Origin: Flammeovirgaceae bacterium
GTDB taxonomy: Bacteria > Bacteroidota > Bacteroidia > Cytophagales > Cyclobacteriaceae
DNA: 64,000 nt
Assembly: GCA_024638265.1 (NCBI GenBank)
Contig: JAHEKQ010000008.1
Coordinates: forward strand, 1 to 64,000
Direction: 5' to 3'
Of the stretch, positions 1-64,000 are shown piece by piece; within the stretch, counting starts at the first letter, position 1; each line of letters starts with the position of its first letter. The notes beneath the pieces were generated by a model that saw only the letters and a program-made list of their open reading frames with translations, was not told where the DNA came from and ran no database searches. The translations under genes and the position numbers were made by a program.

Positions 1-317
1 CGGCCAGTTTTCTCGTTAAGCACCTGCTTCATCACTGGGTTCATGGTGAAGCATACTTCGCAGAAAAGCTTTATGATTACGAACTGGCGAGCAATGTAGG
101 AAACTGGCAATGGGTGGCGGGCACAGGATGTGATGCAGCCCCCTACTTCCGGGTATTCAACCCTGAGAGTCAGATGAAGAAATTTGATCCAGACCTGAAG
201 TATATCCGTAAATGGATTCCAGAACTCGATACTCCTGATTATCCCGATCCTATAGTCGAGCACTCCAAGGCTCGTGAAAGGGCAATTGACCGATATAAAC
301 AAGGTTTATCTAACTAA
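1..317 (+). CDS. Deoxyribodipyrimidine photolyase/cryptochrome family, C-terminal fragment
   Basis: The reading frame is open from base 3 at the left edge and ends at TAA 315-317, so only the last ~104 residues are present. They match the end of the FAD-binding helical domain of class I photolyases: a WQWVAGTG-type stretch followed by PYFRVFNP, which shapes the flavin and lesion pocket, then KFDPDLKYIRKWIPEL. In the complete enzyme this domain holds FADH- and repairs UV-induced pyrimidine dimers using blue light. The fragment cannot separate a CPD photolyase from a (6-4) or cryptochrome paralogue. The methionine at 114 is inside the domain and is not a start. Confidence 0.9.
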   Translation, partial: ASFLVKHLLHHWVHGEAYFAEKLYDYELASNVGNWQWVAGTGCDAAPYFRVFNPESQMKKFDPDLKYIRKWIPELDTPDYPDPIVEHSKARERAIDRYKQGLSN

Positions 318-342
318 ACCTGATTTTTGCTGTTTTATTAAT

Positions 343-837
343 ATGAAAACCTATACGCTAAGAACAGAACAACAACTGAATGTCCCTGCAGATGAGGCAT
401 GGGACTTCCTTTCAACACCGAGGAACCTGACTGATATAACTCCGCCCCAAATGAACTTTAAAATTCTCAGCATAGATGACGATCGTTCAACCTACGCTGG
501 GCAGATTATTACTTATACCATTCAGCTATTTCCCCTAGTAAGGTTTCGTTGGGTAACAGAGATCACCCATGTGAGCAAACCCAATTATTTTGTTGATGAA
601 CAAAGATTCGGACCCTATAAATTCTGGCATCATCAACACATTCTTGAACCCAACAAGGATGGTGTAAAAATGACTGATATAGTGACCTATGCGCTACCCC
701 TGGGTTTCCTGGGACGTATTATGAACAAAATTTATGTCCGAAAACAGCTCCGGGAAATATTTGATTATCGAAAAAAAGCAGTGGATATTCTTATGAATAA
801 AAAGGGTAAAGCAGAGGGAGAACTTAAAGTAGCCTGA
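343..837 (+). CDS. SRPBCC-family ligand-binding protein (COG4276-like)
   Basis: A 164-residue protein with the START/SRPBCC helix-grip fold pattern: an N-terminal beta strand (YTLRTEQQLNVPADEAWDF), a central antiparallel sheet with WVTEITHV and FGPYKFWHHQH, and a long C-terminal helix. The family binds hydrophobic ligands, but the ligand of this branch is unknown; older records call it a cell-division inhibitor without support. The ATG at 343 was chosen because the longer frame from 274 would run through the end of the photolyase gene. It lies 25 bp after the photolyase stop on the same strand, and this SRPBCC type is often found beside photolyase genes, so co-transcription in a light-response cluster is likely. 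Confidence 0.8.
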   Translation: MKTYTLRTEQQLNVPADEAWDFLSTPRNLTDITPPQMNFKILSIDDDRSTYAGQIITYTIQLFPLVRFRWVTEITHVSKPNYFVDEQRFGPYKFWHHQHILEPNKDGVKMTDIVTYALPLGFLGRIMNKIYVRKQLREIFDYRKKAVDILMNKKGKAEGELKVA

Positions 838-839
838 TA

Positions 840-1322
840 TTATTTTTGTTCTGAAAGGATGTGAGTAAGAACCATGGTAAGTTCATCCTTGCTTAGTTTT
901 TTGAGAAATTTATTCAATGCCTCATTCTTTTTAATAGCATCCTGCTCTGTTATAATTCCCTGCAAAGCCTTGTAATCTGCTACGGTCAGGACTTCTGAGA
1001 GGGAATCCTCCACTAGCTGTCCACATGGACTTAGAATTTCCTCACCATAGAGCTCCAGCTCGTTTATCGCCACTTCAACAATCTCCCTGCCTTGCTTTTT
1101 CGAACTTGAAATCGGATCAAAGGACCCGCTTACTGCCCGCATCGACCAACTGCTACCATATTCAACCCTCAGGCTTTCCAACTGTTTGATCTTTACATCT
1201 GCAGGACCGAAAATCCGGGTCAGTATTATCACGGTGGATGTTTTCCAGGCTTCAAAATCGAACTCTTCCCTCTCAAGTTTTTCAAGTTGGTTTTTCAGCA
1301 GTGTGATGTATTTCTTAACCAT
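840..1322 (-). CDS. Hypothetical protein, 160 aa
   Basis: I do not recognise a characterised family. The product is a soluble, mostly helical protein without signal peptide or membrane segment. It starts with a charged helix (KYITLLKNQLEKLERE) and contains a SSWSMRAV segment around residue 57. The C-terminal third is rich in Lys and Glu and predicted helical. Its stop codon lies two bases from that of the plus-strand SRPBCC gene. It lies 59 bp downstream of the DUF4301 gene on the same strand and could be the last gene of the galactokinase operon. Confidence 0.6.
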   Translation of the reverse strand: MVKKYITLLKNQLEKLEREEFDFEAWKTSTVIILTRIFGPADVKIKQLESLRVEYGSSWSMRAVSGSFDPISSSKKQGREIVEVAINELELYGEEILSPCGQLVEDSLSEVLTVADYKALQGIITEQDAIKKNEALNKFLKKLSKDELTMVLTHILSEQK

Positions 1323-1381
1323 TGGTTAAATATAGTCATGGGAAGCCTGTTTTAGATGATTCATCCGGGATAATTTATGAT

Positions 1382-2905
1382 CTAAAGGTGTTGTTCCCTC
1401 AAGAGGTCATTGACCGTTTTCACCGGATTAAATGTGATCTCAGGAACTTCTACCAAAATGGTATTCCAATCAGACATGCTTCCGTTCCAGAGACCAGGAA
1501 GTTCCATAGCCTTCAACTCCCTGCCATCTTTTGATTTTGAGGAGATAAACCCAGTGGATGGATCCCTGAATTTCATCAACTTGAAAGTGCTGCCATCATA
1601 CCTCCGCGGGCTTGCAATTACATCTACGGGATTAAAGTGAGTAGACGATCTCAAGATCTCAGCCTGTTCAGGATTTTCCATATCAATCTGACTGGATTCC
1701 ACTATTTGGAGGCTTATGGAATCATCCGAGTTGAGACACCAGAAGGGTCCGCCACCGGCTTCTCCTTTATTAACTACCATTCCACAAATTCGGATTGGAC
1801 GATCTAATTTTGATCTCAGTAGGTCAGCATCCGTTTTATTTTTGCCCAGTTCAAGGTTCAATTCGTCCTGGATAAATTTGGAGATTTCTTCCAGTTCAGA
1901 TCCTGATGCACCACTGTCTATCAAGGAGATAAAGTGAAAGATTTTTTGCTGATAATTAAGCAATAGCCCTGCCAATGCCTTTTTATATTCGTCAGTTGTT
2001 GCTTTAATCCTGTCGGGAACTACGTTATCAATATTCTTAATGAACATGATATCAGTGTCAATATGATCCAGGTTTTCCAACAAGGCACCATGCCCGGCCG
2101 GCCTGAATAAAATAGATCCATCTTCCTCTCGGAATGGCTCATTATTAGGGCTTACAGCAATGGTATCGGTAGCGGGGTTCTGAATGGAGTATGATACGTC
2201 ATAGCGGACATTAAACTCCGCTTCATAATGCTTCCGCACTTCTTCCATTCTTGCCTTGAACAAATCCATGTGATCGGGAGAAACGGTAAAATGTATCTTT
2301 ACCGTATTTCCGCCACCTTTTGAATACCTCGCTCCTTCCACCAAATGTTCTTCTAGTGGAGTACGTGGACTTTGACCGTACATGTGGAAATACAACAATC
2401 CCTTTGGGAGATTTCCGTAATTAAGTCCCTTTTCGGTTAATAAATTTTCGAGAATCTCAGCGTAATGGCCGTCATCCAACAATTCGGTTAGGTTCAATCC
2501 ATTCGCAGCCATTATTGACCCCAGGGCATCATAGAAAGCAAATTTTTCAATACCCCCGAAAAATTCAGACAGCTGCTTGTCTTCCATAAGGGCCCTGGAC
2601 TGATCTCCCTTTCCCATATTGGCATTCATAAAAGAGAACAATGCTTTGAACATCCGGCTGGCAGCTCCTGAAGCTGGAACGAATTTGACAATTTCCAGGT
2701 TGGTACTCTTCCTCTCGTAAGAAGCTATCAGCTCAGACCTCTCTTCATCACTCATCAGCATAATTCCATCACCTACCGTAGCTGGCCTTATTAGTTTCAT
2801 TGGAGGAAAGCCATTTTTAAAATTGTTTATCTGCTTTTCAACAGAATCAATGCTTGCCCCTTGTTCTCTTATCTGCGTAAGATCTTTTTCCGTAAATGTC
2901 GTCAT
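1382..2905 (-). CDS. DUF4301 family protein, probable sugar-nucleotidyltransferase-like enzyme
   Basis: The 507-residue product is a full-length DUF4301 member, a family of unknown function. Several segments look like the UDP-sugar pyrophosphorylase fold: a Gly/Arg loop VPASGAASRMF at 76-86 in the place of the nucleotide-binding GGxGTR loop, RPAGHGALLENL at 268-279 and FIKNIDNVVPD at 288-298. The last two resemble the PxGHGD and NxDN motifs that bind the sugar phosphate and metal in UTP:sugar-1-phosphate uridylyltransferases. The start overlaps the galK stop by 4 bp (ATGA), so the two are translationally coupled. The catalytic role is my inference from motifs and context; family membership is more certain. 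Confidence 0.85.
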   Translation of the reverse strand: MTTFTEKDLTQIREQGASIDSVEKQINNFKNGFPPMKLIRPATVGDGIMLMSDEERSELIASYERKSTNLEIVKFVPASGAASRMFKALFSFMNANMGKGDQSRALMEDKQLSEFFGGIEKFAFYDALGSIMAANGLNLTELLDDGHYAEILENLLTEKGLNYGNLPKGLLYFHMYGQSPRTPLEEHLVEGARYSKGGGNTVKIHFTVSPDHMDLFKARMEEVRKHYEAEFNVRYDVSYSIQNPATDTIAVSPNNEPFREEDGSILFRPAGHGALLENLDHIDTDIMFIKNIDNVVPDRIKATTDEYKKALAGLLLNYQQKIFHFISLIDSGASGSELEEISKFIQDELNLELGKNKTDADLLRSKLDRPIRICGMVVNKGEAGGGPFWCLNSDDSISLQIVESSQIDMENPEQAEILRSSTHFNPVDVIASPRRYDGSTFKLMKFRDPSTGFISSKSKDGRELKAMELPGLWNGSMSDWNTILVEVPEITFNPVKTVNDLLREQHL

Positions 2906-4056
2906 GTTGTTGTCGTAGCTCCGTTTGAAATCTCAAATTCGTACACTGAAATTTCCTTATTAAATGCTGAAAAGTAAAGTGTATTGAGCTCCTCTTTCCA
3001 GGAGCCATCATTTTCTTTATTGAGGATATTAATCGTACAGCCACCAAATCCGCCTCCCATCATTCGAGCCCCAAAAATTTCCTTCCTCGATTGAGCAAAA
3101 TCGACTAAGAAATCTAATTCCGAACAACTGACTTCGTATTTTTTCTTCAATCCATAGTGAGATTCATATAATAATTGTCCAATCCCTACAATATCTCCAT
3201 GGTCGAGCATCTCAGAGGCCTCACCCACACGTTTTATTTCTTCGGCGACATAAAGAATACGATTATAAGTCGAATCCTGGAGGGCATCTTTTGCATCTAT
3301 TATCTCTTCTTTGCTGAAATGTCGCAGCTCCGGGTGTTCTTTCTGGTATACCCGATTCAGAACTCTCAAGCCCTCTTCACATTCATCACGCCTCTCATTG
3401 TATGCAGAATCAGCCAGTGAATGCTTAACGTGGGTATCGATAAGTAGTAACTGATACTCACCCGATATAAAAGGATGATATTTATGTTCCAGGTTAAGAC
3501 AATCCAGCTCAATAAATGATGATTCCTTCCCGAAGAGTGATGCAAACTGATCCATGATCCCACATTTGACCCCTGCAAAATTATGTTCAGCCATCTGACC
3601 GATATGGGCCAACTCCTTTCGATCGAATCCCAGATCATTAATCTCATTGATCGCCACTCCAAATCCACACTCCAGGGCAGCAGATGAAGACATGCCCGAT
3701 CCAATTGGAATATTTCCCCCGAATGCCAACTTCACAGGCCTGACATCATGGCCTCGCTTAGTCATCTCCTCTATAACTCCCAAAAAGTAGTTAACCCATG
3801 AATTCTGCTTTCTGGGCTTTATCTCCTCTGGAGAAATTACAACCCTCTCTTGCAGGTCACATGAATAAAACTCAAAATTATCCCCTGCCGTGGAAATGGC
3901 AAATGTGATTCCAAGGTCAACTGCCGCCGGCAGGACTATCCCCCCGTTGTAATCCACATGTTCGCCAATCAGGTTGATTCTCCCAGGCCCAAATGCTTTG
4001 ATTTGTGGTTTTGAGCCATAAATGGCCTGGAAATCAGCGGAGACACGCTTCTCCAT
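2902..4056 (-). CDS. galK: Galactokinase
   Basis: A 384-residue GHMP-family kinase that phosphorylates galactose at C1 with ATP in the cytosol. The galactokinase signature GPGRINLIGEHVDYNGG is at 23-39, the Gly/Ser ATP-binding loop GSGMSSSAALE at 119-129, the catalytic Asp in GIMDQF at 169, and the C-terminal GHMP motif GGGFGGC near 335. Length is normal. It lies 2 bp after the upstream beta-barrel gene and overlaps the DUF4301 gene by 4 bp. No galT, galE or galM is in the window, which is why the DUF4301 partner is interesting as the next step for galactose-1-phosphate. A related GHMP sugar kinase is possible, but the signature favours GalK. Confidence 0.93.
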   Translation of the reverse strand: MEKRVSADFQAIYGSKPQIKAFGPGRINLIGEHVDYNGGIVLPAAVDLGITFAISTAGDNFEFYSCDLQERVVISPEEIKPRKQNSWVNYFLGVIEEMTKRGHDVRPVKLAFGGNIPIGSGMSSSAALECGFGVAINEINDLGFDRKELAHIGQMAEHNFAGVKCGIMDQFASLFGKESSFIELDCLNLEHKYHPFISGEYQLLLIDTHVKHSLADSAYNERRDECEEGLRVLNRVYQKEHPELRHFSKEEIIDAKDALQDSTYNRILYVAEEIKRVGEASEMLDHGDIVGIGQLLYESHYGLKKKYEVSCSELDFLVDFAQSRKEIFGARMMGGGFGGCTINILNKENDGSWKEELNTLYFSAFNKEISVYEFEISNGATTTT

Positions 4057-4058
4057 AA

Positions 4059-5372
4059 TTATAGAATGGTAGGGCGCCCAATCACTATATTCATCCCAAA
4101 TCTGAGATTTACTGATCGAGCCCGCGAAGGATAGAAAAAGCTGTTTACCCGGTCTGAAATAAAGTAAAATTGAATGGGTCCCGGTTTCACGATCAAGCCG
4201 CCGCTAATATTATTCACTTTGCCATTTAGATAACTCAAGCCTGTCAGGAGAAAAAATGACCTCCCAAGCTTCAAGTTATGATTGAGAGAGACCACGGGAT
4301 CTATTTTGCCCTTATCAAATGCTGAATTAAACGTAAATCCTACTTCACTTATCTCTGCCAGTCGATATCGGGCCGAAAAATTCAACTTTCCATTCAGTCC
4401 TGTTCTAAAGGATGAACCGGGCACTTCGCGGGGTTCCAACTTGTCAATAAGCGTATCCAATTCAGCCTCCATATCTTCGGTCTCACCGAAAAATAAATCA
4501 GTGAGTTCAAATCCGCTAAAAGAGTAACTGGCGTCCTCGGATTTGTATCCCTTTAGGTCATTCTTCCAATTGATAAATCCCAAATCGGTTACAGATGCGG
4601 ATACCGTGACATCGGAGTTCACTTTAAATACCATTCCGAGGTCCATACCGAAACCGCTGTTGCCGCTTGCATAAATATCACTCGCCTTTGCATTTCCTTC
4701 AAAAATGGAGCTGCCGGCAATTGTGTATTCAAGGTTGCTGACATTAATAGAGGCGGAATCGGAATTAACGTAGACGTATCCATCCTGTGAGCCGCTTATC
4801 CCTGCCACACCGGAAAGATATTTCAACCGGGCTCCCATTCGAAGGTTGGCAGTAACCGGTTGGGAATAAGAAATACCATATTCAAGATAGTTGATCCCTA
4901 TGGCACCAATCTCATCCAGTAACAAGGTATTGCTTGAAATCGGGTCAGCGGGACCAAATACAGCCCACCTTGCCACTTCTCCGGGTATAAAGACCTTATT
5001 TTCAAAACGGTTTCTGATCGAGACCATCATAAATCCGCTACTGACCTTGAACCCTGCGACGAGTAACTGTACATCTGCCACGGCACCCGTTCTCATAATC
5101 CTGCCGGCGTTTTCAGCGATTCCGTTTTCGTTAAGTACAAAGCGATTACCATCACTTTTCCATAGGTCATTGAAAGAAAGTGGAGCCGTTACCTCCACAA
5201 ATGCTGAAGAAATCCCCGGAAGCCCTATAACTATTTTATGATCAGGAGCAATTCCCGGATTTAGCAAGGTGGCCTGTGGCAGATTTTCTCCAAACTGCAA
5301 TGTGGCCACTTGGAACTGGGAAAATGCCGCAGTGCCTGAGAACACTAAAAATATAATCGCCCAGTTTCTCAT
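4059..5372 (-). CDS. DUF5723 family outer-membrane beta-barrel protein
   Basis: The 437-residue product begins with a signal peptide ending near AAFSQ and continues as alternating hydrophobic strands with Gly/Asn-rich turns. This pattern, together with N-terminal residues such as NLPQATLLNPGIAPD, fits the Bacteroidota DUF5723 family, predicted to be outer-membrane barrels related to PorV/FadL-like proteins. The C-terminus reads LRFGMNIVIG, a typical last strand. The start overlaps the stop of the upstream lipoprotein gene by 4 bp (ATGA). The pair probably makes a two-component outer-membrane unit, function unknown. Confidence 0.75.
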   Translation of the reverse strand: MRNWAIIFLVFSGTAAFSQFQVATLQFGENLPQATLLNPGIAPDHKIVIGLPGISSAFVEVTAPLSFNDLWKSDGNRFVLNENGIAENAGRIMRTGAVADVQLLVAGFKVSSGFMMVSIRNRFENKVFIPGEVARWAVFGPADPISSNTLLLDEIGAIGINYLEYGISYSQPVTANLRMGARLKYLSGVAGISGSQDGYVYVNSDSASINVSNLEYTIAGSSIFEGNAKASDIYASGNSGFGMDLGMVFKVNSDVTVSASVTDLGFINWKNDLKGYKSEDASYSFSGFELTDLFFGETEDMEAELDTLIDKLEPREVPGSSFRTGLNGKLNFSARYRLAEISEVGFTFNSAFDKGKIDPVVSLNHNLKLGRSFFLLTGLSYLNGKVNNISGGLIVKPGPIQFYFISDRVNSFFYPSRARSVNLRFGMNIVIGRPTIL

Positions 5373-6937
5373 AATTGGAATTCTGCTTTTACAGCGATTT
5401 TTAGATCGATGTAATCTATATCAAGTATTCGCACGGGAACTGCTCCATTATCTGATGTCTCGAGCAAAATGAAGACTTTTATCGATTCGGCTGTTCGAAG
5501 GGTAACGATATCCTCATCCGTAAGAATTATTTCCCGTTCCTTTACGGCAGGACTTGTTGACCTTCCATCCCCATCAACTGAAGCTGATGGGACGAGTTCC
5601 TGGTCATCTTGGAGTAGAGTCAGAATTTTAGTTCCTGTCCCATCGTAAAACTCCACCATTAGTCCCAGAGACAGTGGAAATCTATTTTCAATATTAAAAA
5701 GTAATGAGCCGGCAATTGCATCATCAAATACAGATCCACTAAAGTCGAATTCTTTTTCCAGTCTCAGATTCATTATCCGGCCATAAAGGGGCAGTCTGAC
5801 ATTTGCTGATATCTCAATTTTACTGGTATCCAGTACAAAAATCTTTTCTGTTCCCCCGGGATAACTGGCTACTGCGGCATATGATACCTCGGTAGGGATG
5901 TTGGACAGGAAATCAGACAGATTCGAATTCTGATAATTGATGTCAATCACTGAACTAACCGTAGTGCCTATTTCAGTACCGGGAGGAGCTGCGAAAATCT
6001 GAGGGTTATCTATTGGATCCCCGGTCAGAGGATGGGTTTGATTATCTCGATCCTTTATGGAAAGAGATTGTATATCTATCTCAAATGGGACCCCGAAACT
6101 GTTGTCCGCAAGGATTTGCAATGAGGGTTCCTCCAATTGAAAATCTTCAATAGTGAGGTTTTGGAGTATATTGATAGGTTCCGTTCCCGATTGGTTTTCA
6201 ATCTCCCTGAAGTCTGATTCTCCAACAATCAATTGAAATTCAGGATTAAGAATCTCAAAATATGCTTCGAGGCTTTGCGCGGGAAGAACAACATCCCCAT
6301 TTGCCGAGAGTAAAATAGTGACATCGAAGGCAAGTTTGTTAAAATCCGAACCAGCTAAGACCAGGCTAAATGTTGAGTTAGTTAAATTGTAATCAAACAT
6401 GTTGTTTCCAACAGCAACCGAAATACTCTCATTAAAAGGTACACCTTCAATTAAGAGATTAGGAATGTCAAATGTAACGTCGGTATTTACCGTATAAGAG
6501 GAATTGACCACAAGCCGGATGGTTCCTCCTTTTAGCCTGACCAGGTCAAGTCGCTCGTTATTATCCGGTTCCACTTCCAATATATCACTTTTCGTTTCCT
6601 CTATGGTTCCGGTAAGCGGCATGCCACCTGAGCTAAGCCCTGAAAATGTCACAATGGGTGAAGTCTGGCCCGGCACGGAAAAATAATTTTCGGCTACCTC
6701 GCTGAACAATTGATCCATGTATGAAAGAACTATCGTCCCATCCGGATCTGTGCTTACGATGACACTATCCAGTTCATCCGAAAAATCATTGACAAATACC
6801 CGTGAATCAATCACCGGCAAGGCAACCTCGGGACTCACTCCCAGTTCAAACTCCTTTTCATTTATTTCTCCAATCTCCTCCAGGCAACCGGTGAATAAAC
6901 CAACGATAAACAGCGACGACAACAAGCGAACTATCAT
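5369..6937 (-). CDS. Predicted lipoprotein with beta-sandwich repeats, function unknown
   Basis: From ATG 6937 the product is 522 residues with a compact lipoprotein signal (MIVRLLSSLFIVGLFTGC), the Cys being residue 18. An in-frame ATG at 6955 would only lengthen the n-region, so 6937 is preferred. The mature part is all-beta, acidic and Asn/Ser-rich, with repeated segments containing SVIDINYQNSNLSDF- or SIKVFILLETSDN-like strands, as in Bacteroidota surface or periplasmic lipoproteins. No catalytic motif is visible. It is the first gene of the overlapping series leading to galK, with a divergent promoter region shared with pcm. Confidence 0.7.
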   Translation of the reverse strand: MIVRLLSSLFIVGLFTGCLEEIGEINEKEFELGVSPEVALPVIDSRVFVNDFSDELDSVIVSTDPDGTIVLSYMDQLFSEVAENYFSVPGQTSPIVTFSGLSSGGMPLTGTIEETKSDILEVEPDNNERLDLVRLKGGTIRLVVNSSYTVNTDVTFDIPNLLIEGVPFNESISVAVGNNMFDYNLTNSTFSLVLAGSDFNKLAFDVTILLSANGDVVLPAQSLEAYFEILNPEFQLIVGESDFREIENQSGTEPINILQNLTIEDFQLEEPSLQILADNSFGVPFEIDIQSLSIKDRDNQTHPLTGDPIDNPQIFAAPPGTEIGTTVSSVIDINYQNSNLSDFLSNIPTEVSYAAVASYPGGTEKIFVLDTSKIEISANVRLPLYGRIMNLRLEKEFDFSGSVFDDAIAGSLLFNIENRFPLSLGLMVEFYDGTGTKILTLLQDDQELVPSASVDGDGRSTSPAVKEREIILTDEDIVTLRTAESIKVFILLETSDNGAVPVRILDIDYIDLKIAVKAEFQL

Positions 6938-7055
6938 GACCTGCAATATAGTCATGATAAGATTTGAGAGGAAGACGTTATCTAGAAATAGTTATTCAGA
7001 TTGATAATTTCCTATTCGCAATTTGACCGTATCTATTAACTTGCCAACCGTGGTA

Positions 7056-7706
7056 ATGGAAGATAGTTATAAAGCAAAAGGACTTCGGAAATCCCTGGTA
7101 AAGACGGTGCGGGAAAAGGGTATTTCTGATGAGCGTATCCTGGATTCCCTGATGAAAATTCCAAGGCATTTCTTTTTCGACCGTGCTTTTCTCGAGCACG
7201 CCTACCAGGATAAGGCTTTTCCTATTGGGGAAGGACAAACCATCTCTCAACCTTATACAGTCGCTTTCCAAACCGAAAAGCTCGATATCAAACCCGGAGA
7301 CAAAGTCCTGGAGATCGGGACAGGATCCGGGTACCAGGCTTGCGTTCTGATGGAATTGGGCGCCGAGGTCCACACCATTGAATACAATAAGGTGCTCTTT
7401 GACCGTACGAGGAAGTTTTTACCGAAAATGGGCTATAAACCCTATTTTTACCAGGGAGATGGTAGCCAGGGACTACCTGAAAAGGCACCCTATGACAAGA
7501 TACTTGTCACCGCTGGCGCACCCTCCATTCCAAAAAAACTAGTGGAACAACTAAAGATCGGTGGTAAACTGATCATACCCGTTGGAAACAATGAAATGCA
7601 GAAGATGATACTTATCACTAAAGTATCGGCAAACAAGTTGTCCAAAAAGGAGTTTAATTATTTTAGCTTTGTGCCATTGCTTGGTGCCGATGGCTGGAAG
7701 CCCTAA
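7056..7706 (+). CDS. pcm: Protein-L-isoaspartate O-methyltransferase
   Basis: The 216-residue enzyme transfers a methyl group from S-adenosylmethionine to the abnormal carboxyl of isoaspartyl residues, starting their repair. It has the PCMT start region with IPRHFF and GQTISQPYTVA, then SAM-binding motif I VLEIGTGSG at 84-92, and motif III LVTAGAPSIP. The ATG at 7056 was chosen over an upstream TTG at 7023 because it matches the usual PCMT length. It is followed 9 bp later by the thioesterase gene on the same strand, so the two are probably co-transcribed. Confidence 0.93.
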   Translation: MEDSYKAKGLRKSLVKTVREKGISDERILDSLMKIPRHFFFDRAFLEHAYQDKAFPIGEGQTISQPYTVAFQTEKLDIKPGDKVLEIGTGSGYQACVLMELGAEVHTIEYNKVLFDRTRKFLPKMGYKPYFYQGDGSQGLPEKAPYDKILVTAGAPSIPKKLVEQLKIGGKLIIPVGNNEMQKMILITKVSANKLSKKEFNYFSFVPLLGADGWKP

Positions 7707-7715
7707 TTGATCGAT

Positions 7716-8249
7716 ATGTCCGTAAAGAAAAAATTTGCCCGGGAGTCATTTACAACAATGACCGAACTTGTACTACCCAATGATACCAATACGCTGAACA
7801 ACTTAATGGGAGGCCGTTTAATGCATTGGATGGATGTAGCCTCCGCGATTGCGGCTCAAAAACATTCGAATCGGATCGTGGTAACAGCGGCCTTTGATAC
7901 GATTTCCTTCAAGCGGCCCATTCAATTGGGAAATGTTATTACCCTCAAGGCCAAAGTAACGCGATCCTTTAGCTCATCCATGGAAGTTCATGTAACAGTC
8001 GAAGCGGAAGACATTCCTTCCGGGGAGAAATTCCAAACGCACAGTGCCTTTGCCACATTTGTGGCGGTTGACCAGGCCGGACGTCCCATCGATGTTCCTG
8101 AATGTGTTCCCGAAAGCGATGATGAAAAACAGCACTATGAGGCTGCCCTGAGAAGAAGACAGCTTCGATTGATATTTGCCGGAAGGATCAAGGCCTCTGA
8201 TGCCAAAGAACTCATTTCGTATTTTGAAGATATGAAAGCCCATGAATAG
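7716..8249 (+). CDS. Acyl-CoA thioesterase, hotdog fold (YciA/BACH type)
   Basis: The 177-residue protein has the hot-dog thioesterase signature NDTNTLNNLMGGRLMHWMD with the conserved Asn and Asp that activate water, followed by AAQKHSNRIVVTAAFDTISF on the central helix and strand. It hydrolyses acyl-CoA to free acid and CoA; the preferred chain length cannot be read from the sequence. ATG 7716 is used instead of a TTG at 7707. The C-terminal ~50 residues are an extra charged helix common in Bacteroidota members. Its end overlaps the next gene by 8 bp. Confidence 0.88.
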   Translation: MSVKKKFARESFTTMTELVLPNDTNTLNNLMGGRLMHWMDVASAIAAQKHSNRIVVTAAFDTISFKRPIQLGNVITLKAKVTRSFSSSMEVHVTVEAEDIPSGEKFQTHSAFATFVAVDQAGRPIDVPECVPESDDEKQHYEAALRRRQLRLIFAGRIKASDAKELISYFEDMKAHE

Positions 8250-8643
8250 GGATGCATTCCATTATTTCTTATACCAGGGAGAGGAATTAATTCGTCCGGG
8301 GACTGGGGTCTCGGAAAAAATCAGCGGACTGGTAATCTGTTATGAACTTCAGTTAAGCCCCTCTGAAAGGGATCTACTTGTAAAGATTCTCGAATCCATC
8401 CAGTTAAGTATCGACTCTGCCCGTGAATATGACCTTTCACATGAGTCATTTGATTTAGGGGATTTTAAAAATGCAACAGTGCTTTCCTTTGGACCCAAAA
8501 TCCCCGGCGTGGAAATGAGTGCTAAATATGAACTCATTCAGCTGGGCACTAACCGTTGTATTGTGGCAGACACGCTTTCAGCACTTGCTGAAGATGTCAA
8601 TTTGAAAAAAAATCTCTGGAAAGCCCTGAAAAGCCTTATCTAA
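8242..8643 (+). CDS. Small protein resembling DNA polymerase III psi subunit (HolD), tentative
   Basis: A 133-residue soluble protein. It starts with a hydrophobic LYQGEELIRPG segment, has a helix SPSERDLLVKILESIQLS, then VLSFGPKIPGVEM and a terminal stretch ADTLSALAEDVNLKKNLWKAL. The order of a helix LLxxIL..., a strand ending in a proline-rich turn, a xLSxLxxDxxxKxxLW motif and an AL-rich end recalls HolD, which links the clamp loader to single-strand binding protein. The resemblance is only by eye; similar short proteins are annotated as hypothetical in Bacteroidota. It overlaps the thioesterase gene by 8 bp and abuts the stop of the next, convergent gene. Confidence 0.65.
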   Translation: MNRDAFHYFLYQGEELIRPGTGVSEKISGLVICYELQLSPSERDLLVKILESIQLSIDSAREYDLSHESFDLGDFKNATVLSFGPKIPGVEMSAKYELIQLGTNRCIVADTLSALAEDVNLKKNLWKALKSLI

Positions 8644-9765
8644 TTAACCCCCGTAGGTAATCCTGTAAATTACTCCGGCATAGTCGTCTGACACGAGCAA
8701 TGATCCGTCCGGCATTTCAAGTACATCCACCGGTCTTCCAAATGCCTCTTGTGATTCATCGTCGAGCCAACCATCGGCAAAGACGCGGTAGTTAGATGCT
8801 TCACCATCTTTCACATCAACACTCATCAGCCGATAACCAATTTTCTCGGTCCGGTTCCATGATCCGTGCTCTGCAATGATAAGATTTTTTCGATAAGATT
8901 CGGGGAACATCCCACCCCGGTAGAATTTCAGTCCCAGAGGGGCTACATGAGGACCCAGCTGTTGAGCGGGAGGAATAAAATCATCACAATCACCTTTATC
9001 CCCGAATTCAGGATCAGAAATGGTGCCCGCGTGGCAATAAGGATACCCAAAATGCATTCCCCCACTGCTAGCTTTGTTGAGTTCACAATTAGGCTCGTCA
9101 TCACCAAGCATATCCCTCCCATTATCAGTAAACCACATAGCACCGGTATCGGGGTGCCAGGTGAAACCTACTGTATTTCTTACCCCATGAGCATATACCT
9201 CCATGTTTGAACCATCGGGATCCATCCGGGTAATCGATGCAAAAACCTCATCTTCACTCTCACAAATGTTGCAGGGTGCTCCAACTGGTACATATAGCTT
9301 ACCATCCGGGCCAAAAGCGATATATTTCCATCCGTGATGCTTTTCCGTCGGGTATTGATCATATACCACCTCAAATGTGGGGTTGTCAAGGTTCTGGGAA
9401 ATGTCTTTGTATCGAAGTATCCGGTTGACCTCAGCGACATACAAGTCGCCATCTTTTAAGGCCACCCCATTAGGCATATTGAAGTCCTCCCCTATCGCAA
9501 TTACCTCATCGGCCTTATTATCCCCGTCGTTATCCTTTACTGCATGGATCTGACCACCTCTTCTCGCTCCCACGTAGATAGTGCCATCCTCTCCCCTGGC
9601 CATACTCCGGGCATTGGGAACTTCCGCAAAGATGTCAATCTCAAACCCTTCGGGAAGGTTGATCCTTTCCAATGGTAAATCTGAGGAATCTGTATTTTCC
9701 TGATTATTTGTACTGCAAGCCACCATTCCGGCAAACAGGATTATAGTAAATAGTGAATATTTCAT
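8644..9765 (-). CDS. PQQ-dependent sugar dehydrogenase / L-sorbosone dehydrogenase-like lipoprotein
   Basis: The 373-residue product starts with a lipoprotein signal ending in MVAC (Cys17), then folds as a six-bladed propeller of the soluble glucose/sorbosone dehydrogenase type. Propeller-blade motifs seen include RINLPEGFEIDIFAEVPNARSM at the N-terminus, MPNGVALKDGDLYVAE, HHGWKYIAFGPDGKLYVPVG, NTVGFTWHPDTGAMWFTDNG and GRPVDVLEMPDGSLLVSDD. Such proteins use PQQ to oxidise a sugar or polyol in the periplasm. The substrate is unknown. No PQQ-synthesis gene is in the window, so the cofactor may be scavenged or absent. Confidence 0.85.
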   Translation of the reverse strand: MKYSLFTIILFAGMVACSTNNQENTDSSDLPLERINLPEGFEIDIFAEVPNARSMARGEDGTIYVGARRGGQIHAVKDNDGDNKADEVIAIGEDFNMPNGVALKDGDLYVAEVNRILRYKDISQNLDNPTFEVVYDQYPTEKHHGWKYIAFGPDGKLYVPVGAPCNICESEDEVFASITRMDPDGSNMEVYAHGVRNTVGFTWHPDTGAMWFTDNGRDMLGDDEPNCELNKASSGGMHFGYPYCHAGTISDPEFGDKGDCDDFIPPAQQLGPHVAPLGLKFYRGGMFPESYRKNLIIAEHGSWNRTEKIGYRLMSVDVKDGEASNYRVFADGWLDDESQEAFGRPVDVLEMPDGSLLVSDDYAGVIYRITYGG

Positions 9766-9842
9766 GTGTATAATTTATGGTCGCTAAATTGGTCATGAAT
9801 AGATTTTATTGCAATGGGATTGTTATGAAAGGTAGGGTTAGA

Positions 9843-9984
9843 TAACAGCTAACAGCTAACGACTAACAGTATATTGAGGCCGAATTAGTTGCGCCCGGAA
9901 ATGAGATAATAGATGATAGATGATAGAGAATAATTTCGTGGAATCCTTGTCCCCTTGTCTCCTTGTCTCCTCGTCCCCTTGTCC
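9843..9984. repeat. Intergenic tandem-repeat cassette A (heptamers then octamers)
   Basis: Three blocks lie between the divergent sorbosone-dehydrogenase and ABC-F genes. 9843-9870 has four heptamers (TAACAGC, TAACAGC, TAACGAC, TAACAGT). 9904-9931 has four heptamers (AGATAAT, AGATGAT, AGATGAT, AGAGAAT). 9945-9984 has five octamers (CCTTGTCC, CCTTGTCT, CCTTGTCT, CCTCGTCC, CCTTGTCC). The first two match words of the cassette near 32.2 kb in reverse complement, and the third matches the one near 42.57 kb. They sit directly upstream of the ABC-F start at 10001. Confidence 0.9.
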
Positions 9985-10000
9985 CTATCTTTGCCGCCCA

Positions 10001-11908
10001 ATGGTTTCGATCAATAATTTATCATATTTCGTAGGAGGCAGGGCGCTTTACGATGAAGCTTCACTTTTTATTAAGCCAAAAGACAAAATTGGTCTGATAG
10101 GGCTGAATGGAACGGGGAAAACGACCCTGTTGCGATTGATCCATGGGGACTTGACACCAGATTCCGGAGACATCTCCTTCCCCAAAGATTGTACTCTTGG
10201 ATTTCTTAACCAGGACCTTCTCTCTTACGAATCAGATGAGCCAATACTCAACGTTGCCATGGAGGCTTTCGGGGAGATCAATGACCTCAAGCATAAAATA
10301 GACCATGCATTGCATCAACTCGAAGCCGATTACAGCGACAAATGGGTTGAGAAGCTCGGAAAATACCAGGAAAAGTATGAACACCTGGGAGGTTACAGCG
10401 CACAATCGGCTGCCGAAGAGGTACTGGAAGGAATAGGATTTACCACAGAGCAACTGCAACAACCCCTTCGCCAGTTCAGCGGTGGTTGGCGGATGAGGGT
10501 AATGCTGGCAAAACTATTGCTGCAAAAGCCCTCGCTGTTGATGCTCGATGAACCCACCAACCACCTGGATCTTCCCTCCATTGAATGGGTGGAAAACTAC
10601 TTGAAAAGTTATGAAGGTGCTGTAATGGTAGTTTCCCACGACAGGAATTTCCTTGACAACGTAATTGATACAACGGTTGAAGTTACAGACAAGCAACTGA
10701 TAAGGTATTCGGGGAATTACTCCTTCTATCGCCAGGAGAAAGAGCTTAGAGAGGAGATACGTGGAAATGCTTTTGAGAACCAGCAAAAACAGATCAAACA
10801 GACCGAACGTTTCATCGAACGTTTTCGTAGTAAATCTACCAAAGCGAGACAGGTTCAATCAAGGATAAAATCCCTGGAAAGGATGGACAAGATTGAAGAT
10901 TCGGTGGATGAGAATCCTTCGATATCATTCAACTTCACCATAAACCAACGTTCCGGCAAGCGAGTACTAGATCTTAATGCCATTGGAAAAGCTTATGAAG
11001 ACAATCGGTTGTTTTCGAACTCCAACCTTCATATAGCCCGTGGAGATAAAATTGCACTTGTGGGCGCTAACGGAAAGGGTAAATCCACCTTGCTCCGGAT
11101 AATCGCCGGTACTGAACCACACGAAGGGGAACGTGAAATTGGTCATAATGTTAATTTCGGCTTCTATGCACAACATCAGTTGGAAGCACTTAATGTCAAC
11201 CAGGAAATATTAAGTGAGTTAAAATTGTCAGGTTCTGGTAAAACTGAATTGGAGCTCAGGAACTTGTTGGGTTGTTTCCTTTTCAGCGACGACGATGTAT
11301 TCAAGAAAATTAAAGTGCTCTCGGGGGGTGAAAAATCAAGGGTTGCCCTTGCAAAAACCCTGATTAGTCAGGCTAACTTCCTGTTGCTTGATGAGCCTAC
11401 CAACCACCTCGATTTTATCTCGGAAAACATCCTGATTGAAGCCCTTAATCAATACGAAGGAACTTATGTAGTAGTCTCCCACAACAGGCACTTTGTCACC
11501 CAGGTGGCTAATAAGATATGGTATATTGACGAAGGTATGGTCAAGGAATATCCCGGCACATTTGAGGAGTACCTTCATTGGATGAGGAATCGGGCCATGA
11601 AATCAATAAACACCGATACCCATTCGGGAAAGAAAGATAAACCGCTAAAAAAAGACAAGGCCGAAAAACAAGATAAACTCAAGAACAAGGCTCAAAATCC
11701 CAGTAAAAGAGAAATTGAGGACTTGGAATCTAAAATTATGAACCTGGAGGATAAAATCTCAACAGTGGAGCTTAAGATGGGTAACCCTGATTTATACAAG
11801 GATCAAATGCGGTACGAAGAAATCAGGAAAAATTACAACTCGCTGAAATCTGAACTTGAGAAGTATTCAGAACAGTGGGAGTCGCTGGTAGATAATGCTA
11901 AAAAGTAA
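10001..11908 (+). CDS. ABC-F family ATPase (ribosome-associated)
   Basis: The 635-residue soluble protein has two ABC domains and no membrane part. Domain 1 has Walker A GLNGTGKTT at 34-42, signature FSGGWRMRV around 159 and Walker B LMLDEPTNHLD; domain 2 has Walker A GANGKGKST around 355, LSGGEKSRVALAK and LLLDEPTNHLD. Between them is the charged P-site linker (about 250-300), and at the end a Lys-rich stretch and a coiled coil. ABC-F proteins bind the ribosomal E site to adjust translation or antibiotic response; this resembles the Uup/EttA-like housekeeping type. The start at 10001 removes 27 residues that would be read through the octamer repeats. Its 3' end overlaps the next, convergent gene by 11 bp. 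Confidence 0.93.
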   Translation: MVSINNLSYFVGGRALYDEASLFIKPKDKIGLIGLNGTGKTTLLRLIHGDLTPDSGDISFPKDCTLGFLNQDLLSYESDEPILNVAMEAFGEINDLKHKIDHALHQLEADYSDKWVEKLGKYQEKYEHLGGYSAQSAAEEVLEGIGFTTEQLQQPLRQFSGGWRMRVMLAKLLLQKPSLLMLDEPTNHLDLPSIEWVENYLKSYEGAVMVVSHDRNFLDNVIDTTVEVTDKQLIRYSGNYSFYRQEKELREEIRGNAFENQQKQIKQTERFIERFRSKSTKARQVQSRIKSLERMDKIEDSVDENPSISFNFTINQRSGKRVLDLNAIGKAYEDNRLFSNSNLHIARGDKIALVGANGKGKSTLLRIIAGTEPHEGEREIGHNVNFGFYAQHQLEALNVNQEILSELKLSGSGKTELELRNLLGCFLFSDDDVFKKIKVLSGGEKSRVALAKTLISQANFLLLDEPTNHLDFISENILIEALNQYEGTYVVVSHNRHFVTQVANKIWYIDEGMVKEYPGTFEEYLHWMRNRAMKSINTDTHSGKKDKPLKKDKAEKQDKLKNKAQNPSKREIEDLESKIMNLEDKISTVELKMGNPDLYKDQMRYEEIRKNYNSLKSELEKYSEQWESLVDNAKK

Positions 11909-12662
11909 TATCCACTCCAAGTGTTAACCTTCTCATGATCCTCTTCTGGTATGTGACGCCCCAGTAAGATTCCCGGGCATCCGGATCAGTGATCTCCTGT
12001 ACCACTCTCTGGCTTTGACCACCTATCCTGACAAGTATATTTTTACCTTCTTCCATATGGAATCGGTAGCCTAGCCCGGCATAATAATGCAATCCGCCAC
12101 GTATTTTATCAAATTCGAGGTTAGCATCACTTCTCATCCAGGCAAAACCATAACCTAATCCTCCGTAAATCATGGGCGAAGTATACTTCCTCGTTGCCTC
12201 AAGCTCATAATGTATTGCCAGAGGAAGGGTTAAATAATCCTCATAGGTATCAAAGGCCAATCTGAACCCCACATTCTTCAGATTACTCCATTTATAGCCG
12301 GTGACCGTTTCCAAATGAAGCGAAAAAGTGGGATCACCCCAATATGAATGACTTCCTAAAAGTGTCCCGATTCCGAACCGGTGATACATTCCGGTGGGGA
12401 GTTCGGGGTAAATCTTTGCATGCACCTTCTTCGCTCCCATAGCTTTGCTCTTTTTACTGAATCGAGCAGCCTTAATGACATTATATGGTATATGGATACC
12501 TCTGTCAAAAATTGTGAGGTAGAGAGTTGTGTCGGTTGACAACTCGGGTATAAAGGCTCCCTTGATCTTATTCCCGTTGATAAGAAAAATCTTATCCTGC
12601 CCAAATCCGTAAAGGGTAAAACAGGACAAGATCAGTGTGATGACTAGAATCCGGTTACTCAT
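11898..12662 (-). CDS. Secreted predicted outer-membrane beta-barrel protein
   Basis: A 254-residue protein with a signal peptide (ending near YGFGQ) and an N-terminal segment DKIFLINGNKIKGAFIPE, followed by strands with aromatic belts such as TPMIYGGLGYGFAW-like and LHYYAGLGYRFHM, and a final strand LTLGVDITF ending in Phe as barrels do. No enzyme motif. It overlaps the upstream LVIVD lipoprotein gene by 8 bp, suggesting co-translation. Function unknown. Confidence 0.65.
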   Translation of the reverse strand: MSNRILVITLILSCFTLYGFGQDKIFLINGNKIKGAFIPELSTDTTLYLTIFDRGIHIPYNVIKAARFSKKSKAMGAKKVHAKIYPELPTGMYHRFGIGTLLGSHSYWGDPTFSLHLETVTGYKWSNLKNVGFRLAFDTYEDYLTLPLAIHYELEATRKYTSPMIYGGLGYGFAWMRSDANLEFDKIRGGLHYYAGLGYRFHMEEGKNILVRIGGQSQRVVQEITDPDARESYWGVTYQKRIMRRLTLGVDITF

Positions 12663-13968
12663 AAGTCAAAGGGATTTCACTGAGCAACTGAATATTTTCA
12701 GGGTCCGAATAATCGTATTGGTAGAAACCATCGGTGGCAATAACCATTAAGACATTATTAAACGGTATGACATCAATTGCCTCCAGGTCGGGGTAAAACT
12801 TTACGACATTATCTGTGATAGACATTTTATCCGCAGCATTAAATACTTTGAGTCCCGCAATTCCATCGCAGATAAATAAAAGATCTCCATCTACACCTAA
12901 GCCCCCCGGATTGTAAAGATTAAACTCACTTAATAAGGTCGGATTAGATTTATTTGAGATGTCGATCACATTGAGTTCGTTTTCCCCATTCCTGCATGGT
13001 GCCCCGTCTCTCAGGGTAACATAGGCATAGTCTCCTTGTACCACTACCGGATCACAGGCAAATACATGGCTGAAGGTGGAAATATGATCGGGGTTGCCAG
13101 GGCTATCAATGTTTATAATGTGCATTCCCCACTGAGACCCAACATAGATATGATTTTCATATGGGAAAATGGTCTCTATCCCCCAGCCCAGGTTGGTTTT
13201 ATTCAAAATCACCGGTTGATCGGGATTCTCAATGCTCACACAATGAAGATCGGACTGGTCAATCATGTACAGGTGATTATTACTAATTGTGAATTTTGCC
13301 AGACTTCCCCCGATACCCGGACTTGAAGGAGGAGCTACAGAGGCGCTCGGGTTAAAAGAAGATTCTGCCATGGCGAAATCAACTGCAATTCCCCTGTTAT
13401 AGGGCCACCAGCCCCCGGAATAATAATACCCTTCGCAATCACTCTCAAAGGTTTCAAATTGCTCAACTTCCTCCCAGCCAGTCACCAGGCCACGTTCCGC
13501 ATCAAAGTAATATCCGAAGCTATTATATTCAGGAAAAAAATTTTCCACCCTGTTTACTTCCTGAATATTGACAATGTTCGACACATCCAGCACAACCAGG
13601 TCGATGTAACTGTCAACATATAAATGATTGCCCTGACCCGCCATATCAAAGTTACCGGGGATTTCCAGGAAGTACTTGTAGACCGGGTTGCTCACATCCC
13701 GGTCGTCAATAATATGTATCCCCTCTCCGGGTTGATTGATAAGCATATAGCCATTGAGGTAATAGAGCCTGCCCGGGTTTTTAATATCCCGCTCAATGTC
13801 TGTCTGGTTTATGCTGGACCTGATCTCTTCCAACGACGTATAAATGGGTTCATAATATACCCAGCGCCTCGACTCTTCACACCGGTCAGAACAACCCTGC
13901 AAACCCGTCAACATTATTAAGCCTATACCAATCAGCAACACGTTTAGATGAAGGTAATTTCTTTTCAT
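12655..13968 (-). CDS. LVIVD-repeat lipoprotein
   Basis: From ATG 13968 the 437-residue product has a clear lipoprotein signal (hydrophobic stretch ending LTGLQGC, Cys26). An upstream extension to 14118 would cross the start of the divergent gene at 14098 and is rejected. The body is a beta-propeller of LVIVD-type blades: IHIIDDRDVSNP, LVVLDVSNIVNIQ, HIINIDSPGNPDHIS, LNVIDISNKSNPTLLS and LKVFNAADK. The family is surface- or periplasm-exposed, with no known catalysis. It contains several Cys pairs (DRCEE, ESDCEGYY, CRNGE), unusual for a propeller, that may form disulfides. Confidence 0.82.
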   Translation of the reverse strand: MKRNYLHLNVLLIGIGLIMLTGLQGCSDRCEESRRWVYYEPIYTSLEEIRSSINQTDIERDIKNPGRLYYLNGYMLINQPGEGIHIIDDRDVSNPVYKYFLEIPGNFDMAGQGNHLYVDSYIDLVVLDVSNIVNIQEVNRVENFFPEYNSFGYYFDAERGLVTGWEEVEQFETFESDCEGYYYSGGWWPYNRGIAVDFAMAESSFNPSASVAPPSSPGIGGSLAKFTISNNHLYMIDQSDLHCVSIENPDQPVILNKTNLGWGIETIFPYENHIYVGSQWGMHIINIDSPGNPDHISTFSHVFACDPVVVQGDYAYVTLRDGAPCRNGENELNVIDISNKSNPTLLSEFNLYNPGGLGVDGDLLFICDGIAGLKVFNAADKMSITDNVVKFYPDLEAIDVIPFNNVLMVIATDGFYQYDYSDPENIQLLSEIPLTYE

Positions 13969-14097
13969 TGTGGTTTTCCTTTTGGAGTTTGTTGTTAAGA
14001 CCCCGGGTCCCAACAAAGGGTTGGAAGTGGAATAAATATTTATTGTATTCTTCTGCTCATTGTCCGGCATAAGAAAATATATGATCTTGCAGGTCGC

Positions 14098-14799
14098 ATG
14101 GAAGACCTTCCCCTTCACATACCGATCACCTTCTGGATTGCCACATTTGCTACCCTGATTTTTTTGCTCTGGGCGATGTCAAACATGAAGAAGGACCGTT
14201 ACAAGGCCAACATTATATTTATGGGGATTACGGGATGGCTAATACTCCAGGCAATCCTGGCTAAAGAGGGAATCTATTATTCACACCTTGAAGCAATTCC
14301 TCCCTTGTTAATGGTATTTGGATTACTCCCTATGATAGTTCTAATACTCTTGTTATTTATTTCACGCTCCGGCAGAAAATTAATCGACCAATTGCCCGTA
14401 AAACAATTGACTATTCTTCATGTGGTTCGGATTCCAGTAGAATTGGTTCTCTATTGGTTAATGCTGGAAACCTATATCGCCGAGGTTATGACCTTTGAGG
14501 GGAGAAATTTTGATATCCTGGCCGGAGTAACCGCGATTTTTGTCGGTTTAATGATAAAAGACCCCTTAAAAGCCCGCGGTTGGTTGATTGTCTGGAATCT
14601 GCTGGCGCTGGGGTTACTGTTCAATATCGTAGCCACTGCAGTCTTATCGGCACCCTTCCCATTTCAACAAATGGCCTTTGAGCAACCCAATGTTGCCGTT
14701 CTCTATTTTCCCTATGTTTGGCTTCCTGTATTTATAGTTCCTGCGGTTCTTTTCAGCCACCTGGTGTGCCTGAGGAAGCTGATCTACAAGGTCCCTTAA
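14098..14799 (+). CDS. Hypothetical multi-pass inner-membrane protein
   Basis: The 233-residue protein has about seven hydrophobic helices: 8-24 (FWIATFATLIFLLWAM), 38-50, 60-85 (LLMVFGLLPMIVLILLLFI), 105-125, 140-155, 160-190 and 200-225. The loops are short and weakly charged, and no transporter or enzyme motif is recognised. It starts divergently from the LVIVD lipoprotein gene and its stop codon interlocks with that of the anti-sigma gene (4-bp TTAA overlap). Function unknown. Confidence 0.7.
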   Translation: MEDLPLHIPITFWIATFATLIFLLWAMSNMKKDRYKANIIFMGITGWLILQAILAKEGIYYSHLEAIPPLLMVFGLLPMIVLILLLFISRSGRKLIDQLPVKQLTILHVVRIPVELVLYWLMLETYIAEVMTFEGRNFDILAGVTAIFVGLMIKDPLKARGWLIVWNLLALGLLFNIVATAVLSAPFPFQQMAFEQPNVAVLYFPYVWLPVFIVPAVLFSHLVCLRKLIYKVP

Positions 14800-16403
14800 T
14801 TGTCAAAGATATAGTGCATACTGAATGCCACTTCACTTAAAGCAGGATAAACACCTGACCCGGTTTCAAGACTATTGAGTGCGAACTTGTATCCGGGAGA
14901 AACTACGATATGGTATCGGTCATTCAATCGATAGGAAATATCGGTCCCAATCTGACCCCAAAATGTTACTGGATTAATATCACTAACCAGTGACTCCCGG
15001 TCCGGGTTGCCGGACACGTATCTTTCAGACCTGGTGTTGAGATAAAATCTTGAATCAATCCCCGGATTAAGAGATATACTGAATCTTCCATTCAGCAAAT
15101 AATACCCGGCCTCCAGCGGTACACTCAGGAAATTGTAAGTATCTATCACCAGGGCGGAATTAGGAGAAGTAGAATTATTAAAATTTGCTCTGGAAGCCTG
15201 GAGAGAAAGGTCATTGGCCGAGCTGTAAAAGGATGCATCAGAACCTACATACGTTCCCGATGTCACCGATGCAAACTGCAATCCACTTTTAAATAGAAAT
15301 TTCTTGCTCAAGGTCGTTCCCACTCGTAGTCCATATCCCCTGGTATTTCCACGTATCACTGATTCAGAATTAGTCTGGTTGGCGGTCGCTGCAAAATCTG
15401 ATTCGGCCTGGGCAAATGAAAGTCCAAACCCACCCGTTGAAGCTTCCGGATTATAAGCGCCCCCGGCGAGCTGTACACCCGCCCAGGTATTCTTTTCGAA
15501 ATCCTCCTCATCATCAAAATCAATACTGATCACAGGCACCTTAATCATGTCTATTTCATCAAACTTAACTCCGGTAAAGCTAAGACTATAAGCCTTATCC
15601 AGTTGTGAATCATCATATCCTATGCGCATAAAGGATTTTCCCAATACCCGATTTGAAAAGATGTTGTCACCCTCTCTTTGGTCTCCCGTAATTCCCGCAA
15701 GGCTACGCCTGATTCTGTCTTCATTAACCGTATTATTAATTAAAATCGATGTACGTGATATTCCACTATTATTGTCCGAATCCGCTTTCACAACATTTTC
15801 AGCAATTGCGTTATTCTTTGTACTTTCCCGGTCGTCAGAGATTATTTGAGATTGGGAATTATCTGTCTCCTCATTAATAGCAATTGAGTTTACTGTGTTA
15901 TCAGGAGTTACCTTTTGATTGGTTCTAACTTCTTCATTTGACCTCATTTCATCACTTGAAGGTACTTCTTCATTAGGCATTAATTCTTCAATGGAACTTG
16001 CCTTTGTATTAGAGCTAAATTCTTCATTGGAATTTAATTCTTCCCGGCTTTGAATAATTGGGTTATTATCTGACGGTTCGACAGTCTTCGGTTCTTCACT
16101 TAGGGCAAGTCCCTCATTGGCAGGAGCATTTAATCCTGGATCATTATTCTCAGATAACCTGGCCTCCAACAGTTGGTTGGTATTCCAAAAGTAGTAGCCC
16201 ATTCCACCAAATAATAAGGCCAGAATAACTGCGGCAGCTGCGACCCAACGCATAGCCACGAACCTCTTTCTATACAGGATCCCTTCCTGGCCGGAAAGAG
16301 TCATATCAATGCTGTCCCAAAGTCCTGCTGAAGGTGCCAATTCGGCTCCTTCAAAGGCTTCAGCCCATTCATTTTCAAATGTTCCTCTGTCAAAGGGTTC
16401 CAT
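14796..16403 (-). CDS. Membrane anti-sigma-like protein with C-terminal beta-barrel domain
   Basis: The 535-residue product has three parts. A short cytosolic N-terminus with LWDSIDMTL near 28-36 is the kind of segment that grips an ECF sigma. A single membrane helix lies at 51-73. A ~200-residue periplasmic linker is rich in Ser, Asn and Glu with degenerate SNEEV/SNEEF copies. The C-terminal ~250 residues resemble an outer-membrane beta-barrel (YGLRVGTTLSKKFLFKSGLQF, FSISLNPGIDSRFYLNTRS). The gene overlaps its sigma factor by 14 bp. Such anti-sigma/barrel proteins are known in Bacteroidota; they may span or sense the envelope. The exact signal is unknown. Confidence 0.75.
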   Translation of the reverse strand: MEPFDRGTFENEWAEAFEGAELAPSAGLWDSIDMTLSGQEGILYRKRFVAMRWVAAAAVILALLFGGMGYYFWNTNQLLEARLSENNDPGLNAPANEGLALSEEPKTVEPSDNNPIIQSREELNSNEEFSSNTKASSIEELMPNEEVPSSDEMRSNEEVRTNQKVTPDNTVNSIAINEETDNSQSQIISDDRESTKNNAIAENVVKADSDNNSGISRTSILINNTVNEDRIRRSLAGITGDQREGDNIFSNRVLGKSFMRIGYDDSQLDKAYSLSFTGVKFDEIDMIKVPVISIDFDDEEDFEKNTWAGVQLAGGAYNPEASTGGFGLSFAQAESDFAATANQTNSESVIRGNTRGYGLRVGTTLSKKFLFKSGLQFASVTSGTYVGSDASFYSSANDLSLQASRANFNNSTSPNSALVIDTYNFLSVPLEAGYYLLNGRFSISLNPGIDSRFYLNTRSERYVSGNPDRESLVSDINPVTFWGQIGTDISYRLNDRYHIVVSPGYKFALNSLETGSGVYPALSEVAFSMHYIFDN

Positions 16404-16938
16404 AATTGAAATCGTTATCCTTTTGCAGTTTGTCTCTTAACAACTGTTTAGCCCGTGCATATTGAGACTTTGAGGTTCCCTCACTTATTTCCAGTAATTC
16501 TGCAATCTCCCGGTGGTTATAACCTTCAATGGCATACAGGTTGAAAATAACCCTGCAGCCATCAGGCAATTCACCAATTAGCTTCATCAGGTCATTCAAT
16601 TTGTGCTCCCTGAGAGTAAAATCAGTATCTGTTCCAAGTGGAATATCCTGAACATCTACCATAGGAAACAAGTAGAGCTTACTTCGCTGATGATTCAGGG
16701 CCGTATTTATCACAATTCGTTTCATCCAGTATCCCAACTTTGAATCACCCCGGTATTTTTCAATATTCTTGAATACCTTAATAAATGATTCCTGCAATAT
16801 ATCTTCCGCCTCATCCAAAGATTTTGCGTAACGCCTGGCCACAGCCAAAAGTCTGGGCGCGTGCATCTCGTACAAAGCCTTTTGGGCTTTTCTTTCAGAG
16901 TTTATGCACCCATTAATAATTTCTTTTTCGGAAATCAT
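16390..16938 (-). CDS. ECF RNA polymerase sigma factor
   Basis: A 182-residue sigma-70 family ECF protein. Region 2 is at roughly 15-85 with the core-binding and -10 recognition helices (LYEMHAPRLLAVARRYAKSLDEAEDILQESFIK, then GYWMKRIVINTALNHQR), and region 4 at 115-170 with a helix-turn-helix (EGYNHREIAELLEISEGTSKSQYARAK). There is no sigma region 1 or 3. It partners with the overlapping downstream anti-sigma gene, whose membrane location implies envelope sensing. On its strand upstream, a TTG about 18 bp before TAAAATTTG could be its promoter, a loose Bacteroidota match. Confidence 0.93.
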   Translation of the reverse strand: MISEKEIINGCINSERKAQKALYEMHAPRLLAVARRYAKSLDEAEDILQESFIKVFKNIEKYRGDSKLGYWMKRIVINTALNHQRSKLYLFPMVDVQDIPLGTDTDFTLREHKLNDLMKLIGELPDGCRVIFNLYAIEGYNHREIAELLEISEGTSKSQYARAKQLLRDKLQKDNDFNYGTL

Positions 16939-17044
16939 GGCCGGCTTTCGATATTCAGACCCTACTTCGTTGAGAATGGTTGGAATCGATGCTTAAATTG
17001 TTCAAATTTTAGACTAAAATACGGAAATCAAGCGTTTTTTCCCG

Positions 17045-18367
17045 ATGAGCAAGCATTTCAAACCCGGTATTCAAATACGTACTCTATTGCTTATATCCAG
17101 CCTGTTTATCATGCGGTGTGCGGGAAGTTACTATCCAACAACCTCACAGGAGTCACAAAAAACATTGGAATTCTCCGACAGGGTATACGAAGAGACCATA
17201 AGGACAGTACAACTGTTTCCCACCGGCAACATCCCTTTCTCAAAATACCGTACTCCTGTAGCTCCCTTACAGGGAGGGCCGCAATTGAGACTTGAATTTG
17301 ACGACTTGAAAGAAGATAATGAGTACTATCTCCTCAGAATAAAAAACCTGACTTCCGAATGGGAAGAGTCATATGTAAACAGCATTGAATACCTTCAGGA
17401 ATACAATGAATTCAGGATCAATGACTATGAATTGAGCCTGGATACCAAAGTAAAATACGTTCATTATGGTGTTGATATTCCCCCGGTAAAGATACCCGGC
17501 AATTATCTCGCGATTGTTTACCGGGAAGGTAACGAGGAAGACATCATACTCTCGCGAAGGTTCATTGTCTTTAGCGAAGATGTACTGGTAACAGGTCCCG
17601 ACGAACTTTCCGGGTTTACAAGTTTTGGAGGACACAGAATTGATTTCAATGTATTCTACAAGGACCTGAATGTGGAGGATCCTTACAACCAGTTAAGGGC
17701 TACCATCCGCCAAAACGGACGGTGGGATAATTCAAAACAACTTTTACCTCCCACATTTGTAAAGGAAGACCAATCTAAACTGGAATTCAGGTATTTTGAT
17801 AACAGCAATTCTTTTCCCCCCGGCAATGAATTTCGGTATTTTGATATCAGGTCAATTATATCACCCGGGCAGTTTGTTCAAGGTATTAACCGTCAGGCAT
17901 CACCAGTTTCGGTAAACATTCAAAGAGACAAACCAAGAACAGGCCTGGCCTATACCTTCTACCGGGACATTAATGGCGGATTTCAATCTGTCAATTTTGA
18001 CGCTCAAAACTCCACCTATTATTCCGACTATCTGGAAGTGAATTTTGAGCTTGAACTTGATCCTTACGATTCGACCCGGGAATTGTACGTTTTCGGTGCG
18101 CTTTCCGATTGGAAATTATCCCCTGAAGCAAAAATGTATTTTGACGGTGAGAGCAGGACGTATCGGACACGAATGTTACTTAAACAAGGCTGGTATGATT
18201 ACATGTATTATCAGGCTTCACCCGGTAAAGACAAAAACATCATCGAAGGAGACTATATAGACACTGAGAACTTTTACGAGGTGTTTGTATACTTTAAACC
18301 CATCGGAAGAAGAGAGGAGTTTTGTGTGGGGTATTATCAGTTCGGTGTAAACGAGAGGATCAGGTAG
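17045..18367 (+). CDS. DUF5103 domain-containing secreted lipoprotein
   Basis: The 440-residue protein matches the Bacteroidota DUF5103 family. The signal LLISSLFIMRC has a Cys at 25 as candidate lipidation site. The body includes GPQLRLEFDDLKEDNEYY, YDWxxSxY-type repeats such as WEESYVNSIEYLQEYNEF, FTSFGGHRIDFNV, and a C-terminal carbohydrate-binding-like YVFGALSDWKLSPEAKMYF domain (around 350-400) followed by YDYMYYQ. Function is unknown; an extracellular immunoglobulin-like and glycan-binding role is plausible. It is divergent from the sigma gene and overlaps the convergent Cas6-like gene by 8 bp. Confidence 0.82.
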   Translation: MSKHFKPGIQIRTLLLISSLFIMRCAGSYYPTTSQESQKTLEFSDRVYEETIRTVQLFPTGNIPFSKYRTPVAPLQGGPQLRLEFDDLKEDNEYYLLRIKNLTSEWEESYVNSIEYLQEYNEFRINDYELSLDTKVKYVHYGVDIPPVKIPGNYLAIVYREGNEEDIILSRRFIVFSEDVLVTGPDELSGFTSFGGHRIDFNVFYKDLNVEDPYNQLRATIRQNGRWDNSKQLLPPTFVKEDQSKLEFRYFDNSNSFPPGNEFRYFDIRSIISPGQFVQGINRQASPVSVNIQRDKPRTGLAYTFYRDINGGFQSVNFDAQNSTYYSDYLEVNFELELDPYDSTRELYVFGALSDWKLSPEAKMYFDGESRTYRTRMLLKQGWYDYMYYQASPGKDKNIIEGDYIDTENFYEVFVYFKPIGRREEFCVGYYQFGVNERIR

Positions 18368-19163
18368 CAATAGACTTACTGAGAGTCTTAGTCTTTACGG
18401 TTTTCTCAGCTTCAGCAAGGTCCAGCATTCCAAATCCTTTATGGGAGAAATACCCTATACCGTTTGTATAAACATACTCAAGCACCGGGCTGGCTGCATA
18501 TAAGGTAAAGGGGAAAGTATAGCCACGCACTTCATATTTCACATCATCGTCATACACTGAGTATATCCTGGCGTATTTTTTATGCTGACTGTCGAGACGT
18601 TCGATATAATGCTTGTCGGGTACTATCTGGAATTTATAGAAACTCTCAACTTCCTTTTCCGTGTAATCCTTTTCACTGGTCATCCTGGAGAGTGTTGACT
18701 CAAAAATCATGTCTGAAAACATGTCCGTTTCCGGGTGGACAAATTTCTTACTGGATTTGTCGCCGAAGACCGGTTTTGAAAGGACCACTGGGGATATGCA
18801 AACAAATTTAGTGGGATTTTCCAGCGGAGTCTGTTCCTCTTTTTCAACAGAATCAGGGATTAGCTGTACAGAGCCAATTTCGATCTTTCCCGATTCGAAG
18901 ATCATATTAGTTACGTAATTGACAAATTTCTCGTTTGAACTACTGAAGACGAGGGTCACCTTGGATGAGAAAAAATGCAGCCCTTTTCGGCTTACCCGTG
19001 TTTGTCCTTTAAGTCCCGAGAAGTTGAAGCTCTTAAATCGAAAATAATCCTCGACACCACCTTTCAGGATTAGTCCCTTAATTAATTGGGCCAACAAATG
19101 TTGATGGTGAAAGGGCACTACACCCCCACGGTTTACTAGTCGAAAAATAATTCTAACTCTCAA
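18360..19163 (-). CDS. cas6: Cas6-like CRISPR endoribonuclease, no array or other cas gene nearby
   Basis: The 267-residue protein has the Cas6 layout of two RAMP (ferredoxin-like) domains: N-terminal MRVRIIFRLV strand, a His-rich helix PFHHQHLLAQLIKGLI in the place of the catalytic region, FNFSGLKGQTRV and FFSSKVTLVFSS strands, an ISPVVL segment around 120-130, and a C-terminal glycine-rich loop GIGYFSHKGFGML at 235-247. Cas6 cuts CRISPR precursor RNA within repeats. The start is TTG; no in-frame ATG lies upstream before a stop. No CRISPR repeats and no other cas gene were seen in 64 kb, so it may serve a distant locus or be a repurposed stand-alone RNase. Confidence 0.85.
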   Translation of the reverse strand: MRVRIIFRLVNRGGVVPFHHQHLLAQLIKGLILKGGVEDYFRFKSFNFSGLKGQTRVSRKGLHFFSSKVTLVFSSSNEKFVNYVTNMIFESGKIEIGSVQLIPDSVEKEEQTPLENPTKFVCISPVVLSKPVFGDKSSKKFVHPETDMFSDMIFESTLSRMTSEKDYTEKEVESFYKFQIVPDKHYIERLDSQHKKYARIYSVYDDDVKYEVRGYTFPFTLYAASPVLEYVYTNGIGYFSHKGFGMLDLAEAEKTVKTKTLSKSIAT

Positions 19164-19319
19164 AGCTGAAAAAATATATTACTCTGAAAGGTCAGCTTTA
19201 ATGGACAAAAAACTAAACAGACACTTATCAGTCTTTAAAAAAAATGAAATTTTATCAAATTTTAAAGCAAAAAGAGCTTAAAAGGCTCGATATCAGGTAA
19301 TGTTTTCCTTAAAATTCAA

Positions 19320-20405
19320 CTAAACGTTGAATCTGAAGTGCATTACATCTCCATCTTTCACGATGTATTCTTTCCCTTCAATCGAAAGTTTTCCCTTTTC
19401 ACGGCAGGCATGTTCTGATCCATACTGCAGGTAATCGTCATATTTTATTACCTCAGCCTTAATAAAGCCTCTTTCGAAGTCAGTGTGAATGACACTTGCA
19501 GCCTTCGGGGCCTTCCAACCATTGTGGATCGTCCAAGCGCGTACTTCCTTTTCTCCTGCAGTAAAGTATGTAATCAGGTTCAGTAAGGAATATGAGGATT
19601 TTATAAGTAAATCCAGGCCCGAATACTTAAGCCCATACTCATCGAGGAACAATTCACGTTCCCCCGGGTCATCTAATTCAGCGATCTGTGATTCAATGGC
19701 GGCAGAGATCATGATGAGTTCAGCGTCCTCACCCTCAATTGATTTCTTGAGAAATTCAACGTGTTCATTTCCGGTAGTGATACTCCCCTCCTCAACATTA
19801 GCTACATATATGACAGGTTTTGAGGTGAGTAGGAACAGGTCAGCCGGCCAGTAGTCAAGCTTAAGTGACCTCGCATTCATACCACTTTCCAGGTGCTCCT
19901 TAATCTTGACCAGTGCTTCGTAGTCCTGCTTTGCCACTTTATCTCCCGATTTTGCTACCTTTTCGACCCGTACTATTCGCTTTTCGATCGTATCAAGGTC
20001 TTTGAGCTGTAGCTCCGTATCAATAATCTCCTTGTCAGAAACCGGGTCGACTTTTCCATCGACATGTACAATATTATCATCGACGAAGCATCGGATGACA
20101 TGGATGATGGCATCTACTTCCCTTATATGGGAGAGAAATTGATTTCCCAATCCCTCGCCTTTACTGGCACCCTTCACAAGTCCTGCAATATCTACAAACT
20201 CAATGGTGGTCGGGATCACTTTCTCCGGTTTTACAATTTCCGCTAGTTTGTTAAGTCTCTCGTCGGGTACAGTGATGACCCCCACGTTGGGTTCTATGGT
20301 ACAGAAAGGAAAATTAGCGGCTTCTGCCTTATTGCTGGAAAGCGCATTAAAAAGAGTAGACTTTCCCACATTGGGCAAGCCTACAATTCCACATCTCAAG
20401 CCCAT
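19320..20405 (-). CDS. ychF: Ribosome-binding GTPase/ATPase YchF
   Basis: The 361-residue Obg-family protein has G1 GLPNVGKS at 8-15, G3 DIAGLVKGASKGEG around 72, and an altered G4 (VANVEE) in place of NKxD, which explains its preference for ATP over GTP. A C-terminal TGS domain (WTIHNGWKAPKAASVIHTDFERG) follows. YchF/OLA1 binds ribosomes and affects stress responses; it is nearly universal. Its ATG overlaps the AI-2E gene stop by one base (TAATG on the minus strand), so the two are translationally linked. Confidence 0.96.
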   Translation of the reverse strand: MGLRCGIVGLPNVGKSTLFNALSSNKAEAANFPFCTIEPNVGVITVPDERLNKLAEIVKPEKVIPTTIEFVDIAGLVKGASKGEGLGNQFLSHIREVDAIIHVIRCFVDDNIVHVDGKVDPVSDKEIIDTELQLKDLDTIEKRIVRVEKVAKSGDKVAKQDYEALVKIKEHLESGMNARSLKLDYWPADLFLLTSKPVIYVANVEEGSITTGNEHVEFLKKSIEGEDAELIMISAAIESQIAELDDPGERELFLDEYGLKYSGLDLLIKSSYSLLNLITYFTAGEKEVRAWTIHNGWKAPKAASVIHTDFERGFIKAEVIKYDDYLQYGSEHACREKGKLSIEGKEYIVKDGDVMHFRFNV

Positions 20406-21508
20406 TACCTGAATTTAAACGTCTGTAATTTGAATATTTTATAACGCTTGTAGCCGCTCACAAATTCGATAAATGTCACCCTTAATACCGTGTACACGGG
20501 GATAGCAAGTATCATTCCGAGTATGCCTGCCAGCGTTGCGCCCGCAAATATAATGATAAATATTTCGAGCGGATGAGCTTTGACGCTTTTCGAAAAAATC
20601 AGGGGTTGCCAGACTACATTATCAGTGATTTGTACCACAACAAATACAGAGGCAATTTTTACAATATGAAAGAGATAATCCTGTCCGGACACCAGGTCCG
20701 GGTTGATCGTAACCCCAACTAATATCCCGAATGTGGCGCCCAGGATTGGGCCGAGGTATGGGATGATATTAGCTATGGCAGCAAACATCGCAATGGTCAG
20801 TGCATATTTAATACCAACCAGTGAGAGTCCAATAGAAGCCAGGGTGAAGATTGCTGTCATCTGCATGAGCAAACCAAACAGGTACCGCGTGAGCAATCTT
20901 TCTATCTTGTTTACTGCCGCAATGGTTACTTCAAAGTACTTATTGCTTATAAGGGAAATAAACCACTTTCTGATAGGTCCCATCTCATACAGCAGAAAAA
21001 AAGTAATAAAAAATATCGCGAGGAAACCGATAAATACAGTACCTGTGAGTGACAAGAAGTCATTGATCAGGTTACCAACATCTATTTGAGTAATAATCGT
21101 CTGAAACTGGTTATTTATCTCTTGCACGAGGAAGCCATTCCCTTCTGTGGTAAGCTGGTACTCGATAAAGAAGTCTTCTACGCTCTTCAATGGAACACCG
21201 ATCCTCTCAGAAAATGTGGCATAATCCAGGTTGGATATCACACCAATCTGATCAGATATAAGTGGAACAAATAGCAAAACAAAAAGGAACACAAAGGCTG
21301 CAAGTATCAGGAAGGAGGCCAATACTGCCAGCACCCTCGGTATTTTAACCCTGTACACCTGCAATTTCGATATTGCCCTGACTATAGGCTTCAGAATGGC
21401 GGCCAGTACAATCGATACAATAAAGTAGATGTAAATATCGGTGAAGATATAGCCAAGCACAAGGAATAGAATTGCACCGATTATTAGCTGGAACAGCCCT
21501 TTACTCAT
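20405..21508 (-). CDS. AI-2E (autoinducer-2 exporter) family transporter
   Basis: The 367-residue membrane protein has about eight transmembrane helices: N-terminal pair (LFQLIIGAILFLVLGYIF; IYFIVSIVLAAILKPI), VLAVLASFLILAAFVFLF at about 65, a soluble stretch to residue 150, and a C-terminal core with ANIIPYLGPILGA and PLIFSKSVKAHPLEIFI, the typical AI-2E/UPF0118 motifs. The family includes TqsA and proposed Na+/H+ antiporters; the substrate here is unknown. It is the first gene of the ychF pair. Confidence 0.93.
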   Translation of the reverse strand: MSKGLFQLIIGAILFLVLGYIFTDIYIYFIVSIVLAAILKPIVRAISKLQVYRVKIPRVLAVLASFLILAAFVFLFVLLFVPLISDQIGVISNLDYATFSERIGVPLKSVEDFFIEYQLTTEGNGFLVQEINNQFQTIITQIDVGNLINDFLSLTGTVFIGFLAIFFITFFLLYEMGPIRKWFISLISNKYFEVTIAAVNKIERLLTRYLFGLLMQMTAIFTLASIGLSLVGIKYALTIAMFAAIANIIPYLGPILGATFGILVGVTINPDLVSGQDYLFHIVKIASVFVVVQITDNVVWQPLIFSKSVKAHPLEIFIIIFAGATLAGILGMILAIPVYTVLRVTFIEFVSGYKRYKIFKLQTFKFR

Positions 21509-21532
21509 CGTATTATTGCTTTTTCATAAAGA

Positions 21533-21566
21533 TAAAAAAACCCCTGAATCTGAATTCAAGGGTTTC
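21533..21566 (-). terminator. Intrinsic terminator after the DUF3276 gene
   Basis: Arms AACCCCTGAAT (21539-21549) and ATTCAAGGGTT (21554-21564) pair with one mismatch and a 4-base loop. On the minus strand the stem is followed by a run of seven T, as expected for rho-independent termination of the DUF3276 transcript before the AI-2E gene. Confidence 0.85.
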
Positions 21567-21587
21567 ATTTTTAAAATCACTGAAGGA

Positions 21588-21917
21588 TCAGTCCCATTTG
21601 AGATCTGAGTCGATCGAATTCTGCTCCTCCTTTGGTTTTTTGTATTGCTCGAAATCAACATCCGGAAGTAGCTCATCTTTAACATGGCTCACTGTCGAAT
21701 GCAATGCGTTGATAAATTTGTCAAAATCCTCTTTATAGAGGAAAATCTTGTGTTTTTCATAGACAAACCCGTCGTCCTTGTACCTGCGCTTTGATTCTGT
21801 GATCGTGAGATAATAATCGTTTGACCGAGTAGCTTTTACATCAAAAAAATAGGTTCTCTTGCCCGCTTTGACCCTTTCTGAGAAAATCTCATCACGGTCT
21901 TTGTTGTTCTCTTCCAC
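21588..21917 (-). CDS. DUF3276 family protein (PUR-alpha-like nucleic-acid-binding)
   Basis: A 109-residue protein of the Bacteroidota PUR-alpha-like family: IFSERVKAGKRTYFFDVKATRSNDYYLTITESKR forms the PUR strand set, then FVYEKHKIFLYKEDFDKF and a C-terminal acidic tail DLKWD. Crystal structures of family members show a Whirly/PUR fold that binds RNA or single-stranded DNA. Length is normal. It is a single-gene unit with its own terminator downstream. Confidence 0.92.
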   Translation of the reverse strand: MEENNKDRDEIFSERVKAGKRTYFFDVKATRSNDYYLTITESKRRYKDDGFVYEKHKIFLYKEDFDKFINALHSTVSHVKDELLPDVDFEQYKKPKEEQNSIDSDLKWD

Positions 21918-22093
21918 TATCCTGAATTTTAATTTAAGTTGAACGTCAATGGAAATTTATCCCAAAGAATTTTAAATATAAAGGATTCTTTCAATTATAA
22001 GCAAATTTGAAATTCAACTTGAATAGCGCCTAAATATCGATTTTTACTCATTTCCTAAGGATTCGGCGCTGATTATGATGTAAATTTACTTGG

Positions 22094-22999
22094 ATGAAAA
22101 TCGATATTAATACGGTAAGGGAATACGGCAACCTTGAGTTTCTCGCAAGACAATTAGTGGATGGGTTTATTACAGGCCTCCATAAATCCCCTTATCACGG
22201 TTTTTCTGTAGAATTTGCAGAGCATAGACTGTATAATACAGGAGAAAGCACAAGGCACATTGATTGGAAGGTCTTCGCCAAGACCGACCGACTGTATACT
22301 AAAAGGTACGAGGAAGAGACCAATCTTCGATGCCAGCTGGTAATCGATAATTCACCCTCAATGCATTATCCCTCAGACACCAAAGGAAAACTCACCTTCA
22401 GCATAATGGCTTCTGCAGCAATCGCCTTTTTGCTTCAAAAGCAAAGGGATGCAGTTGGACTATGTACGTTCGCGGAATCCATTGAAGAAAATACTCCGAT
22501 ACGGTCTACAAGAACACACTTGAATAAGTTACTCACTACTCTTGAACAATTGCTGGATCATCCGGTCCCTAAAAGGGGTACAAGAGTAAGTTCGGTACTA
22601 CATGAAATTGCAGAGAAGAATTCAAGGAGATCCCTGGTAGTAATATTCAGTGATATGTTTGATACCGATGAAAGTCCTGATGACTTATTTATGGCCTTGC
22701 AACATCTCAAGCACAACCAGCATGAAGTACTGCTGTTCCACGTCACTGATGTGGCTACTGAGCGTGATTTTGACTTTGAAGAAAGGCCCTATGAATTCAT
22801 TGACCTGGAAAGCGGGGAAAAACTAAAGCTCAAGCCATCGGAAGTGAAATCCCGCTTTATCAGCAACATGAATGAATATTACCACCAATTGAAACTTAGA
22901 TGTGCGCAGTTCAAGATCGACCTCATCGAAGCAGATATTAGGGCAGATTTCGATGAAATTCTAAGAGCTTATATGATAAAAAGGGCAAAAATGCGCTAA
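22094..22999 (+). CDS. DUF58 domain-containing protein (MoxR-associated type)
   Basis: The 301-residue soluble protein has the DUF58 core near residues 30-90: GFSVEFAEHRLYNTGESTRHIDWKVFAKTDRLYTKRYEEE, with the RxYxxGDxxRxIDWK-type motif. A von Willebrand A-like part follows: LVIDNSPSMHY at 80-90 (a MIDAS DxSxS-type site in NSPSMHY) and VVIFSDMFDTDE around 180. DUF58 proteins usually work with MoxR AAA+ ATPases, which are absent here. Stop codon interlocks with the bestrophin gene by 4 bp (CTAA). Confidence 0.9.
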   Translation: MKIDINTVREYGNLEFLARQLVDGFITGLHKSPYHGFSVEFAEHRLYNTGESTRHIDWKVFAKTDRLYTKRYEEETNLRCQLVIDNSPSMHYPSDTKGKLTFSIMASAAIAFLLQKQRDAVGLCTFAESIEENTPIRSTRTHLNKLLTTLEQLLDHPVPKRGTRVSSVLHEIAEKNSRRSLVVIFSDMFDTDESPDDLFMALQHLKHNQHEVLLFHVTDVATERDFDFEERPYEFIDLESGEKLKLKPSEVKSRFISNMNEYYHQLKLRCAQFKIDLIEADIRADFDEILRAYMIKRAKMR

Positions 23000-23775
23000 T
23001 CCTTCAATTGGGCACTGAATTGCTCAACATCAAATTTAACGTCATCCTCTCCTATCTGATCAAACGGGTTTTCGAGATGTTCCTGTATGTTGTCAAGACT
23101 GACAAGGATAAAACTGAACATCACTGGCATCATATATTCCAGACCCGGGGTAAAAACCTCTGCCATGTATTCAAAATAAGGGCCATATAGAATTGGAAAA
23201 CTAAAGATGAAGACTTTGGAATAGGCCCTCAGGGTGAGAGGTGTCCTGTACTCTCTTATCGCCTTGATATTCTCTGCATCGATCGTCAGTTTTGATATAT
23301 ACTGGTTCACCCGGCTTACTTCTCCAAGGTACATTCCTCTCTGTCTGAATTTCTGAACCTTTTTTGAGAGCTTGGAAATAGATTCATAGAGGTCATTCTC
23401 CGCTTCTGCATCACCTTCTGAAGCTGTACAGTAGTTTCTAAGATGGGCATATATGTCATGAAGATTATTCCTGATCTTGTTCATTAATTTTTCGTCTGCA
23501 GGCTCCAACCAATCCCTCGAAGCGAGAAAAATTGAATTTATATGGGCTTTGAAGTCACTGAGCAAAACCAATACCCGTTCCCGTCGCTTGTAGGCTGAGT
23601 CAATGCTGAATACTACAGGAAATACAATGGCTATACCCACGAGGGTTAAAGGTAATTCCGCTTTTATCTGGTAATACCCACATAACCAGGTGGAAGCTAC
23701 AGCAAGGGTGGTGACTATAAACGTTTTATAATTTATTATGAGGGCAATGCTCTTCAGTCTAGACCAAATCATCAT
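22996..23775 (-). CDS. Bestrophin-family chloride channel-like membrane protein
   Basis: A 259-residue bacterial bestrophin homologue. Helices lie near 16-34 (YKTFIVTTLAVASTWLCGYY), 38-56 (LPLTLVGIAIVFPVVFSI), and two C-terminal hydrophobic stretches at about 185-205 and 212-235. The C-terminus HLENPFDQIGEDDVKF resembles the acidic NPFGEDDDD clasp that binds calcium in animal bestrophins. Pentameric bestrophins conduct anions. Bacterial homologues also include cation-selective channels, so the ion is uncertain. The divergent promoter region with the acyl-CoA reductase gene is 114 bp. Confidence 0.8.
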   Translation of the reverse strand: MMIWSRLKSIALIINYKTFIVTTLAVASTWLCGYYQIKAELPLTLVGIAIVFPVVFSIDSAYKRRERVLVLLSDFKAHINSIFLASRDWLEPADEKLMNKIRNNLHDIYAHLRNYCTASEGDAEAENDLYESISKLSKKVQKFRQRGMYLGEVSRVNQYISKLTIDAENIKAIREYRTPLTLRAYSKVFIFSFPILYGPYFEYMAEVFTPGLEYMMPVMFSFILVSLDNIQEHLENPFDQIGEDDVKFDVEQFSAQLKD

Positions 23776-23889
23776 TTTAAGGAATCGATTAAAAAATTAT
23801 GTCTTAAACCAATTTACAAATTTTCAAGTTGTATGGTCGATGACGGTCTTCAAGTTTCTTTTTTTAATTTCGCAGGAAATTAAATCAAT

Positions 23890-24861
23890 ATGGAAAGAGT
23901 AGACCGGGTAAAGTATTTTATAGAAATTCTAAAAAACCTGTCAGCAGAGGAATTTGAGGAACTCAGTTTGAAAGCGGCCAATGAAAACCCTTGGTTCACC
24001 CGGAAATCTGTAAGGCAAAGCATCGATGGAATTATATACATGTTGGATGGAAATAAAATCGATAAATGGCTTTCAGAATATCACCCTTCGAACAGTAAAA
24101 AAAATGTGGGGCTTGTCATGGCCGGAAATATTCCCATGGTGGGTTTCCATGATTTACTTTCTGTATTCATCAGTGGTCACAATGCCCGTATAAAACTCAG
24201 CCATCAGGACTCTGTCCTAATGAAATGGGTGGTCGGGATTTTAAATGAGGATGAAAATGAGAGTATTCAAATCCTGGATAAGTTGAATGATTTCGAGGCA
24301 GTAATAGCTACCGGAAGCTCCAATACGTCAAGATATTTTGACTATTATTTTGGTAAATATCCCCACATCATACGGAAGAACCGCACTTCTCTCGCCGTGT
24401 TGACCGGAGGTGAATCGGATGAAGATCTTCATAATCTGGGGGAGGACGTCTTTTCATATTATGGACTTGGATGTAGAAATGTCTCCGCGCTTCGGGTTCC
24501 GGAGGGATATAGTATCGAAAGACTCGCTACAGCATGGGGAGACTTCTCGGAGGTTATTCAACATCATAAATTTGCCAACAATTACGATTACAATAAGTCA
24601 ATCTTTTTGGTAAACCGTGAAGATCACCTGGATTTTGGCTACGCATTAATAAAACCCTCTGCAGAACTCTTCTCACCCATATCAGTGATCCATTATGATT
24701 ACTATTCCAATGAATCTGAAATTGAGGATCTCAAGCGATCAGATGAGGAAAAGATTCAATGTGTAGTGGGGAAAGATGTTAACTATGGTAAGGCACAAAA
24801 GCCTGAATTGTGGGATTATGCCGACGGTGTGGATACGATGAAGTTTTTACAAGACCTCTAA
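23890..24861 (+). CDS. Acyl-CoA reductase (LuxC-like)
   Basis: The 323-residue protein belongs to the LuxC/acyl-CoA reductase branch of the aldehyde dehydrogenase superfamily, shorter than marine LuxC. Visible features are the N-terminal ALDH-like helix region, GLVMAGNIPMVGFHDLL around 75-95 (the NAD(P) loop), EAVIATGSSNTSRYFDYYFGKYP around 135-157 and GGESDEDLHNLGEDVFSYYGLGCRNVSAL around 175-205, containing the Cys expected to form the acyl-thioester. It reduces acyl-CoA to aldehyde; the product's use is unknown, since no luxE, luxD or wax gene is nearby. Confidence 0.88.
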   Translation: MERVDRVKYFIEILKNLSAEEFEELSLKAANENPWFTRKSVRQSIDGIIYMLDGNKIDKWLSEYHPSNSKKNVGLVMAGNIPMVGFHDLLSVFISGHNARIKLSHQDSVLMKWVVGILNEDENESIQILDKLNDFEAVIATGSSNTSRYFDYYFGKYPHIIRKNRTSLAVLTGGESDEDLHNLGEDVFSYYGLGCRNVSALRVPEGYSIERLATAWGDFSEVIQHHKFANNYDYNKSIFLVNREDHLDFGYALIKPSAELFSPISVIHYDYYSNESEIEDLKRSDEEKIQCVVGKDVNYGKAQKPELWDYADGVDTMKFLQDL

Positions 24862-27800
24862 TTCCCCGGACCGGCTCCACGCTGTACTTCAACCCAACCC
24901 CTCAATACTTCTCCGTCAAAGGCCATGGTATAGAAATATACGCCATCCCTTACATTATCAGCATTCCAGTTATTGTTGTAATCCTTACTGTAGTAGACCT
25001 GTTTTCCCCATCGGTTACTGATTGTCAGTTCCACCGGAGAATCAGGTTTGTTTCTTATGAAGAATACATCATTGATCCCGTCTCCATTGGGAGTAAATAT
25101 ATTGGGAACAAATAGGTCGTCATTCAGAATGATATCAACATTTATATCAAACGTACAACCATTCTGGTCTGCTACTTCTACCAGGTAATTACCGGCAGGC
25201 AACTCTGTATATAGGAATTCGTAATCCCCACTGCCATTGAGACCTACAGGTTCAAAAGTGGTACTGTAAGTCTGACCAGTGACTATTGGAGTTATCAGAT
25301 TGATCTGGATGTCGTAACCCGGTAAGCCTCCCAGGAAATTTCCAATAGTGAGCCTTCCGTTGGGCCGATCGGGATATGATTCGGTTTGACTGAGAACGGA
25401 AGCAGAAATGGGATCAATAATCGTTATTCCCTTCAATTCTGATGTGATGGTACCGCCCGCACAGAAAACCTGGTTTTGGGAAAGTATTATTTCATAATCA
25501 TCAGGTATGGAGAGAAATGCTTCTCCCGTGATAGTAAATTGATTCCCAACCGGTATATCAGGCAGGTTTATAGTGGTAATGGGAGTCACACCTCCCAAGT
25601 CGTATACCTCTATAGTGATCGCTGATCCGCCTTCCCCAGTAATATTGTCCAAGAGGACCTCCACACTACCACTGCTACAAACCACGGAAGGCTCAAAATC
25701 AACTCTTGGTGGCCCTCCACTGATTGTCACCATCTGGATTTCAGGGCAAGGCGCACTTGTATTCTGTACCGAAACAAAGTAATCATCCTGCGCAAGCCCG
25801 GTAAAGGTAAACATGGCAGTCCCTGCCGAAGCTACACTTCCCGTCTGCAAGGGTGTGCCACCTGAGGTCTCACTGATTTCAAGATCAAAGTTCCCCGCCT
25901 CATTGATAGTCACAGTTACCTCACCGTTGCTACCCATGGGATCAGTACAATCGGGTGGAGTAGATGACAAGCTGTATTCCACTGCTCCGGGGAAATTCAC
26001 TGTAATATTGTATATCTCAAAGCATCCTAGGTCATCCGTTACCTGCAGGGTATGATCCCCACCGGTTATATTGGCAAATACCCCTCCGGTAGGAAGTGAA
26101 GCAAAGAAGTTTCCATCCAGCAGGTAGTTATAGTTTCCACTGCCACCTGTCACTGAGTTGACTGTTATCGCACCATCACCATCAGCACAAGTCGCATCCG
26201 TCGTGGTAATATCAGCCATAATCTGTGGATTGGCATTGTTGATGGTAATCGACACCGTAACCGGGCAAGGATCAAAAGCCACTTCTGCTACCAGGATATC
26301 ATAGGTGCCATTTGGAGGCAACCCTGTTATAGGATTCCCTGGGGTGAAGTTGGTCCATGAAGCCCCATTATCCGTGCTGTACAGATAATCACCCGTACCA
26401 CTTCCAATGGCGTCGATGGTTGCTTCACCGGTACTCTGTCCAAAACAAACCGCATCTACAAAATCCCTTGCTGACGCTGAAATAGTCGGTGCATTCGGTA
26501 GTGGAACAGTACCGTTACAGGTTTCTGTACTGACAAAGTCTTCAATTTCATATTGGTAATCTGCCGCATCAAGGCCTCCAATACTACCACCGGGAGGATT
26601 AGTAACCACTATGGGCGCACCTACAGGAACCCCTCCTACCAGTTTCTGAAGTGTAATCTGGTAATTCACAAGTGGATTTCCATTATAGCTTAGGTTTTCA
26701 AAGGTTATTACACCATTACTCAGGGAACATGTAGGTTTTGTATTATTAAAAGAGAATGAGAAGCCATCGCAAGGGATCCCACAAATACTGGGTGCAGGAT
26801 CTCCTATACTTACTACAACTGAAGCAGTACACATGGTTGCCATATCCGTTACTACCAGGGTATAGTCTCCTCCTTCCAGGTTTGAAATATCCTCGCTTGT
26901 ACTGAAGTAGCCTCCAGGCTCTGTCCATGAATAGGAGTACGAACCACTACCACCGGTCACAGTGACCGAAATGAATCCGTCAAATGGAGCATTACACTGT
27001 GTATTGTCTACAGATGAATCAACCGTGATAATAGGAACAGGTGAAATGTCGGAAACTGTATAATTTCCTATAGTAGTACAACCTGATTCAGTGACTGAAA
27101 CTGAATATGCGCCAGGTTCTAGACCTGAGATATCCTTTGTTGCCGCGGTAAACCCTCCAGGACCGGTCCATGAATATACTTCACTTCCGCCTGCCCCACT
27201 CACCGAAAGGCTTATGGCACCATTAAAGGCCGTACAGCTACTGTTATCCGTAATGGTTTCTGTAATGGTAATCGGGGAGGCAAGTTCGTTTACTACTATG
27301 GCCTCCATGTATGTACAACCCGTATCATCATCGGTCACCGTCACGGTATAGGTATCCCCAATCAAACCAGTAATATCCTCATTAGTAGAACTGAATCCCC
27401 CTCCGCTGGTCCAGGAGAAACTGTAATTGGTAGCGCCCGAGGGAGTGATATCTATGGAACCATTCGGGGTAGTACAGTTAGTGTTATCCACCACAACGCT
27501 GCTCAGACCCAAGGTGGGAAGTACATCGTTTACTATGAATGATTCAAAAGTATCACAGTTATTTTCGGTTACAATGACATCATACGTTCCAGCTTCCAGA
27601 CCTGTAATATCTTTCGTTGTGGCAGAGAATCCTCCCGGGCCACTCCATAGGTAACTTGTCGGTCCGGTACTACCTGTCAAGGTAAGGGTAATCGCACCGT
27701 TGAAGACTGTACAACTGGTATTGTCGGTAACGGACCCGGTAACTCCAACAGGAGCTGAAAGGTCGGCGACAATGAAATTCTCAATGGTTGAGCAACCCAA

Positions 27801-30800
27801 TTCGGAGACTGTAACAGTATATGAACCGGGTTCCAGGTTACTGATATCTTCGGAGGTCGAAACAAAGCTGTTAGGGCCTGTCCAGCTGTAAGAAGGACTG
27901 GTTGCCCCCGTTTGAGTGATATCAATGGCACCATCAAACGTGGGGTTACATTTTGTATTGTCTGTTACTGTCCCGGTCACGGTAATTGGGGATGCCAGTT
28001 CAATCACATCAATTGGCGCAGAAACTTCCGAACAATCTGAATCAAGATCTGTCACTGTAAGTGTGTAGGTATCTCCTATCAGTCCACTGATATCCTCCGT
28101 CGAAGCAGTAAAACCACCAAGCGAGGTCCAGGAAAAAACGAGGTTCGTGGCACCTGTTACGGTCACATCTATAGCACCATTTGGCGTTACACAGTCTGTA
28201 TTGTCCGTGACGGAATCAACAGTGATTACTATGGTAGGAGTGGCATCTCCAACCACATAGGTATCTGTCACAGTACAACCACTTGCGACATCCGTTACAG
28301 TTATTGTGTAGCTGCCGGGGTCCAAAGCCGAAATATCTTCTGAAGTGCTACTGAAGCTACCCGGACCTGACCAGGAATAGGTATACCCCGTGCCTCCGCT
28401 TGCAGTAATATCGATAGAGCCGTTGGGTGTTGTGCAATTGTCGGAAGGAACAATATTGTCTGCCGTTACTGCAACTGGTACAGGGACGTCAGTAATGGTA
28501 GCAAAAGCTGTTCCGGTACAGCCTGAAACTATATCAGTCACTGTAACAGTATAGGTCGCCCCCACTAAGCCTGAGATGTCTTCACTTGTGGAGCTGTAGG
28601 TGCCCCCATCTGTCCAACTGAAGGTATAGCCCGTTCCGCCCGAAACCGTAATGTCTATCGAGCCATTAGGACCCACACAATTTGTGTTATTTACCTGGCT
28701 ATCAATTGTCACGGAAATTACCGGGCTTGCATCCGCAACAACAAAAACCTCCGTATCCGTACATCCCGTTACAATATCGGTTGCAGTAATCGTGTAGCTA
28801 CCAGGCTGTAGACCTGATATGTCTTCGTTGGCATCCGAGAATGCACCCGGGCCGGTCCATGAAAATAAGTACCCAGTCCCCCCGCTTACTGAAATATCAA
28901 GCGCGCCGTTAGGACTTGTACAACTCGTATTGGGAGTATTCGTATCAAGGGTAATGTCTATGGTTGGACTTGTATCGGGAACATTAATAGTAGAGGTTGC
29001 AAAGCATCCCGTAACCACATCAGTCACTGTAATATCATAATCTCCGGGAGCCAGGTTGCTGATGTCCTCATTGGTATCGGTGAATCCGCCGGGACCTGTC
29101 CAAGCGTAGGTATAACCCGTTCCACCCGAAGGCGTAATGTCGATTGCCCCATTCGGCCCGACGCAATTGGAATTGGGGGTCACCAGGTCAGTGGTAATTG
29201 AAATAGTAGGGGTGATATCCAGAATATCCTGGCTTAAGGTTGTAGTACAGCCAGAAGCAATATCTGTAATCGTTACATCATACGTGCCATTTTCAAGTCC
29301 TGAAATATCCTCTGCCGTGTCAGTAAATCCGCCCGGACCAGTCCATGCATAGCTATAACCGGTACCCCCCGCTACTGAAATGTCGATGGAACCGTTTCCT
29401 GTAACACAACTGGAATCATCCACCACATTGTCGACCGTCGCTGTTATGACCGGACTGCTATCATTAATTGTATAGGTATCGACTACGGTACAGCCCGTAG
29501 GGATATCTGTAACAGTCACCGTATAATTTCCCGGGGCTAGTCCCGACAGGTCCTCGCTGGTACTGCTAAAAGCGCCCGGTCCAGTCCAAGCGTATGAGTA
29601 GCTGGTACCCCCGCCGGCGGTAATCTCAAGGACTCCGTTGGGACCGACACAATTGGTATTGTCAGTATTGGTATCCTCAGTTACGGTAATGGTAGGGGTA
29701 TTGTCTGCTACATTGATATTGGTCTGAGTGGCGGTACAACCTGATGCGATATCAGTAACGGTCACATCATAATTCCCATCGGCAAGACCGGTAATATCTT
29801 CAGAAGTGGAAGTAAATCCACCCGGACCGGTCCAGGCATAAGTATAGCCAGAACCTCCCGCAATTGTAATTTCAATCGCCCCGTTTGGAGTTGTACAACT
29901 GGTGTTGTCAGTGACATTGTCAACCGTTATTGAAATTGTAGGGGTGGCGTCAACCACGGTAATTCCCGTAACAGTCTGGGTACAGGTACTGGCGACCTCT
30001 GTCACGACTATGTCATAATCACCGGGTAGCAGTCCACTGATATCTTCACTGGTGGAGGTAAATCCACCGGGTCCGGTCCAGGAATAAGTATAACTGGTAC
30101 CCCCACCTACAGTAATATCAATGGAACCATCCGGCACAGTACAACTGGTTGAAGGATTTACGGTATCTACGGTAATGGTGACCACTGGTCTCGCATCAGG
30201 TATAATCACGGAAGTAGTGGCTGTACAAGTAGAGGCCACTTCTGTTACCGTCAGGTCGTATGTACCAGGAAGTAAACCTGTCAGGTCTTCCGATGTTGAG
30301 CTGAAGGCACCGGGGCCCGTCCATGCATACGTATAACTGGTGCCCCCGGAAACAGTGATGTCAATACTACCATCAGGTACGGTACAATTAGTCGTGGGAG
30401 TAAATGCATCAACATTGATCGTAACAGTAGGTGTTATATCGGCCACAATCACTGGGATAGTGGCAGTACACCCACTTGCAACATCCGTTACGGTAAGGTT
30501 GTAAGTTCCGTCCAATAAACCCGTCAGGTCTTCACTGGTGGAGGAAAATGCACCCGGGCCTGTCCATGCAAATGTGTAACCCGACCCCCCTGTTGGGGTA
30601 ATATCAATAGCACCATTGGGTACCGTACAATTGGAGTTGTCAGTTACTGCATCTACCGTGATCCCAATAGTAGGAGTTGCATCCCCCACTATAGCACTTA
30701 ATGTCGTAAAACAGCCGGTAATATCATCAGTAACAGTGAGGTCATAAGTTCCGGCATCCAGATTAGTCAAGTCCTCTGACGAGGAAGAGAAGGCACCCGG

Positions 30801-31556
30801 ACCTGTCCAGGCAAAAGTGTAGGAACCCGAGCCCGCCGTCATGGTAATGTCTACAGTACCATCAAAGGCTGCAATACAACGGGTGTTCGGCGTAGTTGAG
30901 TCAAGATTTACGGCAATCGTAGGATCAGCCAGGATAATATCCTGGGTTGCGAAACAAACCGTATTATCATCGTTAACGGTGAAGCTGTATGTGCCTCCCT
31001 CGAGACTGTTGTAACTCAGTTGATCATTGGCAACCGCTGTACCGGCATCTGAAAATCCTCCCGGGCCACTTACTGTGTAATTATAGCTTCCCGAACCACC
31101 TGTTAAAGTAACCTCTATGACTCCATTTGGAGAGGAACAGGAGGTATTATCAGTTTGAGTGTCGGTTGTAATAGTAATCAATCCATAAGATTGGACCGTT
31201 ACCGAGGGATATGTCACTGTAAATGTGTTGATATTGTCCGTACCGTCCGCAATAATGAAGTCGTACGTTCCACCCGGGAGTCCTGCTCCACCATTATCAA
31301 ATGTGTATGAAGATCCAACGGGAATGACTTGTGCAGTTAGCAAATCCGGAGGTCCCAGAATTATACTCAGCGTTGCGTCAGGACCCGAAGCGGAATTGAC
31401 TGTGAACGTTATTGATCCGTTGGTCAGCCCATCACATTCATTTACAACGGTTACGTCTACATCGAGGCCACCTGAATTATAATTGAAAACCTGGGCAGTA
31501 ACTGGTACTACCAGGAAGGTCAACATAAGGGTTAGAATTGCCAGACACTTGTTCAT
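24858..31556 (-). CDS. Giant SprB-repeat surface protein with type IX secretion C-terminal domain
   Basis: The 2232-residue product has a signal peptide (ending near VTAQ), an N-terminal beta domain to residue ~135, then 18 tandem ~80-residue SprB-type repeats (about 134-1585). Each has a TDNTNC-like start, ...NGAIDITV.GGTGYTYAW, an SEDISGL segment, a TYTVTVTD strand and a GC near its end, giving two conserved Cys per repeat. After ~350 further residues with three or four degenerate repeats comes the gliding-motility/T9SS type B C-terminal domain, FTPNGDGINDVF...NRWGKQVYYS, ending in WVEVQRGAG. The ATG at 31556 is preferred over the TTG at 31565. It is probably an exported adhesin or gliding-associated protein. 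Confidence 0.93.
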   Translation of the reverse strand: MNKCLAILTLMLTFLVVPVTAQVFNYNSGGLDVDVTVVNECDGLTNGSITFTVNSASGPDATLSIILGPPDLLTAQVIPVGSSYTFDNGGAGLPGGTYDFIIADGTDNINTFTVTYPSVTVQSYGLITITTDTQTDNTSCSSPNGVIEVTLTGGSGSYNYTVSGPGGFSDAGTAVANDQLSYNSLEGGTYSFTVNDDNTVCFATQDIILADPTIAVNLDSTTPNTRCIAAFDGTVDITMTAGSGSYTFAWTGPGAFSSSSEDLTNLDAGTYDLTVTDDITGCFTTLSAIVGDATPTIGITVDAVTDNSNCTVPNGAIDITPTGGSGYTFAWTGPGAFSSTSEDLTGLLDGTYNLTVTDVASGCTATIPVIVADITPTVTINVDAFTPTTNCTVPDGSIDITVSGGTSYTYAWTGPGAFSSTSEDLTGLLPGTYDLTVTEVASTCTATTSVIIPDARPVVTITVDTVNPSTSCTVPDGSIDITVGGGTSYTYSWTGPGGFTSTSEDISGLLPGDYDIVVTEVASTCTQTVTGITVVDATPTISITVDNVTDNTSCTTPNGAIEITIAGGSGYTYAWTGPGGFTSTSEDITGLADGNYDVTVTDIASGCTATQTNINVADNTPTITVTEDTNTDNTNCVGPNGVLEITAGGGTSYSYAWTGPGAFSSTSEDLSGLAPGNYTVTVTDIPTGCTVVDTYTINDSSPVITATVDNVVDDSSCVTGNGSIDISVAGGTGYSYAWTGPGGFTDTAEDISGLENGTYDVTITDIASGCTTTLSQDILDITPTISITTDLVTPNSNCVGPNGAIDITPSGGTGYTYAWTGPGGFTDTNEDISNLAPGDYDITVTDVVTGCFATSTINVPDTSPTIDITLDTNTPNTSCTSPNGALDISVSGGTGYLFSWTGPGAFSDANEDISGLQPGSYTITATDIVTGCTDTEVFVVADASPVISVTIDSQVNNTNCVGPNGSIDITVSGGTGYTFSWTDGGTYSSTSEDISGLVGATYTVTVTDIVSGCTGTAFATITDVPVPVAVTADNIVPSDNCTTPNGSIDITASGGTGYTYSWSGPGSFSSTSEDISALDPGSYTITVTDVASGCTVTDTYVVGDATPTIVITVDSVTDNTDCVTPNGAIDVTVTGATNLVFSWTSLGGFTASTEDISGLIGDTYTLTVTDLDSDCSEVSAPIDVIELASPITVTGTVTDNTKCNPTFDGAIDITQTGATSPSYSWTGPNSFVSTSEDISNLEPGSYTVTVSELGCSTIENFIVADLSAPVGVTGSVTDNTSCTVFNGAITLTLTGSTGPTSYLWSGPGGFSATTKDITGLEAGTYDVIVTENNCDTFESFIVNDVLPTLGLSSVVVDNTNCTTPNGSIDITPSGATNYSFSWTSGGGFSSTNEDITGLIGDTYTVTVTDDDTGCTYMEAIVVNELASPITITETITDNSSCTAFNGAISLSVSGAGGSEVYSWTGPGGFTAATKDISGLEPGAYSVSVTESGCTTIGNYTVSDISPVPIITVDSSVDNTQCNAPFDGFISVTVTGGSGSYSYSWTEPGGYFSTSEDISNLEGGDYTLVVTDMATMCTASVVVSIGDPAPSICGIPCDGFSFSFNNTKPTCSLSNGVITFENLSYNGNPLVNYQITLQKLVGGVPVGAPIVVTNPPGGSIGGLDAADYQYEIEDFVSTETCNGTVPLPNAPTISASARDFVDAVCFGQSTGEATIDAIGSGTGDYLYSTDNGASWTNFTPGNPITGLPPNGTYDILVAEVAFDPCPVTVSITINNANPQIMADITTTDATCADGDGAITVNSVTGGSGNYNYLLDGNFFASLPTGGVFANITGGDHTLQVTDDLGCFEIYNITVNFPGAVEYSLSSTPPDCTDPMGSNGEVTVTINEAGNFDLEISETSGGTPLQTGSVASAGTAMFTFTGLAQDDYFVSVQNTSAPCPEIQMVTISGGPPRVDFEPSVVCSSGSVEVLLDNITGEGGSAITIEVYDLGGVTPITTINLPDIPVGNQFTITGEAFLSIPDDYEIILSQNQVFCAGGTITSELKGITIIDPISASVLSQTESYPDRPNGRLTIGNFLGGLPGYDIQINLITPIVTGQTYSTTFEPVGLNGSGDYEFLYTELPAGNYLVEVADQNGCTFDINVDIILNDDLFVPNIFTPNGDGINDVFFIRNKPDSPVELTISNRWGKQVYYSKDYNNNWNADNVRDGVYFYTMAFDGEVLRGWVEVQRGAGPGN

Positions 31557-31565
31557 ACAGACCAA

Positions 31566-31898
31566 TTATTCTATAAAAATCTCTCCCTTCACAGTGCACC
31601 CATTCGCGTCTTTCACCGCGTAATAAATTTTGCCTTTTTCACCTGTTTCAAACTTGGAAGAAGTGTATTCATTATTGAGTAATTCCCCCGACTCGCGATA
31701 GAAGACATATCGGATCGGCTTTTTCGCGTTGGTCACCTTCAATTTAATTGAAGATTTATCGCTTTTTGTACGGCTGACCTCGCTGTCGACCAAAATATCA
31801 TTGCAATCAGCTACAAGGCTCTCAGAGTAAGGAAAATCCGCCGAAACGAAACCTGCGAGCAGTATTATAGCCAGAACCAGACGATCAATTCTCAACAT
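31566..31898 (-). CDS. Small secreted protein resembling a single SprB-type repeat
   Basis: A 110-residue protein with a signal peptide (VLAIILLAGFVSAD) followed by ~85 residues. It contains LVADCNDILVDSEVSRTKSD at the start of the mature part and YAVKDANGCTVKGEIFIE at the end, the GC and alternating strand being like the final part of a SprB repeat. It ends 9 bp before the giant gene's start, on the same strand, so it is probably the first gene of a two-gene operon. Function unknown; perhaps a surface partner of the giant protein. Confidence 0.7.
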   Translation of the reverse strand: MLRIDRLVLAIILLAGFVSADFPYSESLVADCNDILVDSEVSRTKSDKSSIKLKVTNAKKPIRYVFYRESGELLNNEYTSSKFETGEKGKIYYAVKDANGCTVKGEIFIE

Positions 31899-32250
31899 TT
31901 GAAAAAATATATACTGTTAATGATCACTTATAAAAAAATGGTAACCACGGTTTTCATTCCCTAATTGTGAAAAATAGTGAATTCAGACCAATAATTACAG
32001 TTTAATATTTAAAACCATCCTCTCAAAAAATACTCTGGCAAGTAAGATTTCAGGTCTTAGCCGTATAAATATAGAAGATTAATGCGGAAAGTTAAAATTT
32101 GGAGGAGTTCAGCGGTTCAGCAGTTCAGCAGAAGGTTCACGAGTTGTGGGTTCACGTGACTGAGGCAGTAGATGGTAGGTGGTAGGTTATCTATCATCTA
32201 TTATCTAACTGTTAGTTGTTAGTTGTTAGTTGTTAGCTATTAGCTGAAAC
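31899..32250. other. Intergenic region with AT-rich upstream part and repeat cassette B
   Basis: This 352-bp gap holds no gene. 31899-32100 is AT-rich and should carry the minus-strand promoter of the small/giant surface-protein operon, but no clear TAnnTTTG element with TTTG at 19-21 bp was found. 32107-32244 is the repeat cassette listed separately, next to the stop of the 162-residue protein gene. Confidence 0.6.
32107..32244. repeat. Intergenic tandem-repeat cassette B (octamers then heptamers)
   Basis: 32107-32130 has three octamers (GTTCAGCG, GTTCAGCA, GTTCAGCA). 32134-32160 has TTCACG words. 32168-32188 has three heptamers (GTAGATG, GTAGGTG, GTAGGTT). 32189-32209 has three (ATCTATC, ATCTATT, ATCTAAC), and 32210-32244 has five (TGTTAGT three times, TGTTAGC, TATTAGC). 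The TGTTAGT and ATCTAT blocks are the reverse complement of words in cassette A. The TTCACG part followed by GACTGAGG is the reverse complement of CCTCAGTC and GTGAAC words at 42586-42609. Confidence 0.9.
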
Positions 32251-32739
32251 CTAATACTTCCGATTAATAATCTCACCCAAAATAATCGCCTTGGCAGCGT
32301 TCTGGGGTGAAGTGAGCATTTCCCGTACTTCTTTTGCAATCTCATTTTCTTCTTCCTCTACTTCAAAGACGGCAAAGTGCTCAAATTTGGGACGGTCTGA
32401 ATCACTTCCTAAATCCGGTGATTTAGCAGCCTCCCGAATGGATTCTTCGTATACCTGCTGAACTTCATCATCATCCGGGATGGAACTCCTGAAGTCGTAA
32501 TCCCTGGCGGGTTCGGGCTCAGGTTTTCTTTCCGTCCTGACCGGTTCAGGCTTCTTTTCCCTCCCTTTCCCCTGAAATTCCTTCAGAAGGTCTTCAAAAG
32601 TTACAGTGGGCTGGGACTCAGTTTCGGCTTCCCGTTCCGTAGATTTAGGGGCTTTAGGAGCTTTTTTCTTGAGCAATCTGGAGAGGATTGCAACAAGGAC
32701 AAAAACGATGTACAGGATTAATTCAAAATCGAAATCCAT
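32251..32739 (-). CDS. Hypothetical single-pass membrane protein
   Basis: The 162-residue product has one N-terminal helix (DFELILYIVFVLVAILSRLLKKK) with no cleavage site, then a highly charged Pro/Glu/Arg-rich cytosolic region (KAPKAPKSTEREAE, RTERKPEPEPARDYD) and an acidic tail with helix EVREMLTSPQNAAKAIILGEIINRKY. This shape (TM plus disordered charged region plus conserved C-terminal SPQNAAKAIILGEII) is seen in many Bacteroidota genomes without known function. It is divergent from smc and shares its promoter region. Confidence 0.7.
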   Translation of the reverse strand: MDFDFELILYIVFVLVAILSRLLKKKAPKAPKSTEREAETESQPTVTFEDLLKEFQGKGREKKPEPVRTERKPEPEPARDYDFRSSIPDDDEVQQVYEESIREAAKSPDLGSDSDRPKFEHFAVFEVEEEENEIAKEVREMLTSPQNAAKAIILGEIINRKY

Positions 32740-32813
32740 AAATCAAATGTAAATAAGCAGAGCTTTATCCCCAAGATTTATATCTAAATGTTGATAACTG
32801 TTGCCAACTATCT

Positions 32814-32844
32814 TTTGTACTTGAATGCAATGCGGTTAAATTTG
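32814..32844 (+). promoter_or_regulatory. Bacteroidota-type promoter for smc
   Basis: TTTG at 32814-32817 is followed after 19 bp by TAAATTTG at 32837-32844, a full match to the -33 TTTG and -7 TAnnTTTG elements of the Bacteroidota sigma-ABfr. Transcription would start near 32850, giving a leader of ~35 bases before the ATG at 32885. Confidence 0.6.
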
Positions 32845-32884
32845 TTTCTTTTACGCAACAACCTGATTTACCCTCCTTTATTAT

Positions 32885-35800
32885 ATGCTACTTAAGAAGC
32901 TTGAGCTGAAGGGATTTAAGAGTTTTGGAGAAAAAGTAACGATCAATTTCAATGACGGGATAACCGGCATCGTCGGTCCCAATGGATGTGGAAAGTCCAA
33001 TGTGGTAGATGCCATCCGGTGGGTCCTCGGAGAACAAAAGATCAAAACTCTCAGATCCGAAAAGATGGAGAATATCATCTTTAACGGGACTAAAAAACGA
33101 AAGCCCACACAACTGGCTGAGGTTTCACTGTCATTTACCAATACCAAAAATCTCCTTCCGACTGAATATTCCGAGGTGACCATCACCCGCCGATATTTCC
33201 GGTCAGGTGAGAGCGAATACTTGCTCAATGGTATTCCCTGTCGACTTAAGGACATTACCAACCTCTTCCTGGATACAGGTATTACCTCCAACAGCTACGC
33301 CATTATTGAACTGGGCATGGTCGACGATATACTCAACGATAAGGATAATTCCAGGAGACAATTATTCGAACAGGCTGCCGGCATTTCAAAATTCAAAAAG
33401 CGCAAAAGGGAAACCCTGAGAAAATTGGAGAGTACCGATGCGGATCTTGACCGGGTAGAGGATCTGCTCTTCGAAATAGAGAAGAACATGAAATCCCTGG
33501 AAAAGCAGGCTCGTCAAACGGAGAGATACTACAAGCTAAAGGAGCAGTATAAAGAATACAGTATACAACTCGCCACTAAGCTGATCCGCAAGCAATTCAA
33601 ATCGCAGTCTGAACTCGATGCCAGGGTGGCCGAACAAAATGATGTTAAGACTGAAATAGCAAAAATCAGGGCGAGCCTTGAAGCTGAGCTTGAAAAAGCT
33701 AAAAATGAGCTGGTGCATAAGGAAAAAGCACTTTCACAGAGTCAACGCACTCTCAATGACAAGGTGGCTGAGATCAGGCACTACGAGAACGAAAAGAAAA
33801 TCAAGAACGAGCGCCTTAGGTACCTGAACGATAAGACGGATAGTTTAAAGGAACAAATTGAGCAGGATCGTAAAAGCAGCGACCGCGCAGATTTCAGCAT
33901 TAAGAGCCTCAACACCGAGAAAGAGGAGGCACAAACCGTTTTGCTTCACAACAGGGAAAAGCTGGAACAACTGGAAGCTGACTACAACGAGGCAAGAGGT
34001 GAACACGAGAAACTTAAAGAAGAAGTTGAAGTCCTTCGCAAGATCTACCTCAATATCCAGGAAGAAGTTTTCAATGCGAAAAAATCGAGCGAGATCAAGG
34101 AGATTCAATTGAAATCACTGAAGCAGGAACTTGAAAAAACCCATACCGACACTAGTGCGAGGTCTGAACACCTTGTGGAGTTTGAAAAGAAGAGCAGCGA
34201 ACTGGAAGCGCTCATTAAAAGCAAAAACAATGAGCTCTCCAGCTTGAAATCAGAGGAGGAGGCCACCCAATCTGAAATCAGTAAGTTAGAAAAGACCATA
34301 GAGGTAGTGAGACAGGAGTTGACCGATACTAACAGGAAGCTGGATGCCAGGCTCAATGAGTTCAGTCTCACCAAATCACTTGTTGAAAACTTTGAGGGTT
34401 TTCCTGAAGCCATAAAATTCCTCAGTAAAAGTGCGGGCTGGAAAAAGAATGCCCCCCTCCTGTCGGACATCCTGACCTGTGATGATGATTACCGTGTCAC
34501 CATAGAAAATTACCTGGAGCCTTATCTCAACTATTATGTGGTTGACAGTGAAGCAGAAGCCTACCAGGCAATCAACATCTTAAGTGATGCGGCCAAGGGA
34601 AAGGCAAATTTCTTTATTCTCGACAGCTTTTCCGAGTTTCATCCTTCGGAACACAGGATATTCGACAATGCATTTCCAGCCACGGAGATTATCGAATATG
34701 ATACCAAGTATAAAAAACTGATGTCCTACATTCTGGATAAGGTTTATATAGTTGAGAGTGCAGACATTCGTGAGATCGAGGCTCAGCACGATGTTACCTT
34801 CATTACTAAAAGTGGAAAATATACTAAACGCAGGTTCAGCTTAAGCGGAGGATCGGTGGGGTTATTTGAGGGTAAGAAGATCGGACGGGCAAAGAACCTG
34901 GACAAGCTGAGCAAGGAGATTAAAAAGCTGGAGAAAAAAATCCAGGAGATTGATCAGAGCCATACCGAAAAACAAACTGAACTACAGAAGAAAAAAGAAT
35001 CACTGCATAAGACAACACTTGAATCACTCCAGGATCAGATCAGGCAACTGACTGAAGAGTATGTTACCATTAAAACCAAGAAGGAACAATTCTCTGAGAT
35101 GATCAGCCATTCAGATCTCAAAAAAGAAGACATCGAGAAGAATGTAGAAAAGCTGGAGAATGATCTTGAGAAAATCCTACCCTTATTGGAGAATGGCGAG
35201 AAAGACCTGGAGGATCACCGGGTCAAGCTGGCCAAAAAGGAAGAGGAATACAATACCTATAATCAACTCCTGAACCAGCGGTCCAACGCCTACAATGAAC
35301 AAAAGGTCCTGGTGAACCAGAAAGAAAACCAGGTGCATCGGGTTGAACAGGAGATCTCGTTCAAAGAAGACAGCCTGAAGAACAGTCAGCAGCGTATTGC
35401 ACAAAACCAGGCTTTGCTTCAGAAAAATGAAGCAGAAATTAAGGCACTGCTGGAAGATACCGAGGGAGATGATACCGTATTGATTGAAATGCTCGAGATA
35501 AAGGAAAAACTGGAGGCAGCGGTCAATGAATCGGAACGAACTTACTACTCACAGCGGGGAAGCATTGATGAAATTGAAAAGAAAATCAGGGAGAATCAAC
35601 AAAAGCGTGAATCGGTAGATCAAATCCTCATGGAACTCCAAAATGCTACGAACGAGGTAAAACTGGACTTGACCGCCATCAAAGAGAGAATTTCTGTAGA
35701 GTTCAACATTAAAACGGAAGAGCTAAATCTTGAAACAGAACAGGATGATGTCCTTCCACAGGAAGAACTGCAGGAGAAGGTGGAGAAAATGAAGAACCGG

Positions 35801-36415
35801 ATTGAAAATATGGGGCCCATCAACCCCATGGCCATGGAAGCCTACGAGGAGATCAGGGAGCGAAATGAATTCATAACCCGGCAAAAGGACGATCTCGATA
35901 AAGCCAAGGAATCATTGCTAAATACCATTGATGAAATTGATGAGGTGGCTAAGAAAACTTTCCTTGAAGCATTCTACAAGATCGAAAGTAACTTCATTGA
36001 CGTATTTCGTTCGCTTTTTACCCAGGAGGATGATTGCGACCTGATCCTTACCGATCCTGAAAACCCACTTGAGTCGTCGATAGAAATCCTTGCGAGACCT
36101 AAGGGGAAGAAGCCACTCACCATCAATCAACTTTCAGGTGGAGAGAAGACTTTAACGGCAACCTCTCTATTGTTCGCTATTTACTTATTAAAACCAGCGC
36201 CCTTCTGTATTTTCGACGAGGTGGATGCACCACTTGATGATGCCAATATTGATAAATTCAATAATATCGTTCGGGCGTTCTCAAAAGACTCCCAGTTCAT
36301 TATTGTCACCCACAACAAGCGGACCATGACGAGTACGGACATTATTTATGGGGTCACAATGATCGAGCAGGGAATATCGAGGGTGGTACCGGTTGACCTG
36401 AGGGAATTAGCATAA
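32885..36415 (+). CDS. smc: Chromosome segregation protein SMC
   Basis: The 1176-residue condensin ATPase has Walker A GPNGCGKS at 31-38, long coiled-coil arms (about 170-500 and 650-1020), a hinge around 490-640 (FEGFPEAIKFLSK at its start), the ABC signature LSGGEKT near 1083 and Walker B FDEVDAPLDD around 1112-1121. It organises and separates sister chromosomes, extruding DNA loops with ScpA/ScpB, which are not in this window. Length and motif order are normal. It has its own promoter at 32814-32844. Confidence 0.96.
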   Translation: MLLKKLELKGFKSFGEKVTINFNDGITGIVGPNGCGKSNVVDAIRWVLGEQKIKTLRSEKMENIIFNGTKKRKPTQLAEVSLSFTNTKNLLPTEYSEVTITRRYFRSGESEYLLNGIPCRLKDITNLFLDTGITSNSYAIIELGMVDDILNDKDNSRRQLFEQAAGISKFKKRKRETLRKLESTDADLDRVEDLLFEIEKNMKSLEKQARQTERYYKLKEQYKEYSIQLATKLIRKQFKSQSELDARVAEQNDVKTEIAKIRASLEAELEKAKNELVHKEKALSQSQRTLNDKVAEIRHYENEKKIKNERLRYLNDKTDSLKEQIEQDRKSSDRADFSIKSLNTEKEEAQTVLLHNREKLEQLEADYNEARGEHEKLKEEVEVLRKIYLNIQEEVFNAKKSSEIKEIQLKSLKQELEKTHTDTSARSEHLVEFEKKSSELEALIKSKNNELSSLKSEEEATQSEISKLEKTIEVVRQELTDTNRKLDARLNEFSLTKSLVENFEGFPEAIKFLSKSAGWKKNAPLLSDILTCDDDYRVTIENYLEPYLNYYVVDSEAEAYQAINILSDAAKGKANFFILDSFSEFHPSEHRIFDNAFPATEIIEYDTKYKKLMSYILDKVYIVESADIREIEAQHDVTFITKSGKYTKRRFSLSGGSVGLFEGKKIGRAKNLDKLSKEIKKLEKKIQEIDQSHTEKQTELQKKKESLHKTTLESLQDQIRQLTEEYVTIKTKKEQFSEMISHSDLKKEDIEKNVEKLENDLEKILPLLENGEKDLEDHRVKLAKKEEEYNTYNQLLNQRSNAYNEQKVLVNQKENQVHRVEQEISFKEDSLKNSQQRIAQNQALLQKNEAEIKALLEDTEGDDTVLIEMLEIKEKLEAAVNESERTYYSQRGSIDEIEKKIRENQQKRESVDQILMELQNATNEVKLDLTAIKERISVEFNIKTEELNLETEQDDVLPQEELQEKVEKMKNRIENMGPINPMAMEAYEEIRERNEFITRQKDDLDKAKESLLNTIDEIDEVAKKTFLEAFYKIESNFIDVFRSLFTQEDDCDLILTDPENPLESSIEILARPKGKKPLTINQLSGGEKTLTATSLLFAIYLLKPAPFCIFDEVDAPLDDANIDKFNNIVRAFSKDSQFIIVTHNKRTMTSTDIIYGVTMIEQGISRVVPVDLRELA

Positions 36416-36425
36416 GAGAAGTAAA

Positions 36426-36486
36426 AGTGCAGAGTGTAAAGTGTAGAGTGTAAATCTAGTGATGAACTGCTGATCTGTTGAACCCC
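36426..36486. repeat. Intergenic tandem-repeat cassette C
   Basis: The convergent gap between smc and the MscS gene has four heptamers at 36426-36453 (AGTGCAG, AGTGTAA, AGTGTAG, AGTGTAA) and three octamers at 36463-36486 (TGAACTGC, TGATCTGT, TGAACCCC). TGAACCCC also ends cassette D at 42649, and TGAACTGC is a rotation of the reverse complement of the GTTCAGCA octamer in cassette B. Confidence 0.85.
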
Positions 36487-36489
36487 ATA

Positions 36490-37380
36490 TCAGCTCTTTG
36501 CAAGATCCACGGAACTACTGCGCAAATGCAAATCGCGCTGTGGGAATGGAATCTCGATGCCTTCCTTTTTAAACTGGTCAAATATTTCGTAGTAGAGTAT
36601 GGACCTGAGAAGGCTTGGGCGGGTAGTGTACTCTGTCGTCCAGATATGCATCTTAAAATTGAGACTGCTATCGCCAAACTCATCAAATAAAATCCTCGGG
36701 GCGGGGTCCTTTAAAATGCCCTCTTCTTCATCAATTACCTTGAGTAGAATTTCCCGAACGCGCTTGGGATCAGAATTGTAACTGACACCTACCGGCAACC
36801 TCAACGCCACCTTTTCGTCGTTATGGCTCCAGTTTATTACCGTGCTGCTGATAAATTCCGAATTTGGAATTATGAGGGTAATATTATCATTAGTATTTAC
36901 CGTAGTAGCGCGCGGTGCAATCTTGATGACGTCACCTTGAATATCGCCTACGGTGACGCGGTCTCCTACCTTTATTGGTTGCTCAAATAGAATTATCAGT
37001 CCTGAAATAAAGTTATTAGTGATGTTCTGCAGGCCAAATCCTATACCCACACCCAAAGCACCAGCCAGAATGGAAAGCGTGCTGAGATCAATCCCCGACG
37101 ATTGGAGGATAACAATAATTCCTATCACCAGTATGGTGTAACGGATAATCGTCGCGATAGAGTGCACCGTCCCGATATTCATCTCATACTTACTGGCTAT
37201 TCTGCGAGTAATAACCCTCTTGAGCCATCCTGAGAACCAGACGAGCAGGGCAATTCCGATAATGATAAAAAGAATGTCTGAAAGGGTAATTGAACTCTCC
37301 CCTACCTCAAAAAGCTTGAGCTCGAGAAAATCCCGCACACTGACGAAAATACTTTTTACCCGATCCCAGAAATTGTCCAT
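36490..37380 (-). CDS. Small-conductance mechanosensitive channel (MscS family)
   Basis: The 296-residue protein has an amphipathic N-terminus, three helices: about 28-47 (LSDILFIIIGIALLVWFSGWL), 70-85, and a pore helix around 95-125 (LSILAGALGVGIGFGLQNITNNFISGLIILFE) with the GxGxGxGxQ motif of MscS TM3. The C-terminal beta domain contains GDRVTVGDIQGDVIKIAPRATTV. It opens under membrane tension to release solutes during osmotic downshock. The gene is alone, between repeat-bearing gaps on both sides. Confidence 0.93.
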   Translation of the reverse strand: MDNFWDRVKSIFVSVRDFLELKLFEVGESSITLSDILFIIIGIALLVWFSGWLKRVITRRIASKYEMNIGTVHSIATIIRYTILVIGIIVILQSSGIDLSTLSILAGALGVGIGFGLQNITNNFISGLIILFEQPIKVGDRVTVGDIQGDVIKIAPRATTVNTNDNITLIIPNSEFISSTVINWSHNDEKVALRLPVGVSYNSDPKRVREILLKVIDEEEGILKDPAPRILFDEFGDSSLNFKMHIWTTEYTTRPSLLRSILYYEIFDQFKKEGIEIPFPQRDLHLRSSSVDLAKS

Positions 37381-37446
37381 GAATAGAAATATCGAAAAAG
37401 TGTAGAGATTTACAAAATCAACATTTTACCACGGGATATAATTATG

Positions 37447-37494
37447 TAATTAATTACAGGATTAATTACATAAATAATTACACAATTAATTACA
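37447..37494. repeat. AT-rich 12-bp tandem repeat
   Basis: Four copies of a 12-bp unit read TAATTAATTACA, GGATTAATTACA, TAAATAATTACA and CAATTAATTACA, followed by a decayed fifth (37495-37506). The TAATTA core is self-complementary, so single strands can fold. It fills the gap between the MscS start (37380) and the DUF885 stop (37516). Confidence 0.8.
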
Positions 37495-37515
37495 TAATTA
37501 TTATTTGGATATTCG

Positions 37516-39240
37516 TTACTTCTCTTCCCCTAAACCGCTTGTTTCGGAAATATATCTTTCGACTTCCTCTCTGAGAATTGGTAAAGGCACTGAGCCATTC
37601 ATTAATATCACCCGATGGAATTCCTGTATGTCAAATTTATCACCAAGTGCAAACTCTGCCTTTTCCCTCAGGGACCTAATGGTAATCTCACCAATCTTGT
37701 AGCTTACTGCTTGTCCGGGCCAACCAATATACCGATCAATCTCGGTATTAACCTCGTGCAGTGATAAGGCAGAATTGCCCGCAAGGAAATCTACAGCTTC
37801 CTGTCTGTTCCAACCTTTCCAATGTATCCCGACGTCAACCACAAGCCTGCAAGCCCGCCACATTTCATAGGTATATCTTCCAAACATCTCATATGGCGTG
37901 GAATACATACCCATTTCTTCACCAAGGTATTCGGCATAGAGCCCCCACCCTTCCCCAAAGGCACTTATATAGTATCTCTTTCTAAAATCAGGGATATCAG
38001 ATAATTCAGAACGGACACCATAATCGAGGTGGTGACCGGGAACCGCTTCATGAAGTGTAAGTGCCGGAATAGTATATAATGTCCGGCTGGGTAAATCATA
38101 GGTATTTACCCAATAGGTACCAGGTCGGTCACCTTCCCTGCTACCAGGAACGTATCTTCCTCCCGTATAGGTCGGTGCAATTTCATCCGGTACCGGCGCT
38201 ACGGTAAATGGCAAACTGTACAGGTTTGAAAACAATCGAGGTAACTGGCCTTCCGCCTTTTTGCTCAACCAAGCTGCGTAGTTGAGTAATTCCTGCGGCG
38301 TTTTGGCAAAAAATTGCGGGTCGGTTCTCAAAAACTCAATGAATTCGTCAAAATCACCATCAAACTCCAGTTCATCAATTATACCCTGCATCTGACTTCT
38401 TATTCTCTTCACCTCCTGTATTCCCAGAGCAAATACAGAGTCCGGGCTCATGTCCATCGTAGTGAAAAATCGGATTTTTGTCTCATAGAATTCCTTTCCG
38501 TTAGCAATATTGCTGATGCCCTCTTTTTCAGGAGCGGCAGGCAGGTATTCTTTCACCAGAAAGTCTTTTACAGCCTGGTAAGCGGGAACAACTTCATTTT
38601 CTACGACTTCCTTTCCCCTATCAAACAACGCTAGTGTTTCGGTATCGCTCAAAGCCGATGGCATCTGAAGGAAGGGACGAGCAAATGGATTTTCTTTAAA
38701 ATCAGTAGTCAGCCATGGTTCCAGCAATTTGATATTGTTGCTGACTATTACTTTGGGTCTAACTATATTCTCTTCAATACCCTGTTTCAGCAACCCAATG
38801 TTAAACTCGAGGTACTTCGTGAACGACTTCATCCACTTGAGATAATTCTCATAATCTTCAACTTTGCGGAATGGACGGTTATTTATAGCGAATAGCGGAC
38901 GGCCATAGAAACCTCCCTCGGCATTAAAGACCAGGAAGTATTCCTTGAATTTGACCGAATTGATATGATCTTCAAGGATCATCAGCATAATATCCCTGCT
39001 TATTTCCTCCTGCCTGGTTAAACCAGTCAGTACATCTAATTTTTCGACCTGAATGGCATACTCTTCTGCTTTTGAAATCTCTTCTTCAGGTTTTGTAAAT
39101 CTGAATTCGGAAGCACTGCCCCTTTTCCAGTATTTCCTGTCTATATCTTGAATATTCTTGAAAATCTTCTCAATGGGCCGGTCCTGGGAAATTGAGCCGA
39201 AAGACAAGGTTATGAGCAACAATACTATAGAATATCTCAT
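37516..39240 (-). CDS. DUF885 family metallopeptidase-like secreted protein
   Basis: The 574-residue product has a signal peptide (LLLITLSFGSISQ) and belongs to the DUF885 family, related to M32 zinc carboxypeptidases. The zinc-binding motif HEAVPGHHLD begins at His397, with a downstream Glu in the conserved AFGEGWGLYAEYLGEEMG helix that should supply the third ligand. It would act as an outer-membrane-attached or periplasmic peptidase on unknown substrate. Nothing next to it hints at the substrate. Confidence 0.9.
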   Translation of the reverse strand: MRYSIVLLLITLSFGSISQDRPIEKIFKNIQDIDRKYWKRGSASEFRFTKPEEEISKAEEYAIQVEKLDVLTGLTRQEEISRDIMLMILEDHINSVKFKEYFLVFNAEGGFYGRPLFAINNRPFRKVEDYENYLKWMKSFTKYLEFNIGLLKQGIEENIVRPKVIVSNNIKLLEPWLTTDFKENPFARPFLQMPSALSDTETLALFDRGKEVVENEVVPAYQAVKDFLVKEYLPAAPEKEGISNIANGKEFYETKIRFFTTMDMSPDSVFALGIQEVKRIRSQMQGIIDELEFDGDFDEFIEFLRTDPQFFAKTPQELLNYAAWLSKKAEGQLPRLFSNLYSLPFTVAPVPDEIAPTYTGGRYVPGSREGDRPGTYWVNTYDLPSRTLYTIPALTLHEAVPGHHLDYGVRSELSDIPDFRKRYYISAFGEGWGLYAEYLGEEMGMYSTPYEMFGRYTYEMWRACRLVVDVGIHWKGWNRQEAVDFLAGNSALSLHEVNTEIDRYIGWPGQAVSYKIGEITIRSLREKAEFALGDKFDIQEFHRVILMNGSVPLPILREEVERYISETSGLGEEK

Positions 39241-39283
39241 ATCAGAATACTTTTATCATCACGAAGGTATACATTTCACGCAT

Positions 39284-40015
39284 TCACTTTCGGGTTCTAA
39301 ACCGGTTCATTACAAGGGCTGCGGCTATGGATACATTCAGGGATTCAGCTTTACCGTAGGCCGGGACGGTCAGAGGTTTATGCTTTATTTTTAGTAGGGC
39401 TTCTGAAATCCCATGACTTTCGCTTCCCATTATGACAACACAAGGCTCAATCAACTCAGCATCTTCCAATGATTCACCCGATAAATCAGCCGCCCATATT
39501 TCCCCCTTGAAATTCTTTAGGTATAATTCAAGATCACAATAATGCACAAATACCCTTGAAAATGAGCCCATGGTTGCGTTGATAACCTTTGGGTTGAAGA
39601 ACTCAACTGTGTTTTCCGAAGCGACTATTTGTGAAATACCAAACCAATCGGCGGTCCGAATGATGGTTCCAAGATTGCCCGGGTCAGATACCCGGTCCAG
39701 GGCAAGAATAAGTCCTCGTTCCCCCGGGGCGGGAAAATCCCTTGTCTTAGCCACTGCAATCCCACTATTGTTTGTTTTAAAAGTACCTAATCCACTGAGT
39801 TCCTTTTCTGTAGACCGGTAAAGTTCAATACCCTTATCTTCAATACTCTCTAGAAACCCGGGGACGCCCACGATGAAATTCACCTCGAAATCTGAATTCA
39901 ACAGCTCAGAAATATTCTTTGCCCCTTCTACCAAAAACGATTGTTCCTGGACCCTGTATTTCTTTAATTGCAGGGATTTGACGAATTTTGCAATAGATTT
40001 AGGGAGCGGTTCCAC
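39284..40015 (-). CDS. SpoU/TrmH-family RNA 2'-O-methyltransferase
   Basis: The 243-residue protein has an N-terminal RNA-binding domain (FVKSLQLKKYRVQEQSFLVEG) and a C-terminal SPOUT fold with the three motifs LALDRVSDPGNLGTIIRTAD (about 113-132), VVIMGSESHGIS and NVSIAAALVMNRF. It transfers methyl from SAM to the 2'-hydroxyl of an RNA ribose; whether rRNA or tRNA is unknown. The start codon is GTG, only 3 bp from the divergent ATG of the surface-antigen gene, so its promoter must lie within that gene. Confidence 0.92.
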   Translation of the reverse strand: MEPLPKSIAKFVKSLQLKKYRVQEQSFLVEGAKNISELLNSDFEVNFIVGVPGFLESIEDKGIELYRSTEKELSGLGTFKTNNSGIAVAKTRDFPAPGERGLILALDRVSDPGNLGTIIRTADWFGISQIVASENTVEFFNPKVINATMGSFSRVFVHYCDLELYLKNFKGEIWAADLSGESLEDAELIEPCVVIMGSESHGISEALLKIKHKPLTVPAYGKAESLNVSIAAALVMNRFRTRK

Positions 40016-40018
40016 TTG

Positions 40019-42412
40019 ATGCGATTATTTTTAATTTCTCTGGTGATCTTGTCTTTTTTCACCTCCTGCTCCAGTACCCGGTACCTGGATGATGGTGAAA
40101 AACTCCTATTTAAACAAAATATCAGGAACGCCAAAAATTTTGACCGCTACACCCTCGAGGAGCTTTATGTGAGCCGTCCGAATCGGAGATTTCCTCCCTA
40201 CGCTGCCATCTATAATCTGGGATTGAAGAAATACGACGAATCCAAATTTGAACGGAAAAAAGCAGAAGTAACCGAAAAATACGAATCGAAGATCGCCCAA
40301 ACCGACAAAGAGAAAAAGAAGCAGCGGCTTCGTACAAAATTACAAAATTCAATCACCCGCCTAGATGATAAGATCCGGAATGGAAACACCTTAATGCAAT
40401 GGGGAGAACCGGTTGCAGTTTACGATAGCACCGAGATCAATCGCAGTCGAAGAAACTTTGAAAATTACATCTTTAATCGTGGTTATTTCAACGGGAAGGT
40501 AGATACTAAAATCACTGAGAGTAGAAGTGAAAAGAAGGTTTCTGTCGAATATATTATTAAAGCAGGCCAGCCCTACCGTATAGACACGTTCTTCTTTCGT
40601 TCGCCAGACCCTACTATTATGAAGACCCTGCTGAATTTTAAAAAGGAGTCGTTTATCCGGGAGGGAGAGATATACAGGCAACAAAACATGGTCAGGGAGC
40701 GGGAAAGACTGGAATTTTTAATGAAAGATCATGGCTATTTTGACTTCAGCCGTCAGTATATCTCTTTTGACCTGGATACTGGCAGATCAGATAATATAAG
40801 ACGTGTGGCCATAAGGGCCAATATTAACCAGCCCTCCCGGGGAACTCACAAGCAGTACAGGATCGATTCTATGAATTTCATAATTACAGCAGGTTATGAA
40901 ACCGGAAATGATAAATCAAAGAAAGATCGCTACAACGATATCAACTTTAATTTCTTCGAGGACATTTTCAGCCCAAAAATGTTGGATCGGCGGATTTATG
41001 TAGATGTTGACAGTCTTTACAGCAGGAGTAATACCCTGCTAACTCAGAGACAACTGGCCAATCTCAATAATTTCAAGTTCATTAATGTCAATTACGATAG
41101 TTCAGGGGGTAGGTTCATAGCGAATATCTTTACAAGGCCGCTCGATCGCTACCAGTGGTCACATGAGCTGGGTGCGAATGCAACACAGGGTATTCCCGGA
41201 ATCTTCTACAGTCTTTCCTTCATCAAGAGGAATATATTCAAAAGCTTTGAGAACTTTGAGATCAGCGGCAGGTATGGTATTGATGGGGTGGCCACTCCCA
41301 CCGGATCTATTTATCGAAACCGTGAATTCGGTGTAGACATGAAGTTATATTTTCCCCAATTCATTATTCCGCGAGGGGGAAGGCTGGCCGTGAATCTGGG
41401 TATACTCAATCCACAAACAAGGTTGCAGGCGGGATTTACCAATATCAATCGCTCGGATTATCAACGCGAGAATATCACCTTTGCGAATACATTGAATTGG
41501 GAAGGAAGAAATAACGATTTCTATGCCTTTTCTATCACAGAACTCGGGGTGATACGCACAGGCAACATCTCGGACGGATTCCAGGCGATACTCGACCAGA
41601 ATTCCCGCTTGCAGAGTGCCTTCAATAATTCCTTTGTTACCGATATGAGCTTTACTTTCTACCGTAGTCGCTTGTTGAATGAAGCCAACCCGGATCAAAA
41701 CTCATCCAGGTACTTCAGGGCAAGGCTAGAATCCGGGGGAACACTTCTTAATCTCTACGGAACCGGGCTTTTGGAGAATGAGGGGCTTGAGTACTTTAAA
41801 TACCTTAGGATCGACGTCGACTATAGTCAAACTATACCCGTTTCAAGATCTGCAAAGGTGGCTTACCGGCTCAACCTGGGGGTGGCTGCACCCTACGGTG
41901 AAAACAGGACGCTTCCCTATGAAAAATTCTTCTTTGCAGGTGGCAGCAGTGGAATCAGGGCCTGGGCACCCCGGCGATTGGGACCTGGAAGCTATACCCC
42001 TATCGACCCTGAGACTAACCAGGTGGCTTACACCTTTGAACAGCAGGGAGAGATCCTACTCCAGGCGAGTTTCGAATACCGGAAAGACCTCATTGGCTTT
42101 ACGGAATATGCTCTTTTTATCGACGCAGGGAATATTTGGAATTTCTACAACGATGCCTCGCGACCGGGTGGCCAGTTCAGCGGTGACTTCTATAAACAGA
42201 TTGCGGTCGGATCCGGCCTCGGTCTGCGTTTCGATTTTAGCTTTTTGGTTTTGCGACTCGATATCGGTGTAAAAACCCTCGATCCCGCCCGCCCCTTCGG
42301 CAAACGATTTATCCTGAATAAAGGCTTCTTCGACGCCCCCTTTGATACCTATAAGGGTATCTTCCGCAATGATATCATCATTTATAACATCGGTGTGGGG
42401 TATCCGTTTTAG
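40019..42412 (+). CDS. BamA/TamA-family outer-membrane protein with lipoprotein signal
   Basis: The 797-residue product begins MRLFLISLVILSFFTSC, a lipoprotein signal, followed by SSTRYLDDGEKLLFKQN, then POTRA-like repeats with a charged Lys-rich stretch about 80-135, and a 16-stranded Omp85 barrel in the second half. Barrel motifs are GGSSGIRAWAPRRLGPG (around 645), the conserved lid-loop motif, and GIRFDF-type strands ending in YNIGVGYPF. In Bacteroidota such lipid-anchored BamA-like proteins (TamL/LptE-like) work with TamB to insert outer-membrane proteins. The ATG at 40019 is used; longer starts have no signal. Confidence 0.9.
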   Translation: MRLFLISLVILSFFTSCSSTRYLDDGEKLLFKQNIRNAKNFDRYTLEELYVSRPNRRFPPYAAIYNLGLKKYDESKFERKKAEVTEKYESKIAQTDKEKKKQRLRTKLQNSITRLDDKIRNGNTLMQWGEPVAVYDSTEINRSRRNFENYIFNRGYFNGKVDTKITESRSEKKVSVEYIIKAGQPYRIDTFFFRSPDPTIMKTLLNFKKESFIREGEIYRQQNMVRERERLEFLMKDHGYFDFSRQYISFDLDTGRSDNIRRVAIRANINQPSRGTHKQYRIDSMNFIITAGYETGNDKSKKDRYNDINFNFFEDIFSPKMLDRRIYVDVDSLYSRSNTLLTQRQLANLNNFKFINVNYDSSGGRFIANIFTRPLDRYQWSHELGANATQGIPGIFYSLSFIKRNIFKSFENFEISGRYGIDGVATPTGSIYRNREFGVDMKLYFPQFIIPRGGRLAVNLGILNPQTRLQAGFTNINRSDYQRENITFANTLNWEGRNNDFYAFSITELGVIRTGNISDGFQAILDQNSRLQSAFNNSFVTDMSFTFYRSRLLNEANPDQNSSRYFRARLESGGTLLNLYGTGLLENEGLEYFKYLRIDVDYSQTIPVSRSAKVAYRLNLGVAAPYGENRTLPYEKFFFAGGSSGIRAWAPRRLGPGSYTPIDPETNQVAYTFEQQGEILLQASFEYRKDLIGFTEYALFIDAGNIWNFYNDASRPGGQFSGDFYKQIAVGSGLGLRFDFSFLVLRLDIGVKTLDPARPFGKRFILNKGFFDAPFDTYKGIFRNDIIIYNIGVGYPF

Positions 42413-42421
42413 GTGAGATAT

Positions 42422-42649
42422 AGGAAGCAGGAAGCAGGAAGCAGGAAGCAGGAGGCAGGAGGCAGGAGGCAGGAGGCAGGAGGCAGGAGGCAGGAAGCAG
42501 GATACCGGATACCGGATACCGGATACAGGATACCGGATACCGGAGATCCGTATAACCTCCACCTTGTCCCCTCGTCCCCCTGTCCCCTCAGTCTCGTGAA
42601 CCCGTGAACTTGTCTATTGAACCTCTGAACTTTTGAACCTTTGAACCCC
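42422..42649. repeat. Intergenic tandem-repeat cassette D, largest
   Basis: 42422-42498 holds eleven heptamers (AGGAAGC four times, AGGAGGC six times, AGGAAGC once). 42499-42540 holds six (AGGATAC/CGGATAC). Then 42562-42649 is 88 bp of eleven octamers in one unbroken register: CCTTGTCC, CCTCGTCC, CCCTGTCC, CCTCAGTC, TCGTGAAC, CCGTGAAC, TTGTCTAT, TGAACCTC, TGAACTTT, TGAACCTT, TGAACCCC. The octamer words drift from CC-rich to TGAAC-rich while the register stays exact. It fills the gap between the outer-membrane-protein and metal-permease genes. Confidence 0.92.
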
Positions 42650-42687
42650 ATTCCCGAACTAATTCCCGATATTGCAGTTACAACATT

Positions 42688-43566
42688 ATGGAGAGTGCAC
42701 TTTGGATCATATTGGCAGGAACGCTGGTAGCAACCAGCTGCGGGATTTTGGGTTGCTTTCTGATTTTGAGGAAAATGGCAATGGTTGGGGATGCTATATC
42801 ACATGCTGTCCTGCCGGGGATTGTTATTGCATTTCTAATTTCCGGGAGCCGGGATTCGGTAACCATGCTCATTGGTGCAGGTCTCATTGGAATACTCACT
42901 ACCTTCCTCATCGAATTTTTTCATAAGAAAGGAAAGCTTCAGACCGATGCTTCGATTGGTGTGACTTTCACCTGGCTGTTTGCTATTGGGGTTATAATGA
43001 TCACGGCATTTGCAGGCCAGGTAGACCTGGACCAGGATTGCGTGCTCTATGGAGAGATCGCCTATGTGCCCATAGACCTGTGGATTACCGATGGTGGTAC
43101 CGTGATGGGTCCCAGGGTAGTTTACATAGCAGGAACCGTCCTTGTCCTTAATATTCTGTTTGTTTCAATATTCTATAAAGAGCTGTTTCTCACTACGTTT
43201 GATCCCGCTTTTGCCAGTGCTATTGGTATTTCAACGGCATTATGGCATTACCTCTTGATGGGAGCGGTATCCGTAACGACAGTGGCCTCTTTCGAGTCAG
43301 TCGGGGCCATTCTAGTGGTGGCTTTGCTTGTAGCACCCCCGGCAACTGCCTACTTATTGACCCACAAATTGAAACAAATGATCCTTATCAGTGTGATCCT
43401 GGGAGTGTTAATAAGTATTAGCGGCTACTTCATAGCCCTTTTGTTTGACGGCAGTATTGCCGGAGCAATGGCGATTGCAGCCGGATTCTTTTTTGCGCTC
43501 AGTTATCTGTTTTCTCCTCAGAATGGTATCCTTATAAAAAAGAAAATCGATATGGTCGAGGCATAA
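42688..43566 (+). CDS. Metal (Zn/Mn/Fe) ABC transporter permease, ZnuB/MntB family
   Basis: The 292-residue protein has about eight transmembrane helices and the family motifs CFLILRKMAMVGDAISHAVLPGI at about 22-44 and VGAILVVALLVAPPATAYLL around 204-225, which form the ABC-3 coupling site. It transports Zn, Mn or Fe into the cytosol together with an ATPase and a metal-binding protein. Neither is next to it, so the subunits must be elsewhere. A 40-bp hairpin follows directly after the stop. Confidence 0.92.
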   Translation: MESALWIILAGTLVATSCGILGCFLILRKMAMVGDAISHAVLPGIVIAFLISGSRDSVTMLIGAGLIGILTTFLIEFFHKKGKLQTDASIGVTFTWLFAIGVIMITAFAGQVDLDQDCVLYGEIAYVPIDLWITDGGTVMGPRVVYIAGTVLVLNILFVSIFYKELFLTTFDPAFASAIGISTALWHYLLMGAVSVTTVASFESVGAILVVALLVAPPATAYLLTHKLKQMILISVILGVLISISGYFIALLFDGSIAGAMAIAAGFFFALSYLFSPQNGILIKKKIDMVEA

Positions 43567-43604
43567 AAAATGGAGGTAAGATCCACTCACTGAAGCTTAC
43601 CTCC
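43565..43604 (-). terminator. Perfect hairpin terminator after ppdK
   Basis: GGAGGTAAG at 43572-43580 pairs with CTTACCTCC at 43596-43604 (nine perfect pairs, 15-base loop). On the minus strand it is followed by a T-rich run (43570-43565), so it should end the ppdK transcript. It may act for the plus strand permease too, though no U tract follows on that side. Confidence 0.9.
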
Positions 43605-43624
43605 TTGCCATTACCGAAAGCGTA

Positions 43625-46381
43625 TTAATTTGCTCTTGATAACATTAACTCACGGATTGCAGCCTGTGCTGCAGAGAGTCTGGCGATCGGAACCCTAAAT
43701 GGAGAACAGCTCACATAATCCAGCCTTGCACTGTGCAGGAAGTTCACCGAACGAGGGTCACCACCCTGCTCACCGCAAAGTCCGATTTTCATACCGGGCC
43801 TGGTTTTTCTACCCAATTCCACTGCCATCTTGATCAGTTTACCCACTCCCAGTTCATCGATAGTTTCAAAGGGATTCACGCTGAGTATCCCCTGTTCGAG
43901 ATATACCGGCAGGAATTTACCGGCATCATCCCTGGAATAACCATAGGTCATCTGGGTCAGGTCATTGGTACCGAACGAAAAGAATTCTGCGCTCTCCGCG
44001 ATTCTATCAGCCGTGAGTGCTGCCCTTGGCACCTCTATCATCGTACCCACTTTGTAATCGAGACGCAGCTTCCTTTCCTTAAAAATGGATTCAACTTCAT
44101 CCCGTACAATCTGTTCCTGGAATTCCATCTCAGTCTTGGTTCCGGTTAAGGGTACCATGATTTCAGGCATGGCCCGGATTCCCTTTTCCTTGAGATTTAG
44201 GGCCGCTTCAATAATTGCCCTTGCTTGCATCCTGGTGATTTCAGGGTACGTGTTACCCAATCTGCAGCCACGGTGGCCCAACATCGGGTTAACCTCGTGA
44301 AGTTGATGAGACCTGTTCTCGATTTTTTCTATCGGTATTCCCAGGTCTTCACTGATCTTTGCCATAGCCTCACGGTCGTTTGGAATAAACTCATGTAGAG
44401 GAGGATCTAGCAACCTGATGGTAACAGGAAGGTCCTGCATGGCTTCAAAAATACCCTCGAAGTCACTTCGCTGCATGGGGAGAAGTTTCAATAAGGCAGC
44501 CTCCCGTTCTTCGGTAGTTTCTGCCATGATCATTTCCCTCATTGGAGTGATCCTCTCTTTTGCAAAGAACATATGTTCGGTCCTGCATAGTCCAATTCCC
44601 CGCGCACCAAATTCCCTGGCAATCCTGGCGGAGTCAGGGGTATCCGCGTTGGTTCGAACCTTGAGTTGGGCATGGTCATCGGCAAGTTTCATCAACCTTC
44701 CAAAATCTGAATTCAGTTTTGGAAGTACAGTATCTATTTTGCCTTCAAATACCTCTCCGGTTGATCCATTCAGAGAAATCCAATCACCTTCTTTGTAGGT
44801 ATTGCCATCAATTATCACTTCTTTTTTCTTGTAGCTGATTCTCAGACTTCCCACACCGGAAACACAACATTTCCCCATACCTCTCGCTACAACAGCGGCA
44901 TGACTGGTCATACCTCCACGTGCCGTCAGGATTCCCTCAGCGGCATCCATCCCCTTAAGGTCATCTGCAGATGTCTCTACACGTAAAAGGATCACTTTTT
45001 TACCTGCATCTTTCCATTGTTCAGCCTCATCCGAGAAAAAGACCAATTGGCCAGTTGCAGCTCCCGGAGACGCGGGTAATCCCTTGGCAATATTTTTAGC
45101 TTTTTTAATAGCCTCGACATCAAAGACCGGATGTAGTAGTTCATCCAGTTTTTTAGCATCTAGCCTCATTAGGGCTGTATTCTCATCAATCAGACCTTCA
45201 TCGAGCATGTCCATGGCAATTTTCACCATAGCTTCCCCGGTCCTTTTACCATTCCTGGTCTGAAGCATCCAAAGTTTACCTTCCTGGATGGTGAATTCGA
45301 GATCCTGCATGTCCCTGAAATGATCTTCAAGGATTTTCTGGTTTTCATTTAATTGCCCGAAAACCTCCGGCATGTATTCTTCTAACGATGGATAGGATTT
45401 TTTTCTCTCATCCTCGGTCAGGCCGGCAAAAACAGCCCAGTTCTTCGAACCTTTTGTGGTAATTTGCAATGGAGTTCTGGTACCTGCAACAACATCCTCA
45501 CCCTGGGCATTAACGAGATATTCTCCATTGAAGACTGCTTCGCCTGTGGCGGCATTTCTGGTAAATGCGACACCGCTGCATGAATTATTGCCAAGGTTTC
45601 CAAAAACCATGGCCTGTACATTGACTGCTGTTCCCCACTCATCGGGAATGTCGTTTAACTTCCTGTAAAAGACAGCACGCGGTATATTCCATGACTCGAA
45701 AACTGCCATAATTCCATTCCAAAGCTGGGTCCATGGATCATCGGGGAATTCCTGTCCGGTGGCATGCTCAATCATCTCTTTGAACCTGGATACTACAAGC
45801 TGCAGGTCTTCAAGACTTAGTTCCTGGTCGGATTTAGCCCCTGATTTTTCCTTGATCTCGTCCATAATGGTCTCAAAGGGATCTTCATCAAGGTTCAGAT
45901 ATGTGTTGACACGCATTACAACATCACCATACATTTGGATAAACCTGCGGTATGAATCCCAGGCAAACCATTCGTTATTAGCTTTTTCAGCCAGACCCCA
46001 AACAGTTTCTTCGTTCAGTCCAATATTCAGAACAGTATTCATCATTCCCGGCATTGAATCCCGGGCACCTGACCTCACGGAGATAAGGAGTGGATTCTTC
46101 ACCGATCCAAATTCTGCACCCAGTAATTTTTCCATATGTTGGACGCCATTGGTGACTTCAAGTGTTAGTGCCCTTACCACAGTATCCTTTCCGAATTCCT
46201 GGTATTCATTACACACTTCGGTTGTAACCGTAAAGCCGGGAGGCACCGGTATGCCCAATGAAGCCATCTCTGCAAGGTTGGCCCCTTTTCCACCGAGAAG
46301 TGGCTTCATCCTTGAATTACCTTCATTTTTTCCTCCACCAAATAGATATACTCTCTTTTTGAGATTTACTGCTGTTTCCAT
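43625..46381 (-). CDS. ppdK: Pyruvate, phosphate dikinase
   Basis: The 918-residue enzyme converts pyruvate, ATP and phosphate to phosphoenolpyruvate, AMP and PPi, or the reverse. It has the N-terminal ATP-grasp (GGKGANLAEMASLGIPVPPGFT at about 28-50), the swivelling phosphohistidine domain GGMTSHAAVVARGMGK with the catalytic His494, and a TIM-barrel domain with GLCRTEHMFF and GLCGEQGGDPRSV; Cys in this last motif is the acid/base in known PPDKs. A perfect hairpin terminator follows. Upstream is a 199-bp gap to the helicase gene in which I see no repeat or clear promoter. Confidence 0.96.
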   Translation of the reverse strand: METAVNLKKRVYLFGGGKNEGNSRMKPLLGGKGANLAEMASLGIPVPPGFTVTTEVCNEYQEFGKDTVVRALTLEVTNGVQHMEKLLGAEFGSVKNPLLISVRSGARDSMPGMMNTVLNIGLNEETVWGLAEKANNEWFAWDSYRRFIQMYGDVVMRVNTYLNLDEDPFETIMDEIKEKSGAKSDQELSLEDLQLVVSRFKEMIEHATGQEFPDDPWTQLWNGIMAVFESWNIPRAVFYRKLNDIPDEWGTAVNVQAMVFGNLGNNSCSGVAFTRNAATGEAVFNGEYLVNAQGEDVVAGTRTPLQITTKGSKNWAVFAGLTEDERKKSYPSLEEYMPEVFGQLNENQKILEDHFRDMQDLEFTIQEGKLWMLQTRNGKRTGEAMVKIAMDMLDEGLIDENTALMRLDAKKLDELLHPVFDVEAIKKAKNIAKGLPASPGAATGQLVFFSDEAEQWKDAGKKVILLRVETSADDLKGMDAAEGILTARGGMTSHAAVVARGMGKCCVSGVGSLRISYKKKEVIIDGNTYKEGDWISLNGSTGEVFEGKIDTVLPKLNSDFGRLMKLADDHAQLKVRTNADTPDSARIAREFGARGIGLCRTEHMFFAKERITPMREMIMAETTEEREAALLKLLPMQRSDFEGIFEAMQDLPVTIRLLDPPLHEFIPNDREAMAKISEDLGIPIEKIENRSHQLHEVNPMLGHRGCRLGNTYPEITRMQARAIIEAALNLKEKGIRAMPEIMVPLTGTKTEMEFQEQIVRDEVESIFKERKLRLDYKVGTMIEVPRAALTADRIAESAEFFSFGTNDLTQMTYGYSRDDAGKFLPVYLEQGILSVNPFETIDELGVGKLIKMAVELGRKTRPGMKIGLCGEQGGDPRSVNFLHSARLDYVSCSPFRVPIARLSAAQAAIRELMLSRAN

Positions 46382-46580
46382 GTCATTTGTGAGTTAAAAT
46401 TCAAGGATAAATTTACCTTCTGGAATGCTCGAAAAGAGTGACTTAGATCACCCCGGTTTATGATTTTGGGAGAGGAGATTCTGCTAAACAAAACAGGTTT
46501 TCTGAGCCTGCGATATTCAATGGAATTTAACGCGGAGTTAGTATGTTTGAAATTAGTTCAGTAAGCGGGAAATAAGCCGG

Positions 46581-49013
46581 GTGGCAAGTACGGGTATAGA
46601 ACATGCACTAAAATGGTTCAAAGCCAACAAATGGGAACCTTTTGAGTTTCAAAAGGAAGCATGGCACAGGTATGATCGAGGTGAAAATGGAATTATTAAT
46701 GCACCTACAGGTAGTGGAAAAACCTATTCACTCCTGGTTCCGATAATCCTGGGAATCGCCAATGAGGGAAATTCTGTAAAAGGACTCAGGGCTATCTGGA
46801 TTACCCCGATCAGGGCGCTGGCAAAAGAGATCGAAGAGTCAGGACGCAAGGCACTTTCCGGGATGGGGCTTGATAACATCAAAATTGCTATCCGGACAGG
46901 GGACACCACGGCAACCCAAAAGAAAAAAATCATCAACGACCCTCCGCATATACTCATCACCACACCTGAAAGTCTTCACCTGATGATGACTTACCGGCAC
47001 TACACCTCGTTCTTCAAGAATTTGAAGGTCGTAGTCGCCGACGAATGGCACGAACTCATGGGCTCAAAGCGGGGAGTTCAGGTTGAACTTGCCCTGTCAC
47101 GACTCAGGAGTATAAGCGGTGAGCTGAGGGTTTGGGGGATATCTGCTACGATTGGAAATATGGAGGATGCTGCGACCACTTTGCTGGGCCCTTCAATTGA
47201 AAATCCATTGATCATCCGATCAGAAATTGAAAAAAAACTAGAGGTAATCTCAATACTCCCCGATCATATCGATAGTCTCCCCTGGGCCGGTCACCTCGGG
47301 ATTCACCTGATCAGAAAAATCATCCCACTCCTCCAGGGGAGTCAATCCAGCCTGGTATTCACGAATACCCGGAGTCAGTGTGAGATCTGGTACCGGAAGA
47401 TACTGGAAGTAGCCCCCGACCTGGCGGGTGTGATCGCCATGCATCACAGCGCAATAAGCAAGGAACTCCGAAATTGGGTGGAAGATGCCCTTCACGATGG
47501 GACGATTAAGGTGGTTGTATGTACCTCCAGCCTTGATCTTGGCGTCGACTTCAGGCCGGTAGAGACCATCGTCCAGATCGGAAGTCCAAAGGGCATTGCC
47601 CGGTTCATGCAAAGGGCGGGGCGCAGTGGCCACCAGCCGGGTGCTGTGAGTAAGATTTATTTTGTGCCTACTCACACCCTGGAATTGATCGAAGCTGCCG
47701 CGTTGCGTTCGGCCATTCAGTCAGGGATTGTTGAGGAGCGCATCCCCTACCGAAATTCTTATGATGTACTAATCCAGTACCTAATCACGATCGGAGTTGC
47801 TGAGGGATTTCGACAGGACCAGATATGGGGTGAAATAAAGCAAACCATGGCATTCAGAAACCTTTCTGAGGATGAGTGGGATTACATTCTTTCATTCGTC
47901 GTCTCAGGTGGTAAAGCACTTGATGCCTATGATGAATTTCATAAAATGATGGTGGATGAAAATGAAATATTCAGGGTCAGCAATAAACAGGTAGCCCTTC
48001 GTCACCGCATGTCAATAGGGACCATCGTTGGAGATAGCGCGGTTAAGATCAGCTATAAGAGTGGGCAGTATATTGGAACGGTTGAGGAGTATTTCATCAG
48101 CAGGTTGAATATCGGTGATGTATTCTGGTTTGCAGGAAGGAGCCTTGAATTGGTGGGATTCAAAGGATTAAACGCTACGGTCAGGAACTCGAAGAAAAAG
48201 GCAGGCAAGATACCCAGTTGGCAGGGTGGCAGGATGTCTTTCTCTGCAGAACTGTCCAAGGTTCTTAGGGATAAGCTGCATGATTTTCATTCGGAATCTT
48301 CAGAAGATCCGGAGATTGAATTTCTACGCCCTCTGATCGAGGTTCAGAATGTATTGTCAGTTCTTCCAACCCGAAATGAATTTCTGATCGAATATCTAAA
48401 AACTCGTGAAGGCTACCACATCTTCATGTATCCCTTTGAAAGTCGAACGATCAATGAGGGTATTGCTGCACTCACCGCATACAGGATAAGCAGGATCACA
48501 CCTATTACCTTCAGTATTGCTATGAATGATTATGGGTTCGAATTGCTTTCTGATACCCCTATTCCAATTCATGAAGCGCTCGAGACAGATTTATTCAGTC
48601 TTGATCACTTGAGCAGGGATATTGAAGAAAGCGTTAACTCCGTAGAAATGGCCAGGAGGCGTTTCCGGGATATTGCAGCCATAGCCGGTTTGGTATTTAA
48701 GGGATATCCGGGTCGACTGGTAAAAGACCGGCATATTCAGAGTTCCGCAGCACTGTTTTTCAATGTCTTCCAGGACTATGAACCTGAAAACCTGCTGTTT
48801 CGCCAGGCATATGAGGAAGTCGCCCATTTCCAACTGGAAGAAAGCAGGATGAGAAGAACACTCGAAAGAATAAATCAGCAGAAAATAATACTCAAGACTA
48901 CGGAACAACCAACACCGTTTTGTTTTCCGATCATGGTGGACGGGATGAGGGAAAGGTTAAGTACAGAAAGGCTCGAAGACAGAATTGATAAGCTCAATAT
49001 CAAGTTCGACTAG
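46581..49013 (+). CDS. Lhr-type DEXH-box helicase (ligase-associated DNA damage response type)
   Basis: The 810-residue SF2 helicase has Walker A APTGSGKTY at 41-49, DEWHELMGSKRG at 154-165 in place of a DEAD box, SATIGN around 185, and the second RecA domain with FTNTRSQCEIWY, VCTSSLDLGVDF and QRAGRSGH (QxxGRxGR type). A C-terminal winged helix/beta part follows. This matches the short Lhr form usually co-operonic with a DNA ligase, exonuclease and phosphoesterase (LigD-associated repair). None of those is here. It begins with GTG, and its end overlaps the symporter gene by 14 bp. Confidence 0.92.
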   Translation: MASTGIEHALKWFKANKWEPFEFQKEAWHRYDRGENGIINAPTGSGKTYSLLVPIILGIANEGNSVKGLRAIWITPIRALAKEIEESGRKALSGMGLDNIKIAIRTGDTTATQKKKIINDPPHILITTPESLHLMMTYRHYTSFFKNLKVVVADEWHELMGSKRGVQVELALSRLRSISGELRVWGISATIGNMEDAATTLLGPSIENPLIIRSEIEKKLEVISILPDHIDSLPWAGHLGIHLIRKIIPLLQGSQSSLVFTNTRSQCEIWYRKILEVAPDLAGVIAMHHSAISKELRNWVEDALHDGTIKVVVCTSSLDLGVDFRPVETIVQIGSPKGIARFMQRAGRSGHQPGAVSKIYFVPTHTLELIEAAALRSAIQSGIVEERIPYRNSYDVLIQYLITIGVAEGFRQDQIWGEIKQTMAFRNLSEDEWDYILSFVVSGGKALDAYDEFHKMMVDENEIFRVSNKQVALRHRMSIGTIVGDSAVKISYKSGQYIGTVEEYFISRLNIGDVFWFAGRSLELVGFKGLNATVRNSKKKAGKIPSWQGGRMSFSAELSKVLRDKLHDFHSESSEDPEIEFLRPLIEVQNVLSVLPTRNEFLIEYLKTREGYHIFMYPFESRTINEGIAALTAYRISRITPITFSIAMNDYGFELLSDTPIPIHEALETDLFSLDHLSRDIEESVNSVEMARRRFRDIAAIAGLVFKGYPGRLVKDRHIQSSAALFFNVFQDYEPENLLFRQAYEEVAHFQLEESRMRRTLERINQQKIILKTTEQPTPFCFPIMVDGMRERLSTERLEDRIDKLNIKFD

Positions 49014-50700
49014 CCGACAATGATTCAAAAAGCAGTGATAATAGAATTACGATAAAACACCCTATCGGATTATACCATAGATAACCCAATGGAATAATGT
49101 CATATACATTCAGTGTATGTATAAGAATGACTACCAATTCCGCGATGATGGCTGCTGTAAATACGGCTGAGCCCCTCACTCTCTTAATGAAAAATGCTAC
49201 AACAAAGATTCCAAGTATAGTCCCATAAAAGAGGGATCCTATAATATTGACAAACTCAATAAGATTCTCTACCAACTGGGCTGCCAGGGCAAAGACGATG
49301 GCTATTATCCCCCACATAAGCGTAATCATTTTGGATGATTTGACATAGTGGTTATCTGTTCCTGATTTCTTAAATAGACGTTTGTAAAAATCGATCACGG
49401 TGGTTGATCCCAAAGCATTTAATTCTCCACTGGTGGAGGACATAGCTGCGCTGAAAATTACCGCAAGCAACAATCCGACAATCCCCACCGGAAGGTAGTT
49501 AATGACAAAAGTGATAAACACGTAATCGGAATCTTTGATATTGGCATCAGGGTTGGCCTCCAATAAGGTATTTCGGTAGTCTTCCTTTATGCCCCTGGCC
49601 AGTAAATCCTGATCCTGGACCCTTTGCTTAAGCTCAGTTAGTTCCGGGGATTGAGCATTTTTAGCTTCGACATAATCAATAATGGCCTCTTTCTTTGATT
49701 CATGGACTTCATTCCAATCGGATTCAATACCATTGAGTCTACTGAGCGCTTGCTCATCCTGGATCAGATTGAGTTCAGATTTATTAAAAAATACCGGGGC
49801 CTTTTCAAATTGATAGAACATGAAGACCATTACACCCACCAGGAGAATAAAAAACTGCATGGGAATCTTCAGGACTGCGTTGAACATCAGGCCCAACCTA
49901 CTTTCCCCCACATTTTTACCTCCGAGATATCTCTGGACCTGTGACTGGTCAGTACCAAAATAGCTGAGGGAGAGGAAAACACCACCTGCTATTCCCGACC
50001 AGAATGTATAGCGCTTCTCGAAGTCAAGCGAAAAATCAATTGCCTCTAGTTTTCCCATAGCCCCGGCCACACTGAGGGCATCACCAAATGACAGAAACTC
50101 AGGAAAACTATATATCAGTATAAAATAGGCAGTAAACATCCCGAGAAATATCACGAGCATCTGGTATTTCTGGGTGAGTGAAACAGCCCTGGTACCGCCA
50201 GATACCGTATACACGATTACAAGGGTTCCAACGATAATAATAGTGAGACTAAGATTTACACCCAGTACTTTGGAGAGGATAATTGCTGGAGCATAAATCG
50301 TGATTCCCGCACCCATTCCGCGTTGAATCAGGAATAGAAATGCGGCCAAAGCCCTGGTCTTAAGATCAAACCGGCTTTCCAGATATTCATAAGCTGTAAA
50401 TACCTTTAGACGGTAGTAAATAGGAATAAATACGGCAGAAACAATGATCAATGCTATGGGTAATCCCAGGTAATTCTGGACAAAACCCATTCCACTTTCA
50501 AATGCCTGCCCAGGAGTGGATAGAAAAGTGATTGCACTTGCCTGGGTAGCCATGACTGAGAGGCCAATGGTAGCCCACTTCATCGTATTCCCACCCTTCA
50601 GATAGCTATCTATATCTTCATTTTTGCGGGATTTCCACATACCATAGCCCACAATAGCTAAGAGGGTGCCTGCAAGGACGATCCAGTCAATATTACTCAT
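49000..50700 (-). CDS. Sodium:solute symporter (SSS family)
   Basis: The 566-residue membrane protein has about 13 to 14 helices with the SSS signature: helix 1 (IDWIVLAGTLLAIVGYGMWKSRK), FLSTPGQAFESGMGFVQNY, GGTRAVSLTQKYQM and AAMSSTSGELNALGSTTVIDFYKR with Na+-site Ser/Thr residues. An inserted cytoplasmic loop (about 300-385) is coiled-coil-like. It imports a solute, often a sugar or sialic acid-like compound, with sodium. Its ATG overlaps the TGA of the 39-residue upstream ORF, and the operon continues upstream to a PIG-L deacetylase, which suggests a deacetylated amino sugar as cargo. Confidence 0.93.
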   Translation of the reverse strand: MSNIDWIVLAGTLLAIVGYGMWKSRKNEDIDSYLKGGNTMKWATIGLSVMATQASAITFLSTPGQAFESGMGFVQNYLGLPIALIIVSAVFIPIYYRLKVFTAYEYLESRFDLKTRALAAFLFLIQRGMGAGITIYAPAIILSKVLGVNLSLTIIIVGTLVIVYTVSGGTRAVSLTQKYQMLVIFLGMFTAYFILIYSFPEFLSFGDALSVAGAMGKLEAIDFSLDFEKRYTFWSGIAGGVFLSLSYFGTDQSQVQRYLGGKNVGESRLGLMFNAVLKIPMQFFILLVGVMVFMFYQFEKAPVFFNKSELNLIQDEQALSRLNGIESDWNEVHESKKEAIIDYVEAKNAQSPELTELKQRVQDQDLLARGIKEDYRNTLLEANPDANIKDSDYVFITFVINYLPVGIVGLLLAVIFSAAMSSTSGELNALGSTTVIDFYKRLFKKSGTDNHYVKSSKMITLMWGIIAIVFALAAQLVENLIEFVNIIGSLFYGTILGIFVVAFFIKRVRGSAVFTAAIIAELVVILIHTLNVYDIIPLGYLWYNPIGCFIVILLSLLFESLSASRT

Positions 50701-50816
50701 AAATATGCCTGGCTAAAAATATAGAACAGAATGACCATCAAACCGAGGATACCCAAAACAACAAGGTATATGTTTCGCCATGAACCAAGAAATGGAGGTT
50801 TGTCTTGTTCTGCCAT
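50697..50816 (-). CDS. 39-residue single-pass membrane peptide
   Basis: The minus strand from ATG 50816 to TGA 50697-50699 encodes 39 residues: a short charged, Pro-rich N-terminus (MAEQDKPPFLGSWRN), one transmembrane helix of ~20 residues (YLVVLGILGLMVILFYIF) and a tail ending AYL. The TGA shares bases with the symporter ATG (ATGA, 4-bp overlap), and the start lies 2 bp after the PIG-L stop. Tight coupling on both sides suggests real translation. Single-helix peptides of this kind can be small transporter subunits; the role is inferred. Confidence 0.72.
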   Translation of the reverse strand: MAEQDKPPFLGSWRNIYLVVLGILGLMVILFYIFSQAYL

Positions 50817-50818
50817 TC

Positions 50819-53326
50819 TCAATATTTGCCTAATGACGCCTCTCCGGATTTAACACTTCCGTTTCCAAGCGATAGGATGTTGGAGAAAATCTTATATGCC
50901 CCTGGTACTCCCGCGGGAAGTTGTCTGAACCAGGAATAACCGGTATAAACATAATATCCTTTTCCGGTTTTAGCTACAAGAAGACCTCCATCCAGTGGAC
51001 TCTCTCCGGGGTCATTACTCGAGAGAATGGAGGTATAGTTTTCGTCCCATGAAGTGGGAAAGTAAAGGCCTCTTTCCTGGACCCAATTATCGAAATCAGA
51101 TTCAGAAATAGGATTGGGGCCCTTTATCAAGGGGTGATCCTTGGCCAGGATTCTCACTTCTGCCTCTTCCCGTGAAACCCGTCCCCTGCTCAACTCAAGC
51201 GGATAAGGAGCGAAATCGGTAACTTTTAAACCCCTGGTAGTGTTGTATTGTACTACGAGGGTCCCTCCTGCCTCGGCATAATTAATGAGATCTTTCATGA
51301 CAAACTGCAGCCTATCCCGGGTGTTAAGTGCTCTTATTCCCAATACTACTGCATCCATTCGGGCTAAATTTTCGGGGGTAATATCATCATCATTCATCTC
51401 CCAGACTTCATAGCCAATGTTTCTAAGACTTTCAGGGATATCATCACCGGCACCGTGAATATACCCAATGAGATTACCGTCTTTTTTGAGGTCTATTTTA
51501 ACCAGTTGGACCCTGGCATCCGGGAAAACTGTTTGCAGGGGAATGTGATCATAATTTATCTCGACAAGGGCAGACTGGAACAATTTGTCACCCATTGAAA
51601 TCCTTGCCTGCATGTCCCCCCGGCTTTCCGTTTCGGGTGGCGTAATCATGAAATTAATTCGCCTTTCCTCACCTTTTTCCTTTAACTCAACTGATAGTTT
51701 CTCAGGTTCAGCTTTCCAGCCCTCCGGGAGATCGAGCGACACGTCTCCGGCTATTCCATTTTTTGCAGCTTTAACCGTAAGTGTGATCTCCTTTGACTCA
51801 TTATCTGCGAAAACAAAAACGGGGTTATCGATATTGATGTAAGCCGGAGGTGTTATCACAAAGGGTCGATATTGTTCTCCTTTTACCGGATCATTCCATT
51901 TGTAGATAAGAGGGGTTGTATAAGATATGGACTCCCCTAGAATATTCAGCTCAAAAAGTCCCTCAACAGCGGGATCGTTTTCAGGTTTACCGATCAGTTG
52001 CTCATCTGTTACTTTATACATTCCAAGGCTTCCTGACTCCCTTAGCCAATAGGGCTGTGAAATTGGAAGTTCGTCGGGAACTTCTCCACTCAGGGTAAAC
52101 TGAAGCCTGTCTCCGGGGTTGAGATTTACCTTTGTCAATGAGTCCGCTATTCCATCCACCTTTACATAGTTGAGAAAAACAGGAGCCTTTGACCGGTTTG
52201 TCGCTTCTACTACCACGCGAATAGTTTCTCCATTAACCGCTGAATAATCGTCTGCTCGTACTTCGAGATACAAGCCCATACAATCCTTGATCAATGATTC
52301 CACTTCCTCACGCTTGATTTCCCTCCAATATTCGTTTCCGATGGTCTGAATTGCTTTTCGTGCTTCGATCAGTCCGGGCAGCGATTCCGCTGGATTTGTT
52401 GCATCATAATTTTCAATCAACGCGTCAATTAACGGCTGGACCTTGTCACCACCCTTTACCCGTCCCCAGCTGGTATTAATTCCATCAAATATATCTTTAG
52501 AAGCTTCTTCACCAAGGCGGTGTTCCAGGAGCTCTATTTGCATGCCACGGGATCCGGTACTTCCAAATCCCTGGCTCTTATGTTGTGTGCGACTAACGGC
52601 TGCAATTTCAGAATAAGAACTTCCCAGGAGTGGATTGTACTCGCCTACGTCATAGGCTATTACTCCCGGCGAATTCTCATCTATATTTTGATTCCACCAT
52701 CGCCCTGTATTAAGATAAAGTCTTTTTGGTGCCCATGTTCCCAATTCTTCCAAATCACCTCCAAGGATATTTTTATTACCTGAAATGCGGAAAGCTTCAT
52801 GAGCGAGGATTGCCGAAGTAGTATGATGTCCGTGCCCTCCTCCCCCATTGGTTGGAAAACGGGTTATTACCACATCGGGCCTGAATTTCCTAAATGTCCT
52901 TACTACATCCTTCAGAACTTCATCCCTCTCCCAAATTTCCTGTGTTTCTTCGGGAGACTTCGAGTAGCCAAAATCATTGGCACGTGTAAAAAATTGTCTG
53001 CCCCCATCAATTCTCCTGGCAGCCAGAAGTTCCTGTGTCCTTATAATACCCAGGTATTCCCTGATTTCCGGGCCGATCAGGTTTTGCCCGCCGTCACCCC
53101 TGGTCATACTCAAGTAGGCTGTATTGGCAAGCATTTCATTTGATAGGTAGGCAATTAACCTGGTATTCTCATCGTCAGGGTGAGCAGCTACATATAGCAC
53201 TGACCCCAGGAAATTGAGCTTTCTCAATCCCAGTTCTATTTCTGCAGAATTCCTTTGGTACGGCTTTTGGCCAAAAACGACCATTGCGGACAGAATCAGG
53301 CAGACGATAAGTATCCTTTGTTTCAT
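50819..53326 (-). CDS. PIG-L family deacetylase, large secreted form
   Basis: The 835-residue product has a signal peptide (LIVCLILSAMVVFGQ) and an N-terminal PIG-L domain with the zinc motif AAHPDDE at 47-53 and a downstream GGHGHHTT where the His residues complete the metal site. Family members remove acetyl groups from N-acetyl sugars, for example GlcNAc-linked conjugates. The long C-terminal part (about 330-835) contains beta-sandwich segments and a class-I glutamine-amidotransferase-like region (LVVQYNTTRGLK). It is the first gene of an operon with the small peptide and the symporter, so it may release acetyl groups from a sugar that is then imported. Confidence 0.88.
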   Translation of the reverse strand: MKQRILIVCLILSAMVVFGQKPYQRNSAEIELGLRKLNFLGSVLYVAAHPDDENTRLIAYLSNEMLANTAYLSMTRGDGGQNLIGPEIREYLGIIRTQELLAARRIDGGRQFFTRANDFGYSKSPEETQEIWERDEVLKDVVRTFRKFRPDVVITRFPTNGGGGHGHHTTSAILAHEAFRISGNKNILGGDLEELGTWAPKRLYLNTGRWWNQNIDENSPGVIAYDVGEYNPLLGSSYSEIAAVSRTQHKSQGFGSTGSRGMQIELLEHRLGEEASKDIFDGINTSWGRVKGGDKVQPLIDALIENYDATNPAESLPGLIEARKAIQTIGNEYWREIKREEVESLIKDCMGLYLEVRADDYSAVNGETIRVVVEATNRSKAPVFLNYVKVDGIADSLTKVNLNPGDRLQFTLSGEVPDELPISQPYWLRESGSLGMYKVTDEQLIGKPENDPAVEGLFELNILGESISYTTPLIYKWNDPVKGEQYRPFVITPPAYINIDNPVFVFADNESKEITLTVKAAKNGIAGDVSLDLPEGWKAEPEKLSVELKEKGEERRINFMITPPETESRGDMQARISMGDKLFQSALVEINYDHIPLQTVFPDARVQLVKIDLKKDGNLIGYIHGAGDDIPESLRNIGYEVWEMNDDDITPENLARMDAVVLGIRALNTRDRLQFVMKDLINYAEAGGTLVVQYNTTRGLKVTDFAPYPLELSRGRVSREEAEVRILAKDHPLIKGPNPISESDFDNWVQERGLYFPTSWDENYTSILSSNDPGESPLDGGLLVAKTGKGYYVYTGYSWFRQLPAGVPGAYKIFSNILSLGNGSVKSGEASLGKY

Positions 53327-53404
53327 GGGGCTTATTTACTTTAAACTGAATGCAAAGTAAAAAGGTTATTTACAACACGCTATGATAATTTTTTCAACGG
53401 CAAA

Positions 53405-53803
53405 TTACCATGCGACGGAATCACAATAATCTGTGATGCCACCATGGAGCTGATCAAATACTGAATATGAAAAGGTAATCTTTGAAGCTCTGATATTGCC
53501 GACACCTTCTATTTCATAACCATTTCTCACCTGTAGTGGAATTATGATTCGATTTCCATCCAGGTAAGCTTTAACCGTAACGTTTACATCATAGAAATTG
53601 TGGATTCTTATCGCATCAAAGTCATTCAATGACTTACTGATCGAAATGGGGAATATCGTGGTGATATTATAAGTTTCACTATATTCTTCCATCTCCCAGT
53701 TTCCAATGATATCATTCCTGTAATCATAAACAGGTTCAACTATAATTACCTCACAGGATGCAAACAAAAAGATTAAAACGGGAAGTAAGTAGAGCTTTTT
53801 CAT
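53405..53803 (-). CDS. Predicted small lipoprotein
   Basis: A 132-residue lipoprotein; the signal MKKLYLLPVLIFLFASC ends at Cys17. The mature part is beta-rich (YDYRNDIIGNWEMEEYSETYN, AYLDGNRIIIPLQVRNGYEIEGVG), like lipocalin-type proteins of Bacteroidota. No function can be assigned. It is separated from PIG-L by 78 bp with no clear promoter. Confidence 0.6.
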   Translation of the reverse strand: MKKLYLLPVLIFLFASCEVIIVEPVYDYRNDIIGNWEMEEYSETYNITTIFPISISKSLNDFDAIRIHNFYDVNVTVKAYLDGNRIIIPLQVRNGYEIEGVGNIRASKITFSYSVFDQLHGGITDYCDSVAW

Positions 53804-53850
53804 AATGTTTGTTTTTGACCTGTCTAGTCAAATACAAACACCTTGCCATG

Positions 53851-54324
53851 TCAGAATTTACCGCTTTCAATTTCGTTGACATAAAAGAGGCCGTCCTTAG
53901 TAATTTCAAGTACGATCTTATTGATGGGTGCTTTCTTTTTAGTCAATATTATTACTTCCCATCTGTTGGCAGTAACCTTTTCTTTGATATCGACCATATA
54001 ACCGAGAACCAACTCGAGTGGTACATCCTTGATCTTTCCACTATGATTAATTTTACCCTTATTGTCCACTACTCTTATCCTGAATTCCTCATCAGTTTTG
54101 TTTTTTAATGAAACAAACACAGTGAGATGAGGAAGAAGGCTTATGTTATTTCTTTCCTGGATAAGGGCATAGTTGGTTTCTTGAATAGAAGGTACTGGTT
54201 TCTTCTTGAAATTGTAGTCAATTTTAAGTTCATAATCTTCCTCAGCCCTCAGCGGTATATCAGTCTGAGTATTGCCGGCAAATAATCCGGAAAAGATGAA
54301 TAATACGATTGCCAGTCCCCTCAT
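53851..54324 (-). CDS. Secreted hypothetical protein
   Basis: The 157-residue product has a signal peptide (GLAIVLFIFSGLFAGNTQ). The mature part is positively charged and beta-stranded, with KIDYNFKKKPVPSIQETNYALIQERNN and VDIKEKVTANRWEVIILTKKKAPINKIVLEITKDGLFYVN. I recognise no family. It is divergent from the BASS transporter gene. Confidence 0.55.
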   Translation of the reverse strand: MRGLAIVLFIFSGLFAGNTQTDIPLRAEEDYELKIDYNFKKKPVPSIQETNYALIQERNNISLLPHLTVFVSLKNKTDEEFRIRVVDNKGKINHSGKIKDVPLELVLGYMVDIKEKVTANRWEVIILTKKKAPINKIVLEITKDGLFYVNEIESGKF

Positions 54325-54421
54325 AATTTTTAAAAATACGAAATATGCGGCCCTATTCGACCATTTCTTCTTTCACAATAATTATTTCTACATTGAAATC
54401 CCATCATATACCACAAAAATT

Positions 54422-55372
54422 ATGCTGGAAACCCTGAGAGAGATCGATGGACTGATATTAAACTTCAGTTCGCAAAACAAGGTTTTGCTGAACCTAACGA
54501 TCGGATTTATCATGCTTGGGGTTGCACTGGAACTCAATGTAAGGGATTTTAGAAAGCTCAGGACCAACCCAACCCCTGTTATATTGGGCATATTAAGCCA
54601 GTTTATAGTACTCCCGTTACTTACATTTCTGTTAGTCTGGTTGCTGAAAGCATGGATCACACCTACAATAGGACTGGGTATGATCCTTGTTGCCTCATGC
54701 CCGGGGGGAAACGTAAGCAACTTCATTAGCAACCTGGCAAAAGGGAATATTGCACTTTCGGTGAGCCTGACAGCATTTTCTACTATTGCTTGCCTCATTC
54801 TGACTCCTCTGAATTTCATGTTCTGGGGTAACCTTTTCATGCAATTGTCATTGGAAGCAGGGCAAGATGAACTGGTCCGTCCACTTGAAATAGACCCTTA
54901 CCACGTTTTTGAGACCATTGCCCTGATCCTTGGACTTCCAATTTTGCTGGGTATTATTATTCAGAACCAGTTCAGAAAATTTACCCGAAAAGCCGTCCCT
55001 CACGTCAAAAGGCTCTCCATTTTGGCATTTTCAGTGATGGTCGTGGTAATATTTGTCAGTAACTACGATTTTTTCCTAGAATACATCCTCTTCATTTTTG
55101 TAATTGTTCTGATTCACAACACCCTTGCATTGACCGCCGGATATACTATTGGAAGGATCGGCCGGCTTGAAGAACGGGACAGAAAGACCCTTGCTATTGA
55201 AACGGGAATTCAGAATTCAGGCCTGGCCTTGGCACTCCTGTTTAATCCCAATATTTTCTCAACAGATCTGGCGATTGGAGGAATGACTTTTATAGCAGCC
55301 TGGTGGGGGGTATGGCATATTATTGCAGGCTTACTTATTGCTGGATATTGGAGTGGTTTCAGGATTAGGTAG
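54422..55372 (+). CDS. Bile acid:sodium symporter (BASS) family transporter
   Basis: The 316-residue protein has about ten helices and the BASS features: LNLTIGFIMLGVALELNVRDFRKL around 25-50, VASCPGGNVSNFISNLAKGNIALSVSLTAFSTI around 95-125 (the two Na+ sites lie in this discontinuous helix), and ETGIQNSGLALALLF around 255 with the second discontinuous helix. It couples uptake of an organic anion (bile acid-like, or steroid sulphate or pyruvate in plants) to sodium. The ATG at 54422 is preferred; upstream in-frame codons add a non-membrane peptide. Confidence 0.9.
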   Translation: MLETLREIDGLILNFSSQNKVLLNLTIGFIMLGVALELNVRDFRKLRTNPTPVILGILSQFIVLPLLTFLLVWLLKAWITPTIGLGMILVASCPGGNVSNFISNLAKGNIALSVSLTAFSTIACLILTPLNFMFWGNLFMQLSLEAGQDELVRPLEIDPYHVFETIALILGLPILLGIIIQNQFRKFTRKAVPHVKRLSILAFSVMVVVIFVSNYDFFLEYILFIFVIVLIHNTLALTAGYTIGRIGRLEERDRKTLAIETGIQNSGLALALLFNPNIFSTDLAIGGMTFIAAWWGVWHIIAGLLIAGYWSGFRIR

Positions 55373-55423
55373 AAAAAAAAACAGCTTGAATGTCAATACT
55401 GTGTACTCACACTCAAACTGTTT
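55373..55423 (-). terminator. Intrinsic terminator after tRNA-Met
   Basis: Arms 55379-55393 (AAACAGCTTGAATGT) and 55409-55423 (ACACTCAAACTGTTT) pair except for two single-base bulges or mismatches, with a run of T on the minus strand (from 55380 to 55373) after the stem. This should terminate the tRNA transcript on the minus strand. Confidence 0.8.
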
Positions 55424-55425
55424 CG

Positions 55426-55499
55426 TAGCGAGAACGGGAGTTGAACCCGTGACCTCAGGGTTATGAATCCTGCGCTCTAACCAACTGAGCTACCTCGCC
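55426..55499 (-). tRNA. tRNA-Met (CAT anticodon)
   Basis: A 74-nt cloverleaf on the minus strand: acceptor GGCGAGG paired with TCTCGCT (with G1-U72 and G7-U66 wobble), D-arm GCTC..GAGC, anticodon loop TTCATAA, variable AGGTC, T-arm ACGGG-TTCAACT-CCCGT. The 3' end is not followed by an encoded CCA (CGA follows). Anticodon stem positions 31 and 39 are A and C, a mismatch at the loop base. An elongator Met call fits best; Ile2 with lysidine cannot be excluded from the anticodon alone. Confidence 0.9.
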
Positions 55500-55661
55500 T
55501 TATTGAGGGCGCAATATTACAAAATTGATATAAATAATCCATCGGAGCAGTTCAATTTGCTGCGTCAGAAAAGCTAAATCTTTTTGTTGTAATACAACGA
55601 CAAGTTCAATTTTACTTTTTTGGGGAGTTTATGCTTAGTATTTTTCGGGCTATTAAAACTG

Positions 55662-57806
55662 ATGAAGCCCCTTTTTATTTTCTTCGCAAGTTTTGCCGTC
55701 AGTGCACTTTTCGCTCAATCTTCCATTGAGCATGTAACTACATATGACAACAGGGTATATAATTCCGGCTATGCGGTTTATTCCATAACTACGGCAAATG
55801 ATGGCACCCTATTTTTTGCTACCTCGGGTGGGGTCGTGGCATATGATGGATCAACCTGGACTCCTATTCAACTCGACGAAAACAGAGCCGCCCATACTGT
55901 GGCGTATGATTCTGTATCAAACAGGATATATGTTGGAGGTACCAATACCCTTGGGTTTATTACAAAAAACGGTTCAGGTTACCAATATATAAGCTTGATG
56001 GACCGTATCAAGGGTAATGATAAATTCGGATTTTGCTGGCAAATTTTATTCAATAATAAGGAGGTTCTTTTTCAGACCTATGAACGGTTTTATTCGTTCA
56101 AAAAAGACTCTATTGAGATCCTGGACATAAGCAACAGCTACATGTTTATAGCGGATGAATATACCTATGTGACCACGATAGGAGACACGGTCTCAATTTA
56201 CAAGGATTCTTCGTTGGTATATAAATGGAAACCTGAAGGTCTGAGGAATGAATCCCTTTATTGGGTACATCCTCTTGAAAAGGTACACTACCTCTTTTTC
56301 CCCACTATTGGGACATTTATTCACGATTTAGAGACCAATACCGTAAAAAAGCACGCTTCACCATTAAACACTAAATTAAAGGATTGGAGCTTCTACCATG
56401 CTGTGGCCCTCTCCGATTCTGTCCTGGCAATCGGGACATGGAACAACGGATTATATATCGCCGACTTGAATGGAAATGAAATCGCAAAGTTGGAAACGGG
56501 TTCCGGGATTCTATCGAACCTGATCTATTTTATTCATCTGGGGCCGCAGGGGAAATTATGGATAGGTACTGATTATGGCATTTCAGTATGGGATATTAGA
56601 GAAGGAGGCATCTTTGATAAGGATCGGTCAAATCCAATGACACCCAGATTCAATGTTGTGGAACTGGATCATGCAGTTAAGCATTATGTTGAACCGGGAG
56701 ATACAATACATTTAAACTACCGCCCTGAAAGTGTTGAGTTAGGATTTTCCATCCCGGGTGACGATTACTTCAATCAGCAGCCTCTTCAATTAGAGATAAT
56801 GCGATATAAAAGTACCTTAATCGACACGTTAATAACCTCCTACCACTACCACAATATCAGCAATGGATTCTATCAGTTTAGTGTTAGTGACCCCTCTGAT
56901 CCGACCCGTAAATCAACTTTTTATATGGCTATCCGTCAACCCTGGTTCCACTGGCTTTTTGAGAATTGGGAGGCCATTATCATAACACTTTTGATTGTTG
57001 GCTCTTTCGCAATAGGTATTATTTATATACAAAACACTACAAAAAAGAGATTGGAAAGGTTGGTACATGAAAAAACCAGGGATTTGGAGCTCGCCAACAA
57101 AAACCTGTCAGAAATTAACGAGGAACTGGACAATTTTATTTACAGGTCATCACATGATCTTATCGCACCCGTTAAATCAGTGAAAGGGCTCCTTGAAATC
57201 ATGAAAATTTCGAAGGATAATAATCCGGAGTATTTCAAAATGCTCGAAGGCAGAATTCTGAGACTGGAACAAATCATTTCTGAGATCAACAATTACATTA
57301 AGAGTTCAAAGAAACCTGTGGCCCATGAAGAGATTGAGTTAAAAGGACTTGTCGAGGATGTTTTTGATGACCTGGAATATTATGAGGAAGCACATCGCGT
57401 TAAATTCATAAACAATATGCCTGAAGGGACTTTTATTGACTCCGACAAAGAGCGATGGAAAATCATTCTCAGCAACCTACTCCAGAATTCTATTAAGTAT
57501 TTTGATCCTGGAAAAGAATCTCCTTTTGTTGCGGTAACCCTATCCCTTGATGGCGATTTACTTACTTTGACAGTTGAAGATAACGGACGTGGAATTCCGG
57601 CTAAATACCAGCAAAAAGTATTTGATATATTTTTCCGGGCTTCTGAAGGGACAGAAGGCACTGGCCTGGGTCTTTTCCTGGTAAAGAGAATGTCAGCGAT
57701 TCTTGGTGCAGAAATCCAGCTAACATCCAATTCACAGGGGACTAAAGTCAGCTTGGAGTTACCCATTCATAAGGTCAAATTCCGGCAAGCATCTCTGGCT
57801 GAATAA
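55662..57806 (+). CDS. Sensor histidine kinase with periplasmic beta-propeller
   Basis: The 714-residue kinase has a signal peptide (ending near SALFAQ), a periplasmic propeller (about 20-330) with two-component-regulator propeller blades such as YSITTANDGTLFFATSGGVVAYDGSTW and LWIGTDYGISVWDIREGG, a Y_Y_Y-like domain, a membrane helix at about 437-458, and HisKA with the phospho-accepting His498 in SSHDLIAP. The HATPase domain follows with the N-box LLQNSIKYF, G1 VEDNGRGIP and G2 GTGLGLFL motifs. No receiver domain or DNA-binding domain is attached, and no response regulator is adjacent. Propeller-kinases like this sense extracellular glycans or oligosaccharides in Bacteroidota. Confidence 0.93.
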   Translation: MKPLFIFFASFAVSALFAQSSIEHVTTYDNRVYNSGYAVYSITTANDGTLFFATSGGVVAYDGSTWTPIQLDENRAAHTVAYDSVSNRIYVGGTNTLGFITKNGSGYQYISLMDRIKGNDKFGFCWQILFNNKEVLFQTYERFYSFKKDSIEILDISNSYMFIADEYTYVTTIGDTVSIYKDSSLVYKWKPEGLRNESLYWVHPLEKVHYLFFPTIGTFIHDLETNTVKKHASPLNTKLKDWSFYHAVALSDSVLAIGTWNNGLYIADLNGNEIAKLETGSGILSNLIYFIHLGPQGKLWIGTDYGISVWDIREGGIFDKDRSNPMTPRFNVVELDHAVKHYVEPGDTIHLNYRPESVELGFSIPGDDYFNQQPLQLEIMRYKSTLIDTLITSYHYHNISNGFYQFSVSDPSDPTRKSTFYMAIRQPWFHWLFENWEAIIITLLIVGSFAIGIIYIQNTTKKRLERLVHEKTRDLELANKNLSEINEELDNFIYRSSHDLIAPVKSVKGLLEIMKISKDNNPEYFKMLEGRILRLEQIISEINNYIKSSKKPVAHEEIELKGLVEDVFDDLEYYEEAHRVKFINNMPEGTFIDSDKERWKIILSNLLQNSIKYFDPGKESPFVAVTLSLDGDLLTLTVEDNGRGIPAKYQQKVFDIFFRASEGTEGTGLGLFLVKRMSAILGAEIQLTSNSQGTKVSLELPIHKVKFRQASLAE

Positions 57807-59376
57807 CCGAATCGCCCAGTAACACTTCATCCAGATCATACCCGGGAACATCCATTATCCTGTAATTCTCATGATCCCAATCTATTCGTCTTCCTAATTT
57901 CCACGATATACTGGCCATGTGGGCAGTCATGGCCTCTTCAAACCCTTCTTTAATACCACAGCTTACAGGCGTTCCGTTTTTTATCGCATTCAACCATTCC
58001 TTAAGATGAAGGTGGGCAGAGTCAAGCCTCTTCCCATCGCGATATGTCCATAAAAGACCTTTATCAGCAAAGTATTTTGCAGTAGCAGAGGTAATACCAT
58101 CCGTTTCATTCGCTGATGGGTCATAACTGTAAATCGGCACATTTGGGTCCATTAAACGGTCCTTAATCATGCTTTTGAATCGCGTGGAGTTTCTATCTAC
58201 ATGCACAGCTAATGAGTTGCCTAACTCCATGGTGCCATCGTGGCCCATTAATAGTGTTGGTCGGGTGTATTGGTTTCCAAGTGTGGCACTATAAACAAAG
58301 GTCATCCCTTTTTCCAGCCCTTCTTCCCTACTGGACCCGGTGGTGAATTCCGGATATTCCATATTCACATGAATTACATCCGGTACATTTCTGCCGTCGT
58401 TGTGAGTATATATACCGCCAGACATCATCACGGAATCCGGCATGCCCATTTTCAGGACACAATTGATCCGGTCATAATCGTGTGTCATCAAATCACCGGC
58501 TAATCCACTTCCATAGGCCCACCATTTCCTCCAACGGAAAAAATGTTCGGGATTGAAACCGATCTTGGGAGCGGATCCCAGGAATTGGTCCCAGTCGATC
58601 GTTTGAGGGCTTGCTTTTTCGTGAATATTATATTGCCATGCCCCTACATCATCGTTTCGATTTGTGTTGACTTCCACAAGGCTTATATGCCCCAATATCT
58701 TTTTATTGATAATATCCTGTGCCGTAATGAAGCTTTGGGTTTGACGATGTTGGTGTCCCACCTGTAGTACTTTTCCGGATTTCTCGACTGCATCCATCAA
58801 GTCATAAGTCTCAGCAATAGTATGGGTCATTGGTTTTTCCACGTAAACATGCTTCCCCGCCTCAAGGGCTTTAATAGCAATAGGGGCATGCCAATGATCG
58901 GGCGTGGCGATTACCACTGCATCAACATCCGGTGAGTTAATCATGTCCTCATGATGCTTATACCTCTTACACTCCGGAAAAGAGCTTGTGGCAAGCTCAG
59001 CATGCACATCAAATACATCACATACACCGGTAAGTTTTACATTCAGGTCCTCCTGATCGGTAAATGCTTTCATGGCAGCCTCATTATTTTTCACGGCTTC
59101 AAGCCATCTCGAATGGGCAAAGCCCAGCACCCGGATAAGGTGCTGCCCCCTGCCACCGTATCCAATCACTCCAACCCTTATGGCATCGCCGGATAAATCT
59201 GCGGTATTTTCCGGTGCACTTGCGTCGATATCCAACGCATTGAGGATCTTATCTTTTTCTTTGGCCAATTTCCGGGTTTCTGCGTAGGCTCCCCAAAGAA
59301 CCCCACCCGCAAATGGAATACCTGCTAATCCTTTTAATAGGTTTCGCCTCGAATTGTCATGTCTTTCCTCGCTCAT
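57775..59376 (-). CDS. Tat-exported Gfo/Idh/MocA oxidoreductase
   Basis: The 533-residue NAD(P)-dependent oxidoreductase has a twin-arginine signal (RRNLLKG, residues 10-16), a Rossmann domain with IRVGVIGYGGRGQHLI around 65-80, and the catalytic-region motif VYVEKPMTHT followed by HDYDRINCVLKMG. Family members oxidise or reduce sugars and derivatives. It overlaps the DoxX gene by 4 bp (ATGA) on the same strand, and its 3' end overlaps the propeller-kinase gene by 32 bp. Tat export implies that it folds with its cofactor in the cytosol before secretion. Confidence 0.9.
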   Translation of the reverse strand: MSEERHDNSRRNLLKGLAGIPFAGGVLWGAYAETRKLAKEKDKILNALDIDASAPENTADLSGDAIRVGVIGYGGRGQHLIRVLGFAHSRWLEAVKNNEAAMKAFTDQEDLNVKLTGVCDVFDVHAELATSSFPECKRYKHHEDMINSPDVDAVVIATPDHWHAPIAIKALEAGKHVYVEKPMTHTIAETYDLMDAVEKSGKVLQVGHQHRQTQSFITAQDIINKKILGHISLVEVNTNRNDDVGAWQYNIHEKASPQTIDWDQFLGSAPKIGFNPEHFFRWRKWWAYGSGLAGDLMTHDYDRINCVLKMGMPDSVMMSGGIYTHNDGRNVPDVIHVNMEYPEFTTGSSREEGLEKGMTFVYSATLGNQYTRPTLLMGHDGTMELGNSLAVHVDRNSTRFKSMIKDRLMDPNVPIYSYDPSANETDGITSATAKYFADKGLLWTYRDGKRLDSAHLHLKEWLNAIKNGTPVSCGIKEGFEEAMTAHMASISWKLGRRIDWDHENYRIMDVPGYDLDEVLLGDSVIQPEMLAGI

Positions 59377-59843
59377 GATGCCTGTTTTTTAGATAATAAA
59401 TGATTTAGACCGAAGTAATGGCTAGTTGGGAATGCTGCAATAACCCCCAGTGCAAATAGTTCAATTAGGTTCTTGTTAACAATGAAGTAATTCCCTTCAG
59501 CGGGTCCTGCCCCCGATAACCATGGAAGAGGCGGGTGAGCCAGGTAAAACATGGCCAACATAAGCATCCCGGCATACGCACCTGCCTTTTCCCTGAATCC
59601 AAACGTCAATGCCAGGCCGGAAACCAGCAGTAACGAAATTGTAAACACATCAGTCAGCCCAATGAGTGATTCAGAACCAAGCCACTTAAACAGAAAAGCC
59701 AGAGGTCCCTCTGCATTCAGCAGATAACCTTGAGAGGTCCAACTGGTGTTGAGTAATTTCAAGAATGCTTCGTAAAGAAAATGCCAACCAATGGCCATTC
59801 TCAGAATTACCAGGAAATACAACTGATTTTTTGAATAGGTCAT
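59373..59843 (-). CDS. DoxX family membrane protein
   Basis: From ATG 59843 this is a 156-residue, four-helix DoxX protein: QLYFLVILRMAIGWHFLYEAFLKLL (first helix), SLIGLTDVFTISLLLVSGLAL, AGAYAGMLMLAMFYL and LIELFALGVIAAFPTSH. DoxX proteins are small inner-membrane oxidoreductase or quinone-interacting subunits. Between two Tat-secreted oxidoreductases, it could link them to the quinone pool. An upstream ATG at 59900 would add a non-homologous stretch. Confidence 0.88.
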   Translation of the reverse strand: MTYSKNQLYFLVILRMAIGWHFLYEAFLKLLNTSWTSQGYLLNAEGPLAFLFKWLGSESLIGLTDVFTISLLLVSGLALTFGFREKAGAYAGMLMLAMFYLAHPPLPWLSGAGPAEGNYFIVNKNLIELFALGVIAAFPTSHYFGLNHLLSKKQAS

Positions 59844-59916
59844 AATCGATATTTTGTGTAGAGAGTTAAGAAATATTGAACAGAAATGCTGAAATAACAA
59901 TGATATCCGTCATTCA

Positions 59917-61308
59917 TTAAATCTTCATTATCCCCAGCTCCCTCTTTTCCTTCCATTTACCCTTAGTCCAGTCCGGAAATCTGTATGGTGCACTACCGAA
60001 TTGAACGCTTAATACCGAAAGTGGGAATACTGCTGACCAGGCTGCTCCATCGTAAACATTCATATCAGGTTCTTCTCCCCTATTGAGGGCATCCAATATC
60101 CTGTAATTCATCACGAAATCCATACCTCCATGTCCCCCGTGCTTTTTTATTTCTTCTTCAAGTGCTTCCCAGATCGGGTGATTGTACTTGCTCCTCAATT
60201 CATCGTAAGCTTCTTTTTCCATCCATGAATGTCCATTTTCCCTAAGTGATAACCTGCTGGGATATCCTTCGTGATAGCCTTTGGTTCCCGCAAGGGCATT
60301 GATTCGGCTATAGGGCCTATTTGTCACCACATCATGTTTTACCAGGATACTCCGACCCATTTGAGTCTTTATCAGGCTGTAATTCATGTCACCATGATTG
60401 AAATCCTCGTACTGGTAAAATTCATTATCGGAATCCACATTCCTGGCATGTTCAGCAAGGGAAGCCTGGTTCGAACTCATCGATACCATATAGTCAAAGC
60501 TATCCCCACGATGGATGTCCATGTACCACGCAACTGGCCCAAGTCCATGGGTTGGATAAAGATTTCCATCGGTGGTGATGTGATGTCTGATTCGCCATGA
60601 ATTATAATAGGCATCCCCAAACAGATAAGGATCCTTGAGGTCATGAATGTAGGCTGCCTCACCATAGGTCAGTGTACCGAACAACCCATTTCTCACCATA
60701 TTCAATATCCATAGCTCCTCATTGCCATAATTGACATTCTCCATCATTATACAATGCTTCCCTGTTTCCTCACTGGTTCTCACAATGGCATTCAACTCTT
60801 CAATGGTAATCCCCATAGGAACCTCCACGGCCACATGCTTACCTTTTTTCATAGACTCAATAGCCATCGGAGCATGAAGTTCCCAAGGGGTGGAGATCAC
60901 TACCAGTTGAATATCATCCCTGTCGATCAACTCTTTCCATTTATCTTTAGTCCCTGAATAAACCGCGGGCTTCTGATCATTCTCTCGTGCAATTTTTACG
61001 GCACGATCCGTCATCGATTCACGAATATCACATACTGCTACTACTTTAGCCTTCTCCGGAAACATCGCTGCGTAATGTCTTAAATGTCCCCTACCTCGAT
61101 TGCCAACCCCGATCAATCCAACTCCAACCTGGGGAATTGCTTCTGCAGCACGTCCCATCCTTTTCCCTGATGCTCCCGGAACTATAAGTCTCTCATTAAT
61201 TCCCTGTGATAAGTCAAGGGGATGACCTGATAACAACGATCCTGATAGTCCGAGGAAGCCACCACCAAGAGTAGCTTTCAATAAAAATTGCCGTCTTTTT
61301 AAATCCAT
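59917..61308 (-). CDS. Tat-exported Gfo/Idh/MocA oxidoreductase, GH109-like
   Basis: The 463-residue enzyme has a twin-arginine signal (KRRQFLLK, R5-R6), Rossmann motif VGVGLIGVGNRGRGHL around 62, and the GH109 features HVAVEVPMGITIEEL, KHCIMMENVNYGNEE and YPTHGLGPVAWYM. Some of these enzymes are alpha-N-acetylgalactosaminidases (GH109) that act through an NAD-dependent redox cycle, but many are oxidoreductases, so the glycosidase activity is a possibility. It heads the operon with DoxX and the second oxidoreductase. Confidence 0.88.
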   Translation of the reverse strand: MDLKRRQFLLKATLGGGFLGLSGSLLSGHPLDLSQGINERLIVPGASGKRMGRAAEAIPQVGVGLIGVGNRGRGHLRHYAAMFPEKAKVVAVCDIRESMTDRAVKIARENDQKPAVYSGTKDKWKELIDRDDIQLVVISTPWELHAPMAIESMKKGKHVAVEVPMGITIEELNAIVRTSEETGKHCIMMENVNYGNEELWILNMVRNGLFGTLTYGEAAYIHDLKDPYLFGDAYYNSWRIRHHITTDGNLYPTHGLGPVAWYMDIHRGDSFDYMVSMSSNQASLAEHARNVDSDNEFYQYEDFNHGDMNYSLIKTQMGRSILVKHDVVTNRPYSRINALAGTKGYHEGYPSRLSLRENGHSWMEKEAYDELRSKYNHPIWEALEEEIKKHGGHGGMDFVMNYRILDALNRGEEPDMNVYDGAAWSAVFPLSVLSVQFGSAPYRFPDWTKGKWKEKRELGIMKI

Positions 61309-61388
61309 ACTAAATCAATAAACCTTTTATTCACGTTGTTCGTGATAGGTTCTTAAGTTAAACAATTTGTACTAAATTTGTCCGCTAT

Positions 61389-62276
61389 ATGAGCGCACGC
61401 CGCAAAAAGAGAAAATTGGGAAGTTACCCCTCCTTTAGTGTTGTGGGAAGTATGCTTCTCGCCCTTTTTGTAATAGGTCTTTTTGGGGTATTTCTGGTTC
61501 TCACCAATAACCTGAAAGAACAAATCAGGCAGAACATGCAGGCGCAGGTATACCTGGAAAAAGATATCAGTGAGAGTCAGCGAATTCAAATCGAGCAGAC
61601 CCTTACCTCCGGCGAATTTGTTCTTAAACGTGAGGGAAATCCTGTAATCAGTTATATATCCAAAGAAGATGCCGCCAGTCGGTTTATTGAAGAAACAGGT
61701 GAGGACTTCTATGAATTTCTTGGAGACAACCCACTAAGAGATTCTTTTGTAATCAATATCGCCTTGGATCAGCAGACCCCTGAAAATTTACAAGCTATGA
61801 AAGCTTCTGTTGAAAGAATACCAGGGGTCTTTGAAATGGACTTTGTGGAAAGTCTGTTAAACAGACTGATTGAAAATACGACCACTATTGGCATGATTCT
61901 TATCGGATTTGCGATCATACTGTTTATTGCGGTGGTATTGCTCATCAACAACACCATAAAGCTGGCCCTGTTTAGCCAGAGGTTCCTGATCAGAAGTATG
62001 CAGTTAGTCGGTGCAAAATCTACATTCATTCAAAAACCATTTCTTCTACGATCCTTGTTCCATGGAATTCTCGCTGCAGTCATTGCATCCGCAGGACTTT
62101 ATGGTCTGTTGCAATATGGCCAGAACAGATTTCCTGACCTGACCACCCTAAGCGATCTTTATTCCCTGTTAATTGTATTTTTAGTATTGATCGTGGTTGG
62201 TGCATTAGTGGGTTTGAGTGGTACTTTTTTTGCCATCAGAAGATATCTGAAACTTTCCCTCGACGAATTATATTGA
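61389..62276 (+). CDS. ftsX: Cell division protein FtsX
   Basis: The 295-residue permease has a short cytosolic N-terminus (MSARRKKRKLGSYPSF), helix 1 at about 21-41, an extracellular domain (42-165) that binds the peptidoglycan hydrolase partner, and three C-terminal helices with IGMILIGFAIILFIAVVLLINNTI, around 220 and around 260. FtsX works with the ATPase FtsE to activate murein hydrolases at the division site. FtsE is not next to it. TAAATTTG at 61373-61380 matches the -7 element but lies only ~8 bp before the ATG and has no clear -33, so it may be chance or give a nearly leaderless mRNA. Confidence 0.92.
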   Translation: MSARRKKRKLGSYPSFSVVGSMLLALFVIGLFGVFLVLTNNLKEQIRQNMQAQVYLEKDISESQRIQIEQTLTSGEFVLKREGNPVISYISKEDAASRFIEETGEDFYEFLGDNPLRDSFVINIALDQQTPENLQAMKASVERIPGVFEMDFVESLLNRLIENTTTIGMILIGFAIILFIAVVLLINNTIKLALFSQRFLIRSMQLVGAKSTFIQKPFLLRSLFHGILAAVIASAGLYGLLQYGQNRFPDLTTLSDLYSLLIVFLVLIVVGALVGLSGTFFAIRRYLKLSLDELY

Positions 62277-62277
62277 T

Positions 62278-62496
62278 ATGTCACAAAATGATAAAATGCC
62301 GTTTGGCAAAAAAAATTACAGGTTAATGATAGGAGGCTTGGTGATCCTGGCCGTTGGTTTCCTGGTTATGACATTGGACACTGAACCTTATGGATTTGGA
62401 TTTTTAGGACTCACCCTCGGACCGGTTTTGGTTTTCCTTGGTTTTATGATTGAGATTGCCGCCATACTTCAAAAGCCGCAGAAAAAAGATAAATGA
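62278..62496 (+). CDS. DUF3098 small membrane protein
   Basis: The 72-residue protein has two helices (KKNYRLMIGGLVILAVGFLVMTL and GFLGLTLGPVLVFLGFMIEIAAIL) separated by an Asp/Glu-rich short loop. It matches DUF3098, a Bacteroidota family with unknown function that sits between ftsX and uppP in many genomes. It starts 2 bp after ftsX and overlaps uppP by 4 bp (ATGA). Confidence 0.92.
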   Translation: MSQNDKMPFGKKNYRLMIGGLVILAVGFLVMTLDTEPYGFGFLGLTLGPVLVFLGFMIEIAAILQKPQKKDK

Positions 62497-63284
62497 CCTG
62501 GTTAGATGCATTGATCCTTGGACTTATCCAGGGTCTGACAGAATTTTTACCAGTAAGTAGCAGCGGTCATCTAGAACTTGGAACTGTATTCTTAAATGTA
62601 AAAGGGACAGACAATCTCCTGTTCTCCGTCTTAGTTCACGGAGCCACCGCACTCAGTACAATCATAGTTTTCCGGAAAGATATAATTCATTTGGCAGCTG
62701 AATTATTGAAGTTCAAATGGAATGATGGGACAAAGTATGCCACTATGCTGGCGGTTTCAATGATCCCCGTTGGAGTGGTTGGTATACTCTGGGAGAGCGA
62801 AATAGAAGCATTTTTCGGAGGTAAGGTAATATTTGTAGCTTCTATGTTAATGATCACAGCAGTATTGCTTACCATCTCGCATTTCGCCGGTAAAACTGAG
62901 GGAAACATGAACTTTCTGAAAGCCTTCACAATAGGTATTTCCCAGGCATTCGCACTACTTCCAGGCATCTCAAGATCCGGAGCTACTATCTCGACCGCAC
63001 TCATTCTTGGCATAAAACGTGAAGAAGCAGCGAGATTCAGTTTCCTGATGGTACTTGTCCCAATTATTGGTGCCACAGCCCTTAAGGTTAAGGAAGCTTT
63101 TGAAATAGAACGCCTTGACAGTGACACCTCTGTGATCGCATTACTGATCGGGTTTACTGCGGCTTTTATTTCAGGCCTCCTCGCATGTAAGTGGATGGTC
63201 AGGCTTGTGAAGCGAGGTAAACTCCTATATTTCGCTATTTACTGTTTTATTCTCTCCTCTATCGTATTGATTACATATTGGTAA
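62493..63284 (+). CDS. uppP: Undecaprenyl-diphosphatase (UppP/BacA)
   Basis: The 263-residue integral membrane phosphatase removes one phosphate from undecaprenyl diphosphate so that the lipid carrier can be reused in peptidoglycan synthesis. The two catalytic motifs are present: GLTEFLPVSSSGHL (about 15-28) and PGISRSGATIS (about 156-166). It has about eight helices. It overlaps DUF3098 by 4 bp and its TAA shares one base with the truB ATG. Confidence 0.96.
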   Translation: MTWLDALILGLIQGLTEFLPVSSSGHLELGTVFLNVKGTDNLLFSVLVHGATALSTIIVFRKDIIHLAAELLKFKWNDGTKYATMLAVSMIPVGVVGILWESEIEAFFGGKVIFVASMLMITAVLLTISHFAGKTEGNMNFLKAFTIGISQAFALLPGISRSGATISTALILGIKREEAARFSFLMVLVPIIGATALKVKEAFEIERLDSDTSVIALLIGFTAAFISGLLACKWMVRLVKRGKLLYFAIYCFILSSIVLITYW

Positions 63285-63949
63285 TGTCAGAAAAAACCGA
63301 CCCGGCTGAAATACTATTAGTAGACAAACCTTTGAGGTGGACGTCTTTTGATGTTGTGAAAAAGATAAGGGGACACTTCCGGTTAAAAAAGGTTGGACAT
63401 GCAGGAACATTAGATCCGCTGGCTACCGGATTACTGATTGTATGCACCGGAAAAAAAACAAAGGAAATTCAGTTTATCATGGATGAAGAGAAGGAATATA
63501 CCGGAACATTGGTGCTGGGCAAAACTACTCCGTCATACGACCTTGAGACTGAGATTCAAAACGAAAAAGATATATCTCACATTACTGAACAGTTGGTCCA
63601 TGATGCTTCTAAAAAGTTTTCAGGATGGATAGACCAGATACCTCCCCAGCATTCTGCCATTAGAGTCAAAGGTAAAAGAGCCTATGAAAGTGCGAGAAAG
63701 GGAAAGACCGTAGTACTTGAACCGAGAAAGGTGGAAATAAAACAGATGGAGCTGATGCCGCGTTTACCTGAAGTCGACTTCAGGATCATTTGCTCTAAAG
63801 GAACATATATCAGGAGTCTGGTCAGAGACATTGGCGAAGAGCTTGGAGTAGGGGCTTATTTATCAGCACTGAGAAGGACGAGGATAGGAAAGTATGCTAT
63901 TAATGATGCGAGGACCATTGAGGAGTTAACTACCAATGAAAGTTTATAA
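63284..63949 (+). CDS. truB: tRNA pseudouridine-55 synthase TruB
   Basis: A 221-residue TruB that isomerises U55 in the T-loop of tRNAs. Catalytic Asp is in GTLDPLATG at 41-49 (Asp44); the motif II/III segments include KPLRWTSFDVVKKIR, IPPQHSAIRVKGKRAYESAR and CSKGTYIRSLVRDIGEEL. The ATG at 63284, sharing the A of the uppP TAA, was chosen over a TTG at 63278. Length is on the short side because the C-terminal PUA domain is absent, as usual in this group. Confidence 0.95.
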   Translation: MSEKTDPAEILLVDKPLRWTSFDVVKKIRGHFRLKKVGHAGTLDPLATGLLIVCTGKKTKEIQFIMDEEKEYTGTLVLGKTTPSYDLETEIQNEKDISHITEQLVHDASKKFSGWIDQIPPQHSAIRVKGKRAYESARKGKTVVLEPRKVEIKQMELMPRLPEVDFRIICSKGTYIRSLVRDIGEELGVGAYLSALRRTRIGKYAINDARTIEELTTNESL

Positions 63950-64000
63950 TAGCCCGTCAGAATTTTCAAAAACCGGTTATAATGTAGTAACCAATGGCAC
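63936..64000 (+). CDS. ribF: RibF bifunctional riboflavin kinase/FAD synthetase, N-terminal fragment
   Basis: The frame starts at ATG 63936, overlapping truB by 14 bp, and runs off the right edge. The 21 visible residues (MKVYNSPSEF... VVTNGT) fit the RibF start in which the GTFDGVHxGH nucleotide-binding motif follows directly. RibF makes FMN and FAD. In Bacteroidota ribF often follows truB. Confidence 0.75.
   Translation, partial: MKVYNSPSEFSKTGYNVVTNG

Follow-up and report, generated by a model that had tools for sequence, protein, structure and literature searches.

The DUF4301 protein encoded beside galK in a Flammeovirgaceae bacterium: a probable UDPGP-type nucleotidyltransferase without support for a dedicated galactose role

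Within the UDPGP-type pyrophosphorylases, DUF4301 probably forms a divergent branch of bacterial proteins. It would act as a UTP-dependent sugar-1-phosphate uridylyltransferase, and it carries two helical insertions and lacks a C-terminal domain. A dedicated galactose role, which had been proposed from the position of its gene next to galK, is not supported. This reading would give a catalytic class and candidate active-site residues to a function-unknown family that is common in Bacteroidota. Canonical GalU and UDPGP proteins are rare in the sampled Bacteroidota, and the source of UDP-sugars there is a real gap. The analysis also indicates which gene of the source genome probably stands in for GalT, and it shows that a lone gene overlap can mislead about function.

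The locus and the DUF4301 family

The window is the whole stretch of 64,000 nucleotides that was analysed. The following genes lie at its start:

840-1322, minus strand: 160 aa, no Pfam family assigned, next gene downstream of DUF4301
1382-2905, minus strand: DUF4301 protein (PF14134), 507 aa, predicted UDPGP-type nucleotidyltransferase from the predicted model and structural matches
2902-4056, minus strand: galK, galactokinase, 384 aa, with GalKase_gal_bdg and GHMP_kinases_N/C, above the TIGR00131 cut-off
4059-5372, minus strand: DUF5723 protein, directly upstream of galK, within one minus-strand run
5369-6955, minus strand: 528-aa protein with no Pfam family, directly upstream of the DUF5723 gene

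The galK product scored 280.4 bits with TIGR00131 (galK cut-off 226.65), and Pfam found in it the galactose-binding signature and the N- and C-terminal GHMP kinase domains. The reading frames of galK and DUF4301 share 4 bp (ATGA); the overlap had been noticed in the initial annotation. Because the minus-strand run also includes the DUF5723 gene and a Pfam-less gene upstream of galK, it is not a clean sugar operon. The source assembly is a draft (97.6% complete, 3% contaminated) and contains one DUF4301 gene only.

The window protein matched PF14134 with an E-value of 3.9e-215 and 715.9 bits (cut-off 27), covering profile positions 1-506 of 507. DUF4301 was present in 32 of 198 Bacteroidota genomes and in 100 of 148 sampled genomes of the family-level group of the source genome. 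One match was in two pieces (G140:C42:34110-35705), and shorter, divergent members of 477-492 codons were seen in two genomes (G041:C1:21924-23327 in G041, and L030 in G045). No functional study of the family was found in the literature, and full-text search gave one passing mention.

Predicted fold and active site

An AlphaFold2 model was built from an alignment of 48 DUF4301 sequences, with a mean pLDDT of 92.7 and a pTM of 0.91. Foldseek search of this model against the PDB gave 47 chains at E <= 1e-3, every one a UGP or UAP (best 1.5e-10), and chains of GalU, RmlA and GMPP type ranked after them, at E 1.5e-3 or worse. With VIA-align 2, yeast Ugp1 was the top match (Z 23.8 over 326 residues, 3.7 A), other UGPs gave Z of about 22-24, UAPs about 20-22 (maximum 21.8) and Leishmania USP 18.0-18.3. 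Identity with UGPs in the structural alignments was 10-17%, and TM-scores were about 0.4-0.5 only, partly because of the insertions in DUF4301. The predicted model thus supports a GT-A-like fold of the UDPGP type, which is the fold of this superfamily and the one expected in the initial annotation; no different fold was seen in the AlphaFold2, Foldseek and VIA results.

At the sequence level, a phmmer search of the PDB with the window protein gave no match, and a profile of 23 DUF4301 sequences matched only the C-terminus of Ugp1 (E 0.8). By hhalign, using UGP and UAP queries that were checked against PDB chains, the C-termini of DUF4301 and three UGPs were aligned with E 0.0013, and the GHG/GNG segment was aligned with two UAPs with E 0.0024. 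When insertion 1 was cut out, the score against UGP plus UAP was 37.1, while the maximum among 40 column-shuffled profiles was 23.3 and the reversed profile gave 18.3. The pairing of PASGAASRM with GGLGTSM, PKG with PK, GHG with GHG and NIDN with NIDN appeared in the second hhalign alignment, not the first. Pfam UDPGP (PF01704) did not list the window protein at E <= 1 and matched a DUF4301 relative in one genome (G009) weakly (E 5.5e-4, 18.5 against a cut-off of 22). The support from sequence comparison for kinship of DUF4301 and UGP is weak but real.

In the UGP of A. nidulans (AnUGP), uridine is contacted by Leu121, Gly123, Gly124, Gln198 and Gly227, glucose by Asn256, Asn329, Asn331 and Glu307, Mg by Asp258, and the phosphates by Lys135, His228 and Lys403 (PMC10470519). 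Counterparts in DUF4301 were assigned by motif order and predicted strands, not by coordinate superposition, and the segments concerned are as follows:

2648-2680, minus strand: nucleotide-binding loop VPASGAASRMF, aa 76-86, matching LNGGLGTSM of UGP, behind the first strand of the model
2411-2647, minus strand: helical insertion 1, about aa 87-165, between the nucleotide loop and PKG (model helices 87-156)
2402-2404, minus strand: K168 in PKG, proposed equivalent of AnUGP Lys135, invariant
2180-2182, minus strand: Q242, proposed counterpart of uridine-binding AnUGP Gln198, invariant, following strand 234-240
2069-2104, minus strand: RPAGHGALLENL, aa 268-279, matching PPGHGD of UGP; G271 and H272 proposed for AnUGP Gly227 and His228, GHG invariant
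2012-2044, minus strand: FIKNIDNVVPD, aa 288-298, matching SNIDNL of UGP; N291 and D293 proposed for AnUGP Asn256 and Asp258 (Mg site)
1805-2014, minus strand: helical insertion 2, about aa 298-367, helices in the predicted model
1688-1756, minus strand: GGGPFW...E403..Q406, aa 384-406; E403 proposed for AnUGP Glu307 (sugar), invariant
1622-1636, minus strand: FNPVD, aa 424-428; N425 proposed for AnUGP Asn329, with Val at the Asn331 position
1400-1435, minus strand: TFNPVKTVNDLL, aa 491-502, matching RFLPVKTTSDLL of UGP; K496 proposed for catalytic Lys403

By this motif-based mapping, the uridine set would be P77, S79, G80, Q242 and G271, the glucose set N291, N425, V427 and E403, the Mg residue D293, and the phosphate set K168, H272 and K496, so that counterparts of the superfamily residues Lys135, His228, Lys403, Asp258 and Gln198 of AnUGP are all present. 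Both the 23-sequence and the 48-sequence alignment showed the mapped residues without variation, except N291 and V427, which were each kept in 47 of 48 in the larger set. The three peptides quoted in the initial annotation (aa 76-86, 268-279 and 288-298) are all in the protein, and the nucleotide loop, GHGD and NxDN motifs which they were taken for stand in the expected order and are joined by further candidate catalytic residues. Since both alignments show little or no variation at the key positions, these peptides are not a chance likeness. Spacing is changed: from the nucleotide loop to PK there are 91 residues in DUF4301 and 14 in UGP, and from the Mg aspartate to the GG motif about 91 and 35. 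Relative to AnUGP, Gly123 is replaced by Ser and Asn331 by Val, and Lys292 is absent. The sugar-binding pair Asn329 and Asn331 of eukaryotic UGP is therefore not complete, N425 being kept and the second residue being Val427.

Could DUF4301 be a non-catalytic relative that controls another enzyme and has a nucleotide-sugar as its ligand? The differing equivalents of Gly123, Lys292 and Asn331 would agree with it, and so would the lack of a fixed gene partner in most lineages: none was common to 80 loci with flanks up to 9 kb, and the neighbours vary by lineage. These lineage-specific neighbours are presumably RelA/SpoT-like genes, a UvrD-like helicase, pxp-like genes, a KdgK-like kinase and others. 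However, neither the Mg aspartate nor any of the three basic catalytic residues varies, and we consider a non-catalytic protein extremely improbable.

Fold match and residue conservation were computed, and for UTP use, the reaction and the sugar we infer the following. UTP would bind in the GT-A pocket through the loop PASGAASRM, Q242 and G271, and Mg would be held at D293. K168, H272 and K496 may then help to join UTP to a sugar-1-phosphate, releasing UDP-sugar and pyrophosphate.

Candidate substrates and gene distribution

The initial annotation had proposed that DUF4301 acts after GalK, converting galactose-1-phosphate and UTP directly to UDP-galactose and so replacing GalT. The 4-bp overlap with galK would suit this proposal, and so would the presence among the structural matches of Leishmania USP, which was solved with UDP-galactose (Z 18.3). 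The initial annotation's remark that no galT lies here holds for the whole source genome (TIGR00209 search) and also for the sampled relatives in the same family, although galT could have been missed in a draft assembly. But galK was not found beside DUF4301 in any of 139 other loci, some with flanks of just 1.5 kb, and among the genomes sampled the pairing is private to the source genome. The census of 198 Bacteroidota genomes, with galK over the cut-off in 75 and galT in 51, was also against the proposal. Fifteen of the 32 DUF4301 genomes are without galK, and the check proposed earlier, absence of galT where DUF4301 and galK are both present, failed in nine of 17 genomes, which keep galT. 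DUF4301 presence was not associated with galT loss: it was in 8 of 33 galK+ galT- genomes and 9 of 42 galK+ galT+ genomes (p 0.79), and after collapse to genera, the only account that the occurrence tests take of shared ancestry, in 6 of 26 and 4 of 27 (p 0.50). A GalT replacement is expected where galK is present and galT absent, and rarely together with galT, and DUF4301 does not have this distribution.

A better candidate for the missing step was found elsewhere in the source genome. Ravcheev and Thiele predicted that a PF00483 protein, GalY, clustered with galE, replaces GalT in galT-less gut bacteria (PMC5583593); our literature search found no other paper on GalY in Bacteroidota. Three PF00483 proteins are encoded in the source genome. 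One is RmlA, another resembles a mannose-1-phosphate guanylyltransferase, and the third is a 298-aa protein to which no NCBIfam model is close:

L184:5074-5967 (source genome, C100; also in L159): 298-aa GalY-like NTP_transferase (PF00483)

Relatives of this protein were present in 38 of 198 Bacteroidota genomes. They were found in 27 of 33 galK+ galT- genomes, including all DUF4301 carriers among them, and in 5 of 42 galK+ galT+ genomes (p 7e-10); at genus level the counts were 22 of 26 and 4 of 27 (p 3e-7). In the source genome, the gene of the 298-aa protein has an SSF transporter gene as neighbour, together with one for an APH-type kinase; in another genome (G119) a gene of this kind forms a run on one strand with galK and a sodium:solute symporter gene. 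The 298-aa protein likely corresponds to GalY (Amuc_0031), and it probably fills the missing GalT step of the source genome far better than DUF4301. Galactose-1-phosphate could be a side substrate of DUF4301; as its dedicated role, the replacement of GalT is quite unlikely. DUF4922, considered as another GalT-like gene, was absent from the source genome.

A different chemistry was suggested by gene order in a Flavobacterium-like family (f7), in which DUF4301 might adenylylate NMN for NAD salvage as partner of a nicotinamide-riboside kinase. An AAA_28/NadR-type kinase gene is directly upstream of DUF4301, after pnuC, in 13 of the 15 DUF4301-bearing genomes of this family, and in seven of its genomes (L011-L014, L016, L017, L027) the two are fused into a single ORF (about 730-800 codons) that follows pnuC and has the kinase domain first and DUF4301 after it. 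Across genomes DUF4301 co-occurs with NadR-type kinases (p 3e-6, a statistic which ignores ancestry). The shared block of this family holds PPTase-like, GGGPS-like and thiamine-binding-like genes, pnuC, the kinase, DUF4301 and a release-factor-like gene. However, the syntenic block independently lacks DUF4301 in three genomes or the kinase in two, 12 DUF4301 genomes are without a NadR-type kinase, and the uracil-reading Gln of UGP has an unvarying counterpart in DUF4301. To our knowledge there is no NMN adenylyltransferase of UDPGP fold. NMN adenylylation, if true, would be new chemistry for this fold. We regard it as very unlikely, and it is extremely doubtful that DUF4301 adenylylates NMN or another non-sugar phosphate with the fusion of kinase and DUF4301 as a two-step NAD-making enzyme.

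Riboswitch search around the block of pnuC, kinase and DUF4301 found only Flavo-1 RNAs, with no TPP or NAD class at the cut-off. In a small sample from the family of the source genome, three DUF4301-less genomes had bifunctional NadR and four genomes with DUF4301 had kinase-only homologues. Bifunctional NadR was seen beside pnuC at L186:6352-7320 and L187:3761-4744, both in genomes without DUF4301.

For DUF4301 as a sugar-1-phosphate uridylyltransferase, the sugar that we would guess first is glucose-1-phosphate, since the closest structures are those of plain UGPs. Shared fold alone is no proof of substrate, and the Asn331 position is changed to Val. Canonical GalU was above the cut-off in 3 of 198 Bacteroidota genomes and PF01704 in 5 of 198, and with both being rare, DUF4301 may be among several sources of UDP-sugars. 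As an observation beside this census, partial PF01704 matches were seen in proteins of about 1110-1140 aa near GalU-like genes (L111-L115; genomes G014, G033, G039, G078 and G166).

A narrower form of the uridylyltransferase reading takes DUF4301 as the UDP-glucose pyrophosphorylase specifically of GalU-less genomes. The UGP-like fold and the rarity of GalU and PF01704 speak for it, together with Marivirga sericea, where a Glycogen_syn (PF05693) gene precedes DUF4301 at a distance of 18 bp. But the link to glycogen synthase was seen once only, Asn331 is not conserved, and most sampled GalU-less Bacteroidota are also without DUF4301, which means that another UGPase must exist where UDP-glucose is made. 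This specific role is possible, though less likely than not.

Comparison with known nucleotidyltransferases

Compared with eukaryotic UGP (PF01704), DUF4301 is alike in predicted fold (Z 22-24) and in the order of the motifs: nucleotide loop, PK, Q, GHG, NIDN, E..Q, FN and PVK..DLL. It differs in the helical insertions, roughly 77 and 57 residues in length, in RM within the nucleotide loop, in Val at the Asn331 position and in having no Lys292, and nearly all its members are below PF01704 detection. UGP has a C-terminal domain behind the catalytic domain (PMC10470519), while DUF4301 ends just after PVKTVNDLLR, with no further domain in the model, so this domain is missing.

With UAP1/AGX, DUF4301 shares the fold (Z 20-22), the R in the loop as in GTRL, and PKG; it has GHG instead of GNG, PVK instead of PLK and FNPVD instead of FNAGN. 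USP, an enzyme type marked by activity on several sugar-1-phosphates with Gal-1-P among them, is alike in fold (Z about 18) and is the weakest structural match of UGP, UAP and USP. GalY (PF00483 NTP_transferase, PMC5583593) and DUF4301 are both nucleotidyltransferases proposed as a GalT bypass, but they belong to separate families, and the GalY-like candidate in the source genome has a distribution nearly complementary to galT which DUF4301 does not have.
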